A DNA stretch of 64,000 nucleotides, from contig JNLK01000001.1 of the NCBI GenBank assembly GCA_000703065.1, forward strand, positions 2,316,001-2,380,000, read 5' to 3'. This DNA is from Lachnospiraceae bacterium AC2029. GTDB taxonomy: Bacteria; Bacillota; Clostridia; Lachnospirales; Lachnospiraceae. Positions 1 to 64,000 of this stretch are shown here, in pieces; the first letter of the stretch is position 1, and the number at the start of each line of letters is the position of its first letter. Position numbers and translations under genes: made by a program. The notes below the pieces were generated by a model that was not told the origin of the DNA, ran no database searches, and saw only the letters and a program-made list of their open reading frames with translations.

Positions 1-2075
1 TGTCGAAAGACGGGACCATTACCACAAAAAGAGAAATTTCGAATTCAGAAGTATCAAGTTCGCAGACTGCCGGACTTGCAGTCGATGACCGGATCGTTCT
101 GTTCCGGCTCAATAAGGACTATGATAAAAATCGGGCCCTGGAAATAGATGAATACTGGCCTGGGGAGGAACGGTTTGAGTCTTCACAAAAACCGGCTTAT
201 TTCGAACGGATTGATAGTGTTATCTATAGTGAGTCTGCGGAAGAGTTCGTATTTTCCTGTAGTTTCACTGATTCCGAATACGGGATCGGAATCTGCCGGG
301 CAGAGGATAAGAATCCGATCTATTATAGTATCGGCGGGGAACGGGTTGATCAATTCTATACCGATGGGGACAGACTCTATTATTGTACAGGTGGACCGGC
401 TATATTAAACATAAGTGAGCATTCCATGTATTATCATGATTATACGGCCCGGATCACCTGTATGGACAAAAACACAAAGAATGTGATCTGGCAGGAGGAG
501 GAAAAGGGATCCAGTTATGATCCGCAGACCATTCACATGAAGGCTTATCGACAGAACGGAAAGGATTATGTCGTGACCTGTGTGGCAAATGGGGCACATG
601 TGTATGATGCGCAGAGCGGCAGAATGGTTTTGGAGTGTGACTATATGGATCAGGCCTTAAATATCCAGGCGGAGGATGGGCTTAAGGTAGTACTGGGAAA
701 CGGGAAGGTTTCCGAGATCGATCCTGAGGAAGGGACCTATACGGTTTCGGATTCATATAACATTGACCTGATCTTTGCGGAGGCTGTACATGACAGCTTC
801 ATGGGGAAAACAGTGTCCTTTGTCGTAACTCCGGAATATGAGGTATACATCTTCTGCAACGGCTGGGGTGATGCGTCATTTTCCGAGATCCTGCAACGGG
901 ATTCGGATATTAAGATCCGGGCGAAAGCCGCCGGTGGGACACTTGCGGCAATCTGCATTACGGAGGGGGATGAGGACAATGGAAAGCTGTATCTGGTTGA
1001 TACGAAGAATGATCAGGTGATGTGGGAAAAGGAAATGCCTTTTAAAGCAGAGGAGGATGATACGGAGCTTCGCTTCTCGGACAACGGAGACAGGGTCATT
1101 GCAACGAAATTTACTTATTACGAAAAACTGGAAATGGCCGCATTTCCGGTGGATGGGAGTGAGATTGAACATACGGTTATTACGGAGGAGGATCTCGGGG
1201 GGCGTTTCAGCGGGACCGTGGTTTTTCATACACGGGAAACGGATGGTTTTCTGAATCTGAACAAGGAAACCGTCGATGATGGAGCAGGTGAAAAGCGGGA
1301 AGTAGAATACCTGGAGATGTATACACTTGGAGCTTCCGGGCCGGAAAGGAAGAGGATCCGTTATCCGCAGGAAACTCCGGATTCAAATGGATTAATGAAT
1401 GTGGACAACGGGTTTGTCTCCGAAGACGGGAAGCACCTTGTCTTCATTGCCAGAACAGAAGGAAAGGTCTATGATTTTGTTCTCTATGATCTGGAAAAGG
1501 ACACCTGGCATATATTGAAGGAACTATCGGAGGAAAGTGATTACGCATACTGGAAGGCCAGAGCGGAATTCTCTGAACGTTATCTTGCAGTCATGAACGA
1601 AAATGAGAATGAGATTTTCCTCTTCGGTAACGAAAACGGAGAATTGATCTCCGGGATCTCAAGACCCGGTTGTTTGATCAATTCCTTTTCCCTTCACGAT
1701 GATAATTCCCTATATGTGTTCTGGGCGGACGGAATAGTTGAGAGGTATGACCCGGGAAGCGGAGAAAAGCTGGCGGAAATCGAAATTTATACAGGCTATG
1801 ATACCGTCTACTATTCGGCATGGTACTATAATGAGAACAACGTGATCCTCTGGGGTAAAATGGATATTCAGAATTGGGCGTATGTTTTGGATAAGGACAG
1901 CCTGAAGATGACGGACAGGCTGTCGGAACTGGTACTCTATGTTCCCGACACGGACACATTTATCATGAGCAGGGAGAACCGGAAGATAGGATCATTTAAA
2001 AGACATAGTCCGGATGAGCTTGTCAGGATGGGAGAGGAGCATCTGGGCGAGGAAATCTCACAGGAAGAACACTGA
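1..2075 (+). CDS. Beta-propeller (WD40/PQQ-like) protein, C-terminal part
   Basis: The reading frame is already open at base 3 and has no start in the window, so this is the C-terminal ~690 residues of a longer protein. The sequence is rich in Trp, Tyr, Asp and Gly and repeats a blade-like pattern of the type (V/L)xVxDxxTGxxxW, for example VYDAQSGRMVLEC, LVDTKNDQVMWEKE and RYDPGSGEKLAEIEI. That pattern is typical of WD40 or PQQ-like propellers. No transmembrane segment or catalytic motif is seen in this part; the missing N-terminus could hold a kinase, protease or membrane domain. It ends with TGA at 2073 and is followed by a hairpin shared with the convergent permease gene. The first internal ATG is at 426, but the open upstream frame has the same composition and repeat style, so I treat it as coding. 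The function is unknown. Confidence 0.7.
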   Translation, partial: SKDGTITTKREISNSEVSSSQTAGLAVDDRIVLFRLNKDYDKNRALEIDEYWPGEERFESSQKPAYFERIDSVIYSESAEEFVFSCSFTDSEYGIGICRAEDKNPIYYSIGGERVDQFYTDGDRLYYCTGGPAILNISEHSMYYHDYTARITCMDKNTKNVIWQEEEKGSSYDPQTIHMKAYRQNGKDYVVTCVANGAHVYDAQSGRMVLECDYMDQALNIQAEDGLKVVLGNGKVSEIDPEEGTYTVSDSYNIDLIFAEAVHDSFMGKTVSFVVTPEYEVYIFCNGWGDASFSEILQRDSDIKIRAKAAGGTLAAICITEGDEDNGKLYLVDTKNDQVMWEKEMPFKAEEDDTELRFSDNGDRVIATKFTYYEKLEMAAFPVDGSEIEHTVITEEDLGGRFSGTVVFHTRETDGFLNLNKETVDDGAGEKREVEYLEMYTLGASGPERKRIRYPQETPDSNGLMNVDNGFVSEDGKHLVFIARTEGKVYDFVLYDLEKDTWHILKELSEESDYAYWKARAEFSERYLAVMNENENEIFLFGNENGELISGISRPGCLINSFSLHDDNSLYVFWADGIVERYDPGSGEKLAEIEIYTGYDTVYYSAWYYNENNVILWGKMDIQNWAYVLDKDSLKMTDRLSELVLYVPDTDTFIMSRENRKIGSFKRHSPDELVRMGEEHLGEEISQEEH

Positions 2076-2079
2076 TAAA

Positions 2080-2120
2080 AAACGGGCAACCCTGATACCG
2101 GGGCTGCCCGTTTCGTTTTA
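2080..2120. terminator. Bidirectional intrinsic terminator between convergent genes
   Basis: Arms AAACGGGCA (2080-2088) and TGCCCGTTT (2105-2113) form a stem, with further C/G pairing inside. A T-rich run (TTTCGTTTTA) follows on the plus strand and an A-rich run precedes it, so it can stop transcripts from both sides. Confidence 0.75.
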
Positions 2121-2149
2121 GTTGTATTTGTACGACCGTGCCGGAACCG

Positions 2150-3517
2150 TCACATGAAATTCGTGATCAGCGCGACGACTCGTAGGACGAATAGCGCGAA
2201 GATGAAGGCCATGATGGGGCTTACGTCCTTTGCCTTTCTTGTGAAGACCTTTACAACTACCCATGAAAGAACACCGAACATGATGCCGTTGGCGATGGAG
2301 TAGGTAAGAAGCATCATGATGATGGCCAGATAGGAGCTGACCGTGTCGGCCATATCGTGCTCGAAGTTGATCTTCTTGCAGCTGGAGAACATGAGCATAC
2401 CGACGTAGATCAGTGCCGGAGCGGTTGCAAAGCTGGGGATCGCAAGGAAGATGGGGCTCAGCACCATGGAGATCAGGAAGAGAATTCCGGTGGTACATGC
2501 GGCGAGACCGGTTCTTCCGCCTACAGCGACACCGGTGCTGGACTCCACGAAGCTGGTTACGGTGGAGGTTCCCAGGCAGGCACCGATCGTGGTTCCGATG
2601 GCATCCGCTGTGAAGACTCTGCCGGCCCGAGGAAGCTTTCCATCTTCATCCAGAAGGTTTGCCTTGTCTGCCACACCGACTACGGTACCAACGGTATCGA
2701 AGAGGTCTACAAAGAGGAAGCTGAATACGATGGCCAGGAAGCGGACGATGTGCTCCGCTGCCCAGCTGAAGTTGAATTTAAATGCGGTCTCACCGATCCC
2801 GGAGAAGTTAAATGCATCCGCGAAGGTGGGAACCAGAGAATTGAGGCCCGCTGCCGGATCCACCTCGTACCATCCGATCAGCTCGGCAACCATGCCCAGG
2901 ATCCAGGTGGTAAGGATGCCGATCAGAACCGCACCCTTGACCTTATAGTGGCTGAGGACCGCGATGATGATAAAGCCCAGAAGTGCCAGTACCACGGTGG
3001 GGGACTTCAGATTTCCAAGAGCGATGGTGGTGGATTCGTCGGCAACGACGATGTCCGCACCCAGAAGTCCGATCAGCGCGATGAAGAGGCCGATACCGGT
3101 GGTGATGGCGTATTTCAGGTTCTGAGGAATACCGTTGACGATGGACTCCCTGACCTTAAAGAACGACATGAGGATGAAGATGATACCTTCCACAAGAACC
3201 GCCGTCAGCGCGATCCGGAAGGCGTCCGGCTCCTCACCCAGCTCGCCCATGCAGACGGTAAATGCAAAGTATGCATTCAGTCCCATACCTGCGGAAAGAG
3301 CGATGGGGTAATTGGCGAAAAAACCCATGATGAAGGTGGCAACGGCGGAAGCCAGCGCAGTGGCAAGAAATACGCCGTTGGCATTCATGACATTTCCGAG
3401 AATGTTAGGGTTGACGGCCAGGATATAGGCCATGGAAAGGAATGTGGTGATACCGGCGAGAATCTCGGTTTTCACGTCGGTTCCGTTCTCCTTCAGCTTG
3501 AATTGCTTCTCCAGCAT
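2150..3517 (-). CDS. NCS2-family purine permease (guanine/hypoxanthine, AzgA/PbuG type)
   Basis: A 455-residue polytopic membrane protein, the usual length for AzgA-like NCS2 permeases that import hypoxanthine, guanine or adenine by proton symport. The N-terminus (KTEILAGITTFLSMAYILAV, then NPNILG) and the segment GMGLNAYFAFTVC are characteristic of this branch, as is LFVDLFDTVGTVVGVA in the middle. About 12-14 hydrophobic segments are visible. The start is supported by AAGGGGGAAG upstream on the minus strand. A candidate -10 (TATAAT on the minus strand, plus-strand 3587-3592) lies about 70 bases upstream, and a stem-loop sits between it and the ribosome binding site. No purine riboswitch core was found. 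It is transcribed away from the pyrophosphatase gene. Confidence 0.9.
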   Translation of the reverse strand: MLEKQFKLKENGTDVKTEILAGITTFLSMAYILAVNPNILGNVMNANGVFLATALASAVATFIMGFFANYPIALSAGMGLNAYFAFTVCMGELGEEPDAFRIALTAVLVEGIIFILMSFFKVRESIVNGIPQNLKYAITTGIGLFIALIGLLGADIVVADESTTIALGNLKSPTVVLALLGFIIIAVLSHYKVKGAVLIGILTTWILGMVAELIGWYEVDPAAGLNSLVPTFADAFNFSGIGETAFKFNFSWAAEHIVRFLAIVFSFLFVDLFDTVGTVVGVADKANLLDEDGKLPRAGRVFTADAIGTTIGACLGTSTVTSFVESSTGVAVGGRTGLAACTTGILFLISMVLSPIFLAIPSFATAPALIYVGMLMFSSCKKINFEHDMADTVSSYLAIIMMLLTYSIANGIMFGVLSWVVVKVFTRKAKDVSPIMAFIFALFVLRVVALITNFM

Positions 3518-3548
3518 ACGATAACTTCCCCCTTAATTTAAGATTGCG

Positions 3549-3575
3549 GGTCGGTCCGTGAACTTCCGACCCCGT
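3549..3575 (-). other. Stem-loop in the 5' leader of the purine permease gene
   Basis: Arms GGGTCGG and CCGACCC (plus-strand 3548-3554 and 3567-3573 approximately) pair around an 11-13 base loop, between the putative -10 and the ribosome binding site of the permease. No U-run follows, so it is not an obvious terminator. A regulatory role is only a possibility. Confidence 0.35.
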
Positions 3576-3659
3576 CACCACTTTTTATTATAGTGCAAAT
3601 CGGTCAGATTTGCTATGATTTTCCGTGAGATATCATATGGGAACGAAAGCCGATATTCT

Positions 3660-3688
3660 TTGAATGTTCGGGTTCCTTATGATATAAT
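3660..3688 (+). promoter_or_regulatory. Sigma-A promoter for the pyrophosphatase gene
   Basis: TTGAAT at 3660-3665 and TATAAT at 3683-3688 are separated by exactly 17 bases, 50 bases upstream of the ATG at 3739. Confidence 0.75.
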
Positions 3689-3738
3689 AAGTTGTTGGGT
3701 TTTTAGAAACACAGACTAAAGGGCCGGGAGGATATTCT

Positions 3739-5385
3739 ATGACCACACGACCTACCTATATCATAGGCCATAAGAATCCGGATACGGATTCCATAGCCGC
3801 AGCCATCGCATACCAGTATCTGAAGGCGAAGATGGAGGACGGGATATTCATCGCTTCCCGCTGCGGAAATGTAAACAGTGAGACCCAGTATGTGCTGGAC
3901 CGCTTCGGATTTGAGGCGCCGAGGTTCATCGGTGACGTCCGGACACAGGTCCGGGATATGGAAATGCGCAAGATCCCGGGAGTTTCGGAGGAAATGTCCC
4001 TGAAGCGTGCCTGGGAGATCATGAAGGAGAATAAGGTTGTGACCCTCTGCATCACAGAGGGCAAGCAGCTGAAGGCGCTGATCACAACCGGAGATATCAT
4101 GGAATCCTATATGGGATCCTATGAGGCAAATACACTGTCCGCCGCAAAGACCAGCTATCGGAATATCGTGGATACGCTGGACGGAGAAATGGTGGTGGGA
4201 AATATCGATGATGTCCAGACCGAGGGCAAGGTCATGATCGGTGCCGGAACTCCGGATGCCATGGAGAAGCTGATCGCTCCCCATGATATGGTGATCCTGG
4301 GTGACCGGTATGAGTCCCATTTCTGTGCTATCGAAATGGATGCGGACTGCATCATTGTCTGTGCGGGATCGCCGGTGACGGAGAGCATCCGGCGGCTTGC
4401 AACCGAGAAGGGCTGTAAGATCATCACAACACCGCACAGTACATTTACGGTGGCACGACTCATTTATCAGAGTATGCCCCTCCGGTACTTCATGAAGTCG
4501 GAGGATCTGCTCACCTTCAAAATGGACGATATCATCGAGGATGTGCTGCCCATCATGGCGTCCACGCGGCACCGGTATTTCCCGGTGGTGGATTCCGTGG
4601 GACGTTACAAGGGAATGGTCAGCCGTCGAAACTTCCTGGGTGTTTCCAAGAAGAAGGTGATCCTGGTGGATCACAACGAGAAGAGCCAGGCGGTAAACGG
4701 GATCGAATCGGCGGATCTGCTGGAGATCCTCGATCATCACAGACTCGGAACCATCGCAACGACGCGGCCGGTATTCTTCTGGAATCAGCCCGTTGGCTGC
4801 ACCTGCACCATCATTCACCGGATGTTCTGGGAATATGGGATCGATATCCCGAAGGATGTGGCGGGGCTGATGCTTTCGGCCATTATCTCGGATACGCTGC
4901 TGTTCCGTTCGCCCACCTGTACCGAGGCGGACCGGCAGGCCGGTGAGGAGCTGGCAAGGATCGCGGGAGTGGATCCTGAGGAGCTTGCGACCTCCATGTT
5001 CACTGCAGGCAGTTATGTGGGTGATAAGTCCGCGGATGAGATCCTGCATCAGGATTTCAAGAAGTTTACGGTTGGCGCTCATGCCATCGCTGTGGGACAG
5101 ATCAGCACCATGGACGACAACGAGATATCGCTGATCCGGGACCGGCTGGCACCGGAAATGAACCGGCTTCGGGAGCGGGACGGCGTGGATATGCTGTTCT
5201 TTATGATCACAAATATCCTGAAGGAATCCTCGGAGGTTCTCTTCTCCGGAACCAGTGCGGAGATGATCCTGGAAAATGGCTTCAATATAACCTCCAAGGA
5301 TCACGTCAGCATCTATCTGCCGGGTGTGGTATCCCGTAAGAAGCAGATGCTGCCGACGATCACTAGTACCATAGAAATGAGTTGA
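3739..5385 (+). CDS. Putative manganese-dependent inorganic pyrophosphatase with CBS and DRTGG domains
   Basis: Family II pyrophosphatase of the regulated (CBS-containing) type, 548 residues; plain family II enzymes are about 310. It hydrolyses pyrophosphate in the cytoplasm, with activity normally tuned by adenine nucleotides bound to the CBS pair. The N-terminal DHH domain shows IGHKNPDTDSIAAAIAY. A first CBS repeat (about residues 75-120) is followed by a DRTGG-like region and a second CBS repeat (about 255-300). The catalytic domain then resumes with VDHNEKSQA and the DHH signature ILDHHRLGT. The C-terminal DHHA2 half follows. The ATG has GGGAGGATATTCT upstream and a clear promoter. Confidence 0.9.
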   Translation: MTTRPTYIIGHKNPDTDSIAAAIAYQYLKAKMEDGIFIASRCGNVNSETQYVLDRFGFEAPRFIGDVRTQVRDMEMRKIPGVSEEMSLKRAWEIMKENKVVTLCITEGKQLKALITTGDIMESYMGSYEANTLSAAKTSYRNIVDTLDGEMVVGNIDDVQTEGKVMIGAGTPDAMEKLIAPHDMVILGDRYESHFCAIEMDADCIIVCAGSPVTESIRRLATEKGCKIITTPHSTFTVARLIYQSMPLRYFMKSEDLLTFKMDDIIEDVLPIMASTRHRYFPVVDSVGRYKGMVSRRNFLGVSKKKVILVDHNEKSQAVNGIESADLLEILDHHRLGTIATTRPVFFWNQPVGCTCTIIHRMFWEYGIDIPKDVAGLMLSAIISDTLLFRSPTCTEADRQAGEELARIAGVDPEELATSMFTAGSYVGDKSADEILHQDFKKFTVGAHAIAVGQISTMDDNEISLIRDRLAPEMNRLRERDGVDMLFFMITNILKESSEVLFSGTSAEMILENGFNITSKDHVSIYLPGVVSRKKQMLPTITSTIEMS

Positions 5386-5479
5386 TAACAGGCGACAGCT
5401 CACGTATATCATAAAAATGCTGCAGCTGCGTGCCCGCACGCAGGATCAGCTATTTAGACCAGGGAGAACTACTGAACGC

Positions 5480-6367
5480 ATGAGAGAATTTACATTGATC
5501 ACCGACGTTAATACGGATGTTCATCCGGCCTATGCCGAGAAAGAAGGGATCATCATCCTTCCGCAGTATTATTATTTTGAAGACGGAGTCATCTACGGAG
5601 ATGAGCTCCTGATGGATGAGGACACCTTCTATGCAAGGCTTGCAGCCGGTGAAACGGCAAAGTCCTCCGGTGTGAATCCGGACCGGGCAAAAAGGACCTT
5701 TGAGGAGGAACTGAAGAAGGGAAAGGATATCCTTGCGATCATTTGTTCCTCCGGTCTTTCCATGAGCTACAACACCTGCAAAAATGTGGGTGAGGAGCTG
5801 ATGAACGAGTATCCGGGGTCCAGGATCATCGTTATGGATTCCCTGAGTGAGTCCGGCGGAGCGGGACTTATGCTCTATGTGGCACGGGACATGCAGAAGG
5901 AAGGAAAGTCCATGGAGGAGATCCGGGACTATATCGAATCCATAAAGCAGGATTTCCAGGGACTTTTTGTAGTGGACGACCTCAGGTATCTGGTACGTGG
6001 CGGCCGGCTGTCTCCCTTCAGCGGAGCCTTCGGTACCATGCTGGACATCAAGCCGATCCTCTATCTGAATGAGGAGGGGAAGATCGTTCCCCTGAAGAAG
6101 GTCCGGACCAGGAAGCGTGCCATCAACGAGCTGCTCCGGATCGCGAAGGAAATGGATCCGGATCCCAGGTATATCTATGTGATCCATACCCACAACGAGC
6201 CCTCTGCCCAGGAACTGGCGGACCGGATCGAAGCGGAGCTGGGGATCAAGGTGGACCGGCAGTACAATCTGGGGATCCTCAACAATACCATTGGCGCACA
6301 CACGGGACCGAACGCCCTGGGCTTCGGATTCCTTGCCCGGAAGAAATGGACGGATGTGAAGCTGTAG
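5480..6367 (+). CDS. DegV family protein (fatty-acid-binding fold)
   Basis: DegV (EDD fold) proteins bind fatty acids and, as FakB, present them to a fatty acid kinase. This 295-residue protein starts MREFTLITDVNTDVHPAYAE. The family core is seen in VKSSGVNPD-like text (KSSGVNPDRAKRTFEE), ICSSGLSMSYNTCKN, the central DDLRYLVRGGRLSP and the C-terminal IGAHTGPNALG. The DLRYLxRGGRLS block and IGxHxGPG-like end are family hallmarks. The ATG at 5480 is preferred over one at 5417 because AGGGAGAA lies just upstream and homology starts there. It may be in an operon with the pyrophosphatase (94-base gap) and with the next membrane protein (9-base gap). Confidence 0.88.
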   Translation: MREFTLITDVNTDVHPAYAEKEGIIILPQYYYFEDGVIYGDELLMDEDTFYARLAAGETAKSSGVNPDRAKRTFEEELKKGKDILAIICSSGLSMSYNTCKNVGEELMNEYPGSRIIVMDSLSESGGAGLMLYVARDMQKEGKSMEEIRDYIESIKQDFQGLFVVDDLRYLVRGGRLSPFSGAFGTMLDIKPILYLNEEGKIVPLKKVRTRKRAINELLRIAKEMDPDPRYIYVIHTHNEPSAQELADRIEAELGIKVDRQYNLGILNNTIGAHTGPNALGFGFLARKKWTDVKL

Positions 6368-6376
6368 GGAGGGATC

Positions 6377-7081
6377 ATGGCTTACGAACTGAAACCCAAT
6401 GAAGAACTGGAGGAAATGCGGAAGAAGGAAGAGGATGCGAAGCTGTATGGAAATGCGGCACCGGATCCGGCGCAGGACCTTCCGGTCTATAAGGATATGG
6501 GAGCCTTGGCGGCTACGTCTTCCGGGGTGAATTCTACCCGGCGCAAGATCATTTTCTGGAGCATCGGTCTGGTGATCGTGGCTCTTGGTGTCTTCGGCAT
6601 TATCAAGGTCGTGAATTTCATCGTAAATTCAGGAGGAAAGGACATCTCGGAATATCTGGCCAAGTCGGAATCGGAGATCGCTCAGGAGCTGGGACTGACC
6701 TTCGAACAGCACGATGAGCGTGCGCCCATGATCCAGCAGTACTCCGGCGGTAAGGTAACAGTTCGGAGCGCAGGGGATCTGGAGGTGATCTACATCGACG
6801 GCAAGCAGGTGGGCGTGGCTACGGATGGTCGGGATTACCGGTTCTTCGGGATCGGCATCAATGACATGGGCCCCAGACTGGAATACATTATCACTTATAA
6901 GTATGAGAAGATATTTGTGGTGGCAAATGATTTGACGGGGGGGAATTCAGAGTCGAAATTCTTCTATAATACAGCAGATAATACCTGCCTTGTGATCACG
7001 CTGAACACTACCTCAAACAGAGTGGTCTATATGACCTACTTTACGGATCTGGCACTGATCTCTAAGGATCTTTCATTCTAA
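6377..7081 (+). CDS. Hypothetical single-pass membrane protein
   Basis: A 234-residue protein I do not recognise. Residues 1-53 are charged and Pro/Ala containing, residues about 56-82 form one strong transmembrane helix (IIFWSIGLVIVALGVFGII), and the rest is a soluble, beta-rich domain predicted to be outside the cell. The soluble part has two internally similar stretches around IYIDGKQVGVATDG and EYIITYKYEKIF. It follows the DegV gene by 9 bases with GGGAGGGATC as ribosome binding site, so the two are probably co-transcribed. A hairpin follows its stop. Confidence 0.75.
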   Translation: MAYELKPNEELEEMRKKEEDAKLYGNAAPDPAQDLPVYKDMGALAATSSGVNSTRRKIIFWSIGLVIVALGVFGIIKVVNFIVNSGGKDISEYLAKSESEIAQELGLTFEQHDERAPMIQQYSGGKVTVRSAGDLEVIYIDGKQVGVATDGRDYRFFGIGINDMGPRLEYIITYKYEKIFVVANDLTGGNSESKFFYNTADNTCLVITLNTTSNRVVYMTYFTDLALISKDLSF

Positions 7082-7096
7082 CTGCAGATTACATTA

Positions 7097-7131
7097 CAGG
7101 CGGGGCCATGCAGGGTGCATGACCCCGCCTG
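7097..7131 (+). terminator. Strong GC hairpin after the membrane-protein gene
   Basis: CAGGCGGGG plus CATGCA (7097-7112) pairs with TGCATG plus CCCCGCCTG (7116-7131), nearly perfect. It lacks a U-run, so it is either a weak terminator or an mRNA-end or processing structure ahead of hydE. Confidence 0.5.
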
Positions 7132-7200
7132 GAGACGATATAAGGTCTGAGATGCCTGCACCGGCAGGAACGGTTTCACACACAAAAAACAAGGGGAACG

Positions 7201-8256
7201 ATGGATAAGATACGGGAACAGCTTCATAGACTCCACGAGGGAAAGAGCCTGGATGCGGAGGAGTATCTGGAACTGATCCTCGGTCGGGATGCAGTCCGCG
7301 TGGAGGCAGCCGCTCTTGCCTGTGAGGTGAGAGACCGGATCTACGGAAGGAGAGTCTTCATCCGGGGGCTGATCGAGTTCACCAATTACTGCAGAAACAA
7401 CTGCTATTACTGCGGGATCCGGGCCGGAAATGTAAATGCGGACCGCTACCGGCTCTCTTTGCAGGAGATCCTTACCTGTACGGATGCAGGTTATGAACTG
7501 GGATTCCGGACATTTGTCCTGCAGGGCGGAGAGGATCCGTATTATACGGATGAGATGATGACGGAGCTGGTACGTGGGATCAGAGAACGTCATCCGGACT
7601 GTGCCATCACTCTTTCCGTGGGAGAGAGAAGCCGTGAGACCTACCGCCTGTGGAAGGAAGCCGGGGCGGACCGGTATCTGCTGCGGCATGAAACCATCAA
7701 CCCGGAACACTATGCATCCCTTCATCCGGAGGGGATGAGCCATGAGAACCGGCTGCGGTGTCTCAGGGATCTGAAGGAACTGGGATTTCAGGTGGGAGCC
7801 GGCTTCATGGTGGGTTCTCCGGGACAGACCGAGGAGGATCTTGCAGCAGAGCTTTGCTTTCTGAGGGAGTTTCGCCCTCACATGGTGGGGATCGGACCGT
7901 ATGTGCCGCATCAGGATACGCCCTTTGCGAAGGAGCCTGCGGGGACTGCAGAGCTTACCACATTTCTCCTGTCACTGATCCGGCTGACCCTGCCGGAGGT
8001 GCTGCTGCCTGCCACCACGGCGCTGGGAACCGTGGATGCCCTGGGACGTGAGAAGGGGATCCGTGCGGGAGCAAATGTTGTGATGCCGAACCTTTCCCCG
8101 GTAGATGTCAGAGAGAAATACCTTCTGTATGATCATAAGATCTGTACGGGAGAGGAGGCGGCGCAGTGTATAGCCTGCCTGAAGGAACGGATCCGCACCA
8201 CCGGCTGTGAGATCGTGGTGGACCGCGGAGATCATAAGGATAAAGAGAGACAGTAA
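7201..8256 (+). CDS. hydE: [FeFe] hydrogenase H-cluster radical SAM maturase HydE
   Basis: HydE is a radical SAM enzyme that helps build the 2Fe subcluster of [FeFe] hydrogenase; in current models it works on the HydG-derived Fe(CO)2(CN)-cysteine synthon before assembly on HydF. The protein is 351 residues, normal for the family. The radical SAM cluster motif CX3CX2C is C64, C68 and C71 (NYCRNNCYYCGIR), followed by the typical LQGGEDPYYTDE and, later, VGSPGQTEEDL and MVGIGPYVPHQDTPF. The ATG has AAGGGGAACG immediately upstream. It is the first gene of a hydE, phosphoglycerol transferase, hydG, hydF cluster that ends at the terminator near 12930. Confidence 0.95.
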   Translation: MDKIREQLHRLHEGKSLDAEEYLELILGRDAVRVEAAALACEVRDRIYGRRVFIRGLIEFTNYCRNNCYYCGIRAGNVNADRYRLSLQEILTCTDAGYELGFRTFVLQGGEDPYYTDEMMTELVRGIRERHPDCAITLSVGERSRETYRLWKEAGADRYLLRHETINPEHYASLHPEGMSHENRLRCLRDLKELGFQVGAGFMVGSPGQTEEDLAAELCFLREFRPHMVGIGPYVPHQDTPFAKEPAGTAELTTFLLSLIRLTLPEVLLPATTALGTVDALGREKGIRAGANVVMPNLSPVDVREKYLLYDHKICTGEEAAQCIACLKERIRTTGCEIVVDRGDHKDKERQ

Positions 8257-8261
8257 CCTGA

Positions 8262-10064
8262 ATGGACGAAACGAAGGAAACAACTGAACTGACGGAATCG
8301 GCGGAAGCGGAATGTACGGAATCAGCGGAAGCGGAAGGTACGGAATCGGCGGAAGCGGAAGGTACGGAATCGGCGGAAGCGGAAGGTACGGAAGCGATGG
8401 GGGCGGAAGGCGCGGAGCCTGCGGAGGCGGAAGACGTGGAATCAGCGGAAACGGAAATGATTGACGGTGAGGATGAGAAAAAAGGGAGTCGGAAGAAACG
8501 CCCCCTCTCCACCGTGAAGATCGTGATCTGCCTCAGCATGCTTTTTGTTGTCACATTTCTTGCGGCCGGCGTATTCTGGGCGCTCTGGACCTGGGATACC
8601 ATTTCCACGGACGAGCTGCTGTGGCATCTGCACGGCTCGCTGGACGGTGCGAATACGGATATGGTCGTGGAGTTTGTGCTGGTGACCGTGGGAAGCGCAG
8701 CTCTGGTCACCGGAGCAGGCTTCTATGCACTGCGGAAGCTGCGGTTTAATGAAAGACAACATAGGATCACCTACCGGATCATACAGGGGCTAACGGGTGC
8801 ACTTCTTCTGGCGGCGTTTCTCTCGGCGTGGTTCGGTTTCGGGATCGGAACCTATATCCGTTACCAGAACACCACATCCACCTATATCGAGGAGAATTAT
8901 GTGGATCCTTCCTCCGTGACGCTGAAATTTCCGGAGAAGAAGAGGAATCTTGTGGTGATCTACATGGAATCCATGGAAGTGACCTTTGCGGACCGGGCGA
9001 GCGGCGGCGCATTTCCGGAAAATGTGATCGAGGATCTGACCATGCTTGCACGGAACAATGAATGCTTCTCAGGGAACAGGAATGTACTGAACGGCGGTAT
9101 CGCCATGCCGGGTGCGGTATGGACCATGGGAGCACTGTTCGGGACCACCTCGGGTCTTCCGCTGAAGACGCCCCTCGGACAGAACGGCATGGGCAAGAAT
9201 GCGGATTTCTTCCCGGGAGTCACGACCCTCGGAGACATCCTGGAGAAGGAAGGTTACCGGAACCGGCTTCTGATGGGGTCGGATGCGAACTTCGGTGGCT
9301 GCCGGAAATACTATGAATCCCACGGGAATTTTGAGATCCATGATTACGAGTTTGCAAGGATCGTAGGCAGGATCCCCGAGGATTATAAGGTCTGGTGGGG
9401 CTATGAGGATTCCAAGCTTTTCGAATACGCGAGGGAGGAGCTGAGTGATCTGGGGGCGGACGGAACGCCTTTCCAGATGGTGATCCAGACCATGGATACA
9501 CATTTTGAGGACGGACATCTCTGTCCCGAGTGCAGAGCTCATTTCGAGGATAACCGATATGCCAATGTCATGGACTGTTCGTCCAGGCAGGTATGTGAGC
9601 TGGTAAAATGGATCCAGGAACAGGATTTCTATGAGAATACGACGATCATCATAACCGGGGATCATCCCACCATGGATAAGGATTTTTGTGAGGATGTTCC
9701 GGATTCCTATCTCCGAAAGACCTATACCTGTGTGATCAACGGAGCGGCGGAGAATCAGCAGGCAGGGAAGGACAGGGTCTATACCACATATGATCTGTTC
9801 CCTACCACACTGGCGGCTCTGGGTGTGGAGATCGAGGGAGACCGGCTGGGACTTGGAACCAGTCTCTATTCGAAGGAACCCACCCTGACGGAGAAGGATG
9901 AGTTGACCGTGGTGGAAGAGGAGATCAGCTCCAGATCCGAGCTGATGGAGAAAATGTTCTGGAATGAGTATGAGCATCCGGCCCGACAGGAAAAGAGTAC
10001 GGATGAAGCGGATACCGGAGAAGGCTCCGGATCGGAGGAACAAACGGAGGAAGACGAAAAATGA
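8262..10064 (+). CDS. OpgB/LTA-synthase-like phosphoglycerol transferase with acidic N-terminal repeats
   Basis: A 600-residue membrane enzyme of the alkaline phosphatase/sulfatase superfamily that would move phosphoglycerol groups onto a cell-surface glycan or glycolipid. Residues 12-65 are degenerate 8-residue acidic repeats (ESAEAEGT). Three transmembrane helices follow (about 85-109, 134-157, 174-199). The extracytoplasmic catalytic domain starts at NLVVIYMESME, with metal ligand Glu236. It contains a WTMGALFGTTSGLPL block (Thr288 the likely nucleophile, by family) and later ITGDHPTMD. The layout GDILEKEGYRN to YYESHGN resembles OpgB (MdoB) more than classical LtaS. It lies 5 bases after hydE and overlaps hydG by 4 bases (ATGA), so it is translationally tied to the hydrogenase maturases. 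That link is odd and unexplained. The C-terminal tail is acidic. Confidence 0.85.
   Translation: MDETKETTELTESAEAECTESAEAEGTESAEAEGTESAEAEGTEAMGAEGAEPAEAEDVESAETEMIDGEDEKKGSRKKRPLSTVKIVICLSMLFVVTFLAAGVFWALWTWDTISTDELLWHLHGSLDGANTDMVVEFVLVTVGSAALVTGAGFYALRKLRFNERQHRITYRIIQGLTGALLLAAFLSAWFGFGIGTYIRYQNTTSTYIEENYVDPSSVTLKFPEKKRNLVVIYMESMEVTFADRASGGAFPENVIEDLTMLARNNECFSGNRNVLNGGIAMPGAVWTMGALFGTTSGLPLKTPLGQNGMGKNADFFPGVTTLGDILEKEGYRNRLLMGSDANFGGCRKYYESHGNFEIHDYEFARIVGRIPEDYKVWWGYEDSKLFEYAREELSDLGADGTPFQMVIQTMDTHFEDGHLCPECRAHFEDNRYANVMDCSSRQVCELVKWIQEQDFYENTTIIITGDHPTMDKDFCEDVPDSYLRKTYTCVINGAAENQQAGKDRVYTTYDLFPTTLAALGVEIEGDRLGLGTSLYSKEPTLTEKDELTVVEEEISSRSELMEKMFWNEYEHPARQEKSTDEADTGEGSGSEEQTEEDEK
8295..8438 (+). 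repeat. In-frame 24-bp minisatellite
   Basis: Six degenerate units of 24 bp (about GAATCGGCGGAAGCGGAAGG plus 4 bases) begin at 8295, 8319, 8343, 8367, 8391 and 8415. They encode repeated ESAEAEGT. Units two to four are almost identical, which suggests recent slippage. Confidence 0.85.
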
Positions 10065-11479
10065 AGTACGATATGCATTCGATGCATGCAGAGGAGTTTA
10101 TCAATGACGAGGAGATCCGTGAGACCATAGCCTATGCGGAGGCGCATAAGACGGATATGGAGCTGATCGATTCCATCCTGGAGAAGGCAAAGCTGAGGAA
10201 GGGTCTCAGTCACCGGGAGGCAAGCGTTCTTCTGGCCTGTGAGGACGAGGAGAAGGTGAAGGAGGTCTATGACCTTGCAGAGCAGATCAAGAAGGATTTC
10301 TACGGAAACCGGATCGTCCTTTTCGCACCCCTCTATCTTTCCAACTACTGTGTCAACGGATGTCTTTACTGCCCGTATCATCTGAAGAATCAGCATATTC
10401 CGAGAAAGAAGCTGACCCAGGAGGAGGTGGCACGTGAGGTGATCGCCCTGCAGGACATGGGGCATAAGCGTCTGGCCATCGAGGCAGGTGAGGATCCGGT
10501 GAACAACCCCATCGAGTACATCCTGGACTGTATCCATACCATTTACTCCATCAAGCATAAGAACGGAGCCATCCGTCGTGTGAACGTGAATATCGCCGCA
10601 ACCACGGTGGAGAACTATAAGAAGCTGCATGATGCGGGGATCGGAACCTACATCCTGTTCCAGGAGACCTACCACAAGGCGAATTACGAGGTGCTTCATC
10701 CTACGGGACCGAAGCACAACTACGATTATCACACCGAGGCCATGGATCGTGCCATGGAAGGCGGTATCGACGATGTGGGGATCGGAGTGCTCTTCGGACT
10801 GGACAACTATCAGTATGAATTTGCGGGACTCCTGATGCATGCGGAGCATCTGGAGGCAGTGCATGGCGTGGGTCCGCACACCATCAGCGTTCCCCGGGTA
10901 AAGCCGGCGGACGATATCGACCCGAATGATTTCGACAATTCCCTCAGCGATGAAATGTTCTGCAGGATCGCAGCCTGCATCCGGATCGCGGTTCCTTACA
11001 CCGGTATGATCATTTCCACCCGGGAGACCCCCGAGGTGCGGGAGAAGATCATCCGTCTCGGAGTAAGCCAGATCAGCGGCGGTTCCAGAACCTCCGTGGG
11101 CGGGTATGCCGAGAAGGAGCGGCCGCATGATACGGAGCAGTTTGATGTATCCGACAACCGGACTCTGGATGAGGTGGTTCACTGGCTGATGGAGGCGGGA
11201 TATATCCCCTCCTTCTGTACGGCCTGCTACCGGGAGGGAAGGACGGGAGACCGTTTCATGGAGCTCTGCAAGTCCGGGCAGATCCAGAACTGCTGCCATC
11301 CGAATGCGCTGATGACGCTGAAGGAGTTCCTGGAGGACTATGCCTCCGAGGACACGAAGCGTCTGGGCGAGGAAGTGATAGAGCGTGAGATCGGCACCAT
11401 TCCCAAGGAGAAGGTGCAGGAGATCGTCCGGGAGAGACTGGTGAAGATCGCGGAGGGGGAGAGAGATTTCCGTTTCTGA
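10061..11479 (+). CDS. hydG: [FeFe] hydrogenase H-cluster radical SAM maturase HydG
   Basis: HydG cleaves tyrosine to make the CO and CN ligands of the H-cluster. At 472 residues it has the family length. The radical SAM site is C97, C101 and C104 (NYCVNGCLYCPYH). The C-terminal auxiliary-cluster motif CX2CX22C is present in SFCTACYREGRTGD followed by NCCHPNAL. Other family blocks are IEAGEDPVNNP, GIGVLFGLDNYQYEF and SGGSRTSVGGY. Its ATG overlaps the stop of the phosphoglycerol transferase gene (ATGA), so translation is coupled. Codon use is like the neighbours. Confidence 0.96.
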   Translation: MKYDMHSMHAEEFINDEEIRETIAYAEAHKTDMELIDSILEKAKLRKGLSHREASVLLACEDEEKVKEVYDLAEQIKKDFYGNRIVLFAPLYLSNYCVNGCLYCPYHLKNQHIPRKKLTQEEVAREVIALQDMGHKRLAIEAGEDPVNNPIEYILDCIHTIYSIKHKNGAIRRVNVNIAATTVENYKKLHDAGIGTYILFQETYHKANYEVLHPTGPKHNYDYHTEAMDRAMEGGIDDVGIGVLFGLDNYQYEFAGLLMHAEHLEAVHGVGPHTISVPRVKPADDIDPNDFDNSLSDEMFCRIAACIRIAVPYTGMIISTRETPEVREKIIRLGVSQISGGSRTSVGGYAEKERPHDTEQFDVSDNRTLDEVVHWLMEAGYIPSFCTACYREGRTGDRFMELCKSGQIQNCCHPNALMTLKEFLEDYASEDTKRLGEEVIEREIGTIPKEKVQEIVRERLVKIAEGERDFRF

Positions 11480-11617
11480 CAATACAGTGCGGAGCTTGCG
11501 GTGTATCCTGAAGCGAAGCGGAGGATCCTGTCCGTCGGGATATGAAGGAACCGGCCTGCATGATGCGCGTGAGCGTCACATTTTGCGTTCGGAAGGATAA
11601 TAAGGAAGGAGGACCCC

Positions 11618-12793
11618 ATGAGTTTGAATGATACCCCGGGTGCGGAAAGGATCCAGATCGGATTCTTCGGACTCCGGAATGCGGGAAAGAGCAGTCTGGT
11701 GAACCGGATCACGAATCAGGAAGTATCCCTGGTCAGTGAAGTGAAGGGAACCACCACGGACCCGGTACGAAAGAGCATGGAGATCCTTCCGCTGGGACCG
11801 GTGACCCTCATTGATACGCCGGGCTTTGATGATGAAGGGATCCTGGGAGAGCAGAGAGTCCGCAGGACCGGAGAGGTTCTTGCGGTCTGCGATGTGGCGA
11901 TCCTCGTGACGGAGAATTCATCGTTAAATGAGACGGAAAAAGAGTTATGTAAACTAATAGAGAATAGAGATATTCCATATCTGATCGTACGGAGTAAGGC
12001 GGATCTGGGATCCGGAAATACTTCGGAGCAGATGATCACGGTCAGCTCAGAGGACGGAACCGGTATTGAAGAACTGAAGGAACAGATCGGACAGCTGATG
12101 AAGGGAAGAGAGAAGCAGCTTCGCTTCGTGGCAGACCTGATCCGACCCGGAGATACGGTGATCCTTGTGATCCCCATCGACAGCTCCGCACCGAAGGGAC
12201 GTCTCATCCTGCCCCAGCAGGAGGCCATCCGGGACATCCTGGATGCAGGAGCGGTAAGTGTTGTGACCGGAGTGGAGGAGCTTCCGAAGACTATAGATTC
12301 CCTGAAGGAACCGCCGGCACTGGTGATCACGGATTCCCAGGCCTTCGGACGTGTAATGAAGCTGGTTCCGGAGGAGATCCCTCTTACCTCCTTCTCCATA
12401 CTGATGGCGCGTTACAAAGGCTTCCTGACTCAGGCAGTGGAGGGCGCGGCTGCACTGGACAGCCTTCCGGAGCATGGAAGGATACTGATCAGCGAAGGCT
12501 GTACGCATCACAGACAGTGTGAGGATATCGGAACAGTGAAGCTTCCGAACTGGATCCGGAAGTATACAGGCAGGACTCCGGAATTTATATTCACCAGCGG
12601 ACACGGATTCCCCGAGGATCTGTCCGGGATCCATATGGTCATTCACTGCGGAGCCTGTATGCTAAATGACCGGGAGGTGCAGAACCGTATGCGCCGTGCG
12701 GCAGAGGCGGGGGTTCCCTTTACCAACTACGGAACCGTGATCGCAAAAATGAACGGGATCCTGGAACGGAGCATCCGGCCGGTGGGACTGTGA
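11618..12793 (+). CDS. hydF: [FeFe] hydrogenase maturation GTPase HydF
   Basis: HydF is the GTPase and scaffold that carries the 2Fe precursor and hands it to the apo-hydrogenase. The 391-residue protein has Walker A GLRNAGKSS (residues 18-26), the G2 region KGTTTDPV, G3 DTPGFDDEG and a G4-like SKADLG. The C-terminal cluster-binding motif CxH...HCxxC is complete: EGCTHHRQCE and, about 50 residues on, IHCGACMLN. AAGGAAGGAGGACCCC precedes the ATG. A 138-base gap without recognisable signals separates it from hydG. It is the last gene before the 12898-12932 terminator. Confidence 0.96.
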   Translation: MSLNDTPGAERIQIGFFGLRNAGKSSLVNRITNQEVSLVSEVKGTTTDPVRKSMEILPLGPVTLIDTPGFDDEGILGEQRVRRTGEVLAVCDVAILVTENSSLNETEKELCKLIENRDIPYLIVRSKADLGSGNTSEQMITVSSEDGTGIEELKEQIGQLMKGREKQLRFVADLIRPGDTVILVIPIDSSAPKGRLILPQQEAIRDILDAGAVSVVTGVEELPKTIDSLKEPPALVITDSQAFGRVMKLVPEEIPLTSFSILMARYKGFLTQAVEGAAALDSLPEHGRILISEGCTHHRQCEDIGTVKLPNWIRKYTGRTPEFIFTSGHGFPEDLSGIHMVIHCGACMLNDREVQNRMRRAAEAGVPFTNYGTVIAKMNGILERSIRPVGL

Positions 12794-12897
12794 CGGGACA
12801 GCCTCGTGAAGGGAACGTTTTATGGGATAAGATACTTCGGGTCTTGCTTAGCTCAGGATGATCAACAGAGAATTAATTCACAGAGAAAAAAAGTCAC

Positions 12898-12932
12898 TCT
12901 GCGGTACATTTTCATGTGCCGCAGATTTTTTT
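12898..12932 (+). terminator. Intrinsic terminator of the hyd cluster
   Basis: TCTGCGGTACA (12898-12908) pairs with TGTGCCGCAGA (12915-12925) around a 6-base loop, followed by seven T and then ATTTT. Confidence 0.9.
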
Positions 12933-13024
12933 ATTTTGTTTGGAAACTTTTTGGGGATTTTAAGGTTTCTTTCAGTTTGACCCTTTATCATGGCATCATC
13001 AACCACAGGAAAGGAGGAAACGCC

Positions 13025-13792
13025 ATGAGTCAGTTTAAGGAAATCTTTCAGAGAACAGAGATCAAATACCTTCTCAGTGAAGCACAGTATCTGGCGCTTC
13101 GGGAGCGGCTCAAAGGACTTGCAGAGGTGGATGCTTATGGCGAGACCGACATCCTGAACATTTACTACGATACGCCGGATTTCAATCTGATCCGTACATC
13201 TCTGGAGAAGCCGATCTACAAAGAGAAGCTTCGGCTCAGAAGCTACGGCACCCCCGGCAGGGAGACGCCCTCCTTCATCGAGATCAAGAAGAAGTATCAG
13301 GGAGTTGTATACAAGCGCAGGATCGATGCTCCGTACATGGATGCAAAGGACTATCTGGAAGGTAAGAAGGATCTGAACCGGAAGTCACAGATCAAAGCCG
13401 AGATCGACGCCTTCCGTACAGGGTATCAGGGACTTCGGCCGGCTATGGCGATCTCCTACAAAAGGATCGCCATGATCGGGACGGAGGATCCGGAGCTCAG
13501 GATCACATTTGACAGAGAGATCCGTTGGAGAACAGAGAAGCTTGACCTTCGTGAAGGAGCGAAGGGAGAGGACCTTCTGCTTCCCGGACAGAGGCTCATG
13601 GAGGTGAAGATAGCAAATGCCTTCCCCATGGAGCTGGCCAGGATGTTCAGTGAACTGGGAATCTTCCCGGTATCCTTCTCCAAATACGGAAGAGGCTATG
13701 AAACCATGGCAGCGCGCCGGATGATCGGGGCTTACGCGATCCGCGGCATCGGTGAAGCATACGAAAGAAGGGAAGAGGTGGCCTACGCATAG
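13025..13792 (+). CDS. VTC-domain (polyphosphate polymerase-like) protein
   Basis: A 255-residue protein made of one VTC domain, the tunnel-fold domain that synthesises polyphosphate from ATP in the yeast vacuolar transporter chaperone. Visible features are the start RTEIKYLLSEAQY, LNIYYDTPDF, the basic strand KEKLRLRSYG, FIEIKKKYQGVVYKRR, and the acidic metal-binding end LMEVKIANAFP. These match the alternating basic and acidic strands of CYTH/VTC tunnels. The chosen ATG has AGGAAAGGAGGAAACGCC; an upstream in-frame ATG at 12806 would run through the terminator and is unlikely. It heads a three-gene set with DUF4956 and a beta-helix lipoprotein. Polymerase activity is inferred from the family and not proven for bacterial members of this type. 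Confidence 0.85.
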   Translation: MSQFKEIFQRTEIKYLLSEAQYLALRERLKGLAEVDAYGETDILNIYYDTPDFNLIRTSLEKPIYKEKLRLRSYGTPGRETPSFIEIKKKYQGVVYKRRIDAPYMDAKDYLEGKKDLNRKSQIKAEIDAFRTGYQGLRPAMAISYKRIAMIGTEDPELRITFDREIRWRTEKLDLREGAKGEDLLLPGQRLMEVKIANAFPMELARMFSELGIFPVSFSKYGRGYETMAARRMIGAYAIRGIGEAYERREEVAYA

Positions 13793-13834
13793 AACCGGTA
13801 TCCGACCGGGGTGATATAGAAAGGGGAGAGTTCT

Positions 13835-14518
13835 ATGTTAAATTCTGAGATATTCAATTCAATTTTTACGACGACCACGCTCACGGGAAGTGATTTTCTG
13901 ATCGCAACGGGCTGTTCCATCATCTGCGGCCTGTTCATCGCCCTCCTGTACAATATTAAAAATCACTGTTCCAAGAGTTTTCTTATAACACTGGCAGTTC
14001 TGCCGGCAGCGGTGCAGATGGTCATCATGCTGGTAAACGGAAATCTCGGAGCAGGCGTAGCGGTTGCAGGTGCATTCAGCCTTGTCCGCTTCCGCTCGGC
14101 TCCGGGCCGTGGCCAGGAGATCGCATGTATCTTCCAGGCAATGGCAGTAGGACTTGCCACAGGCATGGGATACATCTGGGTAGCAGCACTCTTTACGGTT
14201 CTGATCTCCGTTCTGATGCTGGTGCTGAATATGACCAGGCTCGGTGAATCCTCCAAGCAGGAGCGGATCCTGAAGATCATGGTTCCCGAGAATCTGGATT
14301 TTGAAGGAAAGTTCGACAGCATTTTCGATAAATATCTGGACAAGTACACCCTCGAAGAGGTGAAAACGGCAAACATGGGCAGCCTGTACAAGATCAGCTA
14401 TCATGTGATCACCAAGGCGAATATTTCCGTAAAGGAAATGATGGATGAGCTCAGGGCCGGAAACGGAAATCTGGAGATCAGCATCGCCCGTCCGGTAACC
14501 TCAATGGATGAACTGTAA
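13835..14518 (+). CDS. DUF4956 membrane protein
   Basis: A 227-residue protein with about four transmembrane helices in residues 15-135 and a cytoplasmic C-terminal domain. The family signature GAFSLVRFRSAPGRGQEI is clear in the middle of the membrane part. The soluble tail (EESSKQERILKI onward) resembles a small alpha-beta regulatory domain. It starts 42 bases after the VTC gene with AGAAAGGGGAGAG. DUF4956 genes commonly sit beside VTC-domain genes, which suggests a membrane partner for polyphosphate or another polyanion, but the role is not established. Confidence 0.85.
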   Translation: MLNSEIFNSIFTTTTLTGSDFLIATGCSIICGLFIALLYNIKNHCSKSFLITLAVLPAAVQMVIMLVNGNLGAGVAVAGAFSLVRFRSAPGRGQEIACIFQAMAVGLATGMGYIWVAALFTVLISVLMLVLNMTRLGESSKQERILKIMVPENLDFEGKFDSIFDKYLDKYTLEEVKTANMGSLYKISYHVITKANISVKEMMDELRAGNGNLEISIARPVTSMDEL

Positions 14519-14612
14519 CAGATGAGGACGCCCACGAAGCGCCCGGGCATGATTTCGATAAAAGGGATCATGGTACAACAAAGGTCTTTCTTCACATTCA
14601 CAATACCCCTTT

Positions 14613-14640
14613 CCCCGCCGCGGGAATTCCCGTGGCGGGG
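14613..14640 (+). other. 12-bp hairpin just upstream of the beta-helix lipoprotein gene
   Basis: CCCCGCCGCGGG (14613-14624) pairs with CCCGTGGCGGGG (14629-14640) around AATT, with one G-T pair. There is no U-run on either strand. It ends 22 bases before the ATG and could be an RNA-processing, stability or translation-control element inside the operon. Confidence 0.55.
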
Positions 14641-14661
14641 GAACCATGAAAGGAAGAAGCT

Positions 14662-16761
14662 ATGAAAAGGAAAAATCTTTACATAACAGGCGCACTTCTG
14701 TCACTCGGAATGATGACCGGGCTGGCGGGATGCGGTTCAAATACATCGGATACAAAGGATGCAGAGGCTGCAACCACGGGTGCTTCGGTGGATACCCCGT
14801 CCACGGGGTCTTCGGAGGATTCCAAAAAAGCAGCGGATAAGGATACCGAGGCAGCAGGTGATTCAGTCTCTGGACAGAAAATGTCAGCAACTACGTTGGA
14901 CACCTCAGATCTTTTCTCAAAGAGAGATCTGGATTGGTCATATGATGAGGCAGAGGCGGAGAAGATAACTCTCTCAGGAACCTCCGCTTCTGTCAGTGGA
15001 TCCGGTGCCACGGTGGGAACCGCTTCGGACGGTGCTCCGACGGTTACCGTCAGCAAGGCCGGGACCTATGTGGTATCCGGAACCCTCTCTGACGGGCAGA
15101 TCATCGTGGATGCCGGGGATGAAGACAAGGTTCAGCTGGTTCTGGTCGGCGTGACCATGACGAATCAGGACAGCGCATGCATTTACGTGAAGAATGCAGA
15201 CAAGGTCTTCGTAACGCTGGCGGACGGAACGGTGAATACTCTTTCCGACACGGGCGAGGAGTTCGTGCAGACGGATGAGGATACCACCGTGGACGGCGTG
15301 ATCTATGCGCGGGACGACATTTGCTTCAACGGTACGGGGACACTGAACGTCAATGCAAAGTACAAGCATGCCATCGTCGGAAAGGATGACCTGAAGGTGA
15401 CGGCAGGAACCTATGTGCTGTCTGCAACGAACAAGGGGATATCCGCAAATGATTCCATCCGGATCAAGGACGGAACATTTACGGTCAATTCCGGAGATGA
15501 CGCTCTCCATACCAGTAACGGCGAGGAGGAAGGCCGCGGATACATTTACATCGCGGGCGGAAGCTTCGATATCACTGCAGGGGATGACGGGATCCATGCG
15601 GAGACCGACCTGGTCATCGACGGCGGGAAGATCGAGGTGAAGGAAAGCAAGGAAGGTCTGGAAGGTTATACCATCACCATTAATGACGGTGAGATCCAAA
15701 TAGTGTCCAAGGATGACGGCCTCAATGCGGCAGGCGGAAACAGCTCGGAGGGTGACAACTTCGAGATGGGCGGCCGCGGCAAGATGGGCGGACAGAATCA
15801 GGATGGCCAGCAGCAGGACGGCCAGCAGGGTGGTCAGAAGCAGGACGGCCAGCAGCAGGATGGCCAGCAGAGTGGCCAGCAGAGTGGCCAGCAGAAGGGT
15901 GGCCAGCAGCAGGATGGCCAGCAGGGCGGCCAGCAGCAGGACGGCCAGCAGAGTGGCCAGCAACAGGACGGTCAGAAGCAGGGCGGCCAGCAGCAGGATG
16001 GCCAGCAGGGCGGTCAGAAGCAGGACGGCCAGCAGCAGGATGGCCAGCAGGGCGGCCAGCAGCAGGATGGCCAGCAGAAGGGTGGCCGGAAGCAGGGAAG
16101 ACCGGATTTCGGAAACGGAGAAATGCCGGAGATGCCGAACGGAGAAATGCCGGAGATGCCGAACGGAGAGATGCCGGATTTCAAAAATGGAGAAATGCCG
16201 GACGGAGAAATGCCGGATATGCAGGGCGGTGATTCCGACTCTGCGGGCAAGATGCAGGGCTTCCCCGGCAGAATGGGCGGCGGCATGATGATGGATGCGG
16301 ATGAGAAGGCGTCCCTGACCATCAACGGCGGAACCGTCTATGTGAATGCAGGCGGAGACGGTCTGGATTCCAACGGATATCTGACCATCAACGGCGGCGT
16401 GATCTATGTGTCCGGTCCCACAAATGCCGGAAACGGTGCGCTGGACAGCGGCATCGAACTGACGGTGAACGGCGGAAACATCATTGCGGCAGGAAGTGCC
16501 GGAATGGATGAGACCTTCGGTAATAATTCCAAACAGTACAGCATAAAATATAATTTCAGCAGCGTCAGATCCGGCGGAACGGAGGTTCAGCTTCTGGACA
16601 GTGACGGAGTGGCGATCATGAAATATACTCCTGAAAAGGAATACAGCTCCGTAGTCTTCTCCAGTGCGGATATCAAGGAAGGTACCTACACGGTGAAGGC
16701 CGGAAGCACGACAGGCAGCGTGACGGTCAGCGAGATCGTTACGAAGGCCAAAGAGAATTAA
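14662..16761 (+). CDS. Carbohydrate-binding beta-helix lipoprotein (Cthe_2159-like) with Gln/Gly-rich insert
   Basis: A 699-residue lipoprotein: signal peptide with lipobox LAGC (Cys25). The body is a repetitive right-handed beta-helix (VYVKNADKVFVTL, ISANDSIRIKDGTF, ITAGDDGIHAETD, LTINGGTVYVNAGGDG). The GDDGIHA and GDGLDSNG turns are typical of calcium-binding Cthe_2159-type domains, which bind cellulose or acidic sugars. Between about residues 375 and 475 is a low-complexity QQDGQQGG tract, followed by a GEMPEMPN repeat to about residue 520. These inserts split the beta-helix and may form a flexible loop. It closes the VTC, DUF4956, lipoprotein set. A good terminator follows. The ATG is chosen for GAAAGGAAGAAGCT upstream. 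Confidence 0.82.
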   Translation: MKRKNLYITGALLSLGMMTGLAGCGSNTSDTKDAEAATTGASVDTPSTGSSEDSKKAADKDTEAAGDSVSGQKMSATTLDTSDLFSKRDLDWSYDEAEAEKITLSGTSASVSGSGATVGTASDGAPTVTVSKAGTYVVSGTLSDGQIIVDAGDEDKVQLVLVGVTMTNQDSACIYVKNADKVFVTLADGTVNTLSDTGEEFVQTDEDTTVDGVIYARDDICFNGTGTLNVNAKYKHAIVGKDDLKVTAGTYVLSATNKGISANDSIRIKDGTFTVNSGDDALHTSNGEEEGRGYIYIAGGSFDITAGDDGIHAETDLVIDGGKIEVKESKEGLEGYTITINDGEIQIVSKDDGLNAAGGNSSEGDNFEMGGRGKMGGQNQDGQQQDGQQGGQKQDGQQQDGQQSGQQSGQQKGGQQQDGQQGGQQQDGQQSGQQQDGQKQGGQQQDGQQGGQKQDGQQQDGQQGGQQQDGQQKGGRKQGRPDFGNGEMPEMPNGEMPEMPNGEMPDFKNGEMPDGEMPDMQGGDSDSAGKMQGFPGRMGGGMMMDADEKASLTINGGTVYVNAGGDGLDSNGYLTINGGVIYVSGPTNAGNGALDSGIELTVNGGNIIAAGSAGMDETFGNNSKQYSIKYNFSSVRSGGTEVQLLDSDGVAIMKYTPEKEYSSVVFSSADIKEGTYTVKAGSTTGSVTVSEIVTKAKEN
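15790..16225 (+). repeat. In-frame low-complexity repeats (QQDGQQ and GEMPEMPN)
   Basis: From about 15793 to 16085 the DNA is a patchwork of GGCCAGCAGCAGGACGGCCA-like units of 15 and 24 bp; from about 16119 to 16215 a 24-bp unit encodes GEMPEMPN. The variants are shuffled and not a simple ladder, suggesting repeated unequal exchange. Confidence 0.85.
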
Positions 16762-16790
16762 GCTTACAATTCATCCCTCTATATTGTACC

Positions 16791-16839
16791 GCACCGGCGA
16801 TCAGCCCCCCTTTCCTGACCGCCGGTGCATTTGTTTTTC
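16791..16839 (+). terminator. Intrinsic terminator after the beta-helix lipoprotein gene
   Basis: GCACCGGCG (16791-16799) pairs perfectly with CGCCGGTGC (16820-16828), followed by ATTTGTTTTT. Confidence 0.8.
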
Positions 16840-16891
16840 TACCGGCGATGAGGCGGGGTATGCAGGTATATCCAATGAATGTCGAAAGGGA

Positions 16892-16922
16892 CTGTTTTTT
16901 ACCATACTGGTAATAAAAACAG
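16892..16922. promoter_or_regulatory. Imperfect inverted repeat next to the NRPS promoter (candidate operator)
   Basis: CTGTTTTTTACCA (16892-16904) is mirrored by TGGTAATAAAAACAG (16908-16922) with a two-base insertion. It abuts the -35 box at 16924, a usual place for a repressor or activator site. The regulator is unknown. Confidence 0.5.
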
Positions 16923-16923
16923 G

Positions 16924-16953
16924 TTGAGAAAGAGGGGGGTTTTAAGGTAAAAT
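16924..16953 (+). promoter_or_regulatory. Promoter of the NRPS-esterase operon
   Basis: TTGAGA (16924-16929) and TAAAAT (16948-16953) are 18 bases apart, 67 bases before the ATG. Confidence 0.55.
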
Positions 16954-17019
16954 AGATAGTGTGTACGGTCGGGGGGTTATTAGAAGATCGGACATAAGCA
17001 GGAGAAAGGAGCATAATTT

Positions 17020-20010
17020 ATGGGAACAATTGTTGATCTTTTGGAACAGTACACGAAGGATACGCCGAACACGCCGATTCTTTTCGATGAGACGCATACA
17101 AAGGGTGTTACGTATGCACAGTTTGATGAGATGACCGGCCGCGTATATGCTTATCTGAAGCAGAACGGAATCGGGAAAGAGGACTTTGTCCTGATCAATC
17201 TTCCACGCGGTATCATGCCCATCGTGGCAATGGTCGGTGTATGGAAGGCAGGTGCTGCCTGGGCGCTGGTAGAGGATACCTATGCACCGGAGCGTATCGC
17301 CTATATCCGTGAGGACTGCGGATGTAAGTTTGAACTTAACGGAGAAAACTGGGACGATGTGATGAAGGTGGATGCCCTGACGGGTCATGAAACTCCTGAT
17401 ATGCACGACGCGGCCTATGCGATCTACACCTCCGGAACCACAGGAAATCCGAAGGGCGTTCTTCATGAGTACGGCAATCTGGACCGTGCGATCAAGTCTA
17501 TTCGAATCAACGGGGAGAATCCCTTCAGGGGCAAGGACCGTCTGGCGCTGCTCGCACCGCTCAACTTCGTTGCTTCCGTTATCGTAATCCTTGAGGTTCT
17601 GAGTATTCAGGGCAGCCGTATGTACGTAGTCGGCTATGCGACCATCAAGAACCCCATGGCGCTGAAGATGATGTTCATCGAGAAGCGCATTACCATTACC
17701 TTCCTGACACCGTCCTATGTGCGGATGCTGGGAAATAACACGGGACCGTTCCTGCGGATGCTCTTTGTGGGAAGCGAGCCGGCAAATAATATCTATAACA
17801 AGAAGCTTGACCTGATCAACATCTACGCCTGCTCCGAGAGCGGTTTCGCAGTAGGTGTATTCCCCATCGACAGGTCATATGAGTCATGTCCGATCGGTAA
17901 GCCTGAGGTAGAGACCAAGATCGACCTGATCGACGAGGACGGAAATGTGGTACCGGACGGAGAGATGGGTGAGCTCTGCTTCGAAAATCCCTATGTCCGC
18001 GGTTATATCAATCTTCCGGAAGAGACTGAGAAGGCTTTTGTCAACGGTGTATATCATACCGGGGACCTGGCCCGGAAGGAGTCGGACGGCAACTATGTGC
18101 TGCTGGGACGTTCCGGCGACATGATCAAGATCAACGGAAACCGTATCGAGCCTGCCGAGATCGAGGCAGCCGTAAAGACCGTGCTGGGTATCGACTGGGC
18201 TGCGGCACGCGGTTTTGATGAGAACGGAAAGAGTTACCTTTGCGCTTACTATATCGCAGACGTGACCGTGGATCCGGATTATATGCGTGAGGAGCTGTCA
18301 AAGCGTCTCCCGTACTACATGATCCCGGCATACTATCTGAAGATCGATTCCGTGCCGATGAAGGCCAATGGTAAGATGGACCGGAAGGCTCTTCCGAAGC
18401 CGGATACGAGCAATTTCAGGACCAAGTACGTGGCTCCGACAAATGAGATCGAGACAAAGCTCTGTCAGGCTATGGAGAAGGTTCTGAAGGTAGACCAGAT
18501 CGGTATCCATGATGATTTCTATGAAATGGGCGGTGATTCCCTGGGATCGATCCAGGTGATCGTAAACAGCCAGCTGCCGGGTCTGCAGGCAAGTGAGATC
18601 TTCCGTGGCAGAACCCCGGAGAAGATCGCCAAGCTTTACGAAGAGAATCATGCAAATGATACAGGAGAATCTCCGGAGGTTAAGAACGCGGAGGCAATTA
18701 AGAAGGATCATCCGCTGACTGCGGAGCAGCTCTACATGGTTGACTATCAGTTCTTCACCCCCATGTCCACCATGTACAACCTGTTCTCCATGATGAGGGT
18801 GGAGAAGGATACCTTTGATCTGGAGAAGCTGGCGGATGCCATGAGAACCGTGATCCGGAACCATCCGGCACTGCTGACCACCTTCCATTTCAATGAGGAC
18901 GGTGATCTGGTTCAGAGGTATACCCCGGAGATCGAGCGTGAGATCAAGGTGGAGAAGATCTCCGAGTTCGAGTTCACCAGTCTGAAGGATACGCTGGTTC
19001 AGCCCTTCAAGATCATTGACGGATGCATGTACCGCTGCCGTATCTTCGAGACGGAGAAGTACGGATATCTCTTCTTTGATGTTCATCATACATTGTTTGA
19101 CGGCACATCCCTTAAGGTATTCATGGGTAATGTAGGAAAGATCTACATGGGTATGATCCCGGATCCGGACTTCTACTACCTGATGCTTCAGGAGCGTGAG
19201 GATGCGACGGAGACTGATTTCTATGAGGAGAGCCGGAAGTACTTCGAGGAGAAGTATGACAATGTGGAGTGGAGCTGTTATCCGGCCATCGACCATGAGT
19301 CCCGTGAGAATGAAATGGGCGAGCTCTTTGCGGAGCTGGGAATCGAGCAGGCTCAGATGTCTGCCATGGAACGCCGTTACAAGATCAGCCGTAATGAGTT
19401 CTTCATCACGGTTGCTGCGCTGGCCATCGCCTGCTACAACCGGGAAAAAAATGTCAAGCTGTCCTGGATCTACAACGGTCGTGAGGATCTGCAGATGATG
19501 AATACCGTCGGTCTGTTGTTCCGTGATCTGCCCATCGGTCTTCAGTTTAAGGATAACATGACCCTGAGAGACATTTTCACCGAGGTTCATGAGCAGGTTC
19601 AGGGCGGTATCGAGCACAGCTGCTATCCGTATGTAGATACACGGAATCAGGTTGGAAACGGTGAGGCGGCATACCTGCTGTATCAGCAGGATATCCGTGA
19701 TATGGGAGGCCTGGAAGGCATGAACGTGGAAACGGTGGATATCCGCCAGAATCAGGCGGCATCCCAGACCATTCTGGATATGGAGATCCTGGATGGTGCC
19801 GAGGGTCTTGTCCTGATGATCGATTATGCGGCAAGCCGCTATGAGGAATCCAGCATCGAAACCTTCAAGGATACCTATGTACGTATCGCACAGTCGCTTG
19901 TGACACAGACCTCCCAGAAGGATATCACCTTTAAGGAGATCATCGATAAGGCGGAGGATAAGCTGAGCTTCTTCGTCAGGATCGTCAGCAGGTTTAGGAG
20001 AAAGAAATAA
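17020..20010 (+). CDS. NRPS-like protein: adenylation, carrier and condensation domains
   Basis: A 996-residue, single-module protein in the order A-T-C with no C-terminal thioesterase. The adenylation domain (about 1-460) has A3 YTSGTTGNPKG (136-146), A7 YHTGD and the A10 lysine in NGKMDRKAL. The carrier domain carries the phosphopantetheine site GGDSL (Ser about 507). The condensation domain has an intact HHTLFDG (689-695). In the A4 motif the Asp that holds the alpha-amino group is replaced: NFVAS where FDAS is usual, Val184. A plain alpha-amino acid is therefore an unlikely substrate. The tail (KLSFFVRIVSRFRRKK) is amphipathic and basic, suggesting membrane contact. AGGAGAAAGGAGC precedes the ATG. 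Its stop overlaps the esterase start by one base. The product is unknown. Confidence 0.88.
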   Translation: MGTIVDLLEQYTKDTPNTPILFDETHTKGVTYAQFDEMTGRVYAYLKQNGIGKEDFVLINLPRGIMPIVAMVGVWKAGAAWALVEDTYAPERIAYIREDCGCKFELNGENWDDVMKVDALTGHETPDMHDAAYAIYTSGTTGNPKGVLHEYGNLDRAIKSIRINGENPFRGKDRLALLAPLNFVASVIVILEVLSIQGSRMYVVGYATIKNPMALKMMFIEKRITITFLTPSYVRMLGNNTGPFLRMLFVGSEPANNIYNKKLDLINIYACSESGFAVGVFPIDRSYESCPIGKPEVETKIDLIDEDGNVVPDGEMGELCFENPYVRGYINLPEETEKAFVNGVYHTGDLARKESDGNYVLLGRSGDMIKINGNRIEPAEIEAAVKTVLGIDWAAARGFDENGKSYLCAYYIADVTVDPDYMREELSKRLPYYMIPAYYLKIDSVPMKANGKMDRKALPKPDTSNFRTKYVAPTNEIETKLCQAMEKVLKVDQIGIHDDFYEMGGDSLGSIQVIVNSQLPGLQASEIFRGRTPEKIAKLYEENHANDTGESPEVKNAEAIKKDHPLTAEQLYMVDYQFFTPMSTMYNLFSMMRVEKDTFDLEKLADAMRTVIRNHPALLTTFHFNEDGDLVQRYTPEIEREIKVEKISEFEFTSLKDTLVQPFKIIDGCMYRCRIFETEKYGYLFFDVHHTLFDGTSLKVFMGNVGKIYMGMIPDPDFYYLMLQEREDATETDFYEESRKYFEEKYDNVEWSCYPAIDHESRENEMGELFAELGIEQAQMSAMERRYKISRNEFFITVAALAIACYNREKNVKLSWIYNGREDLQMMNTVGLLFRDLPIGLQFKDNMTLRDIFTEVHEQVQGGIEHSCYPYVDTRNQVGNGEAAYLLYQQDIRDMGGLEGMNVETVDIRQNQAASQTILDMEILDGAEGLVLMIDYAASRYEESSIETFKDTYVRIAQSLVTQTSQKDITFKEIIDKAEDKLSFFVRIVSRFRRKK

Positions 20011-21677
20011 TGAAACACAAGCCGATACAACCTAAGGAGCGCCTGCAGAAGCTCTACGGGGAAAACTATCTGATCGTCAATGAGTTTGATCCCAAGATGG
20101 CAGCGGTCTGTGAAAATGGGACGTTTCTGGGCTTTCGGGACGGAGAGACCCTGGCTTTTCGCGGTATTCCGTATGCGAAACCGCCGATCGGGGCGCTCCG
20201 TTGGAAGAAGCCTGTGGCACCGGATCCGGATGATTGTGTCTATACCGCATTTTTCAACGGGAAGACTCCGATCCAGACCGAGTGGCCCACCGAGGTGGCG
20301 TCCTATTATCCGCAGAGCGAGGATTGTCTTTACCTGAATGTCTGGGTGAATCCTTCCTATAAGAGGAAGGACCGTGCGGTCATGGTATTTTTCCACGGCG
20401 GTTCCTACGGTTGGGGCGGCACTGCAGATCCCCTTTATGACGGAAAGAATTTCGTGACGGAGCATCCGGAGATCGTTCTGGTGACCGTTGGATATCGGAC
20501 CGGACTGATGGGATTTGTGGATTTCTCTTCCGTACCCGGCGGAGACGCATTTCCGGATGCGCCGAATCTGGGACTTTGGGATCAGATCGAATCTCTTCGC
20601 TGGGTGCAGAAGAATATCAGAGCCTTCGGAGGAAGCCCGAAGCGGGTGACGATCTTCGGTGAGTCCGCAGGAGGAGGAAGCGTATCCCTGCTTCCCTGTA
20701 TCAAGGAAGCGAAGGGACTGTTCCGGCGCGTGATCGCCGAGAGCGGATCTGTGGCGCTCACATTTTCCAAAGAAGACTGTCAGAGCTTCACGAAACGGCT
20801 GATGAAGGAAGCAAAGGCCGGTTCCATGGATGATCTGCTGAAGCTGTCCGAGGAGGACCTGAAGAGGATCAACGAGAAGATCAATGCGTATAACTGCTTC
20901 CCGCAGCGTGACGGGATACTGATCCCGGAGGATCCGTACCTGCCGTATGCGGAAGGGGAGACAGCCGATGTGGATATTCTGATCGGCACGAATGCAAATG
21001 AGATCAATTACTGGGTCGGTGAGCTGGGAGGAATTGCAGCCTTCCGGTGCGGCATTCCGGTGAGGCTTGAAAATGATCTGAAGGTCATGAAGGAATCGGG
21101 GGTTAAGAGAGCCCGCTCGTTCCTGAAAAGAAAGAAGGGGCATCAGATCTGGCGAATGGCGGAGTTTTATAATGAGCTGATGTTCCGTCTGCCGGCTGTA
21201 CGGATGGCGGAGGAGCATAAGGCCAACGGCGGAAATGTCTATATGTACTACTGGAGAGAACCGTCGACGATCCGTTTCCGCGGCGCATGTCATGCGGTGG
21301 AGCTCGCCTATGTCTTCGGTAATCTGGATGAGACCATTTACACCGGTAAAAGGGCAGATGATGAGATAGCCCGCTTGGTTCAGGATATGTGGGCCAATTT
21401 TGCCAAGACGGGGAATCCCTCCGTCGGAAGGCTGAAATGGCCGCAGTATGAGCGGCGGGATCGTTCCACCATGGTGATCGGAAAGAGGTCCTATGTGAAA
21501 ATGTCTCCGCTGGACTGGCAGCGACGGCTTCTCTATCCGCTGCTGGATTACAGGATCAATCCGAGCTACGCGGAAATGGACTACAATGTTCCCTATATCC
21601 GGGGACTTGCAACCACTGCGGTATTGACGTTAGTTGCGGTAGTTGCAGCGGTCGGCGGACTGATGCGAAAACTGTAA
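20010..21677 (+). CDS. Type-B carboxylesterase with C-terminal membrane segment
   Basis: A 555-residue alpha/beta hydrolase of the para-nitrobenzyl esterase/cholinesterase type. Hallmarks are FRGIPYAKPPIG, SEDCLYLNVW, the oxyanion-hole loop FFHGGSYGWGG, nucleophile FGESAGGGS, a Glu in GTNANEINYW, and His in GACHAVELAYVFG. There is no signal peptide. Residues about 528-552 are a hydrophobic helix (GLATTAVLTLVAVVAAVGGL) that would anchor it to the membrane with the catalytic domain inside the cell. It overlaps the NRPS stop codon by one base and is surely co-translated. A role in releasing or tailoring the carrier-bound product is an inference; it could equally be a resistance or deacylating enzyme. 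Confidence 0.88.
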   Translation: MKHKPIQPKERLQKLYGENYLIVNEFDPKMAAVCENGTFLGFRDGETLAFRGIPYAKPPIGALRWKKPVAPDPDDCVYTAFFNGKTPIQTEWPTEVASYYPQSEDCLYLNVWVNPSYKRKDRAVMVFFHGGSYGWGGTADPLYDGKNFVTEHPEIVLVTVGYRTGLMGFVDFSSVPGGDAFPDAPNLGLWDQIESLRWVQKNIRAFGGSPKRVTIFGESAGGGSVSLLPCIKEAKGLFRRVIAESGSVALTFSKEDCQSFTKRLMKEAKAGSMDDLLKLSEEDLKRINEKINAYNCFPQRDGILIPEDPYLPYAEGETADVDILIGTNANEINYWVGELGGIAAFRCGIPVRLENDLKVMKESGVKRARSFLKRKKGHQIWRMAEFYNELMFRLPAVRMAEEHKANGGNVYMYYWREPSTIRFRGACHAVELAYVFGNLDETIYTGKRADDEIARLVQDMWANFAKTGNPSVGRLKWPQYERRDRSTMVIGKRSYVKMSPLDWQRRLLYPLLDYRINPSYAEMDYNVPYIRGLATTAVLTLVAVVAAVGGLMRKL

Positions 21678-21690
21678 ATTATACGAAGGT

Positions 21691-21783
21691 ATGACAAAGG
21701 GGCGGGTTCCGTGTTACATGAAAATGTGACTCGGAACCTGTCCCTTTGTCATTATGTGACATTGAACCCGTCCCTTTGTCATG
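21691..21783. repeat. REP-like palindromic element, copy 1
   Basis: ATGACAAAGGGGCGGGTTCC (21691-21710) is mirrored at 21732-21752 by CGGAACCTGTCCCTTTGTCA, and a second right arm (GAACCCGTCCCTTTGTCAT) ends at 21782. The core GGGRCGGGTTC is a variant of the GGGGACGGTTC core of the copies at 26367 and 51708. A short open frame through it has no ribosome binding site and is not called as a gene. Confidence 0.75.
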
Positions 21784-21860
21784 AAGCGGACAAACACGAT
21801 GGTTCATATGACGAATGCTGCAATACTTTAGCGCAGCGAGATAGCTTCCAATGCAACGAT

Positions 21861-21887
21861 CAGGCAGGAGGGAAGCCCTCCTGCCCG
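21861..21887. terminator. Hairpin between convergent esterase and antiporter genes
   Basis: GGCAGGAGGG (21863-21872) pairs perfectly with CCCTCCTGCC (21876-21885) across AAG, and flanking GATC bases extend it. Position suggests a shared transcript end; the U-run is poor. Confidence 0.55.
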
Positions 21888-21927
21888 ATCATGGATTTCT
21901 CGTATTTAGTTTAATTCGGAGGTGATA

Positions 21928-23136
21928 TTATGATGATTCTTCCTGCGGGGTGCTCTCGGATTCCTCCGGACCGTCCTTGGCGTAGAGAGCCTTCAGGAGA
22001 AGCGGCGTCAGGATCGAGCTGATGATGATCAGCAGGATCACCGCCGTAAAGTAGGCGGGCTCCAGCATGTCGACCTTCAGTCCGCGCTGCGCCACGATCA
22101 GGGCGACCTCGCCTCTTGTCATCATTCCGACGCCCACCTTTAAGGCGTTACGCCCCTTGTAACCGAGACACCGTGCGGTGAGTCCGCAGCCGATCACCTT
22201 GGAGATCAGCCCGACGCCCACAAAGGCAAGGGAGAACCACAGGATGGTGGTGTCCAGCGTCCGGATATTTGTCTGGAGTCCGATACTGCAGAAGAACACA
22301 GGCCCGAAAATGATGTAGGAGTTGACATCCATCTTCCGTGTGATATATTCCGAATCCCGGAGCGAGCAGAGGATGACGCCGGCTACATAGGCGCCTGTGA
22401 TATCTGCAACTCCGAAGAATTTATCCGCCACATAGGAAAGGGCGAAGGCAATGGCGATACCCATGATGGGGATCCGCCTTGTATGCGGATGCCGGTTGTC
22501 GTACCATTTGAAAAGCTTGTAAATGACAAAGCCCAGGATCAAAGCAAGGATAAAGAAGGCAAGGGTCCGGAGCAGTACCATGGGTACATCCGATCCCGGC
22601 TTCTTGAAGCCGATGACTACGGTCAGAACGATGATACCGATCACGTCGTCGATGATGGCGGCGCTCATGATGGTCTGACCCAGCTCGCCCTGCAGCTTGC
22701 CCATTTCCCTGAGGGTCTGCACCGTAATGCTGACGGAGGTTGCCGTCAGGATGGTTCCGATGAAGATCGCGCGGTAGAATTCTTCCGTTCCGATGGCCGA
22801 GAATCCGTAGAACGCCATATAGAGAAGCGTTCCGAGAACCAGAGGAACGAAGACACCGGCGCAGGCGATGATTGTGGCCTTAATTCCGGTCTTTCGAAGG
22901 TCGGAGATATTTGTCTCCAGCCCCGCCGTGAACATCAGTATGATGACGCCGATCTCGGCCATGCCCGCCAGGAAGTCAGAGGACTCCACGAGATTCAGAA
23001 GGCTCGGACCGATCAACAGTCCGGCGATGATCTCACCGGCTACCTGCGGAGCCTTACATTTTCGTGCAAGAAGTCCGAAGGCCTTTGCGGCCACGATGAT
23101 GATCGCCAATTGTCTTAAGATATCCAATGTATCCAT
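21928..23136 (-). CDS. CPA2-type cation:proton antiporter (Kef/NapA-like)
   Basis: A 402-residue membrane protein with about 12 helices, of the monovalent cation:proton antiporter 2 family that exchanges Na+ or K+ for H+. Motifs include APQVAGEIIAGLLIGPSLL near the N-terminus, LMFTAGLETN, SAAIIDDVIGIIVL (the paired acidic residues of the transport site) and SIGLQTN. There is no C-terminal TrkA-N domain, so it is not a full Kef channel. The ATG at 23136 is preferred over one 16 codons upstream because family homology starts there and AGAGG precedes it. It is transcribed away from the hydrogenase gene. Confidence 0.87.
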   Translation of the reverse strand: MDTLDILRQLAIIIVAAKAFGLLARKCKAPQVAGEIIAGLLIGPSLLNLVESSDFLAGMAEIGVIILMFTAGLETNISDLRKTGIKATIIACAGVFVPLVLGTLLYMAFYGFSAIGTEEFYRAIFIGTILTATSVSITVQTLREMGKLQGELGQTIMSAAIIDDVIGIIVLTVVIGFKKPGSDVPMVLLRTLAFFILALILGFVIYKLFKWYDNRHPHTRRIPIMGIAIAFALSYVADKFFGVADITGAYVAGVILCSLRDSEYITRKMDVNSYIIFGPVFFCSIGLQTNIRTLDTTILWFSLAFVGVGLISKVIGCGLTARCLGYKGRNALKVGVGMMTRGEVALIVAQRGLKVDMLEPAYFTAVILLIIISSILTPLLLKALYAKDGPEESESTPQEESS

Positions 23137-23218
23137 GATACGCCTCTTTTCATATGAACGTTCGAGTGCTTTCGCATTCCCCACATCATAACACTTTTAT
23201 CTGAGAGATACAAGTATG

Positions 23219-23235
23219 GTCTCTTGTAAAGAGAC
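23219..23235. promoter_or_regulatory. Perfect palindrome over the hydrogenase -35 box (candidate operator)
   Basis: GTCTCTT (23219-23225), GTA, AAGAGAC (23229-23235): a perfect 7-bp inverted repeat with a 3-base centre, overlapping the -35 at 23224-23229. It does not match the Rex consensus. It could serve the hydrogenase promoter or the divergent antiporter. Confidence 0.5.
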
Positions 23236-23252
23236 TGCTTTTCGGGTAGAAT
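23224..23252 (+). promoter_or_regulatory. Promoter of the [FeFe] hydrogenase gene
   Basis: TTGTAA (23224-23229) and TAGAAT (23247-23252) with a 17-base spacer. The leader downstream contains a GACCCGG/CCGGGTC hairpin near 23284-23306. Confidence 0.7.
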
Positions 23253-23340
23253 AGGGAAGACCGGTGCGCGCGGCGTATCTGCCGGACCCGGGATGGTTCC
23301 GGGTCATGGACTAGGAAATGCGGAAAAAGTGAGGACGAAA

Positions 23341-24843
23341 ATGATTACAAATGATGTTGGAATCGTACATTTGAAGCACGTGATACTGGAGGAGGTTGCC
23401 CGTCTGGCGTGGCAGGACAATCTGACGGAGGAGGCAAAGGATGCGCTGGTCTACAAGATCATCCCGGGCCCTCTGGCCCGGTACCGGTGCTGTATCTATA
23501 AGGAGCGGGAGATCGTCCGGCAGCGGATCCGGCTGGCGGAGGGGCTGTGCCCCACAGCGGATCCGGAGCAACAGTCCGACAGTGTGATCCAGGTGCTGAG
23601 CCCGGCATGCGAGGAGTGTCCGATCTCTTCCTATACCGTAACGGACAACTGCCGGCTCTGTGTGGGAAAGGCATGTCTCAACTCCTGTAATTTCGGTGCG
23701 ATCTCCATCGGCCATGACCGTTCACATATCGATCCAACGAAATGCAGGGAGTGCGGAAAATGTGCCGAGGCGTGTCCCTACTCGGCCATCGCACATTTGG
23801 AGCGGCCCTGCAAGAAGGCCTGCCCCACGGGCGCTATTACTTATGATGAGAACGGCATCTGCCGGATCGATGAATCCAAATGCGTTCAATGCGGACATTG
23901 CATCCATGCCTGCCCCTTCGGAGCCATCGGAGCCAAGTCTTTTGTGGTTGACATAATTCGAGAGATCAAGGCGGGAAAGGAAGTGATCGCCATGTGCGCT
24001 CCCGCCACGGAAGGACAGTTCGGTCCCGACATTTCCATGGCGTCCGTCCGGAAGGCGCTGCAGGAGCTGGGCTTTGCCGACATGGTGGAGGTAGGACTCG
24101 GCGCGGACATGACGGCGGCGTATGAATCGGAAGAGTGGGCCGAGGCGCTGAAGGAGGGACGGAAGATGACCACCTCCTGCTGCCCGGCATTTATCGGTCT
24201 TTTGAAGAAGAGCTTCCCGGAACAGTTTGCGGAGAACAAATCCGAGGTCGTATCTCCCATGGTCGCGGTGGCCAGATATCTGAAGGCGACGCGCCCGGGA
24301 TGTGTCACCGTATTTATCGGACCCTGCATCGCAAAGAAGGCGGAGTCACGGGATGCTTCCATTCCGGATAATGCGGACTATGTTATGACCTACGGAGAAT
24401 TCCGGGCGCTGCTCCGGTCAAAGGATGTGGAGCTCCGACCCGTGGAGGACACCTATCAGGAGGCGAGCATTTTCGGAAAGCGCTTCGCCACCAGCGGCGG
24501 AGTTGCCAACGCGGTGATGGAGTGCATGCAGGAGCGGGGAGTGGATACCTCAGGGATCAAACTCCGGAAATGTGCCGGCGGAAAGGAATGTGTTCAGGCG
24601 GTGACGCTTCTCAAATTCGGAAAGCTGCCTGAGGACTTCATTGAAGGAATGTTCTGTCCCGGAGGCTGTGTGGGCGGACCCTCGAAGCATAAAACGGAGA
24701 CGGAGATCACCAAGGCCAGGGAAGGACTTCTGGCAAAGGCGGACGGAAGAGGCGTTTTGGAGAATCTGAAGCAGTATCCCATGGAGAGCTTCTCCATGTA
24801 CCGGGATGGACGGATGGAGCAGCATTTGACGGAACAGCCTTGA
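23341..24843 (+). CDS. Monomeric [FeFe] hydrogenase, group B-like
   Basis: A 500-residue catalytic subunit that reduces protons or oxidises H2 at the H-cluster in the cytoplasm, with electrons probably from ferredoxin. The N-terminal third holds Cys-rich electron-transfer clusters: CEECPIS, CRLCVGKACLNSC, CRECGKCAEAC, CKKAC and CVQCGHCIHAC. The H-cluster motifs are L1 TSCCPAF (about 278-284), L2 GPCIAKKAES and L3 MFCPGGCVGGPS. The Phe after TSCCPA and the CPGGCVGGP form of L3 differ from group A (TSCCPxW, GCxxGGGQP) and fit group B, whose physiological role is less clear. The ATG at 23341 is preferred to 23293 because GTGAGGACG lies just upstream. Maturases hydE, hydG and hydF are 10-16 kb upstream. 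Confidence 0.92.
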   Translation: MITNDVGIVHLKHVILEEVARLAWQDNLTEEAKDALVYKIIPGPLARYRCCIYKEREIVRQRIRLAEGLCPTADPEQQSDSVIQVLSPACEECPISSYTVTDNCRLCVGKACLNSCNFGAISIGHDRSHIDPTKCRECGKCAEACPYSAIAHLERPCKKACPTGAITYDENGICRIDESKCVQCGHCIHACPFGAIGAKSFVVDIIREIKAGKEVIAMCAPATEGQFGPDISMASVRKALQELGFADMVEVGLGADMTAAYESEEWAEALKEGRKMTTSCCPAFIGLLKKSFPEQFAENKSEVVSPMVAVARYLKATRPGCVTVFIGPCIAKKAESRDASIPDNADYVMTYGEFRALLRSKDVELRPVEDTYQEASIFGKRFATSGGVANAVMECMQERGVDTSGIKLRKCAGGKECVQAVTLLKFGKLPEDFIEGMFCPGGCVGGPSKHKTETEITKAREGLLAKADGRGVLENLKQYPMESFSMYRDGRMEQHLTEQP

Positions 24844-24890
24844 GAGAGGAAACCGCATATGGTAGAATTATGATATCTGCGAAGCAGCGA

Positions 24891-25038
24891 CCTGCAATTC
24901 AGCACGAACGTAGGTGCCGCAGGAACGGCTTACGCGCGAAGCGCGGAAGGATCGGTGCCTGTAGTTCCTTTATGCGGGTATCCTTGTACTGGAACGGCTT
25001 ACGCGCGAAGCGCGGAAGGATCGTGATCGAATTGCAGG
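24891..25038. repeat. Compound intergenic repeat: two 33-bp direct copies inside an inverted pair
   Basis: A 33-bp sequence beginning GGAACGGCTTACGCGCGAAG occurs identically at 24922-24954 and 24991-25023. Each copy contains a CGCGC-GAA-GCGCG mini-hairpin. The block is bracketed by CCTGCAATTC (24891-24900) and its complement GAATTGCAGG (25029-25038). No gene or promoter is evident in 24844-25132 apart from this element. Confidence 0.8.
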
Positions 25039-25132
25039 GTGCGTGAGTAGTTACGAATGAGGACGGGGTTAGAAGGAGCGGGAAATACGCTCGTGGGAGA
25101 CCGTCGTCAGCTGACTGAGAAGGAGGAGAGAA

Positions 25133-25498
25133 ATGGCAGAGGGATTAACATTTGATCAGGCATTGAACCTTTACAAGATCCGTTATCGGGTGATGTTTCA
25201 TAATTATCTGGAGAGTCTGGCGGACCCCCATGCATTTATCACATTGGAGAATATGTACGGACGTCTCATGGAGATGCGTTACGTGCTGATGGAGCTCTAC
25301 GATGTGACGGAGGCGGAGCTGGAGGGCCTGGCGGATGATGCTAAGAACGATCGGCCGGTGATCATTACCAGAGGAGATCATATCCGTACCATGACCGACG
25401 AAGAGCTTGCGGAAATGTTCCGGGAGATCAGGGAAGGAAAGCTGGATCCGGCGGAGCTGACCGTAGAGTGGCTTCAGGTGGAGGGAGAATTCCTGTAA
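25133..25498 (+). CDS. Small hypothetical protein
   Basis: A 121-residue soluble, acidic, mostly helical protein that I do not recognise. GAAGGAGGAGAGAA immediately before the ATG and normal codon use make it a real gene. Visible elements are an N-terminal helix pair (FDQALNLYKIRYRVMFHNYLE), a central MRYVLMELYDVTEAELEGL, and a C-terminal TMTDEELAEMFREIREGKLD stretch. No signal peptide, cysteine cluster or membrane segment is present. It stands alone between the repeat element and tatD (79-base gap). Confidence 0.75.
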   Translation: MAEGLTFDQALNLYKIRYRVMFHNYLESLADPHAFITLENMYGRLMEMRYVLMELYDVTEAELEGLADDAKNDRPVIITRGDHIRTMTDEELAEMFREIREGKLDPAELTVEWLQVEGEFL

Positions 25499-25577
25499 TC
25501 CTGAAACTTTGTGTGTGCTGCGGATTTAGCTGAGAGCATAATACCTTTTGCTCCCGGCATCATATTATGAGGGATTT

Positions 25578-26363
25578 ATGAATATAGAGTATTATGACAT
25601 CGGTCTCAATCTGTTCTGTGCCCAGTTCAAACATCCAGATGCGATCCTGCAGCGGGCGGCGGAACAGGGTGTCTGCTGTATCCTTACCGGATCGGATCCG
25701 GAGGAGAACCGGAAGATCGACGGATATCTGAAGAAACATCCGGAGGTTTCCGTGTATGGAACCGCCGGGTTGCATCCGCACAATGCGGACCGGTTCACCG
25801 ACGCCGATCTGAACGAAGTGAAGCGCATTTTCGTTGAGAACCCGCGGGTAGTGGCAGTGGGTGAGTGCGGACTGGATTATAACCGGATGTTCAGTACGAA
25901 GCCGAACCAGCTTCGGACGCTGGAACGGTTTGTGGCGTTGGCAGAGGAACTGGAAGCGCCCATGTTCCTGCACGAAAGAGATGCCGCAGAGGATTTCGCG
26001 GCCGTATTTTCGGCTGTGCCCCGTGTGGCGGAGCGGTCCGTGGTGCATTGCTATACCGGAGACCGGAAGACGGTTGAGAAATATCTGGAAATGGGGTTCT
26101 CCATCGGCGTCACAGGCTGGATCTGCGATGACAGGAGAGCCGATGAGCTGCGGGATGCGGTATCCGTGATCCCTGCAGACAGGATCCTGCTGGAAACCGA
26201 TGCACCGTATCTGACTCCGAGAAACGTTCCCGGACTGGGACGGACAAATGTTCCTGAGAATATCATTTACGTGGCAGGAACGCTGGCCGGATATATGCAT
26301 CTTACAGAAGAAGAGCTGATCCGGGCTGCGAAGGAAAATACAGAAAGAGTCTTCGGACTGTGA
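25578..26363 (+). CDS. tatD: TatD family metal-dependent DNase
   Basis: A 261-residue TIM-barrel hydrolase. TatD enzymes are Mg-dependent 3'-5' exonucleases with roles in DNA repair and turnover. The start YYDIGLNLFCAQF has the NL form seen in genuine TatD, where YcfH-type paralogues have DxHxH. Metal-site blocks follow: VAVGECGLDYNR, MFLHERDA, VVHCYTGD, ITGWICDDRR-like VTGWICDDRRADELR, and LLETDAPYLTPRN. The ATG at 25578 is chosen because GAGGG lies 4 bases upstream and it aligns with the family start; an ATG 10 codons earlier is less likely. Confidence 0.92.
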   Translation: MNIEYYDIGLNLFCAQFKHPDAILQRAAEQGVCCILTGSDPEENRKIDGYLKKHPEVSVYGTAGLHPHNADRFTDADLNEVKRIFVENPRVVAVGECGLDYNRMFSTKPNQLRTLERFVALAEELEAPMFLHERDAAEDFAAVFSAVPRVAERSVVHCYTGDRKTVEKYLEMGFSIGVTGWICDDRRADELRDAVSVIPADRILLETDAPYLTPRNVPGLGRTNVPENIIYVAGTLAGYMHLTEEELIRAAKENTERVFGL

Positions 26364-26366
26364 CCA

Positions 26367-26468
26367 TGCAATAGGGGGACGGTTCTGATTTGATCAGAAC
26401 CGTCCCCCTATTGCACCTGTCCCCGCAAATCGGGGACGGTTCTGGTTTGATCAGAACCGTCCCTGTAT
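26367..26468. repeat. REP-like palindromic element, copy 2 (two units)
   Basis: Unit one is a perfect 23-bp inverted repeat starting TGCAATAGGGGGACGGTTCT (26367-26389, arm two 26393-26415) with a 3-base centre. Unit two has GGGACGGTTCTG (26433-26444) facing CAGAACCGTCCC (26452-26463), preceded by a CCCCG/CGGGG mini-hairpin. It lies between convergent tatD and a lipoprotein gene and may double as a transcript end for both. Confidence 0.85.
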
Positions 26469-26497
26469 TGACGGAACCGACCTTGGACGTATCGGGT

Positions 26498-26695
26498 TTA
26501 CTCCCCGGGGATCGAATCCAGCAGGTCGTCCGGGTTGGACTGTTGAGCCTGTTCAACGGCATTATTTGCTTTATCCTTCAGGTTCTTAGCAAGTTCAAGC
26601 TCCTGGTCGCCAACGGTTTTCTGCTCACCGCATCCCGTGAGGGCAGCAGCGGAAAATACAAGAAGCATTCCGATCAGTGCGATTTTCTTTCTCAT
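26498..26695 (-). CDS. Small lipoprotein
   Basis: A 65-residue protein with a lipoprotein signal peptide (MRKKIALIGMLLVFSAAALTGC; lipobox LTGC, Cys22). The mature part of about 43 residues is charged, helical and Gln/Asn rich (LAKNLKDKANNAVEQAQQ). GGAGGATTAGAA precedes the ATG on the minus strand. The function is unknown. It is divergent from hsp20 and convergent with tatD. Confidence 0.75.
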   Translation of the reverse strand: MRKKIALIGMLLVFSAAALTGCGEQKTVGDQELELAKNLKDKANNAVEQAQQSNPDDLLDSIPGE

Positions 26696-26806
26696 TTTCT
26701 AATCCTCCATATCCTTGGATTACGATGTTGCTATCCATAGAGTACAACCTTTTCTTAGGTTCTTCCATGACATCCTCATGGGTTCACAGAAAATTCACAA
26801 TATTTG

Positions 26807-26833
26807 TTAGCACTCGTGCTTGACGAGTGCTAA
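26807..26833. promoter_or_regulatory. CIRCE element (HrcA operator)
   Basis: TTAGCACTC (26807-26815), 9-base spacer, GAGTGCTAA (26825-26833): an exact match to the CIRCE consensus. It overlaps the -35 of the hsp20 promoter, so HrcA should repress hsp20 until heat or protein-folding stress. Confidence 0.97.
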
Positions 26834-26848
26834 CAAAAGTGATATAAC
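26820..26848 (+). promoter_or_regulatory. hsp20 promoter
   Basis: TTGACG (26820-26825) and TATAAC (26843-26848) with a 17-base spacer; the -35 lies inside the CIRCE element. Confidence 0.75.
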
Positions 26849-26929
26849 ATAATCAAACAAGAAAATGAGGCATCATCAACAGGGTGCCGGACCTCCGATT
26901 CCGGAGTGGGGCGGAGAAGGAAAGGAGCG

Positions 26930-27373
26930 ATGAGTATGTTATATCCGAATATTTTTAAAGGAACGGTTATGGATGATCTGATGAACGAACTGATGGGTTA
27001 TCCCTGCAACCTGGAGAAGGAGAAGGAAGTACCCGAAACCATCGGAAGGATGACTGCAGATGTCAAGGAATATGATGACCGTTATGAGCTGGCTCTGGAG
27101 CTTCCGGGCTTCAAGAAGGAAGAGATCAAGGTGGAGCTTGAGGATGGGTATCTGAAGGTTTCGGCTGAGCATTCCGAGGAGAAGGAAACTCAGGATGACG
27201 GCGGAAAATACATCCGCAAGGAGCGCCATAATGGCAAGCTGAAGAGAAACTTCTACGTAGGAACCAGAATCAAGAGCGACAGCATAAAGGCGGCTTTTGA
27301 GAACGGTGTCCTGGATCTGACAGTAATGAAGGAACCCGAGGAAGCAACGAAGGAACTGATCGAAATCAAATAA
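26930..27373 (+). CDS. Hsp20/alpha-crystallin family small heat-shock protein
   Basis: A 147-residue ATP-independent chaperone that holds unfolding proteins. The alpha-crystallin domain spans about residues 40-135: YELALELPGFKKEEIKVELEDGYLKVSAEH, the charged KYIRKERHNGKLKRNFYVG loop, and the C-terminal AFENGVLDLTVMKE signature. The short N-terminus (MSMLYPNIFKGTVMDDLMNE) is typical for clostridial Hsp20. The ATG at 26930 has GAAGGAAAGGAGCG upstream; an in-frame ATG at 26906 would overlap that site. Regulation by CIRCE is visible in the promoter. Confidence 0.93.
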   Translation: MSMLYPNIFKGTVMDDLMNELMGYPCNLEKEKEVPETIGRMTADVKEYDDRYELALELPGFKKEEIKVELEDGYLKVSAEHSEEKETQDDGGKYIRKERHNGKLKRNFYVGTRIKSDSIKAAFENGVLDLTVMKEPEEATKELIEIK

Positions 27374-27389
27374 CCTCCTGTAGCAGAAG

Positions 27390-27425
27390 GGAGGAGCCCC
27401 GAACGGAGCTCCTCCTTTTATTTTG
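27390..27425 (+). terminator. Terminator after hsp20
   Basis: GGAGGAGC (27390-27397) pairs with GCTCCTCC (27408-27415), followed by TTTTATTTT. The T-run overlaps the stop codon of the convergent histidine kinase gene. Confidence 0.85.
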
Positions 27426-29010
27426 CGGCCTGCATTTTCTGATCTGTATCCTTTCGGGAAGGACCGGAGGTCGCCGGCGCTGATCCTGCATTCTCTTCCT
27501 CGGCGGGATCGAAGTCCGGCATATCCTCATTCGCATCGTCATCCGCGGAATCAAAATCCGGCGTATCCTCATTCGCATCGCCATCCGCGGAATCGTAATC
27601 CGTTGTGTCGTCTTTCTTGTAATGATCCGCCATATCGGAGCCCTGTGTCTCCTCCATCGGGATGTCGTCTTCTTCCCGGGTGTCTTCGATGTTCGCAATT
27701 TCCCGGATCGACTCCTTCGGGAGGACCATACGGATCCGGGTTCCCAGCTCTGTACGGGACAGGATCTCAAAATGGCCTCTGTGTCGGTCTACGATCCATT
27801 TGGCGATGGCAAGTCCCAGGCCGGTTCCCTTGATCTCACGGGCTTCGTCGGAACGATAGAAGCGTTCAAACATGTGCTCCACATCCGACTGGGCCATACC
27901 GATTCCGCTGTCCTGGACCTGAAGGAAGGGCTCGCCGTCGCGGTTCAGGCCGGAGGAGAGAGTGATATCGTCTCCTTCCTTTGTGTACTTGGCTGCGTTG
28001 TCGATCAGGATCCGGATGGACTGCTTCAGAAGCATGGGGTCGCCGGTAACGGTGATCCGCTGTCCGGGGGCCTTCAGGCGGTACGGATGCTTCTCATCGA
28101 TCATGAGGGATTCCTCGTAGATCTCCTGCATCAGGTCCGTGAGTTCGACCGGTTCCTGCTTCAGCTGGGTCCGGCCGGAATCACCCCGGGCCAGGAAGAG
28201 CAGCTGCTCTACCAGCTGGTTCATATGATCCGCCTCGTGGGAAATGGCGGTAATGGACTCATTTAATACGTCTTCATCTTCACGTCCCCAGCGCTCCAGC
28301 ATGCCGGCGTAGCCCTGGATCACGGCGATGGGGGTCCGCAGCTCGTGAGAGGCGTCGTTGACGAAACGTGCCTGCTGCTGATAGCTTTCGTGCATCCGGC
28401 GGAGCAGGTTGTTCATGGCTGCCTCGATGCCCTGCAGCTCCTGGTCTCCAAGGGAGGGCATGGCTTCCTGCTCGGGGTTTATATTTGCGATGGCTTCCTC
28501 CAGTCTCTGGAAGGATGCGTCCGCATTTCCGTCTGTCTGATAGATGGCATCCGAAAATGTCATCCTGCTCATGGCATCTGCCTTCAGGGCGATATCGTTG
28601 ATGGGCTGGAGGGTCTGGCGGATCTTCTTGGATTCGCCGTACCAGCGGATAATGATCCCGATGAACTGCATGGCTACCAGAGTACTGACCACGATGATCA
28701 GAAAGAGGAACATATGGCTGGCGTTGACCCGGAGGACTTCGCGTCCGTTGTCAGTGCCGATGTATTCAATGCCCCAGAAGCCTCCGGTGGAGGAGAAGGA
28801 TCGGTGAAGGTCAAAGGAGAGATGTCCGAGCTCGCGGACATCCTGATCCAATATCCATCCGAAGAAGATGATCAGGCCGATCAGAAGGTCAAAGCCCAGA
28901 TAGATTGCCAGCTTCTTCCGGAACATCATGTGATGAAGCTTTCTTGTGATGGAGGTCATCCGGCGAAGAGGCTGTTCCTGTATTTGATTTTCATTGGTGC
29001 TGTCCGCCAT
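27418..29010 (-). CDS. Two-component sensor histidine kinase
   Basis: A 530-residue membrane kinase. Two transmembrane helices (about 33-55 and 97-118) flank a short extracellular sensor of about 40 residues, followed by a HAMP-like linker. The HisKA box has NDASHELRTPIAVIQGYAG with the phospho-accepting His. The ATPase domain shows IRILIDNAAKYTKEG (N box), VQDSGIGM (G1) and GTGLGLAIAKWIVDRH (G2). The C-terminal ~90 residues are an acidic low-complexity tail with a 14-residue repeat (FDSADGDANEDTPD type), not part of the usual kinase. GAAAGGAGGTACAAA precedes the ATG. It lies 21 bases after the response regulator gene. Confidence 0.93.
   Translation of the reverse strand: MADSTNENQIQEQPLRRMTSITRKLHHMMFRKKLAIYLGFDLLIGLIIFFGWILDQDVRELGHLSFDLHRSFSSTGGFWGIEYIGTDNGREVLRVNASHMFLFLIIVVSTLVAMQFIGIIIRWYGESKKIRQTLQPINDIALKADAMSRMTFSDAIYQTDGNADASFQRLEEAIANINPEQEAMPSLGDQELQGIEAAMNNLLRRMHESYQQQARFVNDASHELRTPIAVIQGYAGMLERWGREDEDVLNESITAISHEADHMNQLVEQLLFLARGDSGRTQLKQEPVELTDLMQEIYEESLMIDEKHPYRLKAPGQRITVTGDPMLLKQSIRILIDNAAKYTKEGDDITLSSGLNRDGEPFLQVQDSGIGMAQSDVEHMFERFYRSDEAREIKGTGLGLAIAKWIVDRHRGHFEILSRTELGTRIRMVLPKESIREIANIEDTREEDDIPMEETQGSDMADHYKKDDTTDYDSADGDANEDTPDFDSADDDANEDMPDFDPAEEENAGSAPATSGPSRKDTDQKMQAAK
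27513..27605 (-). repeat. In-frame 42-bp minisatellite in the kinase tail
   Basis: About 2.5 copies of a 42-bp unit (plus strand contains CATATCCTCATTCGCATCGT and its near-copy 42 bases on) encode an acidic 14-residue repeat. Confidence 0.75.
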
Positions 29011-29031
29011 TTTGTACCTCCTTTCTGCTGA

Positions 29032-29754
29032 TTATTCTGATTTGATCACATATCCGACGCCGCGGATGGTCTGGATCATCTTTACGTTGTAGACCTCGTC
29101 GATCTTTGCGCGGATATGACGGATGTACACATCCACGATATTGGTCTCGCCCAGGTAGTCGTAGCCGCATACCCGCTCCAGCAGGGTGTCGCGGGGAAGT
29201 ACGATGTCCATGTTGGAGAGAAGTGTTTCCAGCATCAGGAACTCGCGGTTCGTCAGATCGATGAGGGTGCCGTTGTAACGGACCTCACGACGGGGCATGT
29301 CCAGTGTGAGCAGACCCCACCGGTAGGTGCCATCTGCCTGCTTCCCGTTTTTCTCTTCAACCTCTGAGGTACTCCCGACAGAGGGTTCCTTGTCCGCATT
29401 TCTGAGGACTACGCGGATCCGGGCCAGGAGCTCTTCAATGGCGAAGGGCTTCGTGATGTAATCGGATGCGCCCGCATCCAGACCGGATACCTTATCCATA
29501 ACGGCATCCCGGGCGGTCAGAAGAATGACCGGAACGTCCGAGGTGGTTCGAAGACGCCGGAGCACCTCCAGACCGTTCAGACCCGGAAGCATGATATCAA
29601 GGAGGATCAGGTCGAATCCTCCTTTCTCGGCGATCTCCAGAGCTTCCCGTCCGTTACCGCTCTTCATGACTTCATAGCCCTCGTGCTTTAATTCCAGTTC
29701 CACGAACCGGGCCAGCTTTTCTTCGTCTTCCACTAAGAGGATATTTCTCTGCAT
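29032..29754 (-). CDS. OmpR/PhoB-family response regulator
   Basis: A 240-residue DNA-binding regulator. The receiver domain has the acidic pair in LLVEDEEKLA, phospho-acceptor Asp in DLILLDIMLPGLNGLEV, Thr in VILLTARD, and Lys in YITKPF. The C-terminal winged-helix domain has LTNREFLMLETLLSN and the recognition-helix region NIVDVYIRHIRAKID, ending IRGVGYVIK. A linker of about 25 residues is rich in Glu, Lys and Gly. It is encoded just before its kinase partner. AAGGAG supports the start. Confidence 0.95.
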   Translation of the reverse strand: MQRNILLVEDEEKLARFVELELKHEGYEVMKSGNGREALEIAEKGGFDLILLDIMLPGLNGLEVLRRLRTTSDVPVILLTARDAVMDKVSGLDAGASDYITKPFAIEELLARIRVVLRNADKEPSVGSTSEVEEKNGKQADGTYRWGLLTLDMPRREVRYNGTLIDLTNREFLMLETLLSNMDIVLPRDTLLERVCGYDYLGETNIVDVYIRHIRAKIDEVYNVKMIQTIRGVGYVIKSE

Positions 29755-29774
29755 ACGCTTCTCCTTCTTTGTAC

Positions 29775-30560
29775 TTACTCTTTATCTTCGGCATCCTTCT
29801 CGTCACGGCTGCCGTACTTCTTTTCATATTTATCGGCGATCTCTTTGCCCTTCTTCTCGAATTTATCAGCGATCTCGTCGGCCTTACGCTCAAATTTTGC
29901 AGCCCGTTCATCGGCCTTTCGTTTATACTTTTCGGCGATCGTCTCTTCCCGCTTATTCGCGTTCTTCTCGTATTTTTCGGCGCCTTCCTTTGCTCTCTGC
30001 TCAGCGGCTGCGATGTTCTCGGCATTCCTTCGGTCCTCTTCCCGGGATTCATGTATCCACTGGTCGGCCTTGTCACCGGCTTTGTCCATCATTTCGTTGA
30101 TCTTGGAGAGATCGTCCTTTCCCTCGAAGCTGTATCTCACATCGCAGAAGAGGGAGATGATCATGGAAAGGAGTACCGGGAGATGTCCGAAGAGCAGGAT
30201 CACGATGAAGAGCAGAAGCGGGAGCCGGAAGACTTCCTTATGCTTGTGAGAGATCACAAGATAGTTGTCCATGCTCTTTCTTGCACCGATCTTTAAGGCG
30301 CGTCCCAGTTGTTCTCCGAAGGAGGGATCGTCCGTCTCCTGATGTCGCTCAACCACCTCGGACACATTTTCGTAGGAAGCCTTGTCAGAGGCATCTGTGG
30401 AAAATGTAGTCTGTTCCGGAGCCTTCGCCCGGCCCTGCCGTTCCAGGTAGACCATGGCGTCCAGCAGGTCACCGTCGCAGATGGAAAGGGCCTTTCGGGC
30501 CTCTTCATAGGTGACGTTCGCTCTTTTCTTCAGTTTTTCGATCTTGTCTAATTCGTCCAT
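29775..30560 (-). CDS. UBA-like, membrane-anchored coiled-coil protein (DUF4342-type)
   Basis: A 261-residue protein. Residues 1-45 form a UBA/TS-N-like three-helix domain (VTYEEARKALSICDGDLLDAMVYLE), as found in DUF4342 proteins and in elongation factor Ts. A transmembrane stretch lies at about 113-137 (LPLLLFIVILLFGHLPVLLS). The remaining 120 residues are a highly charged coiled coil with repeating EKKGKEIADKYEKK units. GGAGGACC precedes the ATG. It is the first gene of an operon with the response regulator (20-base gap) and kinase, suggesting it works with, or reports to, that signalling system. The biochemical role is unknown. Confidence 0.75.
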   Translation of the reverse strand: MDELDKIEKLKKRANVTYEEARKALSICDGDLLDAMVYLERQGRAKAPEQTTFSTDASDKASYENVSEVVERHQETDDPSFGEQLGRALKIGARKSMDNYLVISHKHKEVFRLPLLLFIVILLFGHLPVLLSMIISLFCDVRYSFEGKDDLSKINEMMDKAGDKADQWIHESREEDRRNAENIAAAEQRAKEGAEKYEKNANKREETIAEKYKRKADERAAKFERKADEIADKFEKKGKEIADKYEKKYGSRDEKDAEDKE

Positions 30561-30655
30561 GAATGGTCCTCCGTAGTCCCGTGGGGCGTCTTCCTCATGC
30601 TGCTAATCCTACCAGAGGAAGATGAACGAATCTTTTTGGGAACATTAACATTAGA

Positions 30656-30724
30656 TTAAAAAGAGGATCCCCCGCGTTTCATGGCTGATTGAGTCAGGTC
30701 AGCCTGATCATTGCGAGGGATCCT
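30656..30724 (-). terminator. Terminator of pta (minus strand)
   Basis: Read on the minus strand, AGGATCCCTCGC (plus 30713-30724) pairs with GCGGGGGATCCT (plus 30664-30675), then CTTTTTAATC. The long loop holds a smaller hairpin. Confidence 0.7.
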
Positions 30725-30738
30725 GTCTTATCTCCTTT

Positions 30739-31722
30739 TCAGGCAAATGAAGCCGTGATGATCGCCATGGAGTAAACCTCTGTCGCGGTACATCCGCGGG
30801 ACAGATCGTTGATGGGGGAGTTCAGTCCGAGAAGGATCGGACCGTAAGCCTCGAAGTTACCCATACGCTGTGCGATCTTGTAACCGATATTTCCGGCATT
30901 GATATCCGGGAAAATGAATACATTTGCGTGTCCGGCCACCTGGGAGGTGGGGAATTTCTTGCTGGCAACGGAGGGCGATACGGCTGCATCGAACTGCATC
31001 TCGCCGTCGATCGGGATCTCCGGATTCTTCAGCTTGGTCTTTCTTGCGGCGTTCCGCATCTTGTCCACGTCTTCGCCGGAACCGCTTCCCATGGTTGAGT
31101 AGCTGAGGAATGCAACCTGCGGATCGATACCGAAGATCTGCGCACACTTGATGGTCTCCTCTGCGATCTCCACCAGCTGATCCTCGTTGGGCTTGATGTT
31201 GATGGAGCAGTCGCCCATGGCAAGAACCTCGTTCTTACCTGTTGCACCGGGACGTACCAGGATGAAACAGGAGGACACGATCTTGTTGCCCGGCTTGGTC
31301 TTGATCAGCTGCAGCGCGGGACGTACCGTATCTGCGGTGGAGTAGGTAGCTCCGCCCAGCAGGCAGTCAGCGTAACCCATTTTCACCAGCATGGTTCCGA
31401 AATAATTGTTCTGACGAAGGAGGCTGCGTGCCTCTTCCTCGGTGGCACCCTTCTCGCGGCGGAGCTCCAGGAAAGTCTCGACCATCTTGTCGAAATCGTC
31501 GAAGTTCTCGGGATCGATGATATTGGCACCACGGATATTGAAACCGCTGTCCTCGGCAGCCTCGTAGATCTGGTCGGGCTTGCCGATCAGGATCGGAGTC
31601 AGGAAGCTGCTGGCAAGCAGCCGGGAGGAAGCCTCAAGGATCCGGGCATCCACGCCTTCCGTGAATACAATGGTTTTGGGTGAATTCTTTAATTTGTCGA
31701 TCAGTTGTCTGAACATATTCAT
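30739..31722 (-). CDS. pta: Phosphate acetyltransferase
   Basis: Pta converts acetyl-CoA and phosphate to acetyl phosphate, the first step of acetate fermentation and ATP gain. The 327-residue protein is the short, catalytic-domain-only type. Recognisable blocks are TIVFTEGVDARILEAS, the MLVKMGYADCLLGGATYSTADTVRP segment, FLSYSTMGSGSGEDVDKM, IDGEMQFDAAV, and the C-terminal FPDINAGNIGYKIAQR. TGGGGAAGG lies upstream of the ATG. Acetate kinase is not adjacent, which is less usual for clostridia. Confidence 0.95.
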   Translation of the reverse strand: MNMFRQLIDKLKNSPKTIVFTEGVDARILEASSRLLASSFLTPILIGKPDQIYEAAEDSGFNIRGANIIDPENFDDFDKMVETFLELRREKGATEEEARSLLRQNNYFGTMLVKMGYADCLLGGATYSTADTVRPALQLIKTKPGNKIVSSCFILVRPGATGKNEVLAMGDCSINIKPNEDQLVEIAEETIKCAQIFGIDPQVAFLSYSTMGSGSGEDVDKMRNAARKTKLKNPEIPIDGEMQFDAAVSPSVASKKFPTSQVAGHANVFIFPDINAGNIGYKIAQRMGNFEAYGPILLGLNSPINDLSRGCTATEVYSMAIITASFA

Positions 31723-31774
31723 AGTTTTTTACCTTCCCCATAAAATTGTTTACGTCCAGAAAATAGACAAAAAT

Positions 31775-31803
31775 ATTATACTACGAAACGCCCTTCGCCG
31801 CAA
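31775..31803 (-). promoter_or_regulatory. pta promoter (minus strand)
   Basis: On the minus strand TTGCGG (plus 31798-31803) and TATAAT (plus 31775-31780) are 17 bases apart. Confidence 0.65.
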
Positions 31804-31859
31804 CACCGGGAGTGGTGATTTGTGTCGCTCCCAAACTTCATCGGACGGGGAGAAATACA

Positions 31860-31888
31860 TCGACAAAACAGGGCGAAAAGTATATAAT
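31860..31888 (+). promoter_or_regulatory. Promoter upstream of the SNF2 helicase gene
   Basis: TCGACA (31860-31865) and TATAAT (31883-31888) with a 17-base spacer. The leader to the helicase ATG is about 125 bases and contains a small open frame. Confidence 0.65.
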
Positions 31889-31930
31889 GACTATGTATGT
31901 CCGCTGAACGACGGGATGTGATAAGTGGCA

Positions 31931-32008
31931 ATGAAAACGGAGCCGAAGACGCTTGGGAAGTGGGGACTCTGTAACGAGGAAATGAAGGAAGGCTTTATCA
32001 ACTATTAA
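31931..32008 (+). CDS. Possible 25-residue leader peptide
   Basis: ATG to TAA frame encoding a 25-residue peptide (starts MKTEPKTLGKWGLCNEE, ends FINY), ending 11 bases before the helicase ATG. The ribosome binding site is weak. It could be a leader peptide or simply chance; no run of a single amino acid suggests attenuation. Confidence 0.3.
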   Translation: MKTEPKTLGKWGLCNEEMKEGFINY

Positions 32009-32019
32009 AGGGGGGACAC

Positions 32020-34332
32020 ATGGCAGATCCGACAGCCGTGGAAGCGGCAGAACTGTATCGGAGTATCCGGGATGCCGAGGATAAGCTGTCGCGTATTCTC
32101 GGAGCGGAGCAGGTACTGATCACCCGTATCCGCACCACTCATAAGGCTCTGCAGCGGAAGGCTATGCTCCATGTGCTGGAGACCACGTCCTTGGATGAGC
32201 TGAACCGGGACGGACAGGGGATCCCCGTGGCGACCCTCCGGAAGGCGGGCTACGAAAATGTACGGCAGCTGGCGGAGCTTTCCGTAAAGCAGCTGGATGA
32301 TCTGGCCGGCATCGGGGACAGTACGCTGGACAAGGTGATCCTGCGGGTGCAGGAGATCGCACGGCACGCCAATGAGGTGGCCCGGGTCAGGATCGAAGAA
32401 AGGACTCCCGACACGGAGCAGCTGGTGCGGAACGCCACCATCATGCAGGAGACGGAAGAGCTGATCCGACAGGCGGCGGAGAATACCTTCGAGTCCGGTG
32501 CGGACAGCAAGGAACGCCTGGCGGAGCTGGAACGGATGACCTCCCCCATGACCTGGCGAACCATGCCGGAAGCCGAGAAGGACAGAAGCCGGATGGCGTA
32601 TTCCATCATTTCCGCCTGGCAGGAAACCGGGAAGCCGGACCGGATCCGCGGGATCTTCACGGAATTCGCGGAACGGGAGAAGGGGCTTACCGTGGACGGC
32701 TGCTGGGAGAGATTTCAGCAGAACACCGCTCCGGTCTATGCGGTGCTGGACCGGCTGGTGGGTGTCTCCGGACCTGCGAGTCAGGGACTGCCGGAGGAGA
32801 TCGTAAAGGAGATCGACGCCTATCCGCTGGATACCTCTCTTATGGTGGCGACCCTTCGTAATTATCAGGAGTTCGGGACCAAGTATATCCTTCACCAGAA
32901 GCGGACGCTGCTTGGGGATGAAATGGGTCTCGGAAAGACCATGCAGGCACTGGCGGCCATCGCGCATCTCTCCGCGGAGAAGAAGACACATTTCCTTGTG
33001 GTCTGTCCGGTCAGCGTTATGATCAACTGGACCCGGGAGATCGCGCAGCATACGAAGCTCACCGCGACCATGATCTACGGAAATGACCGGGAAGAGGAGT
33101 TTCAGGAATGGGTTCGTTCCGGCGGGATCGCCGTGACGACCTTCGAGACCGTGACGAAGATCACACCTCCCGAGGGAATGATCCTGGATCTTCTGGTGGT
33201 GGACGAGGCTCACTACGTGAAGAATCCTGAGGCTGAGCGTACGAAGGGACTGATCCGTTTCGCGGCCGCGGCGGAAATGGTGCTTTTTATGACAGGTACG
33301 CCGCTGGAGAACCGTGTGGATGAGATGATCTTTCTGATCAGCATGCTGAACACGGAGAAGGCGGAGGAGATCCGGGGAATGAAGGAACTCTCCATGGCGC
33401 CGGAATTCCGTGAGAAGGTGGCACCGGTATACCTGCGGCGGACCCGGGAGGATGTGCTGAAGGAACTTCCCGAAAAGGTCGAGAAGGAAGAATGGTGCAG
33501 GCTCGGTGCGAAGGAACTGGCGGTCTATAAGGAATCTCTGGCAGAGGGGAATTTCAGCAATGTCCGAAGAGTATCCTGGAACGTGGGTCAGCTGACGGAA
33601 TCCGCAAAGGCGGCAAGACTTCTGGAGATCGCGGATCAGGCGCGGGACGAGGGACGGAAGATCATCGTTTTCTCCTTCTTCCTGGAGACCATCCGGAAGG
33701 TGCAGGAGCTTCTGGGAGACCGGGTCTACGGACCCATCAGTGGCAGTATCCCGGCGGAGAAGCGGCAGGAGCTGGTGGACCGGTTCGGCGAGGGACCGGA
33801 CGGAAGCGTCCTTCTCTGTCAGATCGTAGCCGGCGGCGTGGGACTGAATATCCAGTCCGCCAGCGTGGTGGTGATCTGCGAACCCCAATGGAAGCCGTCA
33901 ACGGAGACGCAGGCCATTTCAAGAGTCTACCGCATGGGCCAGGCACGGTCCGTGGAGGTCTTCCGGCTTCTGGCGGAGGACACGGTGGACGAGCACGTAC
34001 TTCAGATCCTGAAGGGGAAGTCGGAGATCTTCTCCGGATTTGCGGATGAATCCTCCGTGGGAGACGCCAGCATGGAGCTCCTGGAACGGGTAGAGAAGAA
34101 CGTGATGGCGAAGATCCTGGAGGAGGAGCGAAAGAAGTACGGAGTCGCGGCGGAGGCTGCGGGAAATGAGGGAGAGACGGAGAATCCCGGGCCGGAGGCT
34201 TCCGAAAATGAGGGAGAGACGGAGACTCCCGAACCGGAGGCATCCGGGGACGAGGCCGTAACGGAGAATCCCGAACCGGAGACTCCCGGAGATGAGGAAA
34301 CGCCGGAGACTCCCGGAAATGAAGAGACGTAA
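32020..34332 (+). CDS. SNF2-family DEAD/DEAH-box helicase with HhH motif
   Basis: A 770-residue ATP-dependent DNA translocase of the SWI2/SNF2 class. The N-terminal 270 residues are not a standard domain but contain a helix-hairpin-helix DNA-binding motif (VKQLDDLAGIGDSTLDKVI, about residues 88-106). The motor shows motif I LLGDEMGLGKTMQ, Ia LVVCPVSVMINW, II VVDEAHYVKN, III MTGTPLENR, V VAGGVGLNIQSAS and VI QAISRVYRMGQ. The last ~60 residues are a 14-residue acidic Pro/Glu repeat. GGGGGGACAC precedes the ATG. Such stand-alone proteins are linked to transcription recycling or DNA repair (RapA/HepA-like), but the precise role here is unknown. It is not next to a restriction or defence gene. Confidence 0.9.
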   Translation: MADPTAVEAAELYRSIRDAEDKLSRILGAEQVLITRIRTTHKALQRKAMLHVLETTSLDELNRDGQGIPVATLRKAGYENVRQLAELSVKQLDDLAGIGDSTLDKVILRVQEIARHANEVARVRIEERTPDTEQLVRNATIMQETEELIRQAAENTFESGADSKERLAELERMTSPMTWRTMPEAEKDRSRMAYSIISAWQETGKPDRIRGIFTEFAEREKGLTVDGCWERFQQNTAPVYAVLDRLVGVSGPASQGLPEEIVKEIDAYPLDTSLMVATLRNYQEFGTKYILHQKRTLLGDEMGLGKTMQALAAIAHLSAEKKTHFLVVCPVSVMINWTREIAQHTKLTATMIYGNDREEEFQEWVRSGGIAVTTFETVTKITPPEGMILDLLVVDEAHYVKNPEAERTKGLIRFAAAAEMVLFMTGTPLENRVDEMIFLISMLNTEKAEEIRGMKELSMAPEFREKVAPVYLRRTREDVLKELPEKVEKEEWCRLGAKELAVYKESLAEGNFSNVRRVSWNVGQLTESAKAARLLEIADQARDEGRKIIVFSFFLETIRKVQELLGDRVYGPISGSIPAEKRQELVDRFGEGPDGSVLLCQIVAGGVGLNIQSASVVVICEPQWKPSTETQAISRVYRMGQARSVEVFRLLAEDTVDEHVLQILKGKSEIFSGFADESSVGDASMELLERVEKNVMAKILEEERKKYGVAAEAAGNEGETENPGPEASENEGETETPEPEASGDEAVTENPEPETPGDEETPETPGNEET
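34161..34329 (+). repeat. In-frame 42-bp minisatellite in the helicase tail
   Basis: About four diverging 42-bp units, each containing GAGACGGAGAATCCC-like text, encode NEGETENPxPEAS repeats at the helicase C-terminus. Confidence 0.75.
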
Positions 34333-34394
34333 CCTTGTCCGTGCACATGTGGAAGTCTGTAGAATGAGAGTTAATATGTAGGAGAACAGAAACA

Positions 34395-35879
34395 ATGACA
34401 AAAATCGGATTTGACAATGACAAATATCTGGATATGCAGTCGAAGCATATCAAGGAGAGGATCGGAGAGTTCGGCGGAAAGCTGTACCTGGAGTTCGGCG
34501 GAAAGCTCTTTGATGATTATCACGCATCCCGCGTACTTCCGGGATTTCTTCCGGATTCCAAGATCACGATGCTGAAGCAGCTGAAGGATCAGACGGAGAT
34601 CGTGATCGCCATCAAGGCCGGCGATATCGAGAAGAACAAGGTACGTGGAGATATCGGTATCACCTATGATATGGATCTGCTCCGTCTCATCGACGCATTT
34701 ACAAATAACGGTCTTTTCGTGGGAAGTGTCGTACTGACCCAGTTTAAGGAGCAGCCTTCTGCCATCGCGTATGAGAAGAAGCTGAAGGCTCTCGGACTGA
34801 AGGTGTACCGGCATTATCCCATCCCCGGTTATCCCTCGGATATCCCGCTCATTGTCAGTGACGAAGGCTTTGGAAAGAATGACTACATCGAGACCACACG
34901 TCCGCTGGTTGTCGTGACCGCGCCCGGACCGGGCAGCGGCAAGATGGCAACCTGCCTGTCCCAGCTCTATCATGAGCAGAAGCGCGGTGTGAAGGCAGGC
35001 TATGCGAAGTTCGAGACATTTCCGATCTGGAACATCGCACTCAATCATCCGGTGAACCTGGCCTATGAAGCAGCAACCGCGGATCTGAACGATGTAAATA
35101 TGATCGATCCCTTCCACTGGGATGCTTACGGCGAAACCGTGGTCAACTACAATCGTGATGTGGAAGTATTCCCGGTACTGAAGGCCATGTTCGAGAAGAT
35201 CTCGGGAGAGAGCCCCTACCAGTCACCCACCGATATGGGCGTAAATATGGCAGGCTACTGCATCACCGATGATGAGGCAACCCAGGCGGCTGCAAATCAG
35301 GAGATCATCCGCCGGTATTATCAGGCGCTTTGTGACCGACGGAAGGGTGATGCCAGCGACGCCATCATTCAGAAGCTGGAGCTTCTGATGAAGAAGGCCA
35401 AGCTGTCTCCGGCAGACCGGCCGGTGGTGGCAGCGGCAAATATCCGTGCAGAGGAGACCGGAGGACCGGCAGCAGCCATGGAACTTCCGGACGGGACCAT
35501 TATCACAGGCAAGACCTCCACGCTTCTGGGAGCATCCTCGGCGCTGATCCTGAATGCGCTGAAGACCCTGGCGGGAATCGACGATTCCGCGAAGCTGATC
35601 TCACCTCAGGTCATCGAGCCGATCATGGAGCTGAAGGTGAAGTACCTGCAGAACCACAATCCGCTCCTGCATATCGACGAGATCCTGATCGCACTCTCCA
35701 TCGCCGCAGTCTCCGACGAGACCGCAGCGGCAGCCTATGCAGAGCTTCCGAAGCTGAAGGGCCTTGAAGTCCACAGCTCCGTCATCCTGTCCCAGGTAGA
35801 CGTAGGAGTCTTCCGCAAGCTCGGCATGAACCTGACCTGCGAACCCAAATATCAGAGTAAAAAATTATTTCATATGTAG
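34395..35879 (+). CDS. DUF1846 family protein
   Basis: A 494-residue cytosolic protein matching DUF1846, a widespread Firmicutes family of unknown function with a nucleotide-binding-like fold and hexameric structures solved for some members. Family blocks are FDNDKYLDMQSKHIKERI at the start, FGGKLFDDYHASRVLPGF, VVTAPGPGSGKMATCLSQ (a P-loop-like GPGSGK), YETFPIWNI-like KFETFPIWN, and the C-terminal GLEVHSSVILSQVD. GTAGGAGAACAGAAACA supports the start. A 14-bp perfect hairpin begins at its stop codon and leads into the repeat array. Confidence 0.9.
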   Translation: MTKIGFDNDKYLDMQSKHIKERIGEFGGKLYLEFGGKLFDDYHASRVLPGFLPDSKITMLKQLKDQTEIVIAIKAGDIEKNKVRGDIGITYDMDLLRLIDAFTNNGLFVGSVVLTQFKEQPSAIAYEKKLKALGLKVYRHYPIPGYPSDIPLIVSDEGFGKNDYIETTRPLVVVTAPGPGSGKMATCLSQLYHEQKRGVKAGYAKFETFPIWNIALNHPVNLAYEAATADLNDVNMIDPFHWDAYGETVVNYNRDVEVFPVLKAMFEKISGESPYQSPTDMGVNMAGYCITDDEATQAAANQEIIRRYYQALCDRRKGDASDAIIQKLELLMKKAKLSPADRPVVAAANIRAEETGGPAAAMELPDGTIITGKTSTLLGASSALILNALKTLAGIDDSAKLISPQVIEPIMELKVKYLQNHNPLLHIDEILIALSIAAVSDETAAAAYAELPKLKGLEVHSSVILSQVDVGVFRKLGMNLTCEPKYQSKKLFHM

Positions 35880-36186
35880 GAACGTGTTTTCCATCAGGAA
35901 AACACGTTCCGTAAAGCCCACAAAGCTCTGCTTTGTGCCCAACGAAGTTGGGGCCGTGAACGGCAACCGAAGCCGTTCACGGAGGCCGCGAGTTTTCTCA
36001 GGAAAACTCGCCCCGTAAAGCCCACAAAGCTCTGCTTTGTGCCTAACGAAGTTGGGGCCGTGAACGGCAACCGAAGCCGTTCACGGAGGCCGCGAGTTTT
36101 CTCAGGAAAACTCGCCCCGTACAGCCCACAAAGCACTGCTTTGTGCCTTGCGAAGCAAGGTTCGAGGCCGCCGTCCGTGGGCGGCC
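35879..36186. repeat. Tandem array of multi-hairpin 104-bp units
   Basis: The gene-free stretch 35880-36224 is filled by this array. It opens with a perfect 14-bp hairpin (GGAACGTGTTTTCC, ATCA, GGAAAACACGTTCC; 35879-35910). Units of 104 bp start at 35911 and 36015, and a diverged third starts at 36119. Each unit has hairpin a, CACAAAGC-3 bases-GCTTTGTG; hairpin b around a constant GAA loop (CCAAC/GTTGG at 35939); hairpin c (CCGTGAACGGC/GCCGTTCACGG at 35954-35982); and, in units one and two, hairpin d (GCGAGTTTTC/GAAAACTCGC at 35988-36011). In unit three, b becomes CCTTGC/GCAAGG and c becomes GGCCGCC/GGCGGCC: both arms change together. No gene is called here. Confidence 0.85.
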
Positions 36187-36224
36187 GAGAAGGCCCCGTA
36201 TGCCACAAAGCGAGGGGGGATAAT

Positions 36225-37208
36225 ATGTATTTTTTCATAGTTAATTATGGCGGCGGAAGTGGCCGCGGCCGCAGAGTCTGGCGGGACGTCCGCGGGATCC
36301 TGCAGGCAGAAGCAGTACCGTACTGGGCATTTCGTACGAAGTATCCCGGACACGCAACAAGGCTTACCATAGAGATCCTTCGCAGATATGGTTCTCCGCA
36401 GGCACCGGTCTCGCTGGTGGTTGTAGGCGGGGACGGTACCATAAACGAAGTGCTGAACGGGATCACGGATTTCGAGAAGGTCTGGCTGGGTGTGATTCCC
36501 ACCGGCTCCGGAAATGATTTCGTTCGCGGACACGGACTTCTGAGGAAGACCGTGCCTGCGCTGATGAGCATATTAAACTGTGAGATACCGGAACGCGTGG
36601 ATGTGGGCGTGGCAGCCGGCGACAGCAATGCGCCGAAGCTCTTCGGTATCAGTGCCGGGATCGGGCTGGATGCGGAGGTCTGCAAAAAGGCCATGGAGTC
36701 CAAGCAGAAGAAGATGCTGAACGGGGTCGGACTCGGGAAGCTGACCTACCTTCTGCTGACCATAGAATCTCTCTTTACCATGAAGACGGTGGACGGTCGT
36801 GTGATCTTCGACGGAGATTTCGGAAATGTGCTCCGGCTGAAGAAGCTGATCTACCTGGCGGCCATGAATACGCCGTGGGAAGGCGGGGGTGTTCCCATGT
36901 CACCGACGGCAGATCCGACAGACGGACAGATATCCATCTGTGCGGCTGCGGGCGTCCCGAAGTGGAAGAGCTTCTTCGAACTTCCCGTACTGGTGGCGGG
37001 AAAACAGAAGAAGCTGAAGGACTTTACCCTGAGGAATGCACGGACCATCGATATCGAGATGGAGCATCCGGTGGTGCTGCATCTGGATGGTGAGTACGGC
37101 GGGGATGTCCGCCGGATCCATATCGATACACTTCCCGGAAAGCTTCAACTGATGAAAGGTAACGGCTGCAGATCCTGCAGTCAGTCACGGCCGCGCTGCA
37201 GCTGCTGA
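36225..37208 (+). CDS. Diacylglycerol kinase-family lipid kinase
   Basis: A 327-residue enzyme of the DAGK/YegS/sphingosine kinase fold, which phosphorylates diacylglycerol or a related lipid at the membrane. It begins MYFFIVNYGGGSGRG and has the nucleotide site VVVGGDGTINEVLNGI and IPTGSGNDFVRG, both diagnostic, plus the C-terminal HLDGEYGG. The last ~15 residues are Cys/Arg rich (CRSCSQSRPRCSC), which is odd for the family. The ATG at 36225 is chosen because GAGGGGGGATAAT lies upstream; the open frame further upstream runs through the repeat array. Confidence 0.9.
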   Translation: MYFFIVNYGGGSGRGRRVWRDVRGILQAEAVPYWAFRTKYPGHATRLTIEILRRYGSPQAPVSLVVVGGDGTINEVLNGITDFEKVWLGVIPTGSGNDFVRGHGLLRKTVPALMSILNCEIPERVDVGVAAGDSNAPKLFGISAGIGLDAEVCKKAMESKQKKMLNGVGLGKLTYLLLTIESLFTMKTVDGRVIFDGDFGNVLRLKKLIYLAAMNTPWEGGGVPMSPTADPTDGQISICAAAGVPKWKSFFELPVLVAGKQKKLKDFTLRNARTIDIEMEHPVVLHLDGEYGGDVRRIHIDTLPGKLQLMKGNGCRSCSQSRPRCSC

Positions 37209-37245
37209 CCGGCACCGGAATGACCAAAGAAAAGAGGAACCGAAA

Positions 37246-38229
37246 TTGGAAGATAAAAGATATGCAGTACTGATCGACTCCGACAACATTTCCTCCAAGT
37301 ATATCGGAAGTATCCTGGACGAGATGACGAAGTACGGAGTGGTAACCTACAAGAGGATCTACGGCGACTGGACCTCCACCCAGGCCGGAAAATGGAAGAA
37401 GGAGCTGATGGAGAATTCCATCACCCCGATCCAGCAGTTCCGCAATACGGTGGGCAAGAACGCAACGGATTCCACTCTGATCATCGATGCGATGGACATC
37501 CTCTACACAGAGAGTGTGGACGGCTTCTGTATCGTATCCAGTGACGGAGATTTCACCCGTCTGGCCAGCCGGCTCCGGGAGTCCGGCATGGAGGTCATCG
37601 GAATGGGAGAGAGCAAGACTCCCCGATCCTTCCGTGCGGCCTGTTCGGTCTTCACGGATCTGGAACTCCTGCTGGACCAGTCCGATGATGAAGACGGAAA
37701 GAACCTGCTGAAGAGCAAGAAAAAGAAGAAGTCCGAAAATGTACTGGAGCAGAGCGTGGTGGAGAATGCCATCATCGAGATCATTACGGAGAATGACAAT
37801 AAGGGTCGTGAAACCGGGCTTGGTGAGATCGGAAGCCGTCTTCAGAAGAAGTATTCCGACTTCGATGTCCGGAATTACGGATATAGTTCTCTCTCTACAT
37901 TTATCGAGGAGATCAACGGATTTACCCTGAAGAAGACGAACAGTACCGTGACGGTTGCCATCAGGGAAGATAAGGATATGAAGAAACGCCTCATGCAGTA
38001 TGTGGAGGCGGAGGTGCGTAAGGAAGGCAGCGACGGGATCGAGCTGGGGCTTCTGGGACAGCGCCTGTATGCGGAGTATCCCCAGTTCAATGCGAAGGAG
38101 TTCGGTTACTCCACATTTGCGAAGTTCGTCCTGGCGATTCGTACGCTTACCGTAGAGACCTCCGAGAACAACCGGGTAAAGGTCTATGCGAAGGAACAGA
38201 CGAAGGACAAGAAAGATAAGAAGAGATAA
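37246..38229 (+). CDS. NYN-domain ribonuclease-like protein with two OST-HTH/LOTUS domains
   Basis: A 327-residue protein. The N-terminal NYN domain (1-145, PIN-like fold) has the acidic residues expected of a metal-dependent RNase: YAVLIDSDN, KNATDSTLIIDAMD and VSSDGDFTRLA. Two OST-HTH (LOTUS) domains follow, at about 165-245 (LGEIGSRLQKKYSDFDVRNYGYSSLSTFIEE) and 250-320 (LLGQRLYAEYPQFNAKEFGYSTFAKFV); in eukaryotes these bind RNA or RNA-regulating proteins. A Lys-rich linker joins them. The start is TTG at 37246, supported by AAGAGGAACCGAAA; no ATG fits. Its stop overlaps the phosphoesterase start by one base. Likely role: RNA turnover or RNA-based regulation (inference). Confidence 0.87.
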   Translation: MEDKRYAVLIDSDNISSKYIGSILDEMTKYGVVTYKRIYGDWTSTQAGKWKKELMENSITPIQQFRNTVGKNATDSTLIIDAMDILYTESVDGFCIVSSDGDFTRLASRLRESGMEVIGMGESKTPRSFRAACSVFTDLELLLDQSDDEDGKNLLKSKKKKKSENVLEQSVVENAIIEIITENDNKGRETGLGEIGSRLQKKYSDFDVRNYGYSSLSTFIEEINGFTLKKTNSTVTVAIREDKDMKKRLMQYVEAEVRKEGSDGIELGLLGQRLYAEYPQFNAKEFGYSTFAKFVLAIRTLTVETSENNRVKVYAKEQTKDKKDKKR

Positions 38230-38903
38230 TGCGATATTACATTTCTGACCTACATTTTTATCACAAGGGAATGAATGAGTCCATGGACTGCCGCGGATTC
38301 TCCTCGGTGGAGGAGATGAACGAGGTGATGATCGAACGGTGGAACGCCAAGGTGACGAAGAAGGATGAGGTGGTCATTCTGGGAGACCTGTCCTTCGGTA
38401 CCGCAGAGGAGACCAATCAGCTGCTGGAGCGGCTGAACGGGAAGCTGTATCTAATCTACGGAAACCACGACCGGTATGTGAATGCCAAGGGCTTCAATGC
38501 CTTCCGGTTCAAATGGATCAAGCCCTACGCGGAACTGTCCGACGAGAAGAGGAAGGTGATCCTCTGTCATTATCCCATTTTCTGCTATAACGGTCAGTAC
38601 AGAATGGACGAAAAGGGGAATCCGAAGTCCTACATGCTGTACGGGCATGTTCATAATTCTGAGGATGAGGTCCTGATCAACCGGTTTATCGAGATCACGA
38701 AGAGTACCACCCGGGAGATCAAGGGCATGGAGGGTGAACACCCGATCCCCTGTCATATGATCAACTGTTTCTGTATGTTCTCCGGTTATACGCCGCTCTC
38801 TTTGGACGAGTGGATCGAGGTGGACCGGAGACGTCGTGAGAATCTCACTCAGGACGTGGCGGACGGCACAAGAAAGCCGGAGGTCTTTGAGATAGATGAT
38901 TAA
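38229..38903 (+). CDS. Calcineurin-like metallophosphoesterase
   Basis: A 224-residue enzyme with the full metallophosphoesterase motif set: ISDLHFYHKGM (DxH), VVILGDLSFG (GD), YGNHDRY (GNHD), LCHYPIF (H) and LYGHVHNS (GHxH). It binds two metals and hydrolyses phosphomono- or diesters; the substrate is not evident. Translationally coupled to the NYN-LOTUS gene (TAATG, one-base overlap), so a joint role in processing RNA ends or small nucleotides is plausible. The C-terminal region (LDEWIEVDRRRRENLT) is specific to this subgroup. Confidence 0.88.
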   Translation: MRYYISDLHFYHKGMNESMDCRGFSSVEEMNEVMIERWNAKVTKKDEVVILGDLSFGTAEETNQLLERLNGKLYLIYGNHDRYVNAKGFNAFRFKWIKPYAELSDEKRKVILCHYPIFCYNGQYRMDEKGNPKSYMLYGHVHNSEDEVLINRFIEITKSTTREIKGMEGEHPIPCHMINCFCMFSGYTPLSLDEWIEVDRRRRENLTQDVADGTRKPEVFEIDD

Positions 38904-38940
38904 ATAATAAAAATATCAGTGAAGGACAAAGGAGGTTATT

Positions 38941-40005
38941 ATGCATAACAGTTTTCGTTTACCGTACCATCTGGTGGTAGAGGAGGGGATCTTTGACCGG
39001 ATCCCGGAGGTTATGAAGGACGTTATCCCCACATTTGCCGAGGATAAAATGATCCTTGTGACCGAAGAGAATCTGAAGGGGATCTTTGAGGATCAGCTGG
39101 ACCGCATCTTCGCGGCCTTCAAGAATCATGAGCTTTATCTGATCAAGGCTGCAACCTATGATAATGCTGTGGCCCTGGCCAAGTATATCACAATGAACGG
39201 TATCAAGACCGTGATCGGCTTCGGCGGCGGAACCGTGCTGGATCTGGCGAAGTTTGCATCATTTGTATCGAAGACCACTCTGGTCTCACTCCCGACGACA
39301 CTTTCCAACGATTCCCTGGCTTCGCCGGTTGCGGTTCTGGGAACGGAAGGAAAGGCGCGGAAGACCTTCCGCTGCACGATTCCCCATGCCATCCTTGTGG
39401 ATGTGAATATCATCACCTCTGCTCCGGAACGCCAGCTGCTGTCCGGTGTGGGTGATACCATCAGTAAATATACGGCACTTGTAGACTGGAAGAAGGCTCA
39501 TGATCAGGGACTGGAAAAGGTGGACGATTTCGCCTACATGATCTCCAAGATGGCCTTCAATTCCACGGCTTACAACAACATGAAGGAACTGAAGTCCAAG
39601 GATTTCATCAAGCGTCTGACTCAGGCACTGGTTATGGGCGGACTTGCCATGGAGATCGCAGGATCCTCCCGCCCCAGCAGCGGCTCGGAGCACCTCTTCT
39701 GCCATGCGCTGGAGGAGCTCTACAGCGAGCAGGTAGCCGTTCCTCACGGGATCGCGGTAGCCATGGGCAGCTACGGAGCATGTAAGTTCCAGAACAGAAA
39801 TGTACCGAAGCTCACCCGGATCATCAAGGAATACGGGATCCCCGTATGTCCTTCCGCATGGAATATCACACCGGAGATCTTCGTGGGAGCATGGCAGCAG
39901 GCAGCGGGAACCCGTCCGGACCGTTATACCATCCTGAATGAGACGGATCTGTCGGATGAGACCCTGACCAAGCTCTATTATGAGATGGAGGAAGTGTTCG
40001 CATAA
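38941..40005 (+). CDS. Iron-containing alcohol dehydrogenase family, glycerol-1-phosphate dehydrogenase-like
   Basis: A 354-residue NAD(P)-dependent dehydrogenase close to sn-glycerol-1-phosphate dehydrogenases (EgsA/AraM). It would reduce dihydroxyacetone phosphate to glycerol-1-phosphate. Key blocks are the nucleotide site GFGGGTVLDLAKFAS, SLPTTLSNDSLASPVAVL, the metal site SRPSSGSEHLFCHALE, and VPHGIAVAMGS. In Bacillus the product feeds archaea-type heptaprenylglyceryl phosphate. AAAGGAGGTTATT precedes the ATG. It follows the phosphoesterase by 37 bases and precedes the SpoIIE phosphatase by 17. Other members of this superfamily use different substrates, so the reaction is probable, not certain. 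Confidence 0.85.
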   Translation: MHNSFRLPYHLVVEEGIFDRIPEVMKDVIPTFAEDKMILVTEENLKGIFEDQLDRIFAAFKNHELYLIKAATYDNAVALAKYITMNGIKTVIGFGGGTVLDLAKFASFVSKTTLVSLPTTLSNDSLASPVAVLGTEGKARKTFRCTIPHAILVDVNIITSAPERQLLSGVGDTISKYTALVDWKKAHDQGLEKVDDFAYMISKMAFNSTAYNNMKELKSKDFIKRLTQALVMGGLAMEIAGSSRPSSGSEHLFCHALEELYSEQVAVPHGIAVAMGSYGACKFQNRNVPKLTRIIKEYGIPVCPSAWNITPEIFVGAWQQAAGTRPDRYTILNETDLSDETLTKLYYEMEEVFA

Positions 40006-40022
40006 GGGAAAGCAGTTAAACT

Positions 40023-41792
40023 ATGGCTGTACAGGGGGGAAAAAGGAATAAGAGTAAACGATATCTTTTGTTTCAGGTAGGGCTTATCATATTTGTGATC
40101 TTCAGTATTTTGATCGCCTTACTTGGCTTTCTTCTTGTGCACTATGCCAGAGAAACGTATTTTTCGGGTCAGCAGGATTCCATGAAGGGAGAAATGAGTA
40201 CATCCCAGGAGATACTTGCAAATAATCCGCTGTTTGACTGGACAGCAGATTACTGGATCAATTATCCGGACGAAATGAAGAAGCCCTATACCCAGGAAGA
40301 ATACGCGATACTGGCGGAAAATGAATGGCTGATCAACGCAGAAGTAGATGAATCGGTTATTGAAAGACTGAATGCGCTGGATTTGGAAACCAGGCTGGCT
40401 GTGGCCAAGCTTTCTACAGAATGGATATGTTCTGATATAATATCTGTGGCTTCAACATCGGATGATATGATATATCTTGTGGACCTGAATGCAGAAAAAA
40501 GAGGGACCATTTACCTGAGGATACCATATGAAGTATATCCCAGAGAGCAGCTGGGAGATGTCAATGCTGTCTCGTCGATATTGGATGATGAGATGGCGGA
40601 GAAACTCAGGGGCAATATACATGGAAATAACGAATTGTTTTTTTCAGAGTATGCTGATGATGAAGATCTGTTTCATTACTATGTCGGATACGAAACGGTT
40701 TATATCCATGGGGAACCAAGGTTCGCCTTCATGTTCCTGCATGATTGGAGTGATAACCTGGATAATCAGACAGATTCGATCCGCTGGATGCTTGTGAACT
40801 TTGCGGTGGCGCTTGTTATCGGCGGCGCGCTTCTGATGCTTTTTATAAGCTCTGTTACTGTGGGACCCGTAAAAAGACTTCGGTACGGTGTCAGGAGGTA
40901 TGCTAAGGATAAAAATCCGGAGAATCTCCGGAATGATATGGCAGCAGTGCCGACCAGGAACGAACTCGGAGAGCTTGCCGATGATATAACGGAAATGGCG
41001 GAAGAGATCGACCGTTACATGGACGAAAATATCAGGCTTGCAGGAGAACGGGAGGCTGCGGAAGCGGAGCTTTCCATCGCAACAAGGGTGCAGCATGAAC
41101 AGCTCCCTGCGGATCTTCCGGACAGCCCGTATTTCACGGTCAGGGCATTTATCCGACCGGCCAGAGAGGTCGGCGGTGATTTCTATGATTACTTCTTTCT
41201 TGATGAGACGCATCTGGTGGTCCTTATCGCCGATGTGTCCGATAAGGGTATGAATGCAGCCTTCTTTATGGCCATTTCCAAGGCGATGATAAAGGCAGCT
41301 TCCGGGAGGATAAAGGATCCGGTGGGGATGATCACCGAGGCGGAGAACATGCTTGCAGAGAATAATCCGGGAGGCCTTTTCGTTACGATATGGCTTGCCG
41401 TTATAGATCTGAAAAGCGGTCACGTGGATGCCTGCAATGCCGGACATAATTATCCTATCGTCCGTAAGGAGGGTTCGTATTCAATAGAAAAGTCCCCGCA
41501 TGGTCCGGCACTTGCGTTTCTGCCGGGTGTCCCACATGTCGGCTCGGGCTTTGATCTGAAACCCGGCGACAGGATATTCCTTTATACGGACGGAATCGTG
41601 GAGGCGGTAAACAGTGAAGGTGAACGTTTCGGTGACGCCAGACTGCTGGATGCGCTGAACGAGACTTCCGGAGAAGCGACGGATGAGGAGATCATCGGGC
41701 ATGTCAGATCAGCGGTTGACGCCTTTGCAGGCGAGGCTTCCCAGTTTGATGATATTACCATGCTGAGCTTTACCTATTGCGGCTGGAAATGA
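40023..41792 (+). CDS. Membrane SpoIIE-family serine phosphatase with HAMP domain
   Basis: A 589-residue signalling protein. Helix one is at about 17-40, an extracellular sensor spans about 40-250, helix two is about 258-282, then a HAMP domain (VGPVKRLRYGVRRYAKDKNPE), a short coiled coil and a PP2C/SpoIIE phosphatase domain. Metal-binding motifs are AREVGGDFYDYF, IADVSDKGMNAAFFM and YTDGIVEAVN, with SQFDDITML near the end. Such RsbU-like phosphatases usually dephosphorylate an anti-anti-sigma factor, but none is encoded nearby; the next genes are an ECF sigma and a probable anti-sigma protein. Its base composition is slightly more A+T rich than its neighbours. Confidence 0.92.
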   Translation: MAVQGGKRNKSKRYLLFQVGLIIFVIFSILIALLGFLLVHYARETYFSGQQDSMKGEMSTSQEILANNPLFDWTADYWINYPDEMKKPYTQEEYAILAENEWLINAEVDESVIERLNALDLETRLAVAKLSTEWICSDIISVASTSDDMIYLVDLNAEKRGTIYLRIPYEVYPREQLGDVNAVSSILDDEMAEKLRGNIHGNNELFFSEYADDEDLFHYYVGYETVYIHGEPRFAFMFLHDWSDNLDNQTDSIRWMLVNFAVALVIGGALLMLFISSVTVGPVKRLRYGVRRYAKDKNPENLRNDMAAVPTRNELGELADDITEMAEEIDRYMDENIRLAGEREAAEAELSIATRVQHEQLPADLPDSPYFTVRAFIRPAREVGGDFYDYFFLDETHLVVLIADVSDKGMNAAFFMAISKAMIKAASGRIKDPVGMITEAENMLAENNPGGLFVTIWLAVIDLKSGHVDACNAGHNYPIVRKEGSYSIEKSPHGPALAFLPGVPHVGSGFDLKPGDRIFLYTDGIVEAVNSEGERFGDARLLDALNETSGEATDEEIIGHVRSAVDAFAGEASQFDDITMLSFTYCGWK

Positions 41793-41894
41793 CATGCCGA
41801 TAAAAGTTCCCAAAAGTAGTTCCGAAAATAATTTTGTAAATATTTCCAAAAAAAAGCAGATGTTGATCGTATGAATAGATAGGAGGGTTGCCGG

Positions 41895-42485
41895 TTGGAA
41901 GAATCTACATTTGAAGCGTGTATGCGCCGGATGGCCGAAGGCGACCGGGAAGCACTTCGTGAAGTGTACGAGGCGTACCTGAAGCTGATCTTTTCCGTCT
42001 GCTTTAACCAGTTGAAACAAAGGGAGGCAGCGGAAGACGTTGCCTCCGAGTTTTTTATCCGCCTGTTCCGCGTGGCGGGAAGCTTTAAGGGGGACGGACA
42101 CCACAAGGCGTGGATGGTGACCATCGCCAAAAATATGTGTATCGATTACATGAGGAAGAACGGACGGGAAATGGCGGTGCTGGACGAACCCGTAAATGAG
42201 GAGGGGGACACCTCCAGGGAGGTCAGCGACGGAGCTGCCGGAGCCTCCCCCATGTTCCACCGTTCGGACGGACCGGAGCTGGCGGAGCAGGCGGCAAACC
42301 GGCTTACACTGGAGTCGGCCATGCAGCTCCTGACGGAGATAGAGAAAGAGATCATCGACCTGAAACTGACGGCGGGCTTCACCTTCCGGGAGATCTCGGA
42401 AATGCTGCAGATGGCGCAGGGAACCGTGTCATGGCATTACAATGAAGCCATCAAAAAACTACGGAGGTACATGCAGGATGGATAA
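41895..42485 (+). CDS. ECF-type RNA polymerase sigma factor
   Basis: A 196-residue sigma-70 family protein with regions 2 and 4 only. Region 2 is LREVYEAYLKLIFSVCFNQL through QREAAEDVASEFFIRLFR and KAWMVTIAKNMCIDYMR; region 4 is LTEIEKEIIDLKLTAGFTFREISEMLQMAQGTVSWHYNEAIKKLRR. A 35-residue acidic, poorly conserved linker joins them. The start is TTG at 41895, 7 bases after a perfect AGGAGGG; the first ATG is 9 codons downstream with no such site. The stop overlaps the next gene by 8 bases, the classical sigma and anti-sigma arrangement. Confidence 0.9.
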   Translation: MEESTFEACMRRMAEGDREALREVYEAYLKLIFSVCFNQLKQREAAEDVASEFFIRLFRVAGSFKGDGHHKAWMVTIAKNMCIDYMRKNGREMAVLDEPVNEEGDTSREVSDGAAGASPMFHRSDGPELAEQAANRLTLESAMQLLTEIEKEIIDLKLTAGFTFREISEMLQMAQGTVSWHYNEAIKKLRRYMQDG

Positions 42486-43401
42486 GCAATTACATACACC
42501 TGAAGAAGAATTCTACCTCCGGATGCTGGATCGGGAGGTGCCGGACCTGTGGGGACGGATCGAAGCAGGGCTGGATAAAGCGGAAGCAGAGCAGAAGAAA
42601 GCAGAGAACAGAGAACAGAGATTCCTGGCAACTCAGGAAAGCGGTCAGATCATTCCCTTCCGCCAGGATAAGGTAAAGAACGAAGGCAGAAAGAGAAAAG
42701 TAGGGCTGATCATCGGTATCGCGGCGGCAGCCGTGGTTGTGATCGGATCCCTTACGATCTTCGGACTTAGCAGGAGAGACGCTGATCTGGCAGAAGATAA
42801 AATGGATTCCACCGCACTTCCGCAGTATGAGATGAAGGTGGACGAAGGAGGAAGCGCGAAGGCGGACGAAAGCGTGGATTCCCTGGATATTCAGGAGAAG
42901 CAGAATATGAGAGGTGACGGTCTGTCCAAGAAGGATCAGACGAACAACTCTGTTTCGGAAATAACCGCGACGAACGAGCAGATGGAGGATTTCAACCAGG
43001 GAGGTGTACCGGCTGCGGAAGAAGCACAACAGTCTGAATCGGCGAATGAAGAGGAGGCTGCAAGGGATGCTGCAGAGGACGCTCCGGGCGGAGCAGGTTC
43101 CGTGAATCATTATCTGGGTCCGTCGGGTGTCAGCGTAAACCAGCTGAGCCTCGGCAGCATGATGGCGCTTGAGTCGGAGCGAGGTATCGTCCGGATCTTC
43201 CGGAACGTGGAAGGACAGATGAAGGTATACCGGTTCTACGGCAGGGATGAGGCCGGACAGGTACTCCTTCTGGAAGAAGATATATTCCTTTCAAAGGCAA
43301 ATGCAGAAGAGAAGAGGCAGAATACGATCGCATTTGATCCCGAGCATCAGTTGAGGATCGGAGAAGTCGAGGGAGAGTTGGAATTCATTCTCCCGGAGTA
43401 A
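42478..43401 (+). CDS. Probable membrane anti-sigma factor
   Basis: A 307-residue single-pass membrane protein. The cytoplasmic N-terminus (about 1-78) has the helical EEFYLRMLDREVPDLWGRIE stretch common in anti-sigma proteins. A transmembrane helix follows at about 79-100 (VGLIIGIAAAAVVVIGSLTIF). The outer part has a low-complexity acidic linker (about 110-205) and a small C-terminal domain (VNQLSLGSMMALESERGIVRIF onward) that may sense a signal. No zinc-binding HxxxCxxC is seen. The ATG lies inside the end of the sigma gene with GGAGG 10 bases upstream, so the pair is translated together. The assignment rests on context and topology. Confidence 0.72.
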   Translation: MDKQLHTPEEEFYLRMLDREVPDLWGRIEAGLDKAEAEQKKAENREQRFLATQESGQIIPFRQDKVKNEGRKRKVGLIIGIAAAAVVVIGSLTIFGLSRRDADLAEDKMDSTALPQYEMKVDEGGSAKADESVDSLDIQEKQNMRGDGLSKKDQTNNSVSEITATNEQMEDFNQGGVPAAEEAQQSESANEEEAARDAAEDAPGGAGSVNHYLGPSGVSVNQLSLGSMMALESERGIVRIFRNVEGQMKVYRFYGRDEAGQVLLLEEDIFLSKANAEEKRQNTIAFDPEHQLRIGEVEGELEFILPE

Positions 43402-43420
43402 ATTATTACGTATATCATAC

Positions 43421-43467
43421 AACGCTGCTGCCCCGTGTCTTTGCGCAAGGCGGCAGGCGTTTTATGT
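43421..43467 (+). terminator. Probable terminator after the sigma/anti-sigma genes
   Basis: AACGCTGCTGCC (about 43421-43432) can pair with GGCGGCAGGCGTT (43449-43462) with small bulges, followed by TTATGTT. Confidence 0.5.
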
Positions 43468-43488
43468 TATCTTTGGAGAGGAAGATAT

Positions 43489-44406
43489 ATGTACTATTTG
43501 ATCAAGAATCAGCTTGAGGAGTGTACGGCGGAGGAATGTCATACCTCCGGCGTTCCTTATGTGGCAGTACTGACCCCCGAAGAGTGGCAGGCGGAGCGTG
43601 CACGTTTTGATATGGGGATCGACCTGGATCTGAAGGTCAAGAACATTTTGAATACGAAGGCCGAGGTGAACTACGACTCCCTGACGGGAAACTTTTCGAT
43701 TCCCAATCGGCGGGATTTCAGCAAGGAGGAGTGGAAATTCGCCTTCGCCATGGATGAGAAGGGTATCGTCTTCATCGACCAGGGAGGCTATGCTGCCCAC
43801 CTGATCCGTCGTGTGGGACGGTCCAAGAAATGGCATATCCCCAGTCTGGAGCGGTTCCTGTATGATTTCCTTGAACAGATCATTTACCGGGATCTGTCCA
43901 TCATGGAAGCCTATGAGCGGGAACTGGATCAGATCGAGACCGATATCATGGAAGGCGAGGCGGAGGAGGCGCTGATGCGCGTAAATACGATACGCGGCGA
44001 GCTCCGGGATCTTCGGATCCACTACGATCAGCTGATCGATCTCAGCCAGGAGCTGGAGGAAAATGAGAACGGGTTCTTCAGGCAGGAGAACGTCCGGTAT
44101 TTCCGCCTGTTTACCAACCGGATGACCCGTCTCTATGATTCCGCCACCTCCCTGCAGAGCTATACCATGCAGGTGAGGGACCTTTACCAGGCACAGCTGG
44201 ATATCAAGCAGAACCGGATCATGACGGTGCTTACCGTCGTGACCACCATTTTCATGCCGCTGACCCTGATCGCCGGCTGGTATGGTATGAACTTCCGGTA
44301 CATGCCGGAGCTGGAATCAAAATGGGGTTATCCCATCGTTATAGGCGTCAGCCTTGCCATTGCGATAATCAGCCTGATCTTCTTCCGAAAGAAGAAGTGG
44401 CTGTAG
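43489..44406 (+). CDS. corA: CorA-family magnesium transporter
   Basis: A 305-residue Mg2+/Co2+ channel. The large cytoplasmic domain occupies residues 1-240 with the long stalk helix (LRVNTIRGELRDLRIHYDQLIDLSQELEE region). Two C-terminal helices (about 243-262 and 278-298) flank the diagnostic pore motif YGMNF. A basic KKKWL end follows the second helix, as in other CorA proteins. The ATG at 43489 is chosen for GGAGAGGAAGATAT; a TTG-started extension 18 codons longer would run through the upstream terminator. Followed after 24 bases by the serpin gene. Confidence 0.92.
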   Translation: MYYLIKNQLEECTAEECHTSGVPYVAVLTPEEWQAERARFDMGIDLDLKVKNILNTKAEVNYDSLTGNFSIPNRRDFSKEEWKFAFAMDEKGIVFIDQGGYAAHLIRRVGRSKKWHIPSLERFLYDFLEQIIYRDLSIMEAYERELDQIETDIMEGEAEEALMRVNTIRGELRDLRIHYDQLIDLSQELEENENGFFRQENVRYFRLFTNRMTRLYDSATSLQSYTMQVRDLYQAQLDIKQNRIMTVLTVVTTIFMPLTLIAGWYGMNFRYMPELESKWGYPIVIGVSLAIAIISLIFFRKKKWL

Positions 44407-44430
44407 GATACAGAAAAGGACAAAAGTGAC

Positions 44431-45792
44431 ATGAAGAAGGACAGGATCAAAAGAAGAAAAAGCATTCGGCTGGCAGCGGCGGCCCTGACGCTGGCGCTGG
44501 CTCTGACCGGCTGCGGAAGCAGTGCCGGAGATACGGGAAGCAGCGGTCAGGCAGTCACGCCGGATCAGCCGGCACCCGCCGCATCCACGGTGAATCTTTC
44601 CGCAAATGTATCGAAGGTCAGCATCCCGGAGACACAGATGACCGAAAGTCACCAGTCATCACTGGCGAAGGGCGGCATCGCACTCCTGAAGAAGACCATT
44701 GAGATCACGAATGACGGAAAGGCAAATGTACTGATCAGCCCCATTTCCCTGCAGATGGCACTGGGAATGACAGCTGCAGGATCCGATGCGGGAAGCAAGA
44801 CCCGGTCGGAACTGATGGCGGTGCTGATGCCCGGAAGTCAGGAGGAGCCTGCTGCTCTGCATGCGGAGATGGCAAGCTTTGCGGAACGCATGAAGAGCTC
44901 CCGGGACGTGGAGTGGAATGTGGCAAATTCCGTATGGCTGAACGATAACGGAGAAGTAAAGCTGGCTGATGAATTCCTGTCCACGGCTTCAAATTATTAT
45001 AAGGCAGAGCTGTACTCGGCGCCCTTCAATGAGACTACGTTGAAGGAGATCAATGACTGGGTCTGCGAGCATACAAAGGAACGGATCCCTACGATCCTGA
45101 ATGAACTGGATCCGGATGCCAGGATCGCCCTTGTAAATGCGGTCTGCTTTGATGCGGAGTGGGAAGAACCATACGAAGAATACGACGTTTCGAAGGACAT
45201 GACATTCACGAATGCCGACGGCTCGAAGGTGAATGCCACCATGCTCTCCAGCACGGAATCCCGTGTCATCCAGCTGGCCGGTGGACTTGGCTTCGTCCGT
45301 CCCTACAAGGGAGGTCAGTACAGCTTCGTAGGCATCCTTCCGCCGGAAGGAATGAGCACAGGAGACTACCTGCAGAAGCTGCTGGACAGCGGGGAGGACT
45401 TCTCCAATGCATACCTGAATTCCCATACCTCCAGAGACGTGTACGTCCGGATCCCGGAATTCAAGACCGAATTCGGCTCCAACATGGATGAGATCCTGAA
45501 GGGCCTTGGGGTAAATGAAGCCTATACCAACGGAGCCAATTTCCATGAAATGGTTACGGAGGACAGCGCGCCGGTAAAGATCGGAACCGTGGAGCATAAG
45601 GCCATGATCAAGGTTGACCGGACAGGAACCGAAGCAGCTGCATCAACAGTGGTTGTTATGGATAAGGTTACGGCCGTTGAGCCCATGGAGGAGCCCTACA
45701 GGGTCTACCTGGACCGCCCCTTCGTCTATGCCATCGTTGATGACGCCACCGGAGTCCCCGTATTCCTGGGAACCCAGAACACGATGAACTGA
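44431..45792 (+). CDS. Lipoprotein serpin (serine protease inhibitor)
   Basis: A 453-residue serpin. The N-terminus is a lipoprotein signal (RRKSIRLAAAALTLALALTGC; lipobox LTGC) and a 30-residue Ser/Gly/Pro linker. The serpin fold begins near residue 75 (LISPISLQMALGMTAAGSDAGS, NVANSVWLN, LVNAVCFDAEWEEPY). The hinge of the reactive loop is VDRTGTEAAASTVVV: small residues after Glu, the pattern of inhibitory serpins. The end DRPFVYAIVDDATGVPVFLG is standard. It would trap a protease at the outer cell surface, perhaps host or competitor enzymes (inference). The start is moderately supported by AAAAGGAC. Confidence 0.93.
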   Translation: MKKDRIKRRKSIRLAAAALTLALALTGCGSSAGDTGSSGQAVTPDQPAPAASTVNLSANVSKVSIPETQMTESHQSSLAKGGIALLKKTIEITNDGKANVLISPISLQMALGMTAAGSDAGSKTRSELMAVLMPGSQEEPAALHAEMASFAERMKSSRDVEWNVANSVWLNDNGEVKLADEFLSTASNYYKAELYSAPFNETTLKEINDWVCEHTKERIPTILNELDPDARIALVNAVCFDAEWEEPYEEYDVSKDMTFTNADGSKVNATMLSSTESRVIQLAGGLGFVRPYKGGQYSFVGILPPEGMSTGDYLQKLLDSGEDFSNAYLNSHTSRDVYVRIPEFKTEFGSNMDEILKGLGVNEAYTNGANFHEMVTEDSAPVKIGTVEHKAMIKVDRTGTEAAASTVVVMDKVTAVEPMEEPYRVYLDRPFVYAIVDDATGVPVFLGTQNTMN

Positions 45793-45805
45793 TAAAAGTG
45801 TACCA

Positions 45806-45951
45806 GGCCCTGACAGCTAGGTCCATTTACTTCTTTCGTTACCATGGCGGAGGTTGCGGGTTCGAATCCCGTCGGCTGCCTGCAGCTGTAGCTCAAAGGT
45901 TCAGAGCAACGCCCAAAAAGAAATGGACCGATACCGTCAGGGTCTTTGTTT
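45806..45951 (+). ncRNA. Circularly permuted tRNA / tRNA-like RNA (candidate new RNA)
   Basis: A 3' tRNA half comes first: GGCGG (45846-45850), variable loop AGGTT, T-stem GCGGG/CCCGT with loop TTCGAAT (45856-45872), 3' acceptor CGGCTGC (45873-45879). After only CT comes the 5' half: acceptor GCAGCTG (45882-45888), T8, A9, D-stem GCTC/GAGC (45891-45894, 45904-45907), and ACGCC (45909-45913). The 7-bp acceptor (one G-T), T-stem and D-stem all pair. T8, A14, A15-T48, G18, G19, A21, G53-C61, T54, T55, C56 and A58 are present. CGCC pairs with GGCG as anticodon stem. Outside it GGTCCATTT (45820-45828) pairs perfectly with AAATGGACC (45921-45929), and GGCCCTGAC (45806) with GTCAGGGTC (45936). TTTGTTT follows. 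The anticodon cannot be assigned: CGT (Thr-like, 45837-45839) lies in the unpaired flank. The arms look Thr-tRNA-like. No CCA is encoded. Confidence 0.8.
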
Positions 45952-45978
45952 GCATCCGGATATGGAACGTGGTAGAAT
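45950..45978 (+). promoter_or_regulatory. murI promoter implying a leaderless transcript
   Basis: TTGCAT (45950-45955) and TAGAAT (45973-45978) with a 17-base spacer. The ATG at 45985 is 7 bases past the -10, just where transcription should begin, and no ribosome binding site is visible. Confidence 0.65.
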
Positions 45979-45984
45979 GATTGC

Positions 45985-46797
45985 ATGAGAATCGGGATAT
46001 TTGATTCCGGGATCGGTGGGCTTTCCGTACTCCATGAGGCATACCACCGGCTGCCGGATCAGGAATATATATTTTATGCAGACACGGATCATGTGCCGTA
46101 CGGAGAGCGGGATCCGAAGGAAATACTTGGCTATGTGAGAGAGACGGCTCAGTTTCTGATGGAGCAGGGGGTTGATGCACTTGTGATCGCCTGCAATACG
46201 GCAACCAGCGTTGCGGTACGCATCCTGCGGCAGGAACTGTCCCTCCCCATCATCGGGATGGAACCGGCGGTGAAGCCGGCAGTGGAACACACCGACCAGA
46301 GGAGAGTACTGGTCATGGCCACACCGGTGACGCTTCGGGAGGCAAAGCTGAAGTCTCTTATCGCACGTGTGGACGGACAGCACAGGGTGGATCTTCTGCC
46401 CATGCCGGAGCTTGTCCGCTTTGCGGAAGCGGAACAGTTCGATACGCCGGAGCTGAAGGAGTATCTGACGAAGCAGTTTTCGACGATCCGGCCGGAAGAG
46501 TATTCGGCGCTGGTGCTGGGCTGCACCCATTTCAACTACTTCAAGGATCTGTATCGCAGATTCTTCCCGGAGGACACCGCGCTGGTGGACGGAAACGACG
46601 GAACTGTACGTTATCTGGCGCATCTCCTTTCACTGGATATCCGGGATGAGCTGGGTGAAGTGCATTTTGAAACCACAGATCAGCTGTTGGAGCATACCGC
46701 CTACTATACCTCCGGAAAATCCGTTACGGATCAGGAGACGCTGGAACATTTCCTCCGTCTTCATAACCGCCTGGAGGAAATGAGGAAGATCCGATAA
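45985..46797 (+). CDS. murI: Glutamate racemase
   Basis: Converts L- to D-glutamate for peptidoglycan. The 270-residue protein has the two catalytic cysteines in IACNTATSVAV and VLGCTHFNYF and the opening IGIFDSGIGGLSVL, plus YADTDHVPYGER and IGMEPAVKPA. Length and motif order are standard. The start has no Shine-Dalgarno sequence but lies at the expected transcription start, so the mRNA may be leaderless. It is preceded by the permuted tRNA-like RNA and followed by a terminator. Confidence 0.95.
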   Translation: MRIGIFDSGIGGLSVLHEAYHRLPDQEYIFYADTDHVPYGERDPKEILGYVRETAQFLMEQGVDALVIACNTATSVAVRILRQELSLPIIGMEPAVKPAVEHTDQRRVLVMATPVTLREAKLKSLIARVDGQHRVDLLPMPELVRFAEAEQFDTPELKEYLTKQFSTIRPEEYSALVLGCTHFNYFKDLYRRFFPEDTALVDGNDGTVRYLAHLLSLDIRDELGEVHFETTDQLLEHTAYYTSGKSVTDQETLEHFLRLHNRLEEMRKIR

Positions 46798-46822
46798 CGA
46801 CATGGTAAGTGACGAAGAAACG

Positions 46823-46862
46823 AAGAACAGGAGGGAGATCGAGAGATTCCCTCCTGTTCTTT
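46823..46862 (+). terminator. Terminator after murI
   Basis: AAGAACAGGAGGG (46823-46835) pairs perfectly with CCCTCCTGTTCTT (46849-46861); only a short T-run (TTCTTTGTG). Confidence 0.7.
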
Positions 46863-46951
46863 GTGCGGGTACGACCGATAAACGGACGTGCCTGTATGTA
46901 CATTTGCCGTCCGGCGTGACATCGGGTAAGAGGGTTTCCCTCCTGCCCCGG

Positions 46952-47368
46952 TCAGCCGGGATCCGGTGAAGAAAGAGCCGATGCCACGTAGCTGAAAAGT
47001 CCGGCTCCGATCATTACAAAGCCTGCGATCATCAACCCGGTCTGCAGCGGTGAAGCGGTTCCGGCGATCTCAAAGATGCCCCGGAGCATGCTGCTGACCG
47101 TTACGGCAGCAACTCCGGAATTGTATGCATTCCGGGTGAAGTATGTGGGGCGCGGCAGAGCCGGGAACAGCCGGAGCACAAGTGCCGGCAGGGCACCCAG
47201 CAGGAGTGGCCAGAGGAACAGGAAGGTCATGAACGGAGAGCGGACATTGTGCGAGAACCGGTCATAGATGATGAACAGGATCAGGCAGAAGATGCTGGCG
47301 GCTCCGTAAATGACGATGCCACGGTTCTGGCTCATACGTTTTCTAATATCCGATGTAAACAATATCAC
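46952..47368 (-). CDS. Small four-helix membrane protein
   Basis: A 138-residue protein of unknown function with about four transmembrane helices (about 19-36, 45-65, 85-103, 110-130). It is the last gene of a minus-strand operon. A GTG start at 47368 has AAAGGAG 5 bases upstream and overlaps the end of the glycosidase gene by 26 bases; an ATG at 47335, 7 bases after that stop, has only a weak site. I chose GTG for its ribosome binding site, but either could be right. Charged loops are short and no motif is recognised. Confidence 0.65.
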   Translation of the reverse strand: MILFTSDIRKRMSQNRGIVIYGAASIFCLILFIIYDRFSHNVRSPFMTFLFLWPLLLGALPALVLRLFPALPRPTYFTRNAYNSGVAAVTVSSMLRGIFEIAGTASPLQTGLMIAGFVMIGAGLFSYVASALSSPDPG

Positions 47369-48494
47369 TCACACTCCTTTCCCTGGAACGACTTCCGCCG
47401 GATGTGGGATTGTTGATGACCTGGCCGTTGAAATACATGGTGGTGGAACCACCGCCGTCCAGATTGTAGGCCTGTTCGCATCCCAGCTGCTGCATGATAT
47501 CTGCCAGCTGCAGGAGGCTCAGACCTTCGCTCTCGGACGTGCGACCGTCGGATACGACCATGACGTAATGCAGTGGGGAGATATAGCCCAGTGCGGTTCG
47601 CGGATTACTGTTCATGGAATGAGAAACCTCGGAGGAGGAGGTGACGGCGATCTCTCCGTTCACCACCAGTCCGGGTCCGAAGGAATACACCTGCAGGGCA
47701 CCCTTGTCGAGAAGCTCTTCTGCGGTGATCTCTCCTTCCGTGATGATCTCCATCGTTCCATCCTCATAGATCACCAGATCCTGGGCGGTCTGACTGCTCA
47801 TCGTGCTGCGGTAAAGGATACCGTTCCGGATCACATAACCGGTGTCGCGGAAGCCGTAATAATCGCCGTTGATGGCGAGGATCGCGCCGACACGGTCTGC
47901 GATTTCCGAGGTCTTTTCCTTAAGATTCCGGCCGAAGCTGTCATCCGCAAGTCCGGACTTCAGGGCTGCAATCGAGTTGAGCTGAATGTCAGCGATATAG
48001 ACCATCGTATTATTGATATAACTCTGGTTCAGAGTGATCGTCATGTTGCTGTCCCGGTAGGTATAGCCTCTCGCTGTGGCGGTGATCACCGGTTCTTCCG
48101 CGGTATTGTCGACCGTGCTGCCGTTTGCTGCTTCATTTCCTGAGGAAGCGGCGGAACTATTTGCGGATGAGACTGCGGAGCTTTCTGTTTTATAAATGTC
48201 CGCCACCGCCTGCTGATCGACCTTCATGGTGTCGTGGGGGATCACAAAAACATCAAGCAGTGTAAAGACCGTATATGCCGTGAGCAGGATCCCGTAGACC
48301 CAGGCCCAGATATGACGCGGCTTTCGGGGCGTGCCGGCGCCTTCTGCGGCTTCGCCGGCGGAGACCGGAGCAACGTCGCGGGCCGTCACAGTGGTACCGG
48401 GGACAGCCGGACCGGCGCCGGAGGGATCAGGGAATTTCCCGGCAGATCTGTATGTATTAAGTTGTGGTCTGTACGGAATCTGTATATCTGCCAT
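47343..48494 (-). CDS. Phosphodiester glycosidase (NAGPA-domain) membrane protein
   Basis: A 383-residue protein with a cytoplasmic Pro/Ala-rich N-terminus (about 1-60), one transmembrane helix (about 63-87, WAWVYGILLTAYTVFTLLDVF) and an extracellular NAGPA domain. Diagnostic blocks are AILAINGDYYGFRDTGYVIRNG, NPRTALGYIS, VVSDGRTSESEGLSL and YNLDGGGSTTMYFNG. Proteins with this domain cleave N-acetylglucosamine phosphodiesters; some act in teichoic-acid or exopolysaccharide metabolism. The ATG at 48494 has GAAAGGAGGAACGAC. It overlaps the end of the glycosyltransferase gene by 38 bases, so the two are probably coupled in making or trimming a surface glycan. Confidence 0.88.
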   Translation of the reverse strand: MADIQIPYRPQLNTYRSAGKFPDPSGAGPAVPGTTVTARDVAPVSAGEAAEGAGTPRKPRHIWAWVYGILLTAYTVFTLLDVFVIPHDTMKVDQQAVADIYKTESSAVSSANSSAASSGNEAANGSTVDNTAEEPVITATARGYTYRDSNMTITLNQSYINNTMVYIADIQLNSIAALKSGLADDSFGRNLKEKTSEIADRVGAILAINGDYYGFRDTGYVIRNGILYRSTMSSQTAQDLVIYEDGTMEIITEGEITAEELLDKGALQVYSFGPGLVVNGEIAVTSSSEVSHSMNSNPRTALGYISPLHYVMVVSDGRTSESEGLSLLQLADIMQQLGCEQAYNLDGGGSTTMYFNGQVINNPTSGGSRSRERSVSDIVYIGY

Positions 48495-49545
48495 GTCGTT
48501 CCTCCTTTCTTCGGAAGACCCAGAACTTCTGCGCGTAGTAGCTGAATACGGACAGTGCCACATCAACGATGATCTTTGCGATCAGTGTATTGGCAAAGAT
48601 CGGGGAGATCAGAGTAACGAAGGCTGCGGACAGTCCCATTTGTATGAATACCAGCACCGTGTAGCGGAAGCCGGTCTTCGTGACGGATTCTTTACTTCGG
48701 AAGCACCATTTCCGGTTCAGGCCGAAGTTTAAGATGCAGGAAAGGATCCTGGCGATCACTGTTGCGGTCGTGATGGCTGCAGCTGCCTCGAAGGGCAGGA
48801 AGAGCATTAGGATATAGAAAAGAGCCAGATCCAGGATGGAACAGGAAAGGGAAATGGTCACGAATTTAAGCGGACGGCTGTAGACCCGTGCGGAGTCCCG
48901 GACCGGGCGGAAATGGGACGATGAATTTCCGTCCTCATAAACGGTTGCGATCGGGATCTGTACCAGCGGAGCCGCCGATACGCAGTCTTCCAGAAAATGC
49001 ATTTCATATTCATAGCGCTCGCCTTTGGTTGAAAGCGCCAGATCATACAGACTCTGCGGGATCCCGCGAAGTCCGGTCTGAGTATCGGCAAGCCGGATCC
49101 CCGTGGACATCCGGAAGAAGGCTGCCGTGATCCGGTTTCCGGTCCGGCTCTTCCACGGAACATCACTGCCGCTGAAATTGCGAACGCCCAGGATCAGTGA
49201 ATCGGGATGGAGACGGAGTCCGTCGGCGATCCGCATGATGTCCGACGGAAGATGCTGTCCGTCCGCGTCGGCGGTCACGATCCCTATATCGGAGGGATAA
49301 AGCTCCCGTGCAGCCTGTATTCCGGTTTTCAGCGCGGCACCCTTGCCGCGGTTCCTGTCATGATTTATGATGTGTGCGCCCCATTTGGCAGCTTCTTCAA
49401 AGAAGGGATTGCAGGATTCGTCACTTCCGTCATTTACGATCAGGATGTGTTCAAAGCCCGTGCGGCTCAGGATGTGAACCAGGCTTACCATATGGACTCC
49501 CGGTTGATATGCCGGGATCAGGATCGTGGTTTTTCTGTATGTCAT
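48457..49545 (-). CDS. Family 2 glycosyltransferase fused to a GtrA-like membrane domain
   Basis: A 362-residue protein. Residues 1-230 are a GT-A glycosyltransferase of the DPM1/DPG-synthase kind: TILIPAYQPG, HILIVNDGSDES, NRGKGAALKTGI, VTADADGQH (DxD) and TGLRGIP. Residues about 235-350 hold four transmembrane helices of GtrA type (FVTISLSCSILDLALFYILM; ILNFGLNRKWCFRS; FWVFRRK). This fusion usually loads a sugar on undecaprenyl phosphate and assists its flipping. GAAGGAGGCGGCCT precedes the ATG. It is the first gene of the minus-strand operon with the NAGPA protein and small membrane protein. Confidence 0.9.
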   Translation of the reverse strand: MTYRKTTILIPAYQPGVHMVSLVHILSRTGFEHILIVNDGSDESCNPFFEEAAKWGAHIINHDRNRGKGAALKTGIQAARELYPSDIGIVTADADGQHLPSDIMRIADGLRLHPDSLILGVRNFSGSDVPWKSRTGNRITAAFFRMSTGIRLADTQTGLRGIPQSLYDLALSTKGERYEYEMHFLEDCVSAAPLVQIPIATVYEDGNSSSHFRPVRDSARVYSRPLKFVTISLSCSILDLALFYILMLFLPFEAAAAITTATVIARILSCILNFGLNRKWCFRSKESVTKTGFRYTVLVFIQMGLSAAFVTLISPIFANTLIAKIIVDVALSVFSYYAQKFWVFRRKEERHGRYTDSVQTTT

Positions 49546-49690
49546 AGGCCGCCTCCTTCAGGTGAACTTCTGTGTCGATTTTCTCCGAGTATAGAAGGGC
49601 ATACTGAAATCAATCTGAAAAAAGGTGTAGTATATTTTCCTGAAATGTGAGAAAATGTAGCAGGGTATTATCAATGAACAGGAGGCTGTT

Positions 49691-49864
49691 ATGGCAAGCT
49701 GTGATACATGTGCGTATCTGACCTACGACGATGATTATGAGGATTACGTGTGCGACATCAACATGGATGAAGATGATTACAGCCGTCTTCTGGAGAATCG
49801 TCACAAGGAATGTCCTTTCTATCGGGACGGGGATGATTACAAGGTTGTAAGGCATCAGATGTAA
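49691..49864 (+). CDS. DUF6472-like small cysteine-containing protein
   Basis: A 57-residue protein starting MASCDTCAYLTYDDDYEDYV and ending KVVRHQM. Cysteines at 4, 7, 21 and 41 (CxxC, then two single Cys) could form a zinc site. The length, the acidic middle and the CPFYRDGDDYKVVR end match DUF6472, a small family common in Lachnospiraceae. CAGGAGGCTGTT precedes the ATG. It is 29 bases upstream of thiG and probably co-transcribed with it. The function is unknown. Confidence 0.82.
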   Translation: MASCDTCAYLTYDDDYEDYVCDINMDEDDYSRLLENRHKECPFYRDGDDYKVVRHQM

Positions 49865-49893
49865 CAGAAGCGTGATTATCAGGAGAAGGCGTT

Positions 49894-50610
49894 ATGGAAG
49901 AGTGGAAGATCGGGCCGGAAACCTATACCTCGAGATTTTTTCTCGGATCGGGAAAGACAGCCCATTATACAAAGGAACTCATCGACTCGGCGATTCAGCG
50001 GGCCGGTGCGGAAATGATCTCCGTAGCGGTGAAGACTCTGGATACGGAAGACAGTCCGCTGGATATGATTCCGGAGGGGATTCGGATCCTGCCGAATACG
50101 CTTGGTGCGCATTCCGTGGAGGATGCGGTAAATATGGCGCATATCGCCAGAGAACGGGGACTCAGTAACCGGATCAAGATCGAGATCATGACGGACAGCC
50201 GGTATTTTCTGCCGGATCCGCATGCGACCGTGGAAGCCACGGAGATCCTGGCAAAGGAAGGGTTCCTGGTGTTCCCTTATTTCTATCCGGAGCTTCGGAC
50301 CGCCAAGCAGCTGGTGAAGGCGGGGGCTGCAGCACTGATGCCGCTGGCTTCTCCCAGTGGGTCCAACAAGGGATTGCAGACAAGGGATTTTATCAAGGAG
50401 CTGATCCGTGTGATCGATCTGCCGGTCATCGTGGATGCCGGTATCGGATATCCCTCCCAGGCCTGCGAGGCCATGGAGCTGGGCTGCGCCGGCGTTATGG
50501 CAAATACGGCGCTGGCCACGGCGGAGGACCTGGGGCTGATGGCGGAAGCGTTCCGGCTGGCGACCGAGGCGGGGCATGCCGGATATCTCAGCCATCGAAG
50601 AAATGCATGA
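49894..50610 (+). CDS. thiG: Thiazole synthase
   Basis: ThiG joins deoxyxylulose phosphate, ThiS-thiocarboxylate sulfur and dehydroglycine to make the thiazole of thiamine. The 238-residue TIM barrel shows SRFFLGSGKTAHY, AEMISVAVKT, LPNTLGAHSVEDAV, the Schiff-base Lys region NRIKIEIMTDSRYFLPD, ALMPLASPSGSNKGL and VIVDAGIGYPSQACEAMELG. CAGGAGAAGGCGTT precedes the ATG. None of thiS, thiF, thiH, thiE or thiC is in the window and no TPP riboswitch is visible upstream, so this copy is separated from the rest of the pathway. Confidence 0.9.
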   Translation: MEEWKIGPETYTSRFFLGSGKTAHYTKELIDSAIQRAGAEMISVAVKTLDTEDSPLDMIPEGIRILPNTLGAHSVEDAVNMAHIARERGLSNRIKIEIMTDSRYFLPDPHATVEATEILAKEGFLVFPYFYPELRTAKQLVKAGAAALMPLASPSGSNKGLQTRDFIKELIRVIDLPVIVDAGIGYPSQACEAMELGCAGVMANTALATAEDLGLMAEAFRLATEAGHAGYLSHRRNA

Positions 50611-50625
50611 ACAGGTAAATAAAAC

Positions 50626-50659
50626 GCCGCAGGAAGCGGGGCATATGCCCCCTTGCGGC
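50626..50659 (+). other. Hairpin between thiG and map
   Basis: GCCGCA (50626-50631) and TGCGGC (50654-50659) enclose a second stem GGGGC/GCCCC with loop ATAT. No U-run follows, so it may be a weak terminator or an mRNA-processing point. Confidence 0.45.
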
Positions 50660-50732
50660 AGGATAAATGAGCAAAGGCTTTGCGCATGATAGGGGAGTAT
50701 CGGAGCAAAGAACAGTTCAGGAGGAAGAAGAA

Positions 50733-51605
50733 ATGATTAAGATCGGAAGAAATGATCCGTGCTGGTGTGGTAGCGGCCGGAAGTACAAGCAGTGCCACGA
50801 GGAGTTTGATCATAAGATCGAGCTTATACGGAAGCAGGGGCATCTGGTACCGGATCATAAGCTGATCAAGACACCGGAACAGATCGCAAAGATCAAAGAA
50901 AGTGCAAAGGTAAATGTGGCAGTTCTTGACGCGGTTGCGGAGAAGATCTGCATCGGCATGAGCACGGAGGATATCGACCGGATCGTTGCCGAGGAAACAG
51001 CAAAGTACGGTGCGATACCGGCACCGCTGAATTATGAAGGATTCCCGAAGAGTGTCTGTACGTCGGTCAATGACGCGGTATGTCACGGGATCCCTTCGCC
51101 GGACGAGATCCTGCAGGACGGAGATATCATCAACGTGGACTGTTCCACGATCCTGGACGGATATTTCTCGGATTCCTCACGGATGTTCCTTCTGGGAAAT
51201 GTGTCCGAGGAAAACCGGAAGCTGGTAGAGGTGGTCCGGGAGAGCGTATATAAGGGACTGGAAGAGGTGAAGCCCTGGGGCTTCCTGGGAGATATGGGAC
51301 AGGCGGTCCACGATCATATCAAGGCGAACGGATATTCCGTGGTCCGTGAGATCGGAGGACACGGCGTCGGTCTGGAGTTCCATGAGGATCCCTGGGTCGG
51401 CTACACCACGAAGAGGGGAACCGATATGCTTCTGGTTCCCGGAATGATGTTTACGATCGAACCCATGGTAAATATGGGGAAGCCGGAGATCTTTGTAGAC
51501 GCGGACAATGACTGGACGGTCTATACGGAGGACGGCTCCATGTCCGCACAGTGGGAGATCCAGGTGCTTGTGACCGAGGACGGGAACGAGGTGATCTCCT
51601 GGTAG
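50733..51605 (+). CDS. map: Type I methionine aminopeptidase with N-terminal SEC-C zinc motif
   Basis: Removes the initiator methionine from new proteins. The 290-residue protein has an N-terminal SEC-C motif (CWCGSGRKYKQCH, about residues 10-22) that probably helps ribosome or substrate contact, followed by the pita-bread catalytic domain. The metal ligands are all visible: Asp in NVDCSTILDG and DGYFSDSS, His in GGHGVGLEFHE, Glu in FTIEPMVNMG and Glu in QWEIQVLV. The ATG at 50733 is preferred because AGGAGGAAGAAGAA is directly upstream. Map is usually with ribosomal genes; this stand-alone SEC-C form is a common second copy in clostridia. Confidence 0.94.
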   Translation: MIKIGRNDPCWCGSGRKYKQCHEEFDHKIELIRKQGHLVPDHKLIKTPEQIAKIKESAKVNVAVLDAVAEKICIGMSTEDIDRIVAEETAKYGAIPAPLNYEGFPKSVCTSVNDAVCHGIPSPDEILQDGDIINVDCSTILDGYFSDSSRMFLLGNVSEENRKLVEVVRESVYKGLEEVKPWGFLGDMGQAVHDHIKANGYSVVREIGGHGVGLEFHEDPWVGYTTKRGTDMLLVPGMMFTIEPMVNMGKPEIFVDADNDWTVYTEDGSMSAQWEIQVLVTEDGNEVISW

Positions 51606-51707
51606 GATCCGTTCCGAAGCGGGACATTTGCTTTCCGTGAAGAATTACCGGGCATTTTCGTGCCGTGAGGACGGACCGACTTCGGTACGATGGGATCCGG
51701 AAGGACA

Positions 51708-51793
51708 CAAAAAGGGGACGGTTCCCGTATTTCAGCCGGCGATCGAGTGTAGCACCTGAACGCTGACAAATACACGGGAACCGTCCCCCTTTG
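51708..51793. repeat. REP-like palindromic element, copy 3
   Basis: CAAAAAGGGGACGGTTCCCG (51708-51727) continuing ATTT faces AAATACACGGGAACCGTCCC (51768-51787) continuing CCTTTG. The arms are about 24 bp with small bulges around a 40-base centre. It shares the GGGGACGGTTC core with copy 2. It lies between convergent map and HD-GYP genes. Confidence 0.85.
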
Positions 51794-51840
51794 CTGATCG
51801 GTTCGCCCGAAGAACTCCGGTAACCGATGACCGGTCCGGA

Positions 51841-53103
51841 TCAGTTTGCCCGAAGGATCTCGGTAACCGACGGCTGGTCGGACAGATGATAGAAGCGGAA
51901 GACGATATTGATATCCTGGACGATGGAATTGTCCAGCTCTCCGTTCACAGCCATCTCCTGCATGATCTCAATGGTTTTCTGATGCGAGAAACCATCCTTG
52001 TAAGGACGTTCCTCCGTCAGAGCCTGATAGATATCCACGCAGGTCATGACCCGCTCCTCCTGGGTCAGATCCTTGGCGGAAAGACCGAAGGGATAGCCCT
52101 TGCCGTTCAGCTTCTCATGGTGATGGGAAGCCCAGGTGGTGATATCGCTCATGCCCTTCAGATTCTTCAGGATCTCATGGGTATAGAAGGCGTGGTTCTT
52201 CATGACCAGGTATTCCTCGTCCGTGAGACGCGCCGGTTTCTTCAGAATGGAGTTGTTGATCATCAGCTTGCCGATATCATGCAGAGCACCCGCCAGATAG
52301 TAGCGCATGGTCTTCTCCTGATTGTAGTTGTAATGAATCGCCATGATCTCGGCCTTGCTGGCAACACCCAGAGAGTGTTTACAGGTATAATGAGATTTGA
52401 AATCGATGATCCGGGCAAGCAGGGTTGCCAGGTTATGAACCTCCTGAGGCGTGTATTCATCCTCATGATGCTTGATGGAGGAACGAAGGAAGCCGTCGAT
52501 GTTGTCGAAGGCGAAAACCTTCATGTGCTTTTTCTTGAAATAGGAACAGAAGGGTACGGTTACCTCTGTTGAGAACAGAGTGCCCGTATTGGCGCGGACA
52601 TAATCCAGGATCGCCTGGTAATTCTCATTGCTCTGATCCAACAGATTGAAATGTGTGTCGATCATATCACCCATATGAATGATCTGGGCCTTGATCGGTG
52701 TCCGCTGGCTGAGTCTGTGAAAAGGACCGGAGCCGTCTGCATTTTCATGATGAAGCAGGATCACATCCCGGTTGTTGGTGCGGAACGGAAGCAGCTTTGT
52801 ATTGATCTCACCGATGGTACAGTGACGGATCATGAAATCCGTGGGACTGTAAGCACGTCCGCCGTTATATTTTTTGTACTCGATCTCTTCCTGGTTGAAT
52901 TCGGTCAGTGCATTATCATGTAAAATGGAATAAGCCGCAATATCAATCAACTCATTATCGGTGAGGCCAACGGCTTTGCCGGCGAGGATTGACAGTGCAG
53001 CGATTCGCTTGGAGTGTCCGGGGGTCACACCCAGGAACTCATACTCTGCGGCATCAAGACCGAGAGAAGCGGCATATAAGACTTCATTCAAATTGATCTT
53101 CAT
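51841..53103 (-). CDS. HD-GYP domain protein (cyclic-di-GMP phosphodiesterase-like)
   Basis: A 420-residue cytosolic protein with two HD-like domains. The N-terminal one (about 20-200) keeps GHSKRIAAL, SILHDNALTE and LLHHENADGSGPF. The C-terminal one (about 235-400) is a canonical HD-GYP: KHSLGVASKAEIMA, AGALHDIGKLMI, KNHAFYTHEIL, HHEKLNGKGYPFGL and VDIYQALTEERPYK. HD-GYP proteins degrade c-di-GMP or related dinucleotides using bound metals. No receiver or membrane domain is present, so the input signal may come through the first HD domain. The start has a weak upstream AGGAC. Confidence 0.92.
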   Translation of the reverse strand: MKINLNEVLYAASLGLDAAEYEFLGVTPGHSKRIAALSILAGKAVGLTDNELIDIAAYSILHDNALTEFNQEEIEYKKYNGGRAYSPTDFMIRHCTIGEINTKLLPFRTNNRDVILLHHENADGSGPFHRLSQRTPIKAQIIHMGDMIDTHFNLLDQSNENYQAILDYVRANTGTLFSTEVTVPFCSYFKKKHMKVFAFDNIDGFLRSSIKHHEDEYTPQEVHNLATLLARIIDFKSHYTCKHSLGVASKAEIMAIHYNYNQEKTMRYYLAGALHDIGKLMINNSILKKPARLTDEEYLVMKNHAFYTHEILKNLKGMSDITTWASHHHEKLNGKGYPFGLSAKDLTQEERVMTCVDIYQALTEERPYKDGFSHQKTIEIMQEMAVNGELDNSIVQDINIVFRFYHLSDQPSVTEILRAN

Positions 53104-53197
53104 GAGAAAAAGTCCTGTATAAGCACTTGATTTTTACATACTGATTCACATTTTATGATACCTCAGTTTGGGGAAACTGTAAAGAGAGTTTTTGTTT

Positions 53198-54742
53198 ATG
53201 AAAGAGGAAAAACTGCCGAAAAATCATACCTATATCTGCATTGATCTGAAGTCCTTCTACGCCTCTGTGGAGTGCGTGGAACGGGGGCTGGATCCGCTTG
53301 GAACAAACCTTGTGGTGGCTGATCCGACCCGGACGGAGAAGACCATCTGTCTGGCCGTTACCCCGTCGCTGAAGGCCTTCGGGATCCCGGGACGTGCCCG
53401 GCTTTTTGAGGTGGTGGAGAAGGTGCGTCAGGTGAATGACCGGAGGAGGAAGGCCCTGGGTGGCGGAAGCTTCACCGGCAGCAGTGCGGATGCGGCGGAG
53501 CTGAAAGCACACCCGGAGCTGGAGCTGGACTACATCGTGGCACCTCCCCGGATGCGGCGTTACATGGAACAGAGCGGGAAGATCTACAGTATATACCTGC
53601 AGTATGTGGCGCCGGAGGACATTTTCGCGTATTCTGTGGATGAGGTCTTCATGGATGTGACCGCATATCTTCGGACCTATAAAATGACGGCCCACCAGCT
53701 GACCATCCGGATGATCCGGGATGTGCTCCGGCAGACGGGGATCACCGCCACGGCGGGGATCGGGACAAACCCGTATCTGGCCAAGATCGCCATGGACATT
53801 GTGGCCAAGCATATGCCGGCGGATGAGGACGGGGTGCGCATCGCGGAGCTGGATGAAATGAGTTACCGCAGACTGCTCTGGACCCATCGCCCGCTGACGG
53901 ATTTCTGGCGGGTGGGACCTGCCTATGCAAGGAAGCTGCAGGCGCGGGGACTCTACACCATGGGTGATATCGCAAGGTGTTCCCTGGAAAATGAAGACCT
54001 GCTGTATCATTTGTTCGGAGTCAACGCCGAGCTGCTGATCGACCATGCCTGGGGTTATGAGCCCGCAACCATGTCCGAGATCAAAAGCTACCGGCCGAAG
54101 ATGCATTCTCTCTCCTCGGGACAGGTGCTTTCCACACCCTATATGGCGGAGAAGGCCCGGCTGATCGTCCATGAGATGACGGACCTTCTGGTGCTGGACC
54201 TGGTGGAGAAGGGGCTGGTGACGAATCAGATGGTCCTTACGGTATGCTATGACACGGAGAACATTTCCAAGGAGAAGAACGCCGAAGAATACCGGGGAGA
54301 GGTCAAGAAGGACTTCTACGGCCGGCTGGCGCCGAAGAATGCGCACGGCTCGGCGAACCTGTCGGGCTATACCTCCTCAAGTCGGGAGATCATTTCGGAA
54401 ATGCTGTCGCTCTACGACCGGATCGTGAACCCGGATCTTACCGTGCGGAGGATCTACGTGGTGGCAAACCATGTGCTTCCGGAACAGGATGCACCGAAGG
54501 AGGAAGAGGCAGAGACCGGAAGACAGCTGGATCTTTTCTCGGATTTCACCGCGGAGGGAAAGGCAGAGCAGGAACAGAAGGAGAAGGAAGCGGAGGAACG
54601 CCGGCGCGAGAAGAACATGCAGAAGGCGATCCTGGATATACAGAAGAAGTACGGAAAGAACGCCCTGCTGAAGGGCATGAACCTGGAGGAGGGAGCCACG
54701 ACCATGGAACGAAACCGCCAGGTAGGAGGGCATAAATCCTGA
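53198..54742 (+). CDS. Y-family DNA polymerase (UmuC/DinB-like)
   Basis: An error-prone translesion polymerase of about 514 residues, longer than DinB (about 350) and closer to UmuC/UvrX-type Firmicutes enzymes. Motifs: the catalytic IDLKSFYASVECVERG, the second acidic site YSVDEVFMDVTAY, GIGTNPYLAKIAMD, and FWRVGPAYARKL in the thumb (HhH). A clamp-binding motif GRQLDLFSDF lies near residue 446. The last ~60 residues are a charged helix. The ATG at 53198 follows AAAGAGAG by about 10 bases; TTG at 53192 is an alternative. It is followed by a YolD-like gene and lon. Confidence 0.92.
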   Translation: MKEEKLPKNHTYICIDLKSFYASVECVERGLDPLGTNLVVADPTRTEKTICLAVTPSLKAFGIPGRARLFEVVEKVRQVNDRRRKALGGGSFTGSSADAAELKAHPELELDYIVAPPRMRRYMEQSGKIYSIYLQYVAPEDIFAYSVDEVFMDVTAYLRTYKMTAHQLTIRMIRDVLRQTGITATAGIGTNPYLAKIAMDIVAKHMPADEDGVRIAELDEMSYRRLLWTHRPLTDFWRVGPAYARKLQARGLYTMGDIARCSLENEDLLYHLFGVNAELLIDHAWGYEPATMSEIKSYRPKMHSLSSGQVLSTPYMAEKARLIVHEMTDLLVLDLVEKGLVTNQMVLTVCYDTENISKEKNAEEYRGEVKKDFYGRLAPKNAHGSANLSGYTSSSREIISEMLSLYDRIVNPDLTVRRIYVVANHVLPEQDAPKEEEAETGRQLDLFSDFTAEGKAEQEQKEKEAEERRREKNMQKAILDIQKKYGKNALLKGMNLEEGATTMERNRQVGGHKS

Positions 54743-54815
54743 CGCTGGCGAAGCGGGGGGAGCGCGCGGACCGAACGCGGGCGAGAAGGTCCGATCCGTA
54801 CAAATGGGAGGAACT

Positions 54816-55064
54816 ATGAAGGAGAACGAACAGCTTCACTGGCATCACGTAGTCGGTATGACCGGGGAGGAAAGCGCCCGGGCGGTCCGTGAAGCCGAGG
54901 AGAGATACGGCGATATCATCGATCTGGAACACCCGGAACCGAAGAACCATCCCCGCATGAGCGGCGAGGCGCGGGCGGCCCAGTTTGCGCCCTTTGCAGC
55001 CTTGACAGGATATGATAAAGTAGTAGATGAAACGGTAGAACAGGTGAAGGAGGACTATCTATGA
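54816..55064 (+). CDS. YolD-like protein
   Basis: An 82-residue protein of the YolD family, whose genes typically accompany Y-family polymerase genes; in Bacillus phage SP-beta yolD and uvrX are an SOS operon. The family core is HPRMSGEARAAQFAPFAALTGYD, followed by a short acidic tail. GGGAGGAACT precedes the ATG at 54816. The stop overlaps the lon start by 4 bases (ATGA). It presumably acts on the polymerase, but how is not known. No clear LexA or DinR box was spotted upstream of the polymerase. Confidence 0.85.
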   Translation: MKENEQLHWHHVVGMTGEESARAVREAEERYGDIIDLEHPEPKNHPRMSGEARAAQFAPFAALTGYDKVVDETVEQVKEDYL

Positions 55065-57364
55065 TAGCAATTCCGATTCATGAAACAATATTGCTTCCCG
55101 ATGTCACATTTTTCTTTAAGAAAGAGACCTTCGAGGAGTGGGAGGTGGAGACGCTTTCCGCCGGAGATGAGATCGTGTTCGCTTTTTTGAAGGATGAGCC
55201 GGATTACGGCGACAGCCCGGCGGCCGAACCGGAGAAGCCGGAGGACCTGATGGAGCTGATCTATCCGGTGGGCGTACGTGCACGTCTGGAAGCTATCGAT
55301 AACGAAGGAAATCTGAAGATCCGCACCCGGAACCGGGTGGATATCCTGAGTCTCACTGAGACGGAGGAGGGGATCGTTGAGGCGGAGGTGGTTGAGCGTC
55401 CGGAGGTCCAGGATCTGGACGAAGAGGAACAGAACAGCCGGTTTGAGCGGATCCGCAAGGACTATCTGAATTTCGTGAAAATGTACCAGTGGGGCCTTTG
55501 GGCCCGGGGCTTCATCCTGCAGTGGAAGAATATCTACGAGCTGGTCTGCACCATGGCACCCTATTTCAGTATCACCTGGGATGAGAAGGTAGCCATTCTC
55601 GCAGAGGACCGGGTGTCCGAGCGGTATCGTCTGATCGAGCAGGCAGCCTATGAATTTATCGAGATGGCGAAGGTCCACAACGAAGCCGAGGACCGTCAGC
55701 AGAAGGAAAATGAGAGTATCTACAGGGAAAATGCCCTGAAGAAGCAGATTGAGATCCTGCAGAGCGAGCTGGATGAAATGCATCCGGAGAACATTTCCGA
55801 TGTGCGCCAGTTCCAGAAGAAGATCGAGGAGTCCGGCATGAACGACATCGCCCGCAAGGAGGCGGAGAAGGTTCTGAACCGGATGAAGCAGGAGGGACAG
55901 AACGGACATGAGTACGGAATGCTGTACGATTATCTGGATTTTGTGACAACCCTTTGCTGGAAGAAGCCGGAAATGTCGGAGATCGATCTTAACCATGCGG
56001 AGGAGGTCCTGAATGCGGATCATTACGGTCTGAAGAAGGTGAAGGAACGGATCCTTCAGCAGCTGGCGGTGATGGCACTCCGGAAGCAGCAGTCCGGCTC
56101 CATCCTGCTTTTTGTAGGTGCACCGGGTACCGGTAAGACCAGTATCGGTCAGAGCATCGCCAAGGCACTGGGACGTGAATATGTCCGCATCAGCCTGGGC
56201 GGCATCCGGGACGAGGCTGAGATCCGCGGTCATCGCAGAACCTATATCGGAGCCATGCCCGGTCGGATCATGGAGGGCGTGAAGCGCTCCGGTGTGTCCA
56301 ATCCGGTCATCGTTCTGGACGAGGTGGATAAGCTGGCGAAGGACTATGGCGGAGACCCCGCAAGCGCCCTGCTGGAGGTGCTGGATCCCGAGCAGAATTT
56401 CAGCTTCACCGACCATTATATGAATGTACCCTATGATCTTTCCAACGTGCTCTTCGTCTGCACGGCGAATCAGATTGATACGATCCCGGAGCCGCTTTTG
56501 AACCGCATGGAGCTGATCGAGTTCCCCGGTTATACGGAGCTGGAGAAGGAAAGCATAGCGAAGAAGCATCTGATCCCCCGGGCTTACGAGGCGATGGGGA
56601 TCAGGAAGAGTCAGCTGAGAATATCGGATCCGGCGATCCGGAAGGTGATCGCGGAATACACCATGGAATCCGGAGTCCGTGGCCTGAAGAAGCGCGTGGA
56701 GGGCATCTGCCGTCATGCGGCAGTCCGTCTGGTGAAGGGAGAGAAGAAGCTTTCTGTAACCCCGGCAAATCTGAAGGAATATGTGGACGGACGCGGTCTG
56801 CACCGCGACAAGGTGGAGAAGAAGGCGGTTGCCGGTATCGTGACCGGACTTGCCTGGACGGCTGCCGGCGGTGAGATCCTTTATATCGAAACCAAGAAGG
56901 TCAGCGGAAGCGGGCAGGTGATCATCACCGGTCAGCTGGGAGATGTGATGAAGGAATCCGTATCCATCGCACTGTCCCTGGTGAAGGAACGTTTCCCGAA
57001 GGAAACGGCCGAACTCTCCAAGTATGACCTGCACATCCATGTGCCCGAGGGCGCGGTCCCGAAGGACGGACCCTCTGCCGGGATCACCATTACCACGGCA
57101 CTTTCCTCACTCTTCACCGGGAAGAAGGTGGCTCCCACCATCGCCATGACGGGCGAGGTGTCCCTCCGCGGCGGAGTTATGCCCATCGGAGGACTTCCCG
57201 AGAAACTGATGGCGGCAGTCCGGGCCGGTGTGAAGACCGTGCTCATCCCGAAGGAAAATGTCGAGGATCTGGAGGATGTGGCGGAAGAGGTGAAGAAGTC
57301 GCTTGAGATCAAAGCGGTATCCAGTGTCGCAGAGGTTCTGAAGTATACATCCATCAGCGATTGA
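55061..57364 (+). CDS. lon: ATP-dependent Lon protease
   Basis: A 767-residue Lon. The N-terminal substrate domain (about 1-200) begins IPIHETILLPDVTFFFKKE. The coiled coil includes ALKKQIEILQSELDEMHPE. The AAA+ domain has Walker A FVGAPGTGKTSIG, Walker B VIVLDEVDKLAKDY, sensor VCTANQIDTIP and arginine-finger GVRGLKKRVEGICR. The serine-lysine dyad is in VPKDGPSAGITI and GGLPEKLMAAVRAG. It is slightly divergent from standard Lon (TVLIPKENVEDL is normal, the N-terminus is atypical). It overlaps the YolD gene by 4 bases, so production is tied to the translesion polymerase operon. A terminator follows at 57486. Confidence 0.95.
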   Translation: MIAIPIHETILLPDVTFFFKKETFEEWEVETLSAGDEIVFAFLKDEPDYGDSPAAEPEKPEDLMELIYPVGVRARLEAIDNEGNLKIRTRNRVDILSLTETEEGIVEAEVVERPEVQDLDEEEQNSRFERIRKDYLNFVKMYQWGLWARGFILQWKNIYELVCTMAPYFSITWDEKVAILAEDRVSERYRLIEQAAYEFIEMAKVHNEAEDRQQKENESIYRENALKKQIEILQSELDEMHPENISDVRQFQKKIEESGMNDIARKEAEKVLNRMKQEGQNGHEYGMLYDYLDFVTTLCWKKPEMSEIDLNHAEEVLNADHYGLKKVKERILQQLAVMALRKQQSGSILLFVGAPGTGKTSIGQSIAKALGREYVRISLGGIRDEAEIRGHRRTYIGAMPGRIMEGVKRSGVSNPVIVLDEVDKLAKDYGGDPASALLEVLDPEQNFSFTDHYMNVPYDLSNVLFVCTANQIDTIPEPLLNRMELIEFPGYTELEKESIAKKHLIPRAYEAMGIRKSQLRISDPAIRKVIAEYTMESGVRGLKKRVEGICRHAAVRLVKGEKKLSVTPANLKEYVDGRGLHRDKVEKKAVAGIVTGLAWTAAGGEILYIETKKVSGSGQVIITGQLGDVMKESVSIALSLVKERFPKETAELSKYDLHIHVPEGAVPKDGPSAGITITTALSSLFTGKKVAPTIAMTGEVSLRGGVMPIGGLPEKLMAAVRAGVKTVLIPKENVEDLEDVAEEVKKSLEIKAVSSVAEVLKYTSISD

Positions 57365-57485
57365 CGTATGTGTCGGTCTTCCGGACAGCAGTGTTATGAC
57401 AGTAGCGTTGTTCCGATGACTTCAGACTGAAGCATCACGGGGATAAATATGTAACAAAATATATCATAAGAGCAATGGACGGAAT

Positions 57486-57535
57486 CGGCGGAAACTCCAA
57501 TAAAAATGCAAGTTTCCGCCGGTTTCTTCATTTTT
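57486..57535 (+). terminator. Intrinsic terminator after lon
   Basis: CGGCGGAAACT (57486-57496) pairs perfectly with AGTTTCCGCCG (57511-57521); then GTTTCTTCATTTTT. Confidence 0.85.
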
Positions 57536-57567
57536 GCATCGGGATCATTTTCTGCAATTTTCCGTCG

Positions 57568-57593
57568 ATTCCGGGAGCGTTCGGTGGTATAAT
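57568..57593 (+). promoter_or_regulatory. Extended -10 promoter of the giant repeat protein gene
   Basis: TATAAT at 57588-57593 is preceded by TGG, an extended -10; the -35 (TCGATT, 57565-57570, 17-base spacer) is weak. It lies 52 bases before the ATG. Confidence 0.6.
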
Positions 57594-57645
57594 AGATTCA
57601 TATTGATTCCGGCAGCGGGCCGGAGAAAAATGGAGGAGGTTAAGT

Positions 57646-60600
57646 ATGCGAAAGAGAAAACATGCATTGAAGGCCAGGATCATTGCTCTTTCAGTAGCTG
57701 TTGCTACTCCGCTTTCGAGTTCACCTGCATTTGCGGCGCCCTTAGAGGGAGAGGATACGTCCATTTCCGATGAGGCTGTGAAGGAAGAACGCGAAAATGA
57801 TTCGCCTTTGCAGGAAACTCCGAAGGCTGACGAGGGAGTGACTCCGGAGGTTGATGCAGAAGAGACCGAGAAGCCTGAGGCGGACGGGGAAGAAGCACCG
57901 AAGGCTGAAGCAGACGGGGAAGAAGCACCGAAGGCTGAAGCAGACGGGGAAGAAGCACCGAAGGCTGAAGCAGACGGGGAAGAAGCACCGAAGGCTGAAG
58001 CAGACGGGGAAGAAGCACCGAAGGCTGAAGCAGACGGGGAAGAAGCACCGAAGACTGAAGCAGAGGAGAAGGACTCTGCACAGGATGCGGACAAGGAAGG
58101 AAGACTGTCCGCCACAAAGCCGGTAGTACCCATGGTTGGTGCGACTCAGGACGGCTGGGTAGAAGAAGACGGCGAAATGTACTATTACGTCGATGGATAT
58201 CCGGTTACCAGTACGGTCATGGAGATCGACGGGGCGTTATATGGTTTTAGATCTTCCGGAGCTCGCTATACGAGTACGTCTTTTGGTCTTTGGCTGGATG
58301 ATGGATTTCATGAATTTCTGGCCAGAGAGGACGGAACCCTGTATGCGGACTGCTGGTATAAGCCTTCAGAAGGCCCAGGCTCGGAAGAGGAACCAGTGTA
58401 CTATACTCCGGAGGGCTATCTGGCGGAGGGCGTTGTTGGGATTGATGAAATAACCTACCTTTTCAGAGAGGGAAGACTGTGGAAGAACACGTTCCAGCGT
58501 ATCGATGATAACTGGTATACATCCGATTCGGACGGTGTGGCTACGAAGGTGACCGTGACCACCGGCTGGGTTCAGATGGGCGATGACTATTACTATCTTA
58601 AGGACAATGAGCTTGTAGCAAGTCAGATCCTGAAGATCGGAGATGACTATTACGGATTCAATTACGACGGACGGATGTGTGTCGATGGTTTATACTCTTT
58701 CTGGACCCGTGACGAGGAGTTATCTCAAGATGTATATAAGCAATACTATGCCGGAGAAGACGGAGTCCTTCTCAGAAATGAATGGAAGGAGGACGATTGG
58801 GGGAGTCTGTATTATTTTACGGATGACTGCAGTGGGGCTGAAGGGCTGTATCCAGTAGATGGTACGCTGTACTACTTTAACAACGGCAGTCTTGTCCGGA
58901 ATACCATGGTAAAGGTAGATGAAAAGTGGTATTCCGTGGATGAAGACGGTATTGCCAGGGAAGAGAACATTCAGGATAACGGCTGGAATGAGATCAATGG
59001 CAAGACCTACTATTTCGTGGACGGAGAGCCCGTGAAGAACCTGGTGAAGGAAATTGAAGGTGAGTACTACGGCTTCGGATGGGACGGCGTGCTGTTTAAG
59101 AACAACAGTTTTACCATCTGGGATTCGGAGTTACAGAAAGACTGCTGTTACTTTGCCGGTGAAGACGGAGTCCTGTATCGGAACCAGTGGAGAGATGACG
59201 AATACTATTATACGGATGATTGCCGTGCGGCTGCCGGGATTTATGAGATCGACGGAACAAAGTATTATTTCAGCGACTACGGTTATCTTCTCTATAACAG
59301 GATCGTCCTTGTGGATGGTCAGTGGTATATCGTGGACGAGCAGGGTGTTGCCACCGAGACCACCCTTTCGCCGGGCTGGAACCAGATCAACGGCGCAAAA
59401 TACTATGTGACAGAAGACGGAGAGCTTGTAACTAGCCAGATCAGAAAGATCGGGAACGCATATTATGGCTTTGAAGAAGATGGAAAGGTATATACCGATA
59501 CCACCTTCGACATGTATCTGTATGAGGACGGGGAGTATCTTGGCCATTTCTACTTCCGGGCAAAGAAGGATGGTAAGCTTTACCAGAACGAATGGTATAA
59601 GAACCTGGATGCTCAGGAAGCCGGATACTACGGAGAGGACTGTAGGGCTCTGACCGGATTTAATACCATTGACGGAGTCGGTTATCTGTTTGATTCAAAC
59701 GGAAATCTCTATTTCAACAGAGTGATAGAGCATGATGATAAGTGGTATGGATGTGATGCGGAAGGTGTTGCCACAGAGATCAGCATCACAACGGGCTGGT
59801 ATGAACTTTCCGGAAAGTATTACTACTTCCTCGACGGTTCATCGATTTCAAATCAGGTGATTCAGATCGGCTCGGATTATTATGGCTTCCGATGGGACGG
59901 ACAGCGTTACGAGAATTGTGTGTTCAGTCTTGATCAGTATGACTTTGAGACAGATACGTGGGTCTGTCACTATTACAAAGCCAAAGCAGACGGAACTCTG
60001 TATCGGAAAGAATGGTCGGGTGACCGGTATTTCGGAGATGACTGCGCATCGGTAACAGGCTTATCAGAAGTCGACGGAGCATTGTATTATTTTGATGAAA
60101 ATGGGTATTTAGTACAAAATGATCTGGTTTCCGTTGACGGCAACTGGTACTCGGTAGATGGGGACGGTGTTGCTACGCTTCAGACAGTCAGAGAAGGCTG
60201 GAATACCATTGAAGGCAATACCTACTACTTTGTGAACGGAGAACCGCTGAAGTATCAGGTTCGGAAGATCGATGGCTTCTATTACGGCTTTAACCGTAGA
60301 GGAGAACTGTTCACAAATCAGTCCTTCGGAATCGAGGTCTATGATGAGGAAGGCACCTATATCGGATATAATTTTTACCTTGCGAAGAAAGACGGAAAAC
60401 TGTATCAGAACGAATGGGTTGAGTATGATGATTGGGGAGATATTGAAAAGTACTACTATGGAGCGGATGCGGCTGCAGCTTCCGGTCTGAAGAAGATCGA
60501 CGGAGTCATCTATTACTTCACGGAAGATGGAATGCTCTATAACCGTGCTGATCTGATCCGGGTGAACGGAAAATGGGTTTCCGTGAACGAAGAAGGTGTG

Positions 60601-63600
60601 GCAACCCGTGTCACCGTACAGGACGGATGGAATGAATTTGAAGGAATAAAATACTATTTCGTTGACGGTGAGCCTCTGAAGGATCAGGTGGCACAGATCG
60701 GCGATAAGTATTATGGCTTTAACTGGCGCGGAAGGATGTACCGCAATACCAGATTTTCAATTGAAGTCTATTGTGAACCGGTGGATTCTTACGATTATTA
60801 TTATTACCTGGCAAAGGATGACGGGACACTCTATCAGAATGAATGGTACTATGAAGACGATCATGACAGTTATCCGTCTTCCTATTATGGACCGTATGCT
60901 GCCGCCTATACCGGGTTCCAGACCATTGATGGTAAGAAGTATTATTTTGACGGAGAAGGTATACTTCAGAGAAATGCCCTTATCCAGGAACGCGATAAGT
61001 GGTACAAGTCGGATAAAGATGGTGTTGTTTCCGAGGCAGCTGTTTCCGATGGATGGTTTGAGCATGCCGAAAAATGGTATTACTTTGAGAACGGAGAGAT
61101 GCTGAGGTATACCGTTAAGGAAATTAAAGGTGACTATTATGGCTTTGCATCTGATGGTCATCTTTATATGAATACCGCATTCTATCTAGAGTATTTTGAC
61201 GATCATGATTATTATAGTGAAGCTTACTATCGTGCGAAGGCCGACGGAAAGCTGTACCGAAGCGAGTGGTATGAATACCGGGGTGAAAAGTATTTCTACT
61301 CGGCTACAGGACAGGCGCTGGAAGGCCTTGCCACACTCAAAGGAGTTACCTATCTCTTTGACTATGATGGAAGAGCCTATACGGATTGCGTGAAATCCTA
61401 TTCGGGAGAGTGGTACGCCATTGATGAGGATGGAGTGGCTACGAAGATCAGTGTTACGGACGGATGGGTGACTGCAGGAAGGAACCGGTTCTACTTCAGG
61501 AACGGTGAACCGGTCTGCAATGAAGTTATTCTGATCAGCGGTCATTTTTACGGCTTTGACCGCGAAGGAACGCTTTTCGAGGCAGGATCCTTTGGTATCC
61601 GTAACGATGATGACGGTTCCTATAAGTATTATCGGGCAAAGGCTGACGGAGTTCTGTGTCGTAACGAATGGTACCATGATGCAAACAGTTCCTCTTACTA
61701 TCTTAATGACTGTACCGCGGCTACGGGACTTTGTGAGATCGAAGGAAAGCTCCGCTACTTCTCAGAAGGCGGATATCTGTACAGGAACAGCGTGGTTCAG
61801 ATAAATGAGAGCTGGTACACGATAGATGATGAAGGTATTGTCACTGCGCTGAGTGATCCGGATGGCTGGATCGATGCAGGAACCGAACGCTATTATATGG
61901 AAGACGGCGAGCTTGTCAGGGGCCGGATCCTTAAGATCGGTGATGCCTACTATGGATTCTCTGATGAGGGGTCACTGTACAGGAACAGATTGTTCTGGAT
62001 GTATGAAGAGGTCGGAGGTCAGGAGACTGAGTATCGCTATTATGCAAAGGCAGACGGAACTCTGTACCGGAATGAGTGGGCCGACGATCATGATTATTAC
62101 TTCCTGGATGACTGCAGGGGTGCGGACGGACTGGTTGAGATTTCCGGAAAGACCTATCTCTTCCGTGATGGAGAGTTGATCCGGTCGGGCCTCTCTCGGG
62201 TTGACGGTATATGGTATTCCAGTAATGACGAAGGTGTTGCAACTGTTCTGAAGAATACAAGCGGCTGGGTTCAGGTTGATTCCTATAAGTACTATTTCAA
62301 GGACGGAGAACCGGTACGGGGTAGGGTCATCAAGATCGGAAATGCCTATTACGGCTTCATGTATGATGGCAAACTGTATACAAATACTTCATTTGAAAGT
62401 GAGATCGATGATGAATGGAGATACTTCCGGGCGAAGGCTGACGGAACCCTTTATACCGGCTGGGTAAATTACTATGGAACCAGATATTATTATCATGAGA
62501 ACGGTATGGCGGCGTGCGGTATCGAGGTGATCGACAAGCAGAAATACCTCTTCAATTACACAGGTGAACTGCTGATCAACCGGGTGCAGTATGATGGTGA
62601 AACGGATGCATACTATATGGGTGATGCCGAGGGCCATCCGAAGAAGATGGTGAACGGTTGGAATACCGCTTCCGACGGAACCAAATACTATTTTGAAAAC
62701 GGGGAACCCCTTGTTTATACAGTGAAGAAGATCGGAAATGCGTATTATGGCTTTGGCAGATACGGAGCCATGTATAAAGATACTTCATTCTCTTTCTCTG
62801 ATGAGGAGGATCAAAGTATCTCATACCGCGCAAAAGCCAATGGAACACTGTATACCAGTGCCTGGTATGAAGCAGGAGATCAAAGGTATTTTTATAAGGC
62901 AAATGCTCAGGGGGCTACAGGCATCCTGACACTGGGCGGTAAGAAGTATGCTTTCGATGAAGACGGAAGGATGAGACGGTCGGAATACTTCTATGAGAAC
63001 GGTGTCGGATATCTTGCGGATTCCAAGGGAGGAATCCAAAAGGCAGCTGCCGGCTGGAACAAGGTGGACGGAAATAATTATTACCTGAAGAAGGGTGCAT
63101 TTGTGTGGGATGCCGTAGTCAAGATCGGTGCGGATTACTACGGATTCGACTGGGAAGGCCGACTTCTCAAGGATCAGAGCTTCTACTCCTGGGACGAGAG
63201 CACCGGAAAGTATGCCTATTACCGGGCACAGGGAAATGGAAAACTGCTCCGGAATACATGGGATGGTTTCTACTATTACCAGGCAAATGGTCAGTCGTTG
63301 CGCGGAAGACAGAAGGTTGGAGGTAAGTATTACTACTTCAACTATGACGGTCAGGCAATCTCCAATGAATATGTTGTTGTTGACGGTGTCAGCTACCATG
63401 CTGCAGCCAGCGGTGTCCTTTCCAAGGTGACAAAGGACGGGTTGTACCGGACAGGCATTGGAAAGTACGATCTGATCTACATATCCGGCGGCAAGACTCT
63501 GAAGAATCAGTGGAAGACCGTTGGCGGTAAGAAGTATTATTTCGGTAGTGATGGCTATGCATATCGTAATGATGTTTACAGCATTTCCGGGAAACTGTAT

Positions 63601-64000
63601 CTGTTTAACTCGGACGGGACCCTTGCATCCTCAGGCTGGCAGTGCGGAGATCAGTACTTTGTAGCGAAGGACGGAAGTCTTGTGACCGGTAAGGTGAAGC
63701 TTGGCGGAGTATGGTACTATTTTGATAAGGATTGGGGCGAAAAGCAACATGGCTGCGTGGAGGTGAACGGAAAGAAGGAACTCTACGGGGCAGACGGTAA
63801 ATATGTCGGAACCATTTCCAAGAAGGGATGGAACACCATTTCCGACCAGAAGTATTACCTGCTGGATAACGGCGAAATGGCAGAGGGTTACTGGAAGATC
63901 GGCGGTGCAGGATATCTTTTCGAAAGAAATTACAATACCAAGGCGTACCCGATGGCGAAGAATATTAGAAGGTGGTGCGAAGCGGGAGAATGCCTGTTTA
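57646..64000 (+). CDS. Giant secreted repeat protein with cell-wall/glucan-binding-type repeats (3' end outside window)
   Basis: The frame is open from the ATG at 57646 (GGAGGAGG at 57632-57639) to the window edge: at least 2,118 residues. A signal peptide ends at about residue 30 (SSSPAFA). Residues about 76-140 are a 10-residue acidic repeat (KAEADGEEAP). From about 165 on there are 13 modules of 130-142 residues. Each has the order GW, YYFxDGE, KIGxxYYGF, LYxNTxF, YYRAKADGTLYRNEWY, YYFxDDC, GLxxIDGxxYYFxxNGYL and KWYSVDEDGVAT. YYGF marks recur near 58651, 59065, 59458, 59875, 60283, 60706, 61132, 61546, 61945, 62341, 62740 and 63130. The motif is that of CW_binding_1/choline- or glucan-binding repeats. 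From about 63420 shorter repeats of about 20 residues take over. It probably binds the cell wall or a polysaccharide; any catalytic domain would lie beyond the window. Confidence 0.88.
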   Translation, partial: MRKRKHALKARIIALSVAVATPLSSSPAFAAPLEGEDTSISDEAVKEERENDSPLQETPKADEGVTPEVDAEETEKPEADGEEAPKAEADGEEAPKAEADGEEAPKAEADGEEAPKAEADGEEAPKAEADGEEAPKTEAEEKDSAQDADKEGRLSATKPVVPMVGATQDGWVEEDGEMYYYVDGYPVTSTVMEIDGALYGFRSSGARYTSTSFGLWLDDGFHEFLAREDGTLYADCWYKPSEGPGSEEEPVYYTPEGYLAEGVVGIDEITYLFREGRLWKNTFQRIDDNWYTSDSDGVATKVTVTTGWVQMGDDYYYLKDNELVASQILKIGDDYYGFNYDGRMCVDGLYSFWTRDEELSQDVYKQYYAGEDGVLLRNEWKEDDWGSLYYFTDDCSGAEGLYPVDGTLYYFNNGSLVRNTMVKVDEKWYSVDEDGIAREENIQDNGWNEINGKTYYFVDGEPVKNLVKEIEGEYYGFGWDGVLFKNNSFTIWDSELQKDCCYFAGEDGVLYRNQWRDDEYYYTDDCRAAAGIYEIDGTKYYFSDYGYLLYNRIVLVDGQWYIVDEQGVATETTLSPGWNQINGAKYYVTEDGELVTSQIRKIGNAYYGFEEDGKVYTDTTFDMYLYEDGEYLGHFYFRAKKDGKLYQNEWYKNLDAQEAGYYGEDCRALTGFNTIDGVGYLFDSNGNLYFNRVIEHDDKWYGCDAEGVATEISITTGWYELSGKYYYFLDGSSISNQVIQIGSDYYGFRWDGQRYENCVFSLDQYDFETDTWVCHYYKAKADGTLYRKEWSGDRYFGDDCASVTGLSEVDGALYYFDENGYLVQNDLVSVDGNWYSVDGDGVATLQTVREGWNTIEGNTYYFVNGEPLKYQVRKIDGFYYGFNRRGELFTNQSFGIEVYDEEGTYIGYNFYLAKKDGKLYQNEWVEYDDWGDIEKYYYGADAAAASGLKKIDGVIYYFTEDGMLYNRADLIRVNGKWVSVNEEGVATRVTVQDGWNEFEGIKYYFVDGEPLKDQVAQIGDKYYGFNWRGRMYRNTRFSIEVYCEPVDSYDYYYYLAKDDGTLYQNEWYYEDDHDSYPSSYYGPYAAAYTGFQTIDGKKYYFDGEGILQRNALIQERDKWYKSDKDGVVSEAAVSDGWFEHAEKWYYFENGEMLRYTVKEIKGDYYGFASDGHLYMNTAFYLEYFDDHDYYSEAYYRAKADGKLYRSEWYEYRGEKYFYSATGQALEGLATLKGVTYLFDYDGRAYTDCVKSYSGEWYAIDEDGVATKISVTDGWVTAGRNRFYFRNGEPVCNEVILISGHFYGFDREGTLFEAGSFGIRNDDDGSYKYYRAKADGVLCRNEWYHDANSSSYYLNDCTAATGLCEIEGKLRYFSEGGYLYRNSVVQINESWYTIDDEGIVTALSDPDGWIDAGTERYYMEDGELVRGRILKIGDAYYGFSDEGSLYRNRLFWMYEEVGGQETEYRYYAKADGTLYRNEWADDHDYYFLDDCRGADGLVEISGKTYLFRDGELIRSGLSRVDGIWYSSNDEGVATVLKNTSGWVQVDSYKYYFKDGEPVRGRVIKIGNAYYGFMYDGKLYTNTSFESEIDDEWRYFRAKADGTLYTGWVNYYGTRYYYHENGMAACGIEVIDKQKYLFNYTGELLINRVQYDGETDAYYMGDAEGHPKKMVNGWNTASDGTKYYFENGEPLVYTVKKIGNAYYGFGRYGAMYKDTSFSFSDEEDQSISYRAKANGTLYTSAWYEAGDQRYFYKANAQGATGILTLGGKKYAFDEDGRMRRSEYFYENGVGYLADSKGGIQKAAAGWNKVDGNNYYLKKGAFVWDAVVKIGADYYGFDWEGRLLKDQSFYSWDESTGKYAYYRAQGNGKLLRNTWDGFYYYQANGQSLRGRQKVGGKYYYFNYDGQAISNEYVVVDGVSYHAAASGVLSKVTKDGLYRTGIGKYDLIYISGGKTLKNQWKTVGGKKYYFGSDGYAYRNDVYSISGKLYLFNSDGTLASSGWQCGDQYFVAKDGSLVTGKVKLGGVWYYFDKDWGEKQHGCVEVNGKKELYGADGKYVGTISKKGWNTISDQKYYLLDNGEMAEGYWKIGGAGYLFERNYNTKAYPMAKNIRRWCEAGECLF
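57871..58065 (+). repeat. In-frame 30-bp minisatellite
   Basis: Five identical 30-bp units (AAGGCTGAAGCAGACGGGGA plus AGAAGCACCG) start at 57901, 57931, 57961, 57991 and 58021, with one diverged copy on each side. Perfect identity indicates recent expansion or copy-number change. Confidence 0.95.

What the first reader, a model, noticed from the sequence alone, without database searches (positions are those of the whole stretch)
45806..45951. A circularly permuted tRNA or tRNA-like RNA between a serpin gene and murI
The sequence shows the 3' half of a tRNA immediately before its own 5' half. Acceptor (7 bp), T-stem and D-stem all close only if the halves belong together, and the tertiary-contact bases (T8, A14, A15-T48, G18, G19, A21, T54, T55, C56, A58) are all present. 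The normal termini are joined by CT, and the RNA's new ends extend the anticodon stem through two helices of 9 bp (GGTCCATTT/AAATGGACC and GGCCCTGAC/GTCAGGGTC). Known permuted tRNAs are from algae and some archaea, and permuted two-piece tmRNAs from alphaproteobacteria and cyanobacteria. I do not know of one in Clostridia, where no tRNA splicing endonuclease is expected. Missing features are an encoded CCA, a clear 7-base anticodon loop with U33, and pairing at position 27-43 (A-G). It may be a decoding tRNA after processing, a tRNA mimic, or a regulator.
Basis: partly seen in the sequence, partly recalled or inferred. Interest (0 to 1): 0.93.

Follow-up and report, generated by a model that had tools for sequence, protein, structure and literature searches.

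The report
Permuted tRNA-mimic RNA with unrecognised partner
The sequence encodes a small non-coding RNA that folds like a transfer RNA cut and rejoined in a different order; it resembles bacterial Y RNAs but is linked in related bacteria and phages to a protein family of unknown function, which suggests a further kind of RNA-repair particle.

Summary
Window 45806-45951 encodes a structured RNA whose head is a circularly permuted tRNA fold. In 36 aligned units 98.1% of pair cells form (34-49% when slid) and 25 of 30 pairs show double changes; the tertiary pair 15-48 covaries (G-C 21, A-U 14 of 37). The acceptor ends are joined by a short loop (1-11 nt, no CCA in 37 units), and the anticodon loop is replaced by a two-helix scaffold with AGCUA, UUACUUC and GAUAUC. 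It resembles bacterial Y RNA (YrlA: 35.4 bits, gathering 69), but no TROVE gene was found in this genome. In relatives 1-4 units lie upstream of a ~685-aa protein related to the uncharacterised MXAN_6230/SCO0854 family (61 of 74 loci). RNA-repair genes are sometimes near, and viral contigs carry both. The window copy is an orphan about 23 kb from its gene. Best reading: the RNA of a Ro/Y-like particle with a new protein partner, probably in tRNA repair or quality control. Binding and function are inferred.

The parts
45805..45814 (+). P1 helix, 5' strand (AGGCCCTGAC)
   Evidence: pairs with 45936-45945; the three inner P1 pairs are 97.2% paired over 36 units, each with double changes; over 35 type-A units five P1 positions are 98% paired against at most 80% when partners are shuffled
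45815..45819 (+). AGCUA, 5' side of the conserved internal loop
   Evidence: invariant in the 36 aligned units and 109 of 110 units, but AG[CAT]TA was part of the search pattern; 18 of 19 tRNA-free places found with the Rfam model, without that pattern, have AGCTA..TTACTT
45820..45828 (+). P2 helix, 5' strand (GGTCCATTT)
   Evidence: 98.6% paired over 8 pairs, 7 of them with double changes; five of the eight pairs were used to choose the 3' strand
45827..45833 (+). UUACUUC motif at the inner end of P2
   Evidence: UUACUU invariant in A2 (it was in the search pattern); not searched for, yet present, in TROVE-linked units L157 and L158 and in phage Weasels2
45846..45850 (+). anticodon-stem 3' strand equivalent (tRNA positions 39-43)
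   Evidence: fixed offset, not selected for pairing: 27-43 34 of 37, 28-42 30 of 37, 29-41 33 of 37, 30-40 19 of 37, 31-39 16 of 37; the window copy has A-G at 27-43
45856..45872 (+). T arm (GCGGG TTCGAAT CCCGT)
   Evidence: 100% paired over 36 units; loop TTCGA 33 or TTCAA 4 of 37; the parser required T[TC][CA][AG]A and at least 4 stem pairs
45873..45879 (+). acceptor stem, 3' strand (CGGCTGC)
   Evidence: 99.6% paired over 36 units, 6 of 7 pairs with double changes; the parser required at least 5 of 7 pairs
45880..45881 (+). CT loop that joins the acceptor strands; no CCA
   Evidence: join 1-11 nt in 37 units, CCA in none; phage units differ
45882..45888 (+). acceptor stem, 5' strand (GCAGCTG)
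   Evidence: as above
45891..45907 (+). D arm (GCTC AAAGGTTCA GAGC)
   Evidence: 99.3% paired; 15-48 pair G-C 21, A-U 14, other 2 of 37; the window has A15-U48
45909..45913 (+). anticodon-stem 5' strand equivalent (tRNA positions 27-31)
45921..45929 (+). P2 helix, 3' strand (AAATGGACC)
45930..45935 (+). GAUACC, 3' side of the internal loop (family consensus GAUAUC/AAUAUC)
   Evidence: GATAT 42 and AATAT 37 of 110 units; [AG]AT[AT] was required for counting
45936..45951 (+). P1 helix, 3' strand, then a T-rich stretch (possible terminator)
   Evidence: P1 10 bp followed by TTGTTTGCAT; the consensus scan calls no terminator, but it allows only loops of 3-8 nt
44431..45792 (+). serpin-like ORF just upstream (context, not part of the system)
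45985..46797 (+). murI-like ORF just downstream (context, not part of the system)

Best explanation
The locus encodes a Y-RNA-like non-coding RNA. Its ends form a two-helix scaffold (P1, AGCUA/GAUAUC internal loop, P2, UUACUUC) which is the probable binding site of a protein of the MXAN_6230/SCO0854 family with a TerD-like C-terminal part, encoded outside the window at G000:C1:2385241-2387298. The scaffold displays a circularly permuted tRNA-like head whose acceptor strands are joined by a short loop, so that without processing it cannot be charged or decode. Most likely mechanism: the protein-RNA particle handles damaged tRNA. The head either docks tRNA-handling enzymes (RtcB ligase, or PNPase as in the Ro RNP) or acts as a decoy for tRNA nucleases, and the short units in the gene's leader may let the protein regulate its own mRNA. 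Shown here: the RNA family, its fold, its linkage to the gene, and the presence of both in viral contigs. Inferred: binding, RNA repair, decoy or docking role, autoregulation.
For: RF02553 YrlA match over the whole model, E 1.7e-6. Covariation: 98.1% of cells paired, 220 double-change cells against 54.5 in shuffles, 34-49% paired when slid; RNAalifold finds the same helices unaided except the anticodon stem; 15-48 covaries, p 4e-9, and 4e-5 with 22 less similar rows. Linkage, starting from the RNA: of 17 other genomes whose tRNA-free Rfam hit was followed with wider DNA, 15 have the protein gene next to the unit, and the other two hits lie near contig ends (G024 keeps the first 40 residues at the contig end). 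Starting from the protein: 116 strict motifs within 1200 nt upstream of the gene in 61 of 74 loci, 7 elsewhere on the same strand, 0 on the other, in 854,553 bases; the model adds 4 loci. These two sets overlap. In 61 genomes of the genus: protein 34, permuted RNA 26, both 24, Fisher p 4e-7. Repair context: RtcB within the fetched flanks of 6 of 74 loci, DUF2828 gene as nearest upstream ORF in L107 and L108, rtcR on a Variovorax plasmid with three genes between it and the homologue, RtcB about 3 kb from the homologue in phage Weasels2. Permuted units near the homologue in phages RcXuper, RpAliso and Weasels2. Units of the same kind near TROVE (L157, L158), DUF2828+RtcB+RlaP (L155) and between RtcB and Band_7 (L189).
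Against: No expression or binding data. The window copy lies 23 kb from the gene and has no recognisable promoter. 10 of the 34 protein-bearing genomes of the genus lack a permuted unit at E 1e-8, and 2 of the 26 RNA-bearing genomes lack the protein: G028 has a Band_7/RtcB operon, G589 is a fragmented assembly. RtcB is near in only 6 of 74 loci, this genome has about three RtcB genes and none is near this gene. P1 pairing in the 11 T-arm-only units is no better than shuffled (0.67 against mean 0.65). No unit was found by scan or model beside the more typical MXAN_6230/SCO0854 proteins of L159-L162, L181, L186 and L187, nor a full-length one in phages LpeD, WXIN, SCTP-2 and LR745208. L072 and L097 show no unit. 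The loci are related, so counts are not independent.
Confidence: 0.75

Rival explanations
1. It is a true bacterial Y RNA (YrlA) that works with an Rsr/TROVE protein in trans.
For: Full-length RF02553 match. Units near clostridial TROVE genes have the same kind of head and a TTACTTC motif, and one of them scores only 38.5 bits itself, so the Rfam cut-off does not separate the two.
Against: TROVE not found in this genome, in 2 of 246 genomes of the order and 6 of 299 of a phylum draw; starting from the RNA, 15 of 17 genomes have a different protein gene next to it.
Confidence: 0.1
2. It is a permuted tRNA gene that is processed and ligated into a decoding tRNA.
For: Matched tRNA halves, tertiary bases, 15-48 covariation, RtcB ligases in the genome, and CCA after the acceptor strand in the viral units of L170/L173 and the two RpAliso units.
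Against: No CCA in 37 units, join of 1-11 nt; the anticodon loop is replaced by P2 and its motifs; two sister units carry an ordinary-order tRNA-like fold in the same scaffold, so the scaffold, not the permutation, is the constant part.
Confidence: 0.05
3. The units are cis-acting leader elements of the downstream gene (a tRNA- or protein-sensing leader), not separate RNAs.
For: The last unit starts at most 150 nt before the start codon in 45 of 62 loci that have units; units often follow one another.
Against: Promoter-like sequence precedes the first unit in many loci by my reading of the print; 28 of 119 units (24%) have TTTT within 10 nt after P1, against 4.2% of random windows in the loci and 6.8% of windows in the 300 nt upstream. 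The window unit lies 23 kb away with its fold intact (103.3 bits), and another unit off the gene's contig occurs in G578 (L190).
Confidence: 0.12
4. The window copy itself is a dead, displaced remnant of an otherwise functional family.
For: No promoter found, A-G mismatch at 27-43, homology to relatives ends at or near the unit edges.
Against: All other helices intact; 103.3 bits, within the 97-126 bits of most linked copies of the genus; P1 is long (10 bp), not eroded.
Confidence: 0.2

Closest known systems
YrlA bacterial Y RNA (Rfam RF02553) with Rsr/Ro60 (TROVE) and PNPase
   Same: Long stem from paired 5' and 3' ends carrying a tRNA-like domain with D, T and acceptor arms (PMC8394870) that superposes on tRNA with a circular permutation (PMC11472068); can be encoded with RtcB in a repair operon (PMC7790460). 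Passages read.
   Different: Scaffold with AGCUA/GAUAUC; partner gene is MXAN_6230/SCO0854-like, with no detectable TROVE homology; no TROVE found in this genome; 1-4 units per gene with differing heads. UUACUUC is shared with the two TROVE-linked clostridial units seen here.
tRNA-like RNA of RtcB-SPFH/Band-7 repair operons (Burroughs and Aravind 2016, recalled; paper not held)
   Same: A unit found by our model (53.5 bits) lies between RtcB and a Band_7 gene in G028 (L189).
   Different: Other partner protein; the L189 unit lacks the AGCUA..UUACUU motif and does not pass my strict scan. Whether it is the RNA of that paper could not be checked.
MXAN_6230/SCO0854 family RING protein (NCBIfam NF041916)
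   Same: The partner protein is homologous over most of its length (hhalign probability 100, E 2.6e-63, columns 49-655, against 11 such proteins).
   Different: Matched at 93-109 bits in three members (curated cut-off 600); no RING domain was reported for it. A library search for either founder name gave no paper.
Circularly permuted tRNA genes of algae and archaea (recalled)
   Same: 3' half before 5' half.
   Different: Those mature into tRNAs; here no CCA in the 37 parsed units, short joins, and a scaffold in place of the anticodon loop.

Membership tests
YrlA bacterial Y RNA | circularly permuted tRNA-like module with T, D and acceptor arms | tested here: met
YrlA bacterial Y RNA | 5' and 3' ends paired in a basal stem with an internal loop | tested here: met
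   P1, internal loop and P2
YrlA bacterial Y RNA | score above the Rfam gathering threshold | tested here: not met
   35.4 bits against 69; but a TROVE-linked clostridial unit also scores only 38.5
YrlA bacterial Y RNA | Rsr/TROVE protein encoded in the genome | tested here: not met
   no PF05731 match in the own genome; one of 14 control genomes rang
YrlA bacterial Y RNA | binds Rsr and PNPase | not testable with these tools
   needs biochemistry
Permuted decoding tRNA | halves of one tRNA in reversed order | tested here: met
Permuted decoding tRNA | acceptor end with CCA that can be freed | tested here: not met
   0 of 37 joins contain CCA; join 1-11 nt. CCA could be added after processing, and four phage or viral units do have it
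Permuted decoding tRNA | anticodon loop restored when the ends are ligated | tested here: not met
   the place is taken by P2 and its motifs in the 36 aligned units (partly by selection) and in 18 of 19 places found without them
Permuted or two-piece tmRNA | tmRNA fold with tag reading frame | tested here: not met
   no tmRNA at gathering; only a 15-nt T-arm match of 8.5 bits; ARAGORN none
MXAN_6230/SCO0854 (partner protein) | profile match above the curated cut-off | tested here: not met
   93-109 bits against 600; homologous at profile level
Ro60/TROVE (partner protein) | detectable TROVE homology | tested here: not met
   hhalign probability 0.2 with a small TROVE set, 0.1 for the wider family; DUF2828 against TROVE gives 94 in the same set-up
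Ro60/TROVE (partner protein) | helical-repeat ring fold | not testable with these tools
   structure prediction not available

The most novel reading that the evidence does not exclude
MXAN_6230/SCO0854-type proteins are a further, non-TROVE class of Ro-like RNP proteins. They are guided by modular Y-like RNAs in which one scaffold displays interchangeable heads (permuted tRNA, ordinary-order tRNA, T-arm only, or none), they are carried by gut bacteria and by phages, and they act in sensing, repair or shielding of tRNA during phage-host conflict, with a leader hairpin that copies the scaffold and feeds back on the protein's own synthesis.
Probability: 0.45. Interest if true: 0.85.

Novelty: new variant of a known kind. 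Interest (0 to 1): 0.74.

Why it matters
It ties a protein family without known function to a defined RNA and to tRNA repair, a link that can be tested at once. Permuted tRNA mimicry is seen here near four different proteins (TROVE, DUF2828, Band_7 and this one), so the tRNA-like head, rather than Ro60, may be the common principle of these particles. The joined acceptor, the covarying 15-48 pair and the head swapping give concrete handles on what the head is for, an open question for Y RNAs.

Tried and rejected
Tandem-tRNA relic: weak RF02553 hits in many genomes are ordinary tRNA genes read across (L016 and L021-L030). R1 hits of about 45 bits and less are ambiguous: the 45.4-bit hit in G120 is a tRNA cluster by eye, most others were not examined, yet some weak ones are real (L033 45.2, L158 40.1). 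The window unit has no tRNA beside it and its own halves match.

Rsr in trans: no TROVE in the genome. DUF2828: no match either, but that search had no positive control. Repeat element: only two strict motifs in the genome (2 forward, 0 reverse; reversed control pattern 3 and 2), so not an abundant repeat; the count itself is not above its control, the evidence being position and structure. tmRNA: rejected. Defence label: PADLOC gave none for three members. Solved structures by sequence: one match at E 1.3. Pfam: no family for P0001; TerD in 2 of 39 relatives, best E 2.7e-4, so TerD-like is a weak label. Helical repeats were a guess of mine and are not claimed. Neighbour genes are otherwise diverse: 62 nearest upstream ORFs and 65 of the 71 nearest downstream ORFs were scanned (25 of 66 and 25 of 68 families shown).

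Dropped rows: A1 holds 39 of the 74 loci (my choice of full-length matches; L122 dropped because the joined match holds stops). Of 40 candidate permuted units 37 parsed: two failures have ordinary-order heads, the third is L098. A2 holds 36 of these 37; L074 was left out because its 3' P2 strand was misassigned. Units found later (L081, L082, L190, L191, viral and phage ones) are not in A2. The parser allowed joins of at most 15 nt; L081 has a join of 60 nt. My script's A/B/C typing (36/16/67 of 119) was corrected by hand for 6 units. In one search, 110 of 119 units had the 3' motif and were counted. T, D and acceptor stems and five P2 pairs were chosen partly by pairing, so pairing there is inflated; the anticodon stem, P1, the three inner P2 pairs and 15-48 were not.

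Full report
WHAT IS THERE. It contains, in order: P1 5' strand, AGCUA, P2 5' strand, UUACUUC, a linker, the 3' half of a tRNA (anticodon-stem strand, variable region, T arm, acceptor strand), a CT loop, the 5' half (acceptor strand, UA, D arm, anticodon-stem strand), a linker, P2 3' strand, GAUACC, P1 3' strand and a T-rich stretch. A scan for self-matching permuted tRNAs finds only this place in the window, and none in 768,000 randomised strand-bases. ARAGORN and Rfam at its curated thresholds find nothing. At a permissive threshold the region matches YrlA, the bacterial Y RNA, over the whole model: 35.4 bits, E 1.7e-6, gathering score 69.

RELATIVES AND FOLD. The Rfam model, run on 61 genomes (own and 60 relatives), gave hits below the cut-off in many. 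Of the 30 loci returned, 19 hold no tRNA gene (L001-L015, L017-L020), the window's own among them; 18 of these 19 carry AGCTA..TTACTT, the exception being L018 (G028). The other 11 are ordinary tRNA genes read across. I aligned 36 units from 32 loci and the window. With the structure written down, 98.1% of 1075 cells pair; 25 of 30 pairs have changes on both sides; double-change cells are 220 against 54.5 in shuffles; sliding the partners drops pairing to 34-49%. The sequences are related, so shuffle counts are not probabilities. RNAalifold recovers the helices except the short anticodon stem. The tertiary 15-48 pair is G-C in 21, A-U in 14 and other in 2 of 37 units, p 4e-9; in 22 less similar rows 20 follow, p 4e-5. 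Selection therefore appears to maintain a tRNA-like three-dimensional fold. In the 37 units the acceptor strands are joined by 1-11 nt (TTCG in 5, GAAA in 2), never with CCA. Outside the 37, L081 has a join of 60 nt, and CCA follows the acceptor strand in L170/L173 and in both RpAliso units, as if those heads came from CCA-encoding tRNA genes. In each case the acceptor is part of a continuous chain, so I read it as a mimic, not a decoding tRNA.

THE GENE IT BELONGS WITH. The own genome holds two strict motifs: the window unit and a second one at G000:C1:2385170, 71 nt before an ORF of 685 aa at 2385241-2387298, outside the window. Wider DNA was taken for 17 other genomes with a tRNA-free Rfam hit; in 15 the homologous gene follows the unit, and in two the hit lies near a contig end (L048, L050; in G024 the contig ends after the first 40 residues). 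A scan of genome contigs with the protein gave 74 loci, mostly titled Lachnospiraceae or other Clostridia, largely gut metagenome assemblies, some titled otherwise (Chloroflexi, Planctomycetia, Atopobiaceae and others), with isolates such as Eubacterium ruminantium FB3002 and Lachnospiraceae bacteria C6A11, LC2019 and NE2001. Several of these contigs are the same as those of the 17 genomes, by name of place and length. In 61 of the 74, strict motifs lie within 1200 nt upstream of the gene: 116 motifs, against 7 elsewhere on the same strand and 0 on the other strand in 854,553 bases. The covariance model finds units in four more (L077, L081, L082, L101); by eye L085, L086 and L103 have variants. 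The remaining six: L051 and L110 have almost no upstream sequence, L080 has 212 nt, L073 has an assembly gap mark there, L072 and L097 show none. With the own-genome gene, 62 loci have 1, 2, 3 or 4 units (23, 24, 13 and 2 loci). The heads differ: permuted tRNA, T arm only, or a short hairpin, and in two units (L090, L092) a tRNA-like fold in ordinary order inside the same scaffold, one of which ARAGORN calls tRNA-Ile. In 63 short units P1 is 74% paired against at most 53% when shuffled, and P2 61-63 of 63 per pair; in 11 T-arm-only units P1 is no better than shuffled. In 61 genomes of the genus the protein is in 34, a permuted unit at E 1e-8 in 26, both in 24 (Fisher p 4e-7, which treats related genomes as independent).

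WHAT THE PROTEIN IS. Pfam, PADLOC and the PDB by sequence give nothing solid; TerD is matched weakly in 2 of 39 relatives. NCBIfam matches the MXAN_6230/SCO0854 RING family over residues 287-611 at 93-109 bits in three members, far below its cut-off of 600; profile comparison with 11 such proteins gives probability 100, E 2.6e-63 over columns 49-655. There is no detectable homology to TROVE (0.2) or to DUF2828 (0.7), while DUF2828 against TROVE scores 94 in the same set-up. Repair context: RtcB within the fetched flanks of 6 of 74 loci, on both sides in L052 and L053, which are near relatives; DUF2828 genes as nearest upstream ORF in L107 and L108; rtcR on a Variovorax plasmid, three genes between; RtcB about 3 kb downstream of a homologue in Rhodococcus phage Weasels2. 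With about three RtcB genes in this genome, six neighbours in 74 related loci is suggestive, not decisive.

PHAGES. Nine contigs of the viral collection, 17.6-164 kb, encode the protein; eight have strict motifs upstream and the ninth (L171) has TTACTTC units by eye. Two carry a permuted unit of 81.8 bits (L170, L173); these two share the same upstream sequence, as do L176 and L177. Ten phage records have distant homologues, two being duplicates; I fetched seven. Permuted units lie near the gene in RcXuper (1), RpAliso (2) and Weasels2 (1); the last has the UUACUUC motif. None was found by the scan, and no full-length model match, in LpeD, WXIN, SCTP-2 and LR745208, nor in the three plasmid loci fetched of 24 records (L181, L186, L187) or in L159-L162 (LR745208 has one partial 25-bit match).

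OTHER PARTNERS. The model built here also finds units near clostridial TROVE genes (L157 62.5 bits, L158 40.1), near DUF2828 (L155 61.9, L156 59.4; in L155 followed by RtcB and RlaP, in L156 by ORFs that look alike but were not scanned), and between RtcB and Band_7 (L189 53.5, not passing my strict scan). The TROVE-linked unit itself scores only 38.5 bits with the Rfam model, so the Rfam threshold does not separate clostridial Y RNAs from this family. I therefore say it works like a Y RNA, but do not file it as YrlA, because the defining protein was tested and not found.

THE WINDOW COPY. It scores 103.3 bits, in the range of most linked units, is 90% identical to the linked unit of L059 over 45808-45946, and homology to relatives ends at or near the unit edges. 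It has no recognisable promoter, whereas many linked arrays have TTGACA/TATAAT-like sequence just before P1 by my reading. TTTT follows P1 within 10 nt in 28 of 119 units, against 4.2% of random windows and 6.8% of upstream windows, which fits termination at P1. The window copy may be expressed from the serpin transcript, or be decaying. A second unit off the gene's contig exists in G578 (L190).

MECHANISM. Shown: fold, conservation, linkage, presence in bacteria and in viral contigs. Inferred, from published Ro/Y RNPs (PMC8394870, PMC7790460; passages read): the scaffold binds the protein, and the head docks tRNA-handling enzymes or diverts tRNA nucleases. A decoy role for the YrlA head is suggested in PMC7790460 (passage). 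Autoregulation by the last unit (start within 150 nt of the start codon in 45 of 62 loci) is a hypothesis.

NOVELTY. Ten full-text searches listed no paper that, by title or start of abstract, links this protein family to Y RNAs; several lists were cut (for example 8 of 117, 8 of 3,585). One search found no paper naming MXAN_6230 or SCO0854. The library lacks most subscription papers and did not hold the 2016 survey of RNA-repair systems by Burroughs and Aravind, which I recall as naming TROVE and SPFH/Band-7 scaffolds with Y RNAs and a new tRNA-like RNA; it may hold more than I remember.

Noticed in passing
L189 (G028:C13) 4864-7667: RtcB, a tRNA-like unit (6219-6339, 53.5 bits) and a Band_7 gene in a row: possibly the tRNA-like RNA of Band-7 repair operons.
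   Followed up: partly
L155 and L156 (G103, G219): Permuted or partial tRNA units, with a recurring ACAGCAAT motif, before a DUF2828-DUF7788 gene; RtcB and RlaP follow in L155.
   Followed up: partly
L180 2071-2487 and L184 2621-2927: Alphaproteobacterial/permuted tmRNA matches in phages RcXuper and RpAliso, absent from the annotated features listed, just before the permuted tRNA units.
   Followed up: no
L090 5460-5531 and L092 638-711: Ordinary-order tRNA-like folds inside the same AGCUA/P2 scaffold, one called tRNA-Ile(AAT): heads appear interchangeable. A further ARAGORN call at L090 5063-5135 was not examined.
   Followed up: partly
L190 6146-6278 (G578): A second unit away from the gene's contig, with an altered T loop (GTTGGAT) and no GG in the D loop, perhaps decaying.
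   Followed up: no
L170 4878-4920 and L184 2996-3190: CCA after the acceptor strand inside the joining loop of viral and phage units, as if these heads came from CCA-encoding tRNA genes.
   Followed up: partly
L170 (viral contig): ARAGORN calls twelve tRNA genes in the 9.7-kb stretch around the protein and its units.
   Followed up: no
G000:C1 about 771-805 kb and 2093-2095 kb: About three RtcB genes plus a fragment in this one genome, none near the partner gene.
   Followed up: no
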